From a virus: a stretch of 25,785 bases of DNA. Positions within the stretch are counted from its first letter, which is position 1. Each line of letters opens with the position of its first letter. Below are positions 1 to 25,785 of the stretch, one piece after another. The notes under the pieces were generated by a model. That model saw only the letters and a program-made list of their open reading frames with translations. It had not been told where the DNA came from and ran no database searches. A program made the position numbers and the translations under genes. Location of the stretch: positions 1 to 25,785 of IMG/VR virus record IMGVR_UViG_3300009285_000380, one strand, 5' to 3'.

Positions 1-2336
1 TTAATATAGGCAATCAATAATCCATCTTCAGATATTCCATAATCAGCATTAGGAAATCTATTTCTGACAGCATTAAATTTAAACTGATTATAGGTAAAGT
101 ATTTATTTTGAGATTTGAAAACTACGAAAGGCGGATTTTCGCCTATTTGAGGAATGGGAATAAGGGATACTCCCTTGCCAATGCCTTGTTCAGCAGTTGC
201 ATAATATAATAAATTAGCAGGCTTGGTTTCAGTATTAAGATATTCTTCCAATTTGGCTTTCTCTATTGGTTCGCCTTCAGGTCTATATCTAACACCTTTG
301 GGAGATTCGCCTTTAATAATCATTCTCCCATCTGTAAAATATCCTTGTGGAGATATATATAACTCACCTATATTTTCTTTTTTTGCCGCAACTGCTTTTG
401 GAATAGTAATCTCCTTACCTTCTGTTGCTTTTGGTATTCCTTTAGGTGCTTTAGATATAATTTCTTTGAATTTAGTTAATGCTTCTTTAGTATTTTGAAT
501 CTTTGCTCCACCATCTATTTTAAAGTCAATAGTAGGCTTTATCCCTATTCCTTCTTCAGGAAGTTCTGCAATTGCCTTATCAATCTGTTTTAATACTTCT
601 TCTCGGTTTGGAATAAGTTCACGTCTGCCTTTCTGGACACTTTCCCTAATTAACTCTTTCACCTTCTCCACCTGTTCGGCTCTGGTAATAGCGGGAGTAA
701 GTTCGGCTTTTGCAGATTTTCCAATAAAATCATATTGCTGTATAGAAACCCATTCTCCTTGTGGAGTTTTTACTTCTATGTTTTCAGGACTAATATTTTT
801 GAGTGATTTTATATCCTGCCCCCTTTTTGTCTGTATTATCCTTTCGTCTGGAGACATATCTGTTGTTTTTCTTACTCTTAATATGACCCCTTCACCTAAA
901 CCCTTTCTTTGTGCATAAGATTGGGCATATTCTTCGTTAGAACTAAGAGATACTTGTTCTACTCCTTTAGCAACCGCTCGTTTTTTGAGTCCTTCTTTCT
1001 GAATACTCAACGCCGCACCTTCCGATGTTCCATGATATACAAACGCTTCTTCTGCTAATGGCTCAAGCCCTTTTTCGGAAGTTACAGTTGGCTTTTCAAC
1101 TTTGCCTGCTATATTTTTAGCAATATCACCATATTGTTTAGGATTATAGAAAGTAGATAATTTGGGAACTTCAATTCCTAACTTTTGAGCATGTAATTTC
1201 AAGGACTCAAAAGCATTTGTCATACTTTTCCGTCTTTGTGTAGATTCTCCCTTAATTTCTTGTGGAGTTAATTCCTGAATGATTTTATTTGCTTGAATAA
1301 TCTTATCAATAGAATATTGCTCCGTCTTTCCCTTTACAGTCGGCTTTTCACCTGTCGGGGCTTCCGCCTTAACCTCTGGCGTTGCAGGCGTAACTTCTTT
1401 CTTGATTCCAGCAGGCGGGACTTCTGCCTTCTTTGTAATTGGTTCAGGGGTTACTTCGGCAGGTATAACTTTCTCTGCTTCCGCTGATTCAGTGCGTTTC
1501 AGCCAATCTTCATAACTTTCTTTAAATTTCGGTTTAAGTTCAACCTTTTCCGCCCCTTTAGGTATCAAATCCTTAAAATTTAATTTACCACGTTCGCCCA
1601 TAAGCCCCAATCCAGCACCAGTTATAGCACTAACTATAATATCTTTTGTATCAGCCCCTTCTGCTGCGGCTTGAGTTCCAAAAACGCCAGCCATCGTTGT
1701 TGCCCTTGGCAGCCTTGCTAATGGTTCAGTCGCTTTTAAAATTCCACCCATAACCGCACCCTTAGCCCCCGCTATTGCTGTATTTACTATACCCTTATCT
1801 GATTCTCTTAAAGCATCTAAGGTAGCCATCCCAAGAACAGGCCCCAGATATTTGGTAGGAAGAGCATATTCCCCCAATGTTACTGGAGTTGCACCAATAG
1901 CCTGATAAATTTTATCTACCAGCGCATCCTTATCTTTTATTTCCTCTAATTTAGGGGCTATCTGCGAAGATACATTTCTTAAATATTCCTCTGCAACCTT
2001 AAATCCGCCGCCTTTTTCCCATCCAGTTTTCTCACTAATTTTTGTAGCAATTTTATCTAATAAACCGGGAATGTTTGCTAAAGTATTGTAAAAGGAAGCA
2101 GCGGACCCTTTGTAACCTAAAGATATATCCTTGCCTACTCTTTTCATGCTTTCTACTGGAGCGTCAAAATACGATTTGGTCTTTTCTGGTGGGACGATTT
2201 CTTCTTTAGGGATTAAACTCGTAAAGTCTAATTTACCTCTTTCAGGAAGCAAGATTTCTTTCTTTTCCTCTTCCTCTTTTTCTTCTTCCACAAGCGTAGT
2301 TCCGCCCGGTATCAAACTCGTAAAGTCTAATGCCAT
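1..2336 (-). CDS. Large polyvalent-type phage protein, 3' end outside window
   Basis: The frame is open for 778 codons from ATG 2336-2334 to the left edge, with no stop, so the C-terminus is missing. The start lies one base after the stop of the preceding gene. Residues 1-60 are charged and hold two copies of LDFTSLIP (3-10, 36-43); a third, LNFKDLIP, is at about 252-259. Residues about 150-250 are Gly/Ala-rich and helical, with membrane-like stretches. Residues about 270-345 are a Pro/Glu/Lys/Thr-rich linker. Residues about 430-530 contain YHGTS, a KEGL segment, VSLSSNEEYAQSYA and GEGVILRVRK, resembling ADP-ribosyltransferase-like folds. A later segment has GYFTDGRMIIKG. Very large modular proteins at the end of a podovirus late operon are often packaged and injected; that role is inferred here. 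No lysozyme or protease motif was recognised in the visible part. Confidence 0.85.
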   Translation of the reverse strand, partial: MALDFTSLIPGGTTLVEEEKEEEEKKEILLPERGKLDFTSLIPKEEIVPPEKTKSYFDAPVESMKRVGKDISLGYKGSAASFYNTLANIPGLLDKIATKISEKTGWEKGGGFKVAEEYLRNVSSQIAPKLEEIKDKDALVDKIYQAIGATPVTLGEYALPTKYLGPVLGMATLDALRESDKGIVNTAIAGAKGAVMGGILKATEPLARLPRATTMAGVFGTQAAAEGADTKDIIVSAITGAGLGLMGERGKLNFKDLIPKGAEKVELKPKFKESYEDWLKRTESAEAEKVIPAEVTPEPITKKAEVPPAGIKKEVTPATPEVKAEAPTGEKPTVKGKTEQYSIDKIIQANKIIQELTPQEIKGESTQRRKSMTNAFESLKLHAQKLGIEVPKLSTFYNPKQYGDIAKNIAGKVEKPTVTSEKGLEPLAEEAFVYHGTSEGAALSIQKEGLKKRAVAKGVEQVSLSSNEEYAQSYAQRKGLGEGVILRVRKTTDMSPDERIIQTKRGQDIKSLKNISPENIEVKTPQGEWVSIQQYDFIGKSAKAELTPAITRAEQVEKVKELIRESVQKGRRELIPNREEVLKQIDKAIAELPEEGIGIKPTIDFKIDGGAKIQNTKEALTKFKEIISKAPKGIPKATEGKEITIPKAVAAKKENIGELYISPQGYFTDGRMIIKGESPKGVRYRPEGEPIEKAKLEEYLNTETKPANLLYYATAEQGIGKGVSLIPIPQIGENPPFVVFKSQNKYFTYNQFKFNAVRNRFPNADYGISEDGLLIAYI
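2215..2331 (-). repeat. 18-bp direct repeat encoding the LDFTSLIP motif
   Basis: The plus-strand sequence aaactcgtaaagtctaat occurs at 2215-2232 and 2314-2331, 99 bp (33 codons) apart. Both copies lie in the same reading frame and encode LDFTSL. The near-identity at DNA level suggests recent duplication of a short functional peptide. Confidence 0.85.
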
Positions 2337-2337
2337 A

Positions 2338-3429
2338 TTATTTTCTCGTAGTTAGATAGTCTTCCAACTCGGCAAGTTCACTTAATTTATCAGGGTAAGC
2401 CTTTTTTAGCATGTTCATAATCTGGTCTATAGGAGCGCCTTTATCTGCGGCATTAATAGCATTCTTCATGTCATTTCTAAATTCTTCGGTATACGTACGA
2501 ACCTTCTCCTTAATCTTCACAAACCCCCTCGGTTGCCCTGTAGGAGTAAGGCCACTCTCTTCATACCCTTCTGGCGGTGTTGTCAATGCAGGCGGTTTTG
2601 CCTCCCCTTCAGCAATAACCTCTACTTGTTCAGTTTGCGGATTTGTTCTATACCGTTTATTATCAAGCGTAAACTGTGTTTCTTTAGGCTGTTCCGTCTT
2701 TGTAAACGCCCCTTCTTCCCTACCACCTGCAGGGAACTCCATAGCATAAATAGCGGTTCTCTGTTCAGGTGCAAGTTTAGATTTACCTTCTTCTAACCAT
2801 GATATAAACTCTTGAGGTGTATCAAGTGTAAACTGTTTCCCTGTTCGTGTTACAGTCAAGGTCCTTCCTATCAACGCCTTCCCATAATCAATGACATTTT
2901 TAGTCTGTTTCTCTGCCTCTTTAGCAGCCTTTTCTTCGGCTCTTTTAGCCTTCTCCGCGTCCTTAGCAGCCTTATATTCCTGTTGTTTCTGCCATGTTTG
3001 TTGTTTCAAATCGTCACTGGTAGGAACGACTGTTCTTCCTGCCCCACCTGTCCTTCCCCCTCCAGCCCCTGAACTTGGCAGCCGTGTGGATTCGGTCTCT
3101 GCTGGCATTCTCTCCATCGTAACCCTACCAGTATCAGTCGTTGTTAGCCTTGGCTGACCACCAGCCCTTATTCCACCGGTAAGAGCCATTATCTCGTCGT
3201 ATGTAGCAGAACGTCCACCAGGTGGAGATGATAGTCCAGTAGGCCCAAAAGACCCAGAAGGTTGCGATGTAGCAGATATTTGTCTTGTTCCACCTACTTG
3301 TTCCTGTCCCTGACTTTTTCGCCTATTCAACCATTCTTGTAATTGCAGTTCCCATAATTTTCTATCTCTAAGTAACGCCTCTTCTTCATAATTAACCAAG
3401 TTTGGCATTCTCACAGGATAAAATGGCAT
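2338..3429 (-). CDS. Low-complexity coiled-coil phage protein, possible internal virion protein
   Basis: I do not recognise this 363-residue protein. Its start follows a strong GGGGAGGG site. Residues about 14-40 form a charged helix. Residues 45-140 are disordered and rich in Ser, Gly, Pro and Thr. Residues about 140-180 are an Ala/Lys/Glu helix of the AKDAEKAKRAEEKAAKEAEK type, likely coiled coil. After this comes a small folded segment (about 185-240, with TLTVTRTGKQFTLDTPQEF), another linker, and a C-terminal helical piece with MNMLKKAYPDKLSELAELED. It sits between the Gly-rich coiled-coil protein and the polyvalent-type protein, the place where podoviruses commonly encode ejection proteins. 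That role is inferred from position and composition only. Confidence 0.8.
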   Translation of the reverse strand: MPFYPVRMPNLVNYEEEALLRDRKLWELQLQEWLNRRKSQGQEQVGGTRQISATSQPSGSFGPTGLSSPPGGRSATYDEIMALTGGIRAGGQPRLTTTDTGRVTMERMPAETESTRLPSSGAGGGRTGGAGRTVVPTSDDLKQQTWQKQQEYKAAKDAEKAKRAEEKAAKEAEKQTKNVIDYGKALIGRTLTVTRTGKQFTLDTPQEFISWLEEGKSKLAPEQRTAIYAMEFPAGGREEGAFTKTEQPKETQFTLDNKRYRTNPQTEQVEVIAEGEAKPPALTTPPEGYEESGLTPTGQPRGFVKIKEKVRTYTEEFRNDMKNAINAADKGAPIDQIMNMLKKAYPDKLSELAELEDYLTTRK

Positions 3430-3441
3430 ATTTTCCCTCCC

Positions 3442-4737
3442 CTAAATTACCCTATAATTATATCTATCAACAAAATTACTCATTTCCTCTGGTGTTGCAG
3501 CACGTCCACTTGAGAAATAGTCATAGGCAGAAGTAGGCTGCGAACTAATAGGCTGTAAACCAGTTCCAAATCCAGGACTATTATACCCAGGATTTGAATA
3601 CTGAGTCCCTTCTTTCCATAGCCACGGGTCAGGCTCTGTAGGTAATACCGGCTGAACGCCAACTCCTCCGCTATTATATCCAGGATTAGGCACCCAACCT
3701 CCTCCGCCACCGCCATACCCAGGGACGCCTACTCCACCACCGTATCCCCCCCCTCCGCCACCGCCATACCCAGGGACGCTATAGCCACCACCATAGCCAC
3801 CGCCGCCAGTAGGAGTCTGCCCTGTAATTGCTGCATAAAGAGAATCTCTTGACATCCCTTCAGGCAATTCCATCAATGGTATTTGCCTTGTATTTGCTGC
3901 TGATGTCAATCCACTTGTCCTTGTGTTCGCAATATCAGTGCTAAACCCAGCACGCCCTAACAATAACTGTATCTGCCTATCCAAAGCCGATTCCTCAGCC
4001 CCTAACTTTGCCGAAGTAGCCCCATACCGCTGACTTGCCATATTGCCATATATGCCAGCCTCAGCCCCAGTAACACCTGTAAGTGACGCTACTCTGGCAG
4101 TTTCAGCATCTCTTTCCCTATTCATACGTTCAAGGTCAATATCCCTGTTAGACTGCGCTAAATCAGCCGCACGCTGAGACTCTATATCATACTGCAAGCC
4201 CATAGACGCACCAGAAGGACCGTAACCGGTTGCTGTTTGCCTTGCTGTCTGTTCCGCTAAATCGGTATATGACCTTGTCAAATCCTCTTTAGCCTGAGTC
4301 TGTAATGTTGCATATTCTTCATCAGACATCAATCCAGACTTATAAGCACTATCAATAGCAGTCCGTAAATCCTGGTATCCTTGCAATGCCTTGTCGTAAT
4401 CTTCCCCAGGCTGTAATTCAGCATATCGGCTTGTAATCGTATCCCTCTGTGCTTGAGCCTCATCTAAAGCAGTTTGATAATCCTGAAGAGATAATTGCCC
4501 TGTTTGGTAGGCGTCTTCAATCGCCTTCAAAATATTCTGATAATCCTCTTCTGCTTTATCAACCGCCTCCTGACGTTGTCTAAAAATTTCCTTCTCAAGT
4601 TCATAGTCATTAGAGGTATAACCATAAGTGCCAGGCATAGACGGATAATCAGACGGTAACCCATAAGGGTTATTAGGGTCATAACCTCTCGGTAGCATTT
4701 CTCCCGGGTCATATATTATTTCATCATTATTAGCCAT
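3442..4737 (-). CDS. Gly-rich coiled-coil protein, candidate internal/ejection protein
   Basis: 431 residues, preceded by an AAAGGGGATG-type ribosome site. Residues 1-45 are Pro/Tyr-rich. Residues 46-165 are a long helical region holding two copies of a helical unit, AIEDAYQTGQLSLQDY at 72-87 and AIDSAYKSGLMSDEEY at 127-142, 55 residues apart. Residues 165-285 are a further Ala/Arg/Gln-rich helical region (RAADLAQSNRDIDLERMNRE). Residues 310-365 are Gly/Tyr-rich with repeated VPGYGGGGGG. The tail has NPGYNS twice and a short helix at the end. Position after the tail genes and the helical, low-complexity make-up fit a T7 gp14-like or P22 ejection-type role, but I see no diagnostic motif. Confidence 0.85.
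   Translation of the reverse strand: MANNDEIIYDPGEMLPRGYDPNNPYGLPSDYPSMPGTYGYTSNDYELEKEIFRQRQEAVDKAEEDYQNILKAIEDAYQTGQLSLQDYQTALDEAQAQRDTITSRYAELQPGEDYDKALQGYQDLRTAIDSAYKSGLMSDEEYATLQTQAKEDLTRSYTDLAEQTARQTATGYGPSGASMGLQYDIESQRAADLAQSNRDIDLERMNRERDAETARVASLTGVTGAEAGIYGNMASQRYGATSAKLGAEESALDRQIQLLLGRAGFSTDIANTRTSGLTSAANTRQIPLMELPEGMSRDSLYAAITGQTPTGGGGYGGGYSVPGYGGGGGGGYGGGVGVPGYGGGGGGWVPNPGYNSGGVGVQPVLPTEPDPWLWKEGTQYSNPGYNSPGFGTGLQPISSQPTSAYDYFSSGRAATPEEMSNFVDRYNYRVI
3701..3779 (-). repeat. Tandem 28-bp direct repeat in Gly-rich coding tract
   Basis: Two identical 28-bp copies occur at 3701-3728 and 3752-3779 (51-bp period). Each encodes a VPGYGGGGGG unit. The exact identity suggests slippage or recent duplication inside the Gly-rich tract. 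Confidence 0.85.
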
Positions 4738-4754
4738 AATACATCATCCCCTTT

Positions 4755-5984
4755 CTATTTTAATATCTTCAACCAATTATCAATACCTATAAAACACACA
4801 CCATTAACATTCTGCCCTTTTACATACTCAATAAATCTATCTTTCCTTTCTTTAGTATTGCCAATTTCTTTATCAGTCCACAAATTATAAGTATCACCCA
4901 AAAATCCGCCTACAACAATGGGCTTATCTTTAGAAATCCGCCTGTAATACAAGTTAAGGTTCATACCCATTAGAGTATTAAAGAAATGCGGACCCCACCA
5001 CCAGTCGCCATCCGCTTTAATCTGAATAGCCTCATCCCATTTCTTGTCTCTGCCCTCCCCAGGATAGAAGCAAATCTGTCTATAAACATAAATATTCGGT
5101 GCTTGAGATTTAAGATAAGCAATAATCTTTTCTGCAATCTTACCGCATTCAGCGTATCTGTCTGGAGACAGGTCAATGCTGTTTTGTTTACCCCATAACA
5201 CGATAACAGAATGAATGAGAGGCTCATTGGATATATTCACCTTATTAACTATCTTCCCAATCAACTGTAATAGACCCACATCTTCATATTCAAAATCAAA
5301 TGCAAATATAATCTGTTTATCAGTATTAACCACTACTTTGAAAATTTCATTTAAAATATCTTCTTTAATCTCATATACAGGCACTAACAAACAGTCAATT
5401 TCTTTTTTACTGATAGCCGATTTAATTTTGGTAAGGTTATCACATTCACCAATACCGATAAAGAATGGTTGAGGCGATAATTGTGTAGGCATATTTCCCT
5501 CTATATACTTCACCAACGCCTGCACCTTGTCAGCAGGTATAACGCCAGCAAGTTCAGTCTGCAACTTTATGTAATCTTTAGTATTGATATAATGACTAAC
5601 CCTCACCGATTTAACAGCGTCCATCAATTCCTTACCATAGTTAATCACGCTATCATAAGTCACGATATAGTTCACCCACTGCGTAACATCAAACTTTGTA
5701 ACATCGTAACTTTCTAACTTATACCGCATAAACTCAATTTGTTCTGGAGTAATATCTTTTGCATATTTCAGAACATCAGCAAAAGTTTGTATATCAAATT
5801 TTATAATCTCTTTATCGTATCTGACTATATCTATTTTCTGGGGCGTGATGTAAAAACTATATCCCTCTATAGCAAGAGTAACCGAGTCAAGATTTCTGAT
5901 GGGAGTCCCCAACTTCACCGTATTCACCACCTCTGCCTGTGCAAAGGTTGAGATAAATAATATTGTCAGTATGAGATATTTCAT
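4755..5984 (-). CDS. Exported protein with possible TIM-barrel C-terminal domain
   Basis: 409 residues from ATG 5984. A GTG lies six bases upstream at 5990, but it falls inside the AGGTGA ribosome site, so the ATG is preferred. The N-terminus MKYLILTILFISTFAQA is a clear Sec signal peptide with an AQA cleavage site. Residues about 20-170 are an unrecognised mixed region. From about 175 onwards alternating beta and alpha segments appear (PFFIGIGECDNL, IDCLLVPVYEIKED, QIIFAFDFEYED, IHSVIVLWGKQ, NIYVYRQICFYPG, KPIVVGGFLGDTYNLW, VNGVCFIGIDNW), which read like a glycosidase-type (beta/alpha)8 barrel. Candidate acids are in FDFEYED and DGDWWWG, but I cannot assign catalytic residues. Starts 7 bp after the stop of the TPR gene. 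It might be a cell-wall or polysaccharide hydrolase; this is weak inference. Confidence 0.85.
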   Translation of the reverse strand: MKYLILTILFISTFAQAEVVNTVKLGTPIRNLDSVTLAIEGYSFYITPQKIDIVRYDKEIIKFDIQTFADVLKYAKDITPEQIEFMRYKLESYDVTKFDVTQWVNYIVTYDSVINYGKELMDAVKSVRVSHYINTKDYIKLQTELAGVIPADKVQALVKYIEGNMPTQLSPQPFFIGIGECDNLTKIKSAISKKEIDCLLVPVYEIKEDILNEIFKVVVNTDKQIIFAFDFEYEDVGLLQLIGKIVNKVNISNEPLIHSVIVLWGKQNSIDLSPDRYAECGKIAEKIIAYLKSQAPNIYVYRQICFYPGEGRDKKWDEAIQIKADGDWWWGPHFFNTLMGMNLNLYYRRISKDKPIVVGGFLGDTYNLWTDKEIGNTKERKDRFIEYVKGQNVNGVCFIGIDNWLKILK

Positions 5985-5990
5985 GGTCAC

Positions 5991-6644
5991 CTATTGTGAC
6001 TGTTTTAATTGTAGGTTTATTTTTTCTAATAAATTTCCAATTTGTTTAGTTGCTTCTGCATCGTCAGTCAAATTGCCAGCAGTCAGAAGATCATCTTTTG
6101 CACCAGCATAGTCTTTGAGTTGCTGTTTGACTTTGGCACGATAGTAATAGCCTGACCATCCTTTCACTATAACTAATTTAGTAAGTATATATTTAAAATC
6201 TGCCCCAATGCTAAGGAGTTCTTTCCAAGTGACTTTTTGAAAATATGGGGTTTCATCCATTAACAATACATTTATTAGTTCTTCTCTTCCCTGAACATAA
6301 TTTTTTTCATGGTAATAAGTAAGACCAATATGAAGACGAGAAGATGCTATGTGGGTTATGTCAGCATCCTCAATCAACAAAACTTTACTAAATTCTATCC
6401 TTGCTTGCGGATAGTTTTTTTCTTCATAGTAAGTAATACCAATAGCATGTTGCGCATTTGACTTATCTAACCCTAAAGATGCTAAAGTTAATGCTTCCAT
6501 AAGGTCAATCCTTGCCCCAATATAATTCCTGGCAATATATTTTTCTAAACCTGCATCAAGTGCCTCCTGCCAAGTCGTATAAGCCCATGCATCACCACTT
6601 ATCAATACCATTCCCAAAACCAGACCTAACAATTTCTTAAACAT
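5991..6644 (-). CDS. Exported TPR-repeat protein
   Basis: 217 residues with a textbook AAGGAGGAATGGTAAGATG start. MFKKLLGLVLGMVLISGDAWA is a Sec signal peptide ending in AWA. The mature protein is built of TPR-like helical pairs: DAGLEKYIARNYIGARIDL, HAIGITYYEEKNYPQARIEF, LHIGLTYYHEKNYVQGREEL and YYRAKVKQQLKDYAGAKDDL, each with the N-Y-x-x-A/G signature. TPR domains bind peptides or proteins, so this probably acts as an adaptor in the periplasm or outside the cell. It lies between two other exported genes. Exported TPR proteins are uncommon in phage late operons, so acquisition from a bacterium is plausible. Confidence 0.88.
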   Translation of the reverse strand: MFKKLLGLVLGMVLISGDAWAYTTWQEALDAGLEKYIARNYIGARIDLMEALTLASLGLDKSNAQHAIGITYYEEKNYPQARIEFSKVLLIEDADITHIASSRLHIGLTYYHEKNYVQGREELINVLLMDETPYFQKVTWKELLSIGADFKYILTKLVIVKGWSGYYYRAKVKQQLKDYAGAKDDLLTAGNLTDDAEATKQIGNLLEKINLQLKQSQ

Positions 6645-6660
6645 CTTACCATTCCTCCTT

Positions 6661-7077
6661 TTACTTACAAGGCAACTCTGGATTGAGAGCCCTGAATATG
6701 ATTAACCACATCTGCAACTGCTCCGCAACCTCTACACAAGGTTTTTCAGTTGCCCCCATTATTTCTGTATAGTCAAATATATCGGTTCGTGTTATAATTA
6801 CATTTCCATTAGCGTCAAGTTTGTATGTCCCATCTTCATTCTTCTCTAACAACTGCGGTATCAATACTTCATCACCTGCGTTAAATTGTGTCTTCCAGTT
6901 ATTATATCCCTGCACATGCTCCTGTGCGTTAGGTGTCCATATCCCGAAGTAAGTCTTGCATACCTGATATATAGACATTGCCTCTGTCAACTTGACTGCC
7001 TCAAGTTTGGGAGTGATAGCGTAGGCTGTGAAGGTGATTACCAATACCAAGAATATCGTTACTAATAAGTATTTCAT
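6661..7077 (-). CDS. Exported protein with LysM-like domain
   Basis: 138 residues. The signal peptide MKYLLVTIFLVLVITFTAYA is followed by a region (about 33-76) resembling a LysM peptidoglycan-binding motif: MSIYQVCKTYFG, then GYNNW, then NAGDEVLIPQL, matching the usual order of start helix, second helix and final G-x-x-hydrophobic-I-P strand. Cysteines at 40, 117 and 137 could form a disulphide after export. The last 50 residues are unrecognised. There is no lipobox, so this is not an obvious o-spanin. An upstream ATG (7082-7080) gives only a two-codon ORF; the strong GGAGGAGGGG site serves the longer frame. Peptidoglycan binding during lysis or remodelling is inferred. Confidence 0.82.
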   Translation of the reverse strand: MKYLLVTIFLVLVITFTAYAITPKLEAVKLTEAMSIYQVCKTYFGIWTPNAQEHVQGYNNWKTQFNAGDEVLIPQLLEKNEDGTYKLDANGNVIITRTDIFDYTEIMGATEKPCVEVAEQLQMWLIIFRALNPELPCK

Positions 7078-7138
7078 TTCATTTTTACCCCTCCTCCTTT
7101 TACTACCTCGTTATATTACACGTCCTCGCTATACCAAT

Positions 7139-7456
7139 CTATTTGGCTTCCACTGCCAAATATCCCGTATAGCCTATTTGTGCCTCTGTCCACGTAAATA
7201 ATGGGTAGTCTGGTATTATCTCGGTCATTTCTTTTTCATCCCCTAAAAATTCCACAAGGCGGTCAATACCTTGGTCGGTTTTCAATACCGACTCTTCTAT
7301 CTTCTGTAACTTCTCCTTGATATATTTCAGTTCTACATCTATCGCCTTCTGGTTCTGGTATATGTTAAATGCCCCGATAGTTATCGTGCCTATTACTGTT
7401 ATAACTGCTACCAATAGAGGCATGTAATTAGTCCATGTATGAGTTTGCTTTTTCAT
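7139..7456 (-). CDS. Single-TM coiled-coil membrane protein, candidate i-spanin or holin
   Basis: 105 residues. Residues about 12-34 (LLVAVITVIGTITIGAFNIY) form one transmembrane segment after a short basic N-terminus. They are followed by a heptad-like amphipathic helix to about residue 72 (VELKYIKEKLQKIEESVLKT). This N-in, C-out TM plus external coiled coil is the layout of inner-membrane spanins and of some holin-associated proteins. The start overlaps the stop of the nuclease gene as ATGA, implying translational coupling. No family was recognised by residue motif, and no classical two-component o-spanin is visible next to it. Confidence 0.78.
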   Translation of the reverse strand: MKKQTHTWTNYMPLLVAVITVIGTITIGAFNIYQNQKAIDVELKYIKEKLQKIEESVLKTDQGIDRLVEFLGDEKEMTEIIPDYPLFTWTEAQIGYTGYLAVEAK

Positions 7457-7770
7457 TTGTCAATTTCCGTAATTTCAATATTGTATAGTGCGAGAAGCAA
7501 CTTTTTTTTCAATCTATAAACAGGCGTCTTTGTGATATCAGCCTTTACATCTTCAACGATAAACCTGCCATCTGAAAAATAACCAAAGTCTGCAATGTAT
7601 TTACAAATAATCATTCCTTTAACTTCAATGACAAATTCAGGATGAACTACTAACTTTGCTATCAACCCTTTTTTCTCTAATGACTTTAAATAAATATATC
7701 TATTCGCCTCTCGTTTTGAGTCAAACTTAATTCCGTCAAACTCTACTCTAACATTCCTATACTTATTCAC
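7453..7770 (-). CDS. DUF1064-type PD-(D/E)XK nuclease
   Basis: 105 residues, GTG start. The protein matches the DUF1064 family pattern: KYRNVRVEFDGIKFDSKREA at the start, YIADFGY, IVEDVKA, then TPVYRLKKKLL and a final IEITEI strand. Candidate active-site residues are E21 (SKREA), D61 (ADFGY), E73 and K76 (VEDVKA), which fit a PD-(D/E)XK fold. DUF1064 members are common in phages and are thought to be Holliday-junction-resolvase-like or other DNA endonucleases; a role in resolving branched DNA before packaging is plausible. It overlaps the preceding gene as GTGA and the next as ATGA, so it is embedded in a coupled cassette of otherwise membrane or unknown proteins. Confidence 0.88.
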   Translation of the reverse strand: MNKYRNVRVEFDGIKFDSKREANRYIYLKSLEKKGLIAKLVVHPEFVIEVKGMIICKYIADFGYFSDGRFIVEDVKADITKTPVYRLKKKLLLALYNIEITEIDK

Positions 7771-7943
7771 TTCTTCTTGCCTTTACCCTTCAAACTCCTC
7801 AAATATTCAAGATGATATTCAAGACTCATTGTCAATAACGGTCTCGGTGCAATGTTAAACAGAAAATCATAATCGTTATTCGTATGTTCTTTTATCTTAT
7901 TTATCACATACTGCACTGCAAGGGCATGACTGTAACGGTTCAT
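7767..7943 (-). CDS. Small basic protein in coupled cassette, unknown function
   Basis: 58 residues from ATG 7943, beginning MNRYSHALAVQYVINKIKEH. A longer frame opens at 8015, but the 7943 start overlaps the upstream stop as ATGA and the downstream gene starts as GTGA on its stop, so the shorter form gives clean four-base overlaps on both sides. The body is helical (LEYHLEYLRSL) and the C-terminus is a Lys/Gly tail (KGKGKKK). I do not recognise the family. Placement directly before the nuclease suggests a partner role, as inference only. Confidence 0.65.
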   Translation of the reverse strand: MNRYSHALAVQYVINKIKEHTNNDYDFLFNIAPRPLLTMSLEYHLEYLRSLKGKGKKK

Positions 7944-8206
7944 TTCGTTACCATTTTTGCTATCAATGTGCCTGTTAATCCTAATGTCGCTACCAAAAAT
8001 ATCCCAAGTATCCACCAGACCAGACTGAATAATTTATCAAATCTTTTATCACATTTAGGGACTTGCTTCTCTTTATATTCTTCAACTTTCCCATCTACTA
8101 CTTTAATCTGTTCAGCCTGCACTGCTATTTGCGTCAATGCTGGCTCTAACTTTTCTTCAAATCTGTCTAACCTGTTCAATATTCTGTCTACATCATCCGG
8201 TGGCAT
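7940..8206 (-). CDS. Coiled-coil protein with C-terminal TM segment, holin candidate
   Basis: 88 residues with an AAAGGA ribosome site. Residues 1-55 form a charged amphipathic helix (RILNRLDRFEEKLEPALTQI and onwards). Residues about 60-84 (LFSLVWWILGIFLVATLGLTG) form one transmembrane helix, ending with a short IAKMVTK tail. Small late-operon proteins of this layout are often annotated as holins or holin-like proteins, and this gene opens the tightly coupled cassette. The stop overlaps the next start as ATGA. No lysozyme gene is adjacent in this window, so the lysis role is only probable. Confidence 0.78.
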   Translation of the reverse strand: MPPDDVDRILNRLDRFEEKLEPALTQIAVQAEQIKVVDGKVEEYKEKQVPKCDKRFDKLFSLVWWILGIFLVATLGLTGTLIAKMVTK

Positions 8207-8222
8207 GAATTATGTCCTTTCT

Positions 8223-8660
8223 TTATATTTCTACTGTTATATAAATATCGTTACCGCCTGCAGTAGCAGAACCTATCTGCGCAATTCCCCAGGTCAATAA
8301 ATCCCCTTCAATCAGATTCTTTGTATTTATATCTTGAAACTCTACAGTATCATCTTTAGTAGTAGTTCCTATCGTAGGACGGTTAGCAGTATTAAGAAAT
8401 ATGCTTGTGCCATTAATATAAAAGTCAAATATGATACTTGAACCAACAGGTGCAGTATCAACCTCAACCTTAATTTTATTAATCGTCATATTCTTACCAA
8501 TTAACCAACCCCCTAAATTAGTGGACACAATTGCATTGCCATCATAAAAAAAGTAAAGAAAAGGTTTTATTTTATTAAGATAATCAATAATCTTATTCAT
8601 TTTCTCGCCTAAGTGTTTTATAGTATCATTTGACTGCGCTTTCTCTAATCCTGTCCCCAT
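8223..8660 (-). CDS. Small beta-sandwich virion protein, possible receptor-binding domain
   Basis: 145 residues, starting directly after the nozzle-like gene's stop (TAAATG). Residues 1-35 form a helix (TIKHLGEKMNKIIDYLNKIK) that could trimerise. Residues about 40-145 are strand-rich: GGWLIGKNMTINKIKVEVDT, GSSIIFDFYINGTSIF, DDTVEFQDINTKNLIEGDLL, GNDIYITVEI. The pattern resembles the beta-sandwich heads found at the ends of phage fibres or on decoration proteins (a solid-like core with a last strand reading x-I-x-V-x-I). Exact role unknown; its position after the nozzle supports a tail-tip or fibre role. Confidence 0.8.
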   Translation of the reverse strand: MGTGLEKAQSNDTIKHLGEKMNKIIDYLNKIKPFLYFFYDGNAIVSTNLGGWLIGKNMTINKIKVEVDTAPVGSSIIFDFYINGTSIFLNTANRPTIGTTTKDDTVEFQDINTKNLIEGDLLTWGIAQIGSATAGGNDIYITVEI

Positions 8661-11114
8661 TTATCTATCGCCTTTTTGGATAAATGAAACGTGATACTCT
8701 TTTAATTCAAATTTCTGATCAACATTATTAACCTTAAACTCTAACTGCCTATGGTAACCCCGTCCCATTAACTTTTTCAAAACATAAGATTTTGTTAAAT
8801 CAACCGTAACGTTTCCAACACGTGTAGTAGAAAATCCGCTACCATTATGAATAAACACATCAACATTCATACTGCCGGCTGACTGTGCCACTATAACCAT
8901 TTTCAGGTATTCATACTTTTTCTTAACCCCGCCGTTATCATCATCTTCCCATCTTGTTTTCCATCTCTGGTTAATATTGCCTATTGCATACGTAGATGTC
9001 GCATCAGGCATAGTATCCCATGCTGTATAAAGCGTTAAGACAGTCGCAGTATTACTTTTTATACGCCTTCTCTGTCCTACCCCTGTTCCAGACAATATCT
9101 CTATATATACACCTTTAAGACCATCACCAGTTGTAGTATAAGCAGCAGCGTTATCGGCTAATGTAGTAGATGTCGCAGATGTTACCGTCCCAGACCGAGT
9201 GCCAGAAGATACACCATCATTCGTGCCTACATCAGATTTCATAAGAAACCCTATAGAATCACCAGTAAACTCTTGCCAGACACCTGTGCTATCCTTATAA
9301 TAAAGAGCAGATTGCCAATCCCCACCTTCATCTTTCCACCAAGACCCATAACTATTAACAGGAGACTTGAATTTAGGTTTGAATACGAACCTTAAATCAT
9401 TTATACCTGACCCATAAGATGGCACGTATATCCGCCATTCTTCTTCATTTGGATTCCAGCATGAATGAGCATGTTGTAACCGTGAAGTATTAAGCCCTAA
9501 AAAGGTATCCTCTAATTCATCAGCAATAGCAACAACTTTAGTGCCATCAAATATCACAGGTCCCCTATCGGATAACCATGCCATTAACTCCACCCCATCT
9601 ATAACGATATTTTTTATCGTAGCCCATGCTACGCAGTTATAAGGCGAAGATATGCTTCTAAGGTTATCTCCATAATCGCCATGATTAACGCCTGATGTAA
9701 TATAGATATAACTCTGGCTCAATACATCCGCATTCTTAATAAATACCAATTGATTATAAAACGTTCCTATACCTGCCAATACTGCCCCATCATCTTTATT
9801 TAAAGAAAACCAGTAATCAGACGGCCATGACTCGGGTCTTGGCGTTCCATCAGTATTCACATACGAATACCAGACGATATTCCTATTACCTGCAATAGTG
9901 TAATTAGTCCCTGTTTTAGTAGTGCCAGCATAATTCTCTGATAAAGTTATCTTGGAATTAGTCCTTATATCGTCAATATAAATAGTGCAAGCACCAACAT
10001 CAACTATCGCTTTCAATCCCACAGATATAACCGCAGTCAAGATTGCAGGTGTCACTAATGTAAGATTAACGTAAGTCCACGCATTAGCCGATATAGCAGG
10101 AATGTCAATAGCCTCCAATGGAGATATGCAAGCAGAAGTATCGTCTAATACCAATTGGAAATCTCCTGCTGCCAATGCTATAGAAGACCTTATCCAGAAC
10201 CCTACTTTAGTATATGCAGTCAAATCTACTGATGTAATATCTTCATATGCTACAATACCAGTCGTAAATCCAGCCGCTAAAACTAACTTTACAGACGCAA
10301 TCCCCATCTTCTTCTCATCTTTATCAATAGAAACAGTAACATTCGTTGAGGCAACCCATATATCATCGCAGTCCTCAATCACTTTAGGCTCAACAACAGA
10401 CGATATAACGTAACTTCTGCCATCCCCAGGCGCTGCAAACCGTCTCTGGTCAGCGGAATGAGCAAATGCAGCACTCCAGTAAGCGCGGGTATATCCCGTT
10501 ACGGTCGCAGAACCATTGGTAACATCTGCTACGCCTTCGGTATAAACAGGATTGCCGCCCGTGAACAATCTGCCTAAATACGCAATTATCATTGAACATG
10601 GCGGCGGGGTGCCATCTAAATCGTCACCTGCTAATGTAGTCAACCCGCTATCCGCTTGAGTTAAATCGTAAGTTATCGCACTCCCTGTATATGCTTTCTG
10701 TCCGTCATAATATAAGACACCGCCATTATAGAGATACCGATATACCTTCACATGCGTAACCTTAGAATGAACAGTAGAATCCGCGGGAATATTAACCCTT
10801 AACCCGTCACTCGGGTCTGCTGCCGATGTCATAGTTGCAGAAAGCGGGCTTAAATCACTCCATACATCATTTACAGAGTCATAATACCTAAATGCTACTA
10901 CATATCCAGCCCATGCAGTCAAAGACCCATCTATTTGAGCGTTATATGTCGCTGCAGCAGGCGGTGCAGGTATACCCATTCTTACCCATCCAGTTTCATC
11001 CTGTGCCTTCTGCGGATAATTCAGCCCATCAGTTACAAACAACCTATTGGACAGAATAGCCGAACATGCCCTTATTCTATGCGGATGTAATGCCTTAGCA
11101 GTTACAAGTGACAT
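8661..11114 (-). CDS. Tail nozzle/stabilisation-like protein lacking its usual N-terminus, with inserted CBM-like domain
   Basis: 817 residues, start preceded by AGGAG within the upstream gene. It opens with LSNRLFVTDG (21-30) and MGIPAPPAA, segments that in podovirus nozzle/stabilisation proteins usually lie after an N-terminal region of about 100 residues. FRYYDSVNDVWSDLSPLS is the typical following Fn3-like piece. Residues 195-240 start a small beta domain (NGSATVTG, PGDGRSYVISSV). Residues about 246-386 read as a carbohydrate-binding-type jelly roll (VIEDCDDIW, YTKVGFWIRS, AWTYVNLTL, ACTIYIDDIR). After it the small domain resumes (SKITLSENYAGTTKTGTNYT). Residues 410-620 are beta-propeller-like (WLSDRGPVIFDG, EEWRIYVPS). 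Another copy of the small beta domain lies at about 640-712. The expected N-terminus may be the 12978-13712 gene. Confidence 0.85.
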   Translation of the reverse strand: MSLVTAKALHPHRIRACSAILSNRLFVTDGLNYPQKAQDETGWVRMGIPAPPAAATYNAQIDGSLTAWAGYVVAFRYYDSVNDVWSDLSPLSATMTSAADPSDGLRVNIPADSTVHSKVTHVKVYRYLYNGGVLYYDGQKAYTGSAITYDLTQADSGLTTLAGDDLDGTPPPCSMIIAYLGRLFTGGNPVYTEGVADVTNGSATVTGYTRAYWSAAFAHSADQRRFAAPGDGRSYVISSVVEPKVIEDCDDIWVASTNVTVSIDKDEKKMGIASVKLVLAAGFTTGIVAYEDITSVDLTAYTKVGFWIRSSIALAAGDFQLVLDDTSACISPLEAIDIPAISANAWTYVNLTLVTPAILTAVISVGLKAIVDVGACTIYIDDIRTNSKITLSENYAGTTKTGTNYTIAGNRNIVWYSYVNTDGTPRPESWPSDYWFSLNKDDGAVLAGIGTFYNQLVFIKNADVLSQSYIYITSGVNHGDYGDNLRSISSPYNCVAWATIKNIVIDGVELMAWLSDRGPVIFDGTKVVAIADELEDTFLGLNTSRLQHAHSCWNPNEEEWRIYVPSYGSGINDLRFVFKPKFKSPVNSYGSWWKDEGGDWQSALYYKDSTGVWQEFTGDSIGFLMKSDVGTNDGVSSGTRSGTVTSATSTTLADNAAAYTTTGDGLKGVYIEILSGTGVGQRRRIKSNTATVLTLYTAWDTMPDATSTYAIGNINQRWKTRWEDDDNGGVKKKYEYLKMVIVAQSAGSMNVDVFIHNGSGFSTTRVGNVTVDLTKSYVLKKLMGRGYHRQLEFKVNNVDQKFELKEYHVSFIQKGDR

Positions 11115-11115
11115 T

Positions 11116-12981
11116 TTAATCTACTCCTATTATTGTCGGTGTGACTGACTTTCTATTGACTCTAACCAACTTTATTTCATTATCACTTACACCTAAATCG
11201 GCATCACCTGTATAATCCATATAGGCATCCGTGCCTGATAGAACGTGTTTATCTGTGCCATCACCATCTTCCATATTCGTGTGATTATCCCTGCCATCAA
11301 CCACATAAAAACGGAATAGGTAATTCCCACCTGATGTTGTCCAGGTATCAGTTAAAATCAGTTTAGTTAAGGTTACTGTATCATAAGTATAAGTCGTTCT
11401 TGTTCTATATACCGTTTCAGGAATAGTTAAAGCGTGCATTACTTGTCCTGTAGCTGAAAGAGGCGACCCATCTGCGTTATATCCCGTCATATAAAAAACA
11501 ATATGCACTGTCTTGTCTGTTTCAGCGACTATGTTACAACCATACTGAAATGCTCCCAAATCAGGCAATATTGTGCTTCTATATGTCCATGTTGAACCAT
11601 CATTAGTTGAAAAAGCGTAAGCAGCCATACCACCATTACTACTTGTCCATGCAATGTGAACTGTGCTGCTTGCATCAGCAGTAATATCGCCAAAACCATT
11701 AGACGTAATAGCGTTATATAGAATTTGTCCTCTAATCGTCCAGGTAGCCCCATCATCAGTAGAGAAAGCATAATGTGGAACATAAACAGCCATTCCACCT
11801 AACTCATCTGAAACCCAATAAAGGTGTATTGTGCCATCACTTTCTACTGCTATTCTTGGATGAACCTGTGTATTGGTAGCACTGGTAACCACTTTACCTC
11901 TATCCGTCCACGCAGAACCATCGTTTATTGAAAAAGCATAATTTATTTGATTGCTTCCAATTGTGCTGTCATATTCAGCCCACACAACATGAATAGTCCC
12001 ATCATTCTCTACTGCTATGTCGCTATTATCCGCCAATTCCTGATTTGCACCATCATCATCTATCGCACCTCTATCCGTCCACATAGAACCGTCATTAGTT
12101 GAGAAAGCATATTGTAACCTATAAGTGGAATCAGACGTTTCTTTCTCGCTCCATATAACATGAATAGTCCCATCATTCTCTACTGCTATCTTAGGATTAT
12201 ATTGGTCATTAGGACTTGTAGCAATTGCACCTGTATATTGCCATGTAGCCCCATCATCAGTAGAATAAGCATAATCTATTAGCCATTTTGGAGAAGCAAT
12301 CTCTAAATGTTGTTCCTCCCACACAACATGAATTGTTCCATCAGACTCTACTGCTATGTCAGGCCTGGATTTGCTATTATTAGGGTTTGTCTGTTTGGGA
12401 GCACTTGAAGTGATTTGTCCCCTATCAGTCCATGTAGAGCCGCCATTAGTTGAAATAGTATAAATAATTTGATAAGGATATGTTGTTGTATCTCTGCAAA
12501 CAATATGAATTGGACCGTCATTTTCAACTGCAAAAGATGGTTTCTCAAGTGAGGTGCGGTCTATTGCTATTGTATCAGTCCAATTCACACCTGTCTCAAT
12601 ATCCGTCTCTACCTCAGACGTTGCTGTTACAATCGTATAATCATATTCAGCCATACATTTAATATCAACAGTAGAGGCAGTAGAACTATAGATAGGAGCA
12701 GAATCTTCTGCTATTGAACCTAATAAATTAGTAGTGTCATCTACAACCACTTTCCATCTAACACTTTGGACTGGTGTTGCCATCTCAGTATCAAATATAC
12801 TCTCATCTACTGTTGAGGTAGCCTCTTCAGTCCAGGAAAGAAGCGTATCATTACTATCAGAGCCTTTATCTATATCAGAATCAGACCAGGATTCTAACTT
12901 AATCGTAATCTGTCCTGTAGGAGCAATCCATGCAATATTTAATAGAGCCAAAATAATGGTTATAAATAATTTTAGTTTCAT
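11116..12981 (-). CDS. Exported six-Asp-box beta-propeller (sialidase-like fold)
   Basis: 621 residues with an N-terminal signal peptide (MKLKLFITIILALLNIAWIA). Six Asp boxes of the S-x-D-x-G-x-x-W type are visible: 177 (STNGGSTW), 240 (STDDGATW), 294 (STNDGSMW), 351 (SINDGSAW), 407 (STDDGATW) and 458 (STNDGSTW), spaced 51-63 residues. Each alternates with a strand like IAVENDGTIHVVW, predicting a six-bladed propeller from about 130 to 520. N-terminal (20-130) and C-terminal (520-621) beta domains flank it. I could not assign the sialidase Arg triad, so enzymatic activity is uncertain; glycan binding is as likely. It starts by an ATGA overlap with the nozzle-like N-terminal gene and has a weak ribosome site, so it depends on coupling. 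It sits between two apparent halves of the nozzle protein. Confidence 0.88.
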   Translation of the reverse strand: MKLKLFITIILALLNIAWIAPTGQITIKLESWSDSDIDKGSDSNDTLLSWTEEATSTVDESIFDTEMATPVQSVRWKVVVDDTTNLLGSIAEDSAPIYSSTASTVDIKCMAEYDYTIVTATSEVETDIETGVNWTDTIAIDRTSLEKPSFAVENDGPIHIVCRDTTTYPYQIIYTISTNGGSTWTDRGQITSSAPKQTNPNNSKSRPDIAVESDGTIHVVWEEQHLEIASPKWLIDYAYSTDDGATWQYTGAIATSPNDQYNPKIAVENDGTIHVIWSEKETSDSTYRLQYAFSTNDGSMWTDRGAIDDDGANQELADNSDIAVENDGTIHVVWAEYDSTIGSNQINYAFSINDGSAWTDRGKVVTSATNTQVHPRIAVESDGTIHLYWVSDELGGMAVYVPHYAFSTDDGATWTIRGQILYNAITSNGFGDITADASSTVHIAWTSSNGGMAAYAFSTNDGSTWTYRSTILPDLGAFQYGCNIVAETDKTVHIVFYMTGYNADGSPLSATGQVMHALTIPETVYRTRTTYTYDTVTLTKLILTDTWTTSGGNYLFRFYVVDGRDNHTNMEDGDGTDKHVLSGTDAYMDYTGDADLGVSDNEIKLVRVNRKSVTPTIIGVD

Positions 12982-13712
12982 ATATATACCGTCTTTATTG
13001 CTGAATATGTAGAATACTCAAGCCCATCCCAGAACCTGAACCGCATATAATTCGTCCCACGTGATAGCCCTGTAGTATTACCAGGCACAAAATACCGGAC
13101 ACGATACGCAGTCCCATTAACCCTAATATCAGTCATCACTGCAGTCGGTATACCCAAATCAGGTATTACAGCCCACGTCTCACCTGACGAAACCTTTACA
13201 TATTCCCAAAAACTTCTATCAGTCTTACATTCAACATCAACAAATGGAGAAGATAAATCAGAATTATTGTCTAATTGGACATGCGGGAACAGCCTATCAT
13301 CATCAGCGTCAGAGGGTACTTGAGCCCATAAATATACGTCACGAGGAGACTCGTAAATATCGCCTTGTTCAGTGACTATAAAAATATATTCATTGCTACC
13401 GCTTTCACTCCCTGTTGTCGCACTTTCCCCGTCTCCCCAGCCTTGAGTATCTAATAGCCCCTGACTATCCTGTGAACCTTGTCCTAATGCTGCATCTTGA
13501 GCAGGCAATATAAAAATCTCTTTTATCGGTTCGTTATAAGACGAAGAATTATCCTTGAGAGACCCTAACCGGGATTTAAGCCCACCAAGCATAGGACGAA
13601 CGTTTCTGCAATCAGGACTCATCGTTTTAGGTATATTAGTCAAATCAGCATTAGTAATAAGTCCATAAAACTCTGATATACGTTCCGTAGTGATTTTACC
13701 TGTTTTAGCCAT
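12978..13712 (-). CDS. Nozzle/stabilisation-like N-terminal protein
   Basis: 244 residues from the second ATG (13712), which is better spaced from AGGTGA than the first (13715). The segment FYGLITNADLTNIPKTMSPD followed by CRNVRPMLGGLKSRLGS matches the usual start of podovirus tail nozzle/stabilisation proteins, where a 'no-tail' N-terminus carries a conserved N-V-x-P-x-x-G-x-L-x-x-R-x-G motif. A low-complexity Ser/Gly/Gln insert (about 75-105) follows, then EYIFIVTEQGDIYESP, and a C-terminal Fn3-like piece (RVNGTAYRVRYFVPG, NYMRFRFWDGLEYS). The gene starts on the stop of the adaptor gene. It is shorter than a full nozzle protein and probably works with the 8661-11114 product. Confidence 0.82.
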   Translation of the reverse strand: MAKTGKITTERISEFYGLITNADLTNIPKTMSPDCRNVRPMLGGLKSRLGSLKDNSSSYNEPIKEIFILPAQDAALGQGSQDSQGLLDTQGWGDGESATTGSESGSNEYIFIVTEQGDIYESPRDVYLWAQVPSDADDDRLFPHVQLDNNSDLSSPFVDVECKTDRSFWEYVKVSSGETWAVIPDLGIPTAVMTDIRVNGTAYRVRYFVPGNTTGLSRGTNYMRFRFWDGLEYSTYSAIKTVYI

Positions 13713-14641
13713 CATTCACCTAAATAACCAGGGTCTATCTGGAAACTGGGGTCGTAATCTTCAGTTAAATCTTTATTAGTAATCCACATAGATTGCATTG
13801 CAGCATTAAAATCATTCTTTGCCTCTTCTATATCATTATCAGTCCACGCCTCACGTTCAGACTGCCTTAATAGCCATATAGACCCTAAAATCAACGCATT
13901 ATCGCCACCTTGAGCATACCCTATGAGAGATATATCGTCATCAGCAGATAAGTCAGATAGCGACCTATAATATTTGTAAGATACACCCATAGCAACGTCA
14001 GGATACCCTTCTCTCAAGGCAATCTGATGTCTGCCAACATTAGTTCCAGAACCAACCATCCCCGGGAATCCATAATATAGAGGCGTGCCTATTCTAACAG
14101 AATTAAAGAACGTATCCTCAAACTCCGTTTCAGATAGAAAATCCAAAGGCAATTCACCATCAACCTTAGCAGTATCCTTTATTATCCCATTAAAATCAGA
14201 GGCAAGTGCATAATTGTCCTGCACTATAGAATAAGACTGGTTAGTAGCAGTAGAACCCAGATATGGCGTCTCAAGCGTAATAATAGTAGCAGAGGTAAAA
14301 GAGGTTATTCTATAGGGAATTGTCCCACCACTAACGATAAGCAATCGTCCTACCATAGCAGAAGTAAATATTGGAGACGTGGCGCCTCCTGCTACACTAA
14401 CAGAATATTGAGTAACGTTTATATTCCCGGTAGTATGTTTAGCAGTAGTAGTTATATAGCCAGTGGTCTTAAGAAATCCCCATTGTCGTCCGTAATTTCT
14501 TGGGAATGCAACAATGGTATCTTTTGCCATGTTGATACGGAGTTTAAGAGACGTCTGCTGACCGGAAGACAGGTTAGCAAACGTATCGCCATGCCATAGT
14601 TCAGCCAGTTCAGTTTGCAAAGTTAAAAACGTTTTTGCCAT
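13712..14641 (-). CDS. Head-tail adaptor-like protein
   Basis: 309 residues with a TATAGGAGACTATCAATG start. Residues 1-50 read LQTELAELWHGDTFANL then LKLRINMAKDTIVAF, the helical start typical of podovirus head-tail adaptors that dock beneath the portal. Residues about 60-140 hold a small beta domain (GRLLIVSGGTIPYRITSF, then IITLETPYLGS and QSYSIVQD) of the same type found in the nozzle-like ORF. C-terminal helices follow (DNALILGSIWLLRQSERE, NDFNAAMQSM). It lies before the nozzle-like gene, the usual order. I would place it with gp11/tail-tube-A-type or P22 gp4-like adaptors by pattern, without a family-level identification. Confidence 0.82.
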   Translation of the reverse strand: MAKTFLTLQTELAELWHGDTFANLSSGQQTSLKLRINMAKDTIVAFPRNYGRQWGFLKTTGYITTTAKHTTGNINVTQYSVSVAGGATSPIFTSAMVGRLLIVSGGTIPYRITSFTSATIITLETPYLGSTATNQSYSIVQDNYALASDFNGIIKDTAKVDGELPLDFLSETEFEDTFFNSVRIGTPLYYGFPGMVGSGTNVGRHQIALREGYPDVAMGVSYKYYRSLSDLSADDDISLIGYAQGGDNALILGSIWLLRQSEREAWTDNDIEEAKNDFNAAMQSMWITNKDLTEDYDPSFQIDPGYLGE

Positions 14642-14662
14642 TGATAGTCTCCTATAAGGAAA

Positions 14663-14684
14663 GAGGGGAGAATTAACTCCCCTC
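14663..14684 (-). terminator. 8-bp hairpin after fibre-like gene
   Basis: GAGGGGAG and CTCCCCTC pair perfectly around a six-base TTAATT loop, in the gap between the fibre-like gene's start-side neighbours (14642-14689, downstream of the adaptor start on the plus map and upstream of it in transcription). In the transcript it is followed by TTTCC, a poor U-tract, so it is more likely a processing or 3'-end-protecting hairpin than an efficient terminator. Confidence 0.55.
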
Positions 14685-14689
14685 CATAT

Positions 14690-16858
14690 TTAGTCATTGA
14701 CTATCATATACCAGACAGTGAAATCAGCAGTTTCGTTAGTATTTGAACCAACAAGCACAGACCCAGCCCCTGGAGTATTACAATAAATATCTCCTACAGT
14801 AACCCCAGCAGCCTGTAAAAATATTCTACTCCCAGCGTCTATCAATGAATTGGTAATAGTTACATTATCAACTGCATTTGAAAAAGTAACATCTCCGATG
14901 GGTTTATTAGCACCATCGTTGACTTGGAAATCACCGTTGATTTTAGTTGCGCCTGTGCCAGTTGTAAGAGTAGCCGCTGCTTGACCATCAAGACCAGTCG
15001 CAGTAAAATCATAAGTGTTAGTAGTATTGACAAACACCTCTATTGCACTATTCTGATATATTAATGATGCTTGAGTAAGAGCAGATATACCAGCAAGACT
15101 TACATATTCTCCAGCAGTGAGACCTACATCAGCACTAACAACACTTACTTGCCCACCGGTTGGAGTTATTACAGTGTCCGCCGCAGAGACTATTTGCAAA
15201 TCAGTAGAAGAATAAACGGCATCAGTTTCAGTAGCACCGTTTAAACTTAACTTTTTGCCAGCGTCAAGTTGCAAGTCTGCTGCGTCAACATCAATGTCTC
15301 CACCTGCAGGATCCAGCAATATATCCGCTGACCCTATAATTTGCAAGTTAGTTGAAAACGTGAGGTAATTTGTCTCTGTGCTACCGTCAAGAGACAGGAA
15401 TTTGCCACCGTCTAACCATACATCGGCAGCGTCTATATCTATGTCTCCACCAGCGGAATCTATCACTATATCCACAGAAGATATAATGTCGCCACCAGTA
15501 ACAGTCAAATCGCCGGTAAATTCAGCGTCGCCATCTTCGTCCAGAACTAACAATGCCGTATTAGTCGCCTGCGAACCTTTAGCAACGCCGAATACCTGTT
15601 GGTCAGCAGCAGGAGTCGTAGGCACAAGAAACTCAAACAGCGGGTCTGTAGTAACCGTCGCAGTTGCAGTCGTAGTCAGGAATAACACCTGGTCGTCAAC
15701 CGCCTCATCATACTCAATTTTAAAGTCGCTGTTAGTCCCCATGATGATAAACTCATCATCTATGAGATAGAGGCTACCCGAAGGCAACGTTACATCTTCA
15801 TCAGTAGAAATTGATATAGCAACAGTCTGGTCTACATCTGTGCCATTGTCAATTTCAAATGCCGATGCGGTCGTATCCACACCTACTGTCCAGTCAACAG
15901 TCCCGTCAAAAACAACCATATTGTCTTCATTCCCACCATCACCAACAGTCAAAGTCGGTGTCGTGCCTGTCATGGTAATATCGCCATAGGTTGTAATACC
16001 GTAAGTTTCAGTCATACCTATTATTGGAGTTGTCCCTACAACATTACCTAATCCAATAATCAAATCATCAGCAGAATCGTCAAGTGCAACATAAAAATCC
16101 TGAGCATTACCGTCAAAGAGAACCGTTGTATCCTCTGCCCCTGCGTCTCCTACGGTTAATACTGGTGCAGTTCCTGTCATGGTAATATTAGCATAAGTTG
16201 AAATCGCCTGCCCATCAGTTATGCTAATTGCTGGTGTCGTGCCTACAGTTGACCCTACTCCAATCAATAAATCATCAGCACTATCGTCATAAGCCATGTA
16301 GAAATCAAAGGCGTTACCATCAAAGATTAACGCTTTATCATAGGCATCCACACCATCACCTAATGTAACAGTTGTCGTATTGGCATCGTCAACAATAGCA
16401 AGTCTAATATCAGTCCCTACTGTTGAGCCATAACCAATCACAAAATCATTCGTGCTATCATACTGTCCTTCATACCAGGCGTCAGTATCACCAGTATAGA
16501 GGATATAATAATCCCCAGCATTAGTAGCGTCGCCAAGCCTGATATATCCAGCATCATACAGACGCAAGTAGTTACCTGCATCTGTAGGATTCACATACCC
16601 GGTAGCATCAGTCATCGGGGAAACGATAGACCCCCAACTTGTCTTACCTACACCACCTAAATAAATTGTCTTTGGATATAACGATGCACTACCCAAATCG
16701 TAAGTATTGGTCGTGCCAGGCAGCAAATCACCGCTTGATGTCACCCGCCATGCGTCAGTCCCTATCCCGGCCGGAGCAGTCCACGTATCCCCGTCTGCTG
16801 CATACGCAGAGTTACTAAACAATATCAGTAACCCAAATAACACAATCCATTTCTTCAT
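14690..16858 (-). CDS. Exported repetitive fibre-like protein
   Basis: 722 residues with Sec signal peptide MKKWIVLFGLLILFSNSAYA. The mature protein begins DGDTWTAPAGIGTDAWRVTS. Residues about 105-360 hold about four imperfect units of roughly 67 residues, with LTVGDGGNED, VLFDGNAQDFYVALDD, DSADDLIIGLG and DITMTGTTPT as recurring pieces. Residues about 455-590 hold three units of roughly 48 residues, with GGDIDIDAADVWLDGGKFLS as the core, and are very Asp-rich. Both resemble stacked beta-strand fibre shafts. The C-terminus (AGSVLVGSNTNETADFTVWY) looks like a small tip domain. No enzymatic motif seen. Its place between the capsid block and the adaptor resembles head-fibre genes, but a signal peptide is unexpected for a virion protein. 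Confidence 0.87.
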   Translation of the reverse strand: MKKWIVLFGLLILFSNSAYAADGDTWTAPAGIGTDAWRVTSSGDLLPGTTNTYDLGSASLYPKTIYLGGVGKTSWGSIVSPMTDATGYVNPTDAGNYLRLYDAGYIRLGDATNAGDYYILYTGDTDAWYEGQYDSTNDFVIGYGSTVGTDIRLAIVDDANTTTVTLGDGVDAYDKALIFDGNAFDFYMAYDDSADDLLIGVGSTVGTTPAISITDGQAISTYANITMTGTAPVLTVGDAGAEDTTVLFDGNAQDFYVALDDSADDLIIGLGNVVGTTPIIGMTETYGITTYGDITMTGTTPTLTVGDGGNEDNMVVFDGTVDWTVGVDTTASAFEIDNGTDVDQTVAISISTDEDVTLPSGSLYLIDDEFIIMGTNSDFKIEYDEAVDDQVLFLTTTATATVTTDPLFEFLVPTTPAADQQVFGVAKGSQATNTALLVLDEDGDAEFTGDLTVTGGDIISSVDIVIDSAGGDIDIDAADVWLDGGKFLSLDGSTETNYLTFSTNLQIIGSADILLDPAGGDIDVDAADLQLDAGKKLSLNGATETDAVYSSTDLQIVSAADTVITPTGGQVSVVSADVGLTAGEYVSLAGISALTQASLIYQNSAIEVFVNTTNTYDFTATGLDGQAAATLTTGTGATKINGDFQVNDGANKPIGDVTFSNAVDNVTITNSLIDAGSRIFLQAAGVTVGDIYCNTPGAGSVLVGSNTNETADFTVWYMIVND

Positions 16859-16880
16859 TTTACTCTACCTCCTCACTTTT

Positions 16881-17279
16881 TTATTCCTGATGATACTCTA
16901 AATAAACCGTGTGATTAGCCGCAATATCCGTTGTCACATCTATTCCTTCACCAGATGAAAATCTAATATTACAGTTATCCAGATACTGAGTCGTATTTGT
17001 AGCACCGTAAATCTTATCTAATTTTACCGTTGTCCCTTCAGACAGATATAAACTACCAGCAGTCCCTGTTGCAAAAATCATGTAATCTACAACTAATTTC
17101 TTCCCTGTTACACCTACTACCATCTCGTATTGAGATTGTGCAGACGTAAACTGTTTTGTAATAGCCGAACTGCCGAATATATCTCTTTGCTGTGGGTCAT
17201 ACAGGACTCCTGCAATACCTACAACACTTAAATCCAAGATGAGAAGGATAGACGCTATTATCACTATCCTTTTAGTCAT
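16881..17279 (-). CDS. Small exported or membrane-anchored beta-sandwich protein
   Basis: 132 residues. Residues 5-28 (IVIIASILLILDLSVVGIAG) form a signal peptide or signal anchor. The rest is strand-rich (YEMVVGVTGKKLVVDYMIF, GSLYLSEGTTVKL, CNIRFSSGEGIDVT, HTVYLEYHQE), like the beta sandwiches of phage fibre heads or decoration proteins. It starts by an ATGA overlap with the upstream 66-residue gene and is followed by the exported fibre-like gene. The two may form one surface structure; that is inferred from adjacency and shared export signals. Confidence 0.8.
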   Translation of the reverse strand: MTKRIVIIASILLILDLSVVGIAGVLYDPQQRDIFGSSAITKQFTSAQSQYEMVVGVTGKKLVVDYMIFATGTAGSLYLSEGTTVKLDKIYGATNTTQYLDNCNIRFSSGEGIDVTTDIAANHTVYLEYHQE

Positions 17280-17476
17280 GTCTTTTTCTTCTCCTCTTTT
17301 TTAACTATTTCAGGGATAGCCACACCTGCTTTTCTTATCTCTTCAGCATGAGTAGCAAACACATACTCTTTCTCAAATCTGTTTTTCTGAATTACTTCAA
17401 CTACATCAAATCCAGCCTTAATTATCCTTTCTTTTAAATCCTTATCCATTGTCCTAAACCTAACATCTTCAGCCAT
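17276..17476 (-). CDS. Small phage protein, unknown function
   Basis: 66 residues with an AAGGAGGTAGATAGAGATG start. The content is mixed alpha/beta: TMDKDLKERIIKAGFDVVEV, NRFEKEYVFATHAEEIRKAG and a basic KKEEKKKT tail. The size and the position between capsid and adaptor recall small head-completion or assembly proteins, but no motif supports a specific role. The stop overlaps the next start as ATGA. Confidence 0.72.
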   Translation of the reverse strand: MAEDVRFRTMDKDLKERIIKAGFDVVEVIQKNRFEKEYVFATHAEEIRKAGVAIPEIVKKEEKKKT

Positions 17477-17490
17477 CTCTATCTACCTCC

Positions 17491-17691
17491 TTATGAACTT
17501 CTAAATAAATTTACTGTTCTCCTAAATTCCTTATACCTTCTTTGAACCTTCTGCCCTGCCTCTTTATTCTCATCCATCTTACGGCCATATTCAGCAGGAG
17601 TCATCCAAAACCCTTTATACTGTTTAGGGTTTTTGGTATACTGTATTTCACCCGTATATGGGTCAGTAATTCTGAAATTCGTTATTGCCAT
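17491..17691 (-). CDS. Small basic phage protein, unknown function
   Basis: 66 residues. It starts TNFRITDPYTGEIQYTKNP and ends in a Lys/Arg-rich helix (GQKVQRRYKEFRRTVNLFRS). It begins just after the 13-bp hairpin that follows the capsid gene, with only a weak AGAAGA site, so its expression may depend on read-through from the capsid gene and on that hairpin. Not recognised; a DNA- or RNA-binding role is only suggested by charge. Confidence 0.72.
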   Translation of the reverse strand: MAITNFRITDPYTGEIQYTKNPKQYKGFWMTPAEYGRKMDENKEAGQKVQRRYKEFRRTVNLFRSS

Positions 17692-17700
17692 AATCTTCTC

Positions 17701-17732
17701 TAAGGAGAGAGGAGTTTAATCCTCTCTCCTTA
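17701..17732 (-). terminator. Perfect 13-bp hairpin after the major capsid gene
   Basis: TAAGGAGAGAGGA pairs perfectly with TCCTCTCTCCTTA across a six-base TTAAAC loop (transcript sense), nine bases after the capsid stop. It lacks a U-tract (followed by GAGAAGATT), so it is unlikely to be a normal intrinsic terminator. It may stabilise the capsid mRNA 3' end or act as a processing site. Confidence 0.65.
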
Positions 17733-17740
17733 CCTATTTG

Positions 17741-18709
17741 TTATGATGTGGGAAAATTACTCGCACAATCAAACCTAAAATTATCTATCCTTACACCAGC
17801 CCTTGCTATAACAACCGCTTCCCAATTACCACTACGTTTATCTTCAAAGAAATCTACCGTAGCACCACGTCTTTCCTGAAACACTTTACCTTTCTTCACT
17901 TTCGTTAAACACCAGAAATCAGTGTCAGTAATCTTTCTCCAGACTACCAGATTAACGATAGAGTTAAGCAAGTTCTTATCGTTAGCAGTAGACCCTGGTA
18001 TAAGTGTTGACTCAAGCAGAGTCCTCGCTGTCCATACTATAGCACCACCACCAACAATCAAGGTATCGGGTTCTATTACCTCGTCTAAATCCTTCTCGTT
18101 TTTCGCATTAGTAACAGTCATCAAATCCCACTGAGTCTTGAAATTTGCTACTGTAAGGTCTAATGCCGCACCATTGTAATACGTACCGCCGCCTTTTGAC
18201 GCACGGGTATTGCCACTCAAATTAAAGAATGGTTTGTTGTCGTAACAAAGCGAACCTGTTCCGGTAGCAGCAAACCCTGGCAGGTCATTATTGAAAACGT
18301 TATGTCCTGCTGTATATCCACCATATAGATATACTTTTGCTGCTAAATCATCCTGAGTCTCAGGCCATTGTCGGCCCCACTCCTTTGCCATGTGTCTCAG
18401 CATATCTTCTATTCTCTGATGGTCATCCTGGGCTTCAAGAGTGATAATGAGCCTGTCTTTAAATGTCCTGTTCTTCCCAAAAGTGGTAAATCCTTCAAGC
18501 GGATTACTTACAGGAGCGTCTTCGCCTTCATTCGTTTCTGTCAATCTACCTACTCCAATTATTGACGTTCCCTGTTCACGAGCACTATCAGATTTCTCTA
18601 TTGCAAGAATCTCAGGGTATTTAGGTTTATATTCGCTATACGCCTCACCTTCGTCAAAATATTTATACATCTGCTTTTTTTGACCTTCAATAAAATCTGC
18701 ACGTAACAT
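17741..18709 (-). CDS. Major capsid protein (HK97-fold predicted)
   Basis: 322 residues with an AGGAGGTGGTAATTAGATG start. Residues about 40-90 (GVGRLTETNEGEDAP, FTTFGKNRTFKDRLIITLEA) resemble the N-arm and E-loop region; 93-130 (DHQRIEDMLRHMAKEWGRQW) the long spine helix; then a P-domain and A-domain with LDLTVANFKTQWDLMTVTN, DTLIVGGGAIVWTARTLLES and EAVVIARAGVRIDNF at the end. The pattern resembles Mu gpT-type and related HK97-fold capsid proteins. It follows scaffold and decoration genes, the standard order. No fused protease is visible, so maturation cleavage, if any, uses a factor not recognised here. Confidence 0.87.
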   Translation of the reverse strand: MLRADFIEGQKKQMYKYFDEGEAYSEYKPKYPEILAIEKSDSAREQGTSIIGVGRLTETNEGEDAPVSNPLEGFTTFGKNRTFKDRLIITLEAQDDHQRIEDMLRHMAKEWGRQWPETQDDLAAKVYLYGGYTAGHNVFNNDLPGFAATGTGSLCYDNKPFFNLSGNTRASKGGGTYYNGAALDLTVANFKTQWDLMTVTNAKNEKDLDEVIEPDTLIVGGGAIVWTARTLLESTLIPGSTANDKNLLNSIVNLVVWRKITDTDFWCLTKVKKGKVFQERRGATVDFFEDKRSGNWEAVVIARAGVRIDNFRFDCASNFPTS

Positions 18710-18738
18710 CTAATTACCACCTCCTAATCTATTTTAAC

Positions 18739-19194
18739 TTACGCTACTCCTGTAGACCCCATCTTCGGTGGGTTCATTCTCACATCTACATAACTTAATG
18801 CTGCTGTTGAACCGATAAACATACCCACAATCTGGATAACATCCTCATTACTTTCTCCAATATCTGCATACTGGATATCAGATGTAACAATTAAATCGCA
18901 GGTATTCCACTTATCAGTTAAAGCAGGAATTGCATCGCAAGGCATCCTGTAAATAGAGTCGCAGGATATATCAACGACTATCTCTGTTAATCCATCAGTA
19001 GCGATTGCAGTATATTCGCCTGTATCACCCCACCCGATTAGTTCTGCATTACCAGAACCTGCAATATCCAAAAAACCCGCTCCATCGGTTTTCAGCCAAG
19101 CACCACCCAGAAACTTAAATATTTCTGATGCGCCGATAGGTGCTTTAACCAAACAGCGGGGCCCGTATAAATACCCATATTTCAATTGAGCCAT
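18739..19194 (-). CDS. Probable head decoration protein
   Basis: 151 residues with an AGGAGGTGTGTAAGTTATG start, between scaffold and capsid. It is strand- and glycine-rich: PRCLVKAPIGASEIFKFLGG, SGNAELIGWGDTGEYTA, TEIVVDISCDSIYRMPCD, NEDVIQIVGMFIG and LSYVDVRMNPP. Position and composition match head decoration or stabilisation proteins placed directly before the capsid gene in lambda-like arrangements. No exact family was recognised, so a different head role cannot be excluded. Confidence 0.78.
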   Translation of the reverse strand: MAQLKYGYLYGPRCLVKAPIGASEIFKFLGGAWLKTDGAGFLDIAGSGNAELIGWGDTGEYTAIATDGLTEIVVDISCDSIYRMPCDAIPALTDKWNTCDLIVTSDIQYADIGESNEDVIQIVGMFIGSTAALSYVDVRMNPPKMGSTGVA

Positions 19195-19213
19195 AACTTA
19201 CACACCTCCTATA

Positions 19214-19975
19214 CTATTTTTTAATTGTTTGTAACTTTTTCCTGTTCTCTAATATCTCGGCTGCGGATTCTTCTGTTACTCCTAACCGCACAGCCTCCTT
19301 TTTTATTTCAGACGTAATGACAGGTTTTCTGGCAGGTCTCATATCGCCAGGAGAATTATGCCTGACCTCACCAACCACTTCTCTTTCTACTCTGGGCTTT
19401 TGAGATAACTTACCAGTCCTGGCTAACCTGCCAACAGCAGAGTCGTAAGAATTATCAACATCTTGAGAAATAGGCTCAATCCCACTTGCAGCAATCCTCG
19501 CTATTCTATTGCTAACTTCCGCTTCTACCTGTGCCCATAACTTAGGGTTCTCTGCACGCAATTGTTCCTTCCTGGTCTCTACGCTATTTTGATATAAAGG
19601 TTTGAGAAACGGTGTCATCGCTCTTATGGCAATCTCGCTAAATTTTTTATTGAGTTTAGCCGTTGCTCCCTCACCAAACGTCTCATCAAGCTCTTTACTA
19701 TCAATCGGATTACGGGCTTGCCGTTCAATATTATTTAGCCTATTCAATATCTGCTGATTCTGCTCACGTAGTGCACGATTCTCCTCTTGCGTTCTCCGGT
19801 AAGCCGCCTCGGCATCAGGTTTAAATTCTTTTTTCCTGGCTTCTTCTTCTGTCTTAGCGGCTTCTTCTGCTGCTTGTGTTTCTGCCGCTTCTTTTTCCGC
19901 TGCTTCCTTAGCCTCCGCATCTTCTGCCGCCTTGGGTTCCTCTTCCGCCCTTAGCTCTTCCTCTGTCATTACCAT
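19214..19975 (-). CDS. Capsid scaffolding protein
   Basis: 253 residues, start ATG 19975 with an AAGGAG site six bases upstream. Residues 4-60 are Ala/Glu/Lys helix. Residues 60-90 are a coiled coil (NRALREQNQQILNRLNNIER). A middle helical region (LNKKFSEIAIRAMTPFLKPL) and a basic C-terminal tail (ENRKKLQTIKK) follow. This highly charged helical make-up, together with the place between portal and capsid, fits a scaffold, whose C-terminal helix binds the capsid protein. The gene starts directly after the three-hairpin array, with the last stem ending about 10 bases before its ribosome site. Confidence 0.85.
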   Translation of the reverse strand: MVMTEEELRAEEEPKAAEDAEAKEAAEKEAAETQAAEEAAKTEEEARKKEFKPDAEAAYRRTQEENRALREQNQQILNRLNNIERQARNPIDSKELDETFGEGATAKLNKKFSEIAIRAMTPFLKPLYQNSVETRKEQLRAENPKLWAQVEAEVSNRIARIAASGIEPISQDVDNSYDSAVGRLARTGKLSQKPRVEREVVGEVRHNSPGDMRPARKPVITSEIKKEAVRLGVTEESAAEILENRKKLQTIKK

Positions 19976-19992
19976 TTTTCACTCCTTGTTAT

Positions 19993-20082
19993 TCAGCCAT
20001 ATCCAGGTGACTGAGCCTGATTTAGCCATATTCAGGTGGCTAATCCTGATTTAGGGTTTGCAGTTATATTCAGGTAACTGCA
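19993..20082 (-). promoter_or_regulatory. Array of three covarying hairpins with a conserved CCTGAATA loop
   Basis: In transcript sense, three hairpins follow one another: CAGTTA-CCTGAATA-TAACTG (20080-20061), TAGCCA-CCTGAATA-TGGCTA (20042-20023) and CAGTCA-CCTGGATA-TGGCTG (20013-19994). The stems differ but stay paired; the third contains a U-G pair that would be C-A on the other strand, so the structure belongs to the minus-strand RNA. Outer bases extend the stems to 8, 7 and 7 bp. The first hairpin's loop carries the TGA stop of the 20070-20363 gene; the last ends just upstream of the scaffold ribosome site. Each of the first two is followed by TAAATCAGG, complementary to the loop. Confidence 0.8.
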
Positions 20083-20363
20083 CCTGCTTCTTCGCCTTTC
20101 TCTGCGTTCTTACCTGCTTCAATAAACGTCATTGATGCAGATTGAATTTCTTTTAATAGATTGATTTCCGCTCTTAACTGTTTTGCATAAGAGTCAACTT
20201 CACCAGCAGGTGATAACCATAATTCAAAACGGTTCTTTATTGCTATCTCAAACAACCTTTGAAAAGTCGGATACCGCGAATCTTTTGTAAACTCTTTGAA
20301 TTCTCCTGCCTGCTGAATTGTTAGTCTACGTGCTTGCTCTTCTTCGCTTATAGGTTCGCTCAT
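20070..20363 (-). CDS. Small phage protein between portal and scaffold, unknown function
   Basis: 97 residues, ATG overlapping the portal stop as ATGA. Largely helical: SEEEQARRLTIQQAGEFKEF, FQRLFEIAIKNRFELWL and AKQLRAEINLLKEIQS. The gene ends inside the first hairpin of the array, so translation to its stop would unfold that hairpin. I do not recognise the family. Confidence 0.78.
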   Translation of the reverse strand: MSEPISEEEQARRLTIQQAGEFKEFTKDSRYPTFQRLFEIAIKNRFELWLSPAGEVDSYAKQLRAEINLLKEIQSASMTFIEAGKNAEKGEEAGAVT

Positions 20364-22426
20364 CTATTCATTCCTCTATCTACCGGTGCCCCAAAAGGCG
20401 GGGCTTTTCTAACTACGGGTGGATTGACTGTTCTTCCAGGAGGCATACCACCCCCACCGCCAGCAGGTATCATGCCAGGTGGCGGCAATAATCTCTTCAA
20501 CTCATCAGCCGAAGGTAATATCTTATCTATCTTCTTATCCCATTCACCACCAGCAGATGATAGAAACGCTTCATCCAACTCACGGACTATATCAAACCTA
20601 CCTTGCTGCACTAATGCCTGAACCAATGGACTGCTTAGCATTACTTGTCTGACAACAGTATTTATCTGATGCTGAATAATTTTATTTGAAATAGCAGTAG
20701 ACCCGTGAGGTCTAAAATCAGCCCTGAAAAACCTTGCTTCTTCTCTCGTAATGTTTACAGGTATAACCTTCTCACCTTTCCCTAATATTCTCTGTTCTTC
20801 TTCCTCATCCATAAACTGATATATCAACTGCCCTATCTGATACCCCACCTCTGCATTGGCTACCTGAAAGTTTTCTACAAATTCCGATATATTGATGTTT
20901 GATTCCTGTAATAAAGCAATGGTCTTATTGCCTGGTGCATTCGGGTCGCCAGGCGTCTGCTGTCCGCTTGCCCCTGATGATATACCAGTCCGCTGTTCTC
21001 CAAACTGTTCTAATTGCGGGATAAGGTTAAATAACGTTGACGGCGCCCCATTTATTGTCAACTGTTTCACGTCATTATTCGGGTCTGCTGTAGTCCAGAT
21101 TTTGCCAGGGAAAAACTTACCCTGGTCTGGTGAAAACCCTGATGCCTGTCTCTTAAAGAATGTAGGAATATTCATTACTATCCCTGAATCCAACAACACA
21201 TCTAAGACACGTTTCTGTGCACGGGATATTTGCCTTACCATTTTTATAAGTGAATGTCCGTCAAAACTATCTTCATCTCTCAGTATATAAAACGGTATAA
21301 AATAACATTTATTATGAAAATACGGGAATACGTTTGCCTGTAACATTTCCTGACGGTCTAACTCTACCGTAAATACGCCTTTAGTTAATTCGCCTTTCTT
21401 GTTATAAAATTTATATATTACTTCATAGCATTCGTAAGTTTCTTCCTCGTAATCCGGATTATCTACATCATTACCATCTTTATCCTTGTCCTTCATAATT
21501 TTTAAGTTATCAATATTAGCAAATATTCCTTCATCTGCTTTCTCCTGTATTTCATGCCAAGTCAACTCAAACCTATGTCCTACAAGCCTGCATTCCTCAA
21601 GGTCACGCTTTCCAACACTAAAAACAAAGTCTTTCCTGCTCACTCGCTCTGCTTTCGGTCCTTTATACGAATAATCTTTATACCGTGATACAAAAGTTAT
21701 TTTCTCACTATCCATTAGACGCTTGTAGAACTTAGGATACTTTTCTTTTGCTTCTTCACCATATACCCGTATAAATTCATCAGGATTATCAAATGTCTCC
21801 AAATCCTGCATCCATTCCTTTTTTCTAAAATAAGTCAGTTTTAAAATACCAGTCCCGCGTTTACACGCATCATTTATCAAGTCGTTATAAATACCCGGCA
21901 ATTTCATTTCTACCTGTGCCTTATAATCAAGCAAACTCTCCAGTTTATCTATAACCTCAACATCAGCCTTTTCCTGCGGGTCTATTATCCAGAACGGTTT
22001 AATAAATATCGCCTGCTTAATCCTCGGTCTTGCTCTATCAACGTGCCTTGCCCCCATATAAGTATGGAAGTTGGACGCACCTTCAAACAAGGATGATTTG
22101 TCTGATACTACACCATCATATTCTCGTTCCCATTCTTCTATCTTAGTCATCAACTCCTGACGGTCTGGGTCGTTTAATATATCGTTTATTTCTGCACAGA
22201 TACGAGAGGCTAAGACCTTCTTTTCAGCGTCAGTCAGATCTAACTCTATAGTATAATCCTTCTCATTATCTTCGTCTTCTTCCTGCTCAGCCAGCTCAAC
22301 GTCTTCACGTGTAGACTTAGGCTTTTCTTCTATAGGTGTAATGTCAGGCATAGGCATTGCCCCCATTGGACCTGGTGGCATTCCAGCCATTGTCATTCCT
22401 GGTGCTAATGGCAGTTCTGGCGGCAT
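20360..22426 (-). CDS. Portal protein
   Basis: 688 residues, starting directly after the preceding stop (TAAATG). The N-terminal 50 residues are Met/Pro/Gly-rich and acidic. The core has portal-type features: ADVEVIDKLESLLDYKAQVE (long helix), YNDLINDACKRGTGILKLTY (clip/stem region), VSRKDFVFSVGKRDLEECRL, CYFIPFYILRDEDSFDGHSL, IKMVRQISRAQKRVLDVLLD and, near the end, ISEFVENFQVANAEVGYQIG, before a Pro/Gly-rich C-terminus. The length and pattern fit the large portals of podovirus and related phages (P22-like size class). It is the twelve-fold ring that anchors terminase and tail. It follows the terminase block and precedes the scaffold. Confidence 0.87.
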   Translation of the reverse strand: MPPELPLAPGMTMAGMPPGPMGAMPMPDITPIEEKPKSTREDVELAEQEEDEDNEKDYTIELDLTDAEKKVLASRICAEINDILNDPDRQELMTKIEEWEREYDGVVSDKSSLFEGASNFHTYMGARHVDRARPRIKQAIFIKPFWIIDPQEKADVEVIDKLESLLDYKAQVEMKLPGIYNDLINDACKRGTGILKLTYFRKKEWMQDLETFDNPDEFIRVYGEEAKEKYPKFYKRLMDSEKITFVSRYKDYSYKGPKAERVSRKDFVFSVGKRDLEECRLVGHRFELTWHEIQEKADEGIFANIDNLKIMKDKDKDGNDVDNPDYEEETYECYEVIYKFYNKKGELTKGVFTVELDRQEMLQANVFPYFHNKCYFIPFYILRDEDSFDGHSLIKMVRQISRAQKRVLDVLLDSGIVMNIPTFFKRQASGFSPDQGKFFPGKIWTTADPNNDVKQLTINGAPSTLFNLIPQLEQFGEQRTGISSGASGQQTPGDPNAPGNKTIALLQESNINISEFVENFQVANAEVGYQIGQLIYQFMDEEEEQRILGKGEKVIPVNITREEARFFRADFRPHGSTAISNKIIQHQINTVVRQVMLSSPLVQALVQQGRFDIVRELDEAFLSSAGGEWDKKIDKILPSADELKRLLPPPGMIPAGGGGGMPPGRTVNPPVVRKAPPFGAPVDRGMNR

Positions 22427-22549
22427 TTACTTTTTACCTTTCTTCTTTCTCGTAGGCACTTCTGCCTCACACAACCTGCGGACATAATCAGTGTTAGATT
22501 CAGTAGGGTCTTTCTTAATCTTCTTCATCTTTGCAAATAGGGTTTTCAT
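22427..22549 (-). CDS. Forty-residue basic gene before portal
   Basis: The product begins MKTLFAKMKKIKKDPTESNT, continues DYVRRLCEAEVPTRKKKGKK and ends at TAA 22429-22427. Its ATG overlaps the upstream stop by one base (TAATG), and the portal ATG follows its stop directly (TAAATG), so it fills the space between them completely. The highly basic tail suggests nucleic acid binding. Not recognised, but the tight fit makes it probably real. Confidence 0.65.
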   Translation of the reverse strand: MKTLFAKMKKIKKDPTESNTDYVRRLCEAEVPTRKKKGKK

Positions 22550-22845
22550 TATTTCTTTTTACCTTTATTTTTCTTACCTTTCTTAGAAGCATACTCATGT
22601 AACTGCTCTTTACTCATCTTTAGCATACCTTTATTTTTCTTGCATAACTTCTCAGGATGATGTTCAGCAATAGCCATTGCCTTACGCTGTTTCTCGCTAT
22701 GTGCAGGGTTTTCTGTAGTCTTTATTGTTACCTTATCTTCCCCTGACCGTGTTGTGCTACTACCTACTATTGTATAACTACCGCTATTTATCGTTAAACC
22801 ATCTCTTAACTCTGGATATACTAATCTCTTTGCAAGTGTCGGCAT
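22549..22845 (-). CDS. Basic phage protein with DUF3008-like motif
   Basis: 98 residues. The N-terminus is beta-rich (LTINSGSYTIVGSS). From about residue 48 comes PAHSEKQRKAMAIAEHHPEK, then GMLKMSKEQLHEYASKK and a KGKKNKGKKK tail; the P-A-x-S-E-K-Q-R-K-A-M and M-S-x-x-Q-L-x-E-x-A patterns are common in small phage proteins of DUF3008/DUF6496-like type. Function unknown; the basic charge suggests binding to DNA. It is the first gene after the terminator-like hairpin, with AAGGAGGTGAAATATG as a strong site. Confidence 0.75.
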   Translation of the reverse strand: MPTLAKRLVYPELRDGLTINSGSYTIVGSSTTRSGEDKVTIKTTENPAHSEKQRKAMAIAEHHPEKLCKKNKGMLKMSKEQLHEYASKKGKKNKGKKK

Positions 22846-22867
22846 ATTTCACCTCCTTATCTTTCCC

Positions 22868-22924
22868 AATAAAAAAGCCTACTCCAGCCAGTGCACTGGA
22901 ATAGGCTTTTAAAATCTTATTGGG
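22868..22924 (-). terminator. Intrinsic-terminator-like hairpin inside the late operon
   Basis: In transcript sense AAAAGCCTA pairs with TAGGCTTTT (22910-22902 and 22881-22873). A U-G pair then TCCAG/CTGGA extend this to about 15 bp with an eight-base loop. The stem runs into TTTTTTATT. An outer pair CCCAATAA (22924-22917) / TTATTGGG (22872-22865) encloses it. It separates the terminase block from the portal block. Confidence 0.75.
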
Positions 22925-22950
22925 TCTATCTTACCCGTCAGCAAGATAGA
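22925..22950 (-). promoter_or_regulatory. Second hairpin directly upstream of the terminator
   Basis: TCTATCTT and AAGATAGA form an 8-bp stem; inner G-U and C-G pairs can extend it to 10 bp, leaving a TGACGG loop. It starts five bases after the stop of the 22955-23230 gene and abuts the outer stem of the terminator-like hairpin, so the two may cooperate or compete. Confidence 0.5.
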
Positions 22951-22954
22951 TTAT

Positions 22955-23230
22955 TTAATTTCTTTTATTAGGCAAAAACCTCCTTAAACTACTTCTGAAA
23001 TCAGGCTTCATAATTACCGGTTTCTCAAAATTAGATACAATCTTTACCGCTTCACCAAGTGCGGTAAGACATAATACCTGCTCGTCTGCCATCGGCCCCT
23101 TGACTAATACTTTCCCTGTATCGGTTACACCAATAACGAGTAACTGCCTGACTTTAACCTCTGGCGTCGGCGGTTGCTCTTGTCCCTCTGCCCCATGTCC
23201 ATTATCGCCTGGCTTAATCTCCTCACTCAT
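22955..23230 (-). CDS. Small phage protein, unknown function
   Basis: 91 residues, ATG inside the previous gene's end (8-base overlap) with a GGGGG site. The first 25 residues are acidic and Gly/Pro-rich, likely disordered. The rest reads QLLVIGVTDTGKVLVKGPMA then CLTALGEAVKIVSNFEK, a small mixed alpha/beta fold, and a basic tail (SSLRRFLPNKRN). It is the last gene before the terminator-like structure. Not recognised. Confidence 0.75.
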   Translation of the reverse strand: MSEEIKPGDNGHGAEGQEQPPTPEVKVRQLLVIGVTDTGKVLVKGPMADEQVLCLTALGEAVKIVSNFEKPVIMKPDFRSSLRRFLPNKRN

Positions 23231-23441
23231 CCGTTACCCCCTTCGGTCTCCCTGCCCAATCCGTCCTTATTATTTTCGTATGCTTTCCCTCTAACCTAAC
23301 AACCTTAAATTTATCCGTCTTCCCTGCCTCGCCTATCCGCTCCCGCTCTTTACGAATTATCGGCTCAAGCGTTTCACCCTTCGTCCCCATAACCTCTATG
23401 ACGTGATGCGGCAGGTGTCCTTCCCACGGGAGTTTAGGCAT
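23223..23441 (-). CDS. Small phage protein downstream of terminase, unknown function
   Basis: 72 residues from ATG 23441. Another ATG lies at 23447, but the AAGGGAG site is seven bases from the second and one base from the first, so 23441 is chosen; it overlaps the terminase stop by eight bases. The product reads MPKLPWEGHLPHHVIEVMG, then an Arg/Lys/Glu helix (IIRKERERIGEAGK), and ends RTDWAGRPKGVTDE. Not recognised. Confidence 0.72.
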   Translation of the reverse strand: MPKLPWEGHLPHHVIEVMGTKGETLEPIIRKERERIGEAGKTDKFKVVRLEGKHTKIIRTDWAGRPKGVTDE

Positions 23442-24942
23442 TAGCATACTCCCTTAGTTCGTTCATACGGGATTCGTCGGATTGGATGTAGTCTTCTTCC
23501 GTGTTCCTGTAAATCATATCGTTAGTCTGTTGACTAAACGCCCATTGTAACATTTTCCAACAATCACCACGCCCGGGACTACGTCCCAATCGTTCCTTAA
23601 TCTCATCCTTTGGTATAACCTGCAACCTGCCTTTGTTATCCTCAAAATACTCGTCTTCCATTAGGTCTTCTTTTAACTCAGTATCCTTAGGATTGATAGC
23701 CGCCTTACCTTGCTGTCCTCTATCACGTGCTATAAATGCCGCCTCGGCTCGCATATTGGCGTATATCGGTCTATCATTCTCCTTTACCTCTGACGCCGCT
23801 GAACCGTGAAACTTGATAATCTTAATACCCTTCACGTAGTCTTGAGATAGTTTGTTTAATTCTTGGTATACTCCTATCCCCAAACCATCACAGTCAACAA
23901 TTACAAATCGTCCCTTAATGCTCTTACACATCTCAACCGCTTTTACCGCCGATACAGAAGGCGCCATGAGTGTCTGGGTAAATACATCAAGGACTTCACC
24001 ACCTACACCTGCCATAAATACGTTCTCATCCACACCCTCACCCGCGGGGTCTACGGATACACCCCGAACATTAGAATTGATTGATAAAACTCCATACCTG
24101 TCCGCCATGTGGTCTATCACAGTCAACGGGAATATACTATTTATACCAACATCTGGTATCTGTCCTAATACCCTACCAATCCAGCGTGGGTCATGTTCAC
24201 CCCATTTAGTCCGTTTATCTTCTACCCATTCGTAACTTACTAATCCGGGAATTACTGTTTTTTTCTCCTTGTAATTCGGGGAATCTAAACATGAGAAATT
24301 GAACACGATATTATTTTCCCGGTCCCTCAATCCCTTGGCGAATCTACCATTCGCTCTTGTCGGATTACCAATAAAAATTACAAGGACATTTTCTGATGTT
24401 GCTATACCATCAATCTGGTCAAAAATCTCGTCTTCAATGGCCTGTGCCTCGGTTGCTATAATACACATGTTCGGGGAATGATACCCCTGAAACCTACCAC
24501 CGCCGCCCTGTGCCGCCGCTCCGGTCTCCCTCGTAGTAAACCCTATCATATACCAATCAGCAGCAACCTCTAATCTCGGCTCTATGTATGCCCTACCTCC
24601 AAAATCTACTTGCTTACGTTGCCAATGCCCCACAGTCTCTTTCCACATAATACTTTTCGTTTGCCTGTCGGTGGGTGCGGTCTGAATAACGATTGAGGGA
24701 ATGAACGTCTGGAGAAACCATAACGATATGGCAGCAGTAATATAATCCTTGCCCAATGAGTGCCCGGAGGCGAGGTATATATGCCTATGCTCCTTGATAG
24801 CACGATTGCAGCCTTGCAGTAACTCATCCTGTAACTGCCAGGTCTGCTTGACGCCTAACACCTCCCTGCAGTATGCCACGGGGTCGCTCTGGTATCGGTC
24901 TAATGTTTCGCTAATTTTCTGTATATCGGGTTTCTTTGCCAT
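23434..24942 (-). CDS. terL: Terminase large subunit
   Basis: 502 residues. The ATPase domain carries a Walker A-like SGHSLGKD (59-66) and a coupling motif IFIGNPT (189-195). The expected Walker B reads CIIATEAQAI (160-169), where the usual Asp before Glu is Thr164. The nuclease domain has candidate metal ligands D298 (GVSVDPAG), D350/D352 (VIVDCDGLG) and D460 (GRGDCW). These motifs in order are typical of large terminases that package DNA into preformed heads and cut it. The preceding stop (24951) lies nine bases upstream, with a GAGAGG site. Packaging mode cannot be told from the sequence. Confidence 0.93.
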   Translation of the reverse strand: MAKKPDIQKISETLDRYQSDPVAYCREVLGVKQTWQLQDELLQGCNRAIKEHRHIYLASGHSLGKDYITAAISLWFLQTFIPSIVIQTAPTDRQTKSIMWKETVGHWQRKQVDFGGRAYIEPRLEVAADWYMIGFTTRETGAAAQGGGGRFQGYHSPNMCIIATEAQAIEDEIFDQIDGIATSENVLVIFIGNPTRANGRFAKGLRDRENNIVFNFSCLDSPNYKEKKTVIPGLVSYEWVEDKRTKWGEHDPRWIGRVLGQIPDVGINSIFPLTVIDHMADRYGVLSINSNVRGVSVDPAGEGVDENVFMAGVGGEVLDVFTQTLMAPSVSAVKAVEMCKSIKGRFVIVDCDGLGIGVYQELNKLSQDYVKGIKIIKFHGSAASEVKENDRPIYANMRAEAAFIARDRGQQGKAAINPKDTELKEDLMEDEYFEDNKGRLQVIPKDEIKERLGRSPGRGDCWKMLQWAFSQQTNDMIYRNTEEDYIQSDESRMNELREYANA

Positions 24943-24950
24943 TTATCCTC

Positions 24951-25073
24951 TCAAACCCTCAAAAACCCTTGCGACGTTGCTCTACAATCGCATTTCACAG
25001 GTCGGGTAATGGTATGGTGTGCCCTCATCCCATTCATACGCACCAGCCCACAGGCAACCTTATTATCTGCCAT
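24951..25073 (-). CDS. Forty-residue ORF between terminase subunits
   Basis: Product starts MADNKVACGLVRMNGMRAHH and has a C-x-C pair (VKCDC) and several Arg residues. Its stop lies just before the terL ribosome site. A GAGG lies about 12 bases upstream of the ATG. Small, unrecognised; coding status uncertain, but it fills an otherwise empty space. Confidence 0.38.
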   Translation of the reverse strand: MADNKVACGLVRMNGMRAHHTITRPVKCDCRATSQGFLRV

Positions 25074-25128
25074 TTTTACCCAACCTCGCTATATCTATTT
25101 TCCGTCTTTCCCTTTTTATCGGTATCAT
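25063..25128 (-). CDS. Twenty-one-residue ORF, coupled
   Basis: Product is MIPIKRERRKIDIARLGKNG plus Arg. ATG overlaps the previous ORF's stop as ATGA and its stop overlaps the start of the next ORF by 11 bases. Very basic. It may be a leader-type peptide or chance. Confidence 0.2.
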   Translation of the reverse strand: MIPIKRERRKIDIARLGKNGR

Positions 25129-25214
25129 CTCGTTACGTTTACCCTTATTTTACCCTGACAATTATCTGTCATTTTCATCCTGCTTTGTGTAGTTGACATA
25201 ATATAGATTATCAT
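25125..25214 (-). CDS. Twenty-nine-residue ORF, coupled to small terminase
   Basis: ATG overlaps the small-terminase stop as ATGA. Product begins MIIYIMSTTQSRMKMTDN; an internal ATG (MTDN) has an AGGATG site. Probably non-essential or chance, listed because the chain of overlaps is regular. Confidence 0.22.
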   Translation of the reverse strand: MIIYIMSTTQSRMKMTDNCQGKIRVNVTR

Positions 25215-25750
25215 ACACCTGCCTCAATTTTCTCGTGTTTTCCGGTCCCGCTCCCATTCCCGTTTTTCTCCCGGTGTCCCCGCACTTGACTCAACACGGT
25301 TTGGAGATTGACCTGTATATTAGTCTGACTTTCGTTCCGCAGGTATCCTTTCAACTTCAACCTCAATTCTAATATTTTCGCCTGGACTTGGCTGTCATCT
25401 ATTTCAATAAAATCGTTTGAGTTTTCATTCACAACTAATTTCCCATTCTTGTTTTTCACTAATAAATCACAGGACTGGACTTTCTTGGCGTGAGAGAGGC
25501 GGGCAAGGTCTTCTATATCATCAATAGTGGTAAGATGTTCTGACCGATTCATAATATCTGGTAAGGTGAGAGAAAGTTTATGAAAGTTTTCACTTGTAAT
25601 TGCACGTGCAGAGTTTTCATCTTTACAATCATAAATTTCTAATGCTAATTGTGTTGGAGATTGGAGAGGATTTTTAAGATATTCCCTTTTGAACGTGATA
25701 AATTTCATACCATACCTTAAATTCTTATACTTTTTCAATTTATTTTTCAT
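25211..25750 (-). CDS. terS: Terminase small subunit
   Basis: 179 residues with an AAAAGGTTTATTATG start. Residues about 26-66 (NPLQSPTQLALEIY then ENSARAITSENFHKLSLTLP) resemble the N-terminal helix-turn-helix of small terminases, where a T-x-A-x-x-x-Y and A-x-x-x-x-x-x-N/E-x-x-K-L pattern is common. A middle helical region (IEDLARLSHAKKVQSCDLLV, then DSQVQAKILELRLKLKGYL) would form the oligomer. The last 20 residues are disordered and Gly/Lys-rich. It lies directly upstream of the large terminase, as usual. Small terminases diverge fast, so the call rests on pattern plus position. Confidence 0.78.
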   Translation of the reverse strand: MKNKLKKYKNLRYGMKFITFKREYLKNPLQSPTQLALEIYDCKDENSARAITSENFHKLSLTLPDIMNRSEHLTTIDDIEDLARLSHAKKVQSCDLLVKNKNGKLVVNENSNDFIEIDDSQVQAKILELRLKLKGYLRNESQTNIQVNLQTVLSQVRGHREKNGNGSGTGKHEKIEAGV

Positions 25751-25779
25751 AATAAACCTTTTAAATTATATACTTTTAT

Positions 25780-25785
25780 ATTATA
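25780..25785 (-). promoter_or_regulatory. Possible -10 element upstream of the small terminase
   Basis: TATAAT lies at the right edge in transcript sense, about 30 bases before the terS start. A -35 would lie outside the window. The surrounding sequence is very AT-rich, so this could be chance. Confidence 0.22.

Follow-up and report, generated by a model that had tools for sequence, protein, structure and literature searches.

Three predicted tandem H-type pseudoknots in the leader of a putative phage scaffold gene

Results

Three repeats precede the putative scaffold gene

The window, that is, the whole stretch of DNA analysed here, is a virus record of 25,785 bases from an uncultivated tailed phage. 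Its structural genes lie on the minus strand: portal is followed by a 97-aa ORF, then by a 253-aa putative scaffold and a 151-aa protein, with the major capsid protein last (Table 1). The naming of the scaffold rests on its position between portal and capsid, on the composition of this charged protein and on the same gene order in relatives; family searches gave no match for it or for the 97-aa ORF. The gap before the putative scaffold gene is 94 nt long and, together with the last bases of the 97-aa ORF, houses three repeats, units A to C, which read CAGG-N-(7 nt)-CCUG-(AAUA or GAUA)-(7 nt) in the minus-strand (coding) RNA. All three share one geometry, with stem S1 of 4 bp, loop L1 of 1 nt, stem S2 of 7 bp, no L2, and loop L3 of 4 nt.

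The units are 72–83% alike, are spaced by 29 and 38 nt, and start at −111, −73 and −44 relative to the scaffold start. Between unit C and the start codon lies only AUAAC-AAGGAG-UGAAAA, so that the last stem ends 5 nt before the Shine-Dalgarno sequence, closer than the roughly 10 bases given in a first-pass annotation of this DNA. That annotation had correctly placed the stop codon of the 97-aa gene in the first loop. We considered frameshifting or readthrough at this stop and rejected it, because a second in-frame stop follows immediately (TGA ATA TAA).

Table 1 Coordinates of the features discussed, in the window unless a relative locus (L number) is named
Feature	Position	Strand	Remarks
Portal protein	20360..22426	-	SU10_portal, PHROG 1216
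97-aa ORF	20070..20363	-	TGA stop (20072-20070) inside unit A
Unit A, H-type pseudoknot (predicted)	20060..20086	-	Overlaps the end of the 97-aa ORF
Unit A, S1	20086-20083 with 20074-20071	-	CAGG with CCUG; L1 U (20082)
Unit A, S2	20081-20075 with 20066-20060	-	GCAGUUA with UAACUGC; L3 AAUA (20070-20067)
Unit B, H-type pseudoknot (predicted)	20022..20048	-	L1 A
Unit B, S1	20048-20045 with 20036-20033	-	CAGG with CCUG
Unit B, S2	20043-20037 with 20028-20022	-	UUAGCCA with UGGCUAA; L3 AAUA (20032-20029)
Unit C, H-type pseudoknot (predicted)	19993..20019	-	2 nt after unit B; L1 C
Unit C, S1	20019-20016 with 20007-20004	-	CAGG with CCUG
Unit C, S2	20014-20008 with 19999-19993	-	UCAGUCA with UGGCUGA; L3 GAUA (20003-20000)
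Shine-Dalgarno AAGGAG of the putative scaffold gene	19982..19987	-	Read from the sequence
Putative scaffold, 253-aa charged protein	19214..19975	-	Leader carries the element
Major capsid protein	17741..18709	-	PHROG 371; query for relatives
NAC/C hairpins	About 30-110 nt upstream of scaffold start		L048, L049, L052, L053, L054, L055, L060, L061, L065, L070, L098, L100, L109, L113 and others
Com-like gene, L049	4484-4744
Com-like gene, L055	4417-4680
Com-like gene, L065	4382-4591
Com-like gene, L067	4352-4546
Com-like gene, L068	4457-4651
Com-like gene, L070	2814-3062
Com-like gene, L098	3243-3482
Com-like gene, L100	3902-4135

The S2 stems covary and the units fit a pseudoknot

All seven S2 pairs are formed in all three units, and four of the seven change on both sides; one of these four also includes a U-G wobble, which pairs only in minus-strand RNA. 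Between units A and B, four S2 pairs differ, each on both sides, with the pairing intact. When the columns of S2 were permuted, all 21 cells were paired in only 4 of the 5040 arrangements, and under random substitution from a paired ancestor all S2 pairs are kept with P of 1.5e-5 to 2e-4. We are highly confident that the S2 stems are real. The covarying tandem stems reported by the first-pass annotation are thus borne out, as is the pair that works only in minus-strand RNA; their length was underestimated, as all three stems have 7 bp instead of six.

The loop CCUGAAUA is conserved as had been described, with one G-for-A change in the RNA. Its first four bases (CCUG) are complementary to an invariant CAGG located exactly 1 nt 5′ of each S2 stem, and the CAGG/CCUG spacing is constant in all units despite the differing spacing of the units themselves. 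Because this CAGG precedes each stem and complements the loop, the element runs to 20086; the annotated extent was right at its low end, 19993, and too short at its upper end, 20082. Covariation is no test of S1, which is constant in all three units, and the support for S1 is therefore positional and geometric.

In H-type knots, one nucleotide can span the deep groove of 7 bp; on the complement strand, one nucleotide would have to span the shallow groove of 7 bp, and the geometry therefore fits the coding-strand RNA only. The stacking sums are about −7.5 kcal/mol for S1 and −12.5 to −13.1 kcal/mol for S2, compared with −6.6 to −7.5 kcal/mol for the hairpin alone; as predicted values, they leave room for the usual pseudoknot penalty. 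Plain minimum free energy (MFE) folding, a method blind to pseudoknots, gave an unexceptional z of −1.06 for the 131-nt region, and the window leader from −110 to −12 had an MFE z of −2.27; both scores are modest. Units of exactly this geometry occurred 17 times in 2.58 Mb, counting both strands of every sequence retrieved, and tandem copies sharing one S1 were confined to the window. We consider it very probable, on this modelling, that the units are pseudoknots. They are better called so than hairpins with a protein-read loop, since the "loop" is half of a second helix, and the earlier structural reading was to that extent incomplete.

Pattern scans of viral contigs for two or three CAGG units found no further genuine arrays; the matches, including L021 and L025, were set aside as lacking S2 pairing or as unrelated repeats or coding sequence. 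Rfam gave no match at or above the gathering threshold in the window or in 11 relative loci.

Scaffold leaders of relatives are structured, in another form

Relatives were found with a chimeric query of the portal and capsid core, followed by capsid alignment, and have the same gene order. The sample comprised 47 distinct scaffold leaders, five doubtful automatic scaffold calls being excluded from the fold z-scores and the H-type knot counts. The capsid, portal and tail-type proteins as single queries found no relatives, nor did a search of genome contigs, and phage records gave remote matches only. The terminase (23434-24942) has relatives of 53–64% identity that are without the portal and capsid proteins of the window (17741-22426). 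From these differing portal and capsid genes, the packaging and capsid modules appear to be mosaic. These terminase relatives (L012–L016) were dropped as a comparison set, as their capsid module is not in common with the window.

Scaffold leaders fold better than control segments, with a median z of −1.75 versus −0.60 to −0.68. In a general count, H-type knots were present in 2 of 43 scaffold leaders, one of them that of the window, versus 0–1 of 42 per control; pseudoknots as such are therefore no group-wide feature. The CAGG knots are absent from the scaffold leaders of all relatives (47 distinct leaders).

Instead, 20 of the 47 leaders have a different element, a hairpin of the form stem-NAC-stem-loop-stem-C-stem (NAC/C hairpin; Table 1), present in one to three copies. 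Fourteen of these 20 loci pass a strict search, and the remaining ones, with shorter stems, were added by eye. The strict search gave 23 matches, against an expectation of 0.4–0.5 based on the remaining sequence of these loci and of 0.32 based on shuffles; when all 64 combinations of a dinucleotide with an opposing base were compared, AC/C had these 23 and the runner-up 4. The NAC pair counts come from an N-padded alignment whose rows were chosen because they pair, and hence illustrate the pairing without proving it. In nearly all NAC loci, the last hairpin starts 34–47 nt before the start codon and the preceding one 32–42 nt earlier, and in five relatives an upstream ORF stops inside the last hairpin, much as the 97-aa ORF of the window does inside unit A.

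What the window shares with these leaders is a tandem array set at fixed intervals from the scaffold start: the AC positions are −101, −66 and −32 in L052, which has three hairpins, and about −100, −62 and −33 in the three units of the window. The strict hairpin search found no match in the window leader, where NAC is present with no local second stem. Common position and the common NACC suggest that the knots and the NAC/C hairpins are homologous. This is only a suggestion, because the NAC loci belong mostly to one distinct capsid clade, with 57–69% identity to L052 among the members aligned versus 32% for the window. The nearest capsid relatives (41–44%: L043, L044, L046, L072 and L074) have neither knots nor NAC hairpins. 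The first-pass proposal to look for the structure at the same position in related phages turned up tandem RNA structures in many of them, but of another form, and neither form in the nearest. The broader claim of the annotation, that selection maintains an RNA structure ahead of the scaffold gene, is backed by both the internal covariation and the structured leaders of relatives.

Several relatives show further features around the scaffold gene. L088 has, at about 3430–3470 and just before the scaffold ribosome site, a differently shaped H-type pseudoknot (TACGACT-tc-CGAG-AGTCGTA-aaat-CTCG). In L069 (about 4550–4660) and L071 (about 5785–5895), a CTCCGC..GCGGAG hairpin has a loop, TCGGGTCT, that can pair with AGACCCGA, and the same CCCGA can alternatively pair with TCGGG, which is followed by TTTTTT; from its sequence, this arrangement looks like an attenuator before the scaffold gene. 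By eye, a terminator-like hairpin with a T run lies directly upstream of the scaffold leader in L043, L046, L048, L051, L065, L102, L113 and L119. The gene between scaffold and capsid is tandem-duplicated in L047 (5575-6626), L064 (5480-6528) and L069 (5512-6549), and in L047 and L069 both copies match the 151-aa ORF of the window.

A Com-like gene often accompanies the NAC/C hairpins

Of the 20 NAC loci, 13 encode a small Com-like zinc-ribbon protein ahead of the scaffold gene, versus none of the 27 other loci (Fisher 5.5e-7, for loci that are not independent). The calls were made at E below 0.01, and three of the 13 are weak. Two of these proteins score above the Pfam cut-off for Zn_ribbon_Com, and the same two match PHROG 6417, "translational regulator". 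There is no Com-like ORF in the window, a record that may itself be only a fragment.

In phage Mu, translation of mom is activated by Com, which binds a hairpin next to the start of that gene (PMC6483171). Like com/mom, the loci of the relatives would represent phage translational control through RNA beside a start site, and they encode a Com-like gene just upstream of a structured scaffold leader. A Com-like protein is thus a plausible partner of the NAC/C hairpins. Unlike in Mu, where the Com motif CC(N)2-3GAG is in a hairpin loop and the target is mom, the units of the window show no such motif and precede a scaffold gene, in a record without a Com-like gene.

Discussion

The closest known counterpart of the three units is the gene 32 knot of T4, T2 and RB69, which is also of the H-type, with S1 of 4, L1 of 1, S2 of 7, no L2 and an A-bearing L3. 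As a positive control, we applied a search of this kind to the leader of T4 gene 32; its best match lay at −67, with S1 4, L1 1, S2 7 and L3 5 (UGCC-a-GCUAUGA-GGUA-aagug-UCAUAGC); L3 is 4 nt in the window versus 5 nt in T4. Both phages have the structure within a gene's leader, ahead of the ribosome site, and the 5′ part of the T4 knot likewise overlaps an upstream ORF (PMC535899). The T4 knot is the operator to which gp32, the product of gene 32, binds in repressing its own translation (PMC3014915, PMC535899). The differences are that T4 has one knot and the window three, that the long unstructured A+U-rich stretch of T4, with UUAA(A) repeats over the ribosome site, is absent from the window, and that the controlled gene encodes the single-strand binding protein gp32 in T4 but a putative scaffold here.

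Other systems resemble the element in part. The upstream pseudoknot domain of tobamoviruses (named in PMC4683447) is one. In TMV it is a row of short H-type pseudoknots in the 3′ UTR, at the 3′ end of a plant RNA virus, and has another role. A scaffold gene under control of its own synthesis has its precedent in P22, a phage unrelated to that of the window. Autoregulation of the P22 scaffolding protein reportedly acts after transcription; autogenous control of its synthesis is said to have been described by Wyckoff and Casjens in 1985 (as cited in PMC5744158).

We propose, with a probability of roughly 0.6, that the three tandem H-type pseudoknots together form a cis-acting region that controls translation of the scaffold gene; the control itself is suggested by position and by analogy with the T4 gene 32 operator. 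The three knots would fold in the late mRNA, where a protein would bind them, probably in a cooperative manner. The simplest ligand would be excess scaffold protein, in analogy to gp32 and to the autoregulated scaffold of P22; otherwise, a phage RNA-binding regulator could serve. The bound protein would block or open the adjacent ribosome site, and scaffold output would thereby follow capsid assembly or demand. In addition, the termination of ribosomes inside unit A, at the end of the 97-aa ORF, could couple scaffold control to upstream translation. Among the roles offered by the first-pass annotation, tuning of scaffold translation is the best, an RNase site or an RNA bound during assembly having no specific support. 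We found no paper on either form at a scaffold gene in the open-licence literature.

Could the structure act without a dedicated ligand? As a barrier to mRNA decay, the fold would keep exonucleases away from one message end, either the 5′ end of the scaffold-capsid mRNA or the 3′ end of the portal mRNA, and so set relative amounts. Its position between two genes would suit this, as would the apparent intrinsic terminator directly upstream of the structured leader in several relatives, which would place the leader near a transcript 5′ end there, and the unusual stability of T4 gene 32 mRNA, which bears a similar knot (PMC3014915). We nevertheless regard a decay barrier as rather unlikely, as it needs neither three near-identical knots nor the conserved NAC/C internal loop of the relatives, and the tight placement against the ribosome site, in the window and in relatives, speaks against it. 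Unlikely, too, are simple hairpins in which CCUGAAUA serves as a protein recognition loop, with the upstream CAGG there by chance or left over from duplication. S2 is the sole helix with covariation and knot-free thermodynamic folding does yield such hairpins, but they leave unexplained both the invariant CAGG 1 nt before every stem, complementary to the loop, and the match to the T4 gene 32 geometry.

The three CAGG-N8-CCTG dyads, with their constant half-sites, might also be read at the DNA level, as operators for a dimeric DNA-binding protein or as part of a packaging or replication signal. Such a role does not predict 7-bp S2 pairing across the dyads with compensatory changes; moreover, one U-G pair fits minus-strand RNA only, the loop lengths suit coding-strand RNA only, and no promoter-like site lies nearby on the minus strand, which leaves a DNA element very improbable. 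Even less probable is a recent duplication of one functionless hairpin with pairing that is inherited and accidental. The similarity of the units (72–83%) and their absence from the nearest relatives would be expected of it, but between units A and B four S2 pairs have changed, each on both sides, and pairing persists (P of 1.5e-5 to 2e-4 under random change), so that this explanation is already disfavoured.

If our reading as a translational control region is true, the element is a concrete RNA target for the control of scaffold synthesis, and the three-fold tandem knot before a scaffold gene could be a second case beside T4 gene 32. From the relatives comes a further RNA motif, which has no Rfam match and for which a Com-like protein is a plausible partner. 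More speculatively, across a broad group of uncultivated tailed phages, scaffold genes might be under a dedicated post-transcriptional switch, which would occupy a fixed place in the leader. Its tandem RNA modules would be interchangeable: pseudoknots of the T4 type in the phage of the window and, in another clade, NAC/C hairpins recognised by Com-like zinc-ribbon proteins. The structured leaders suggest a little-known control point in virus assembly.
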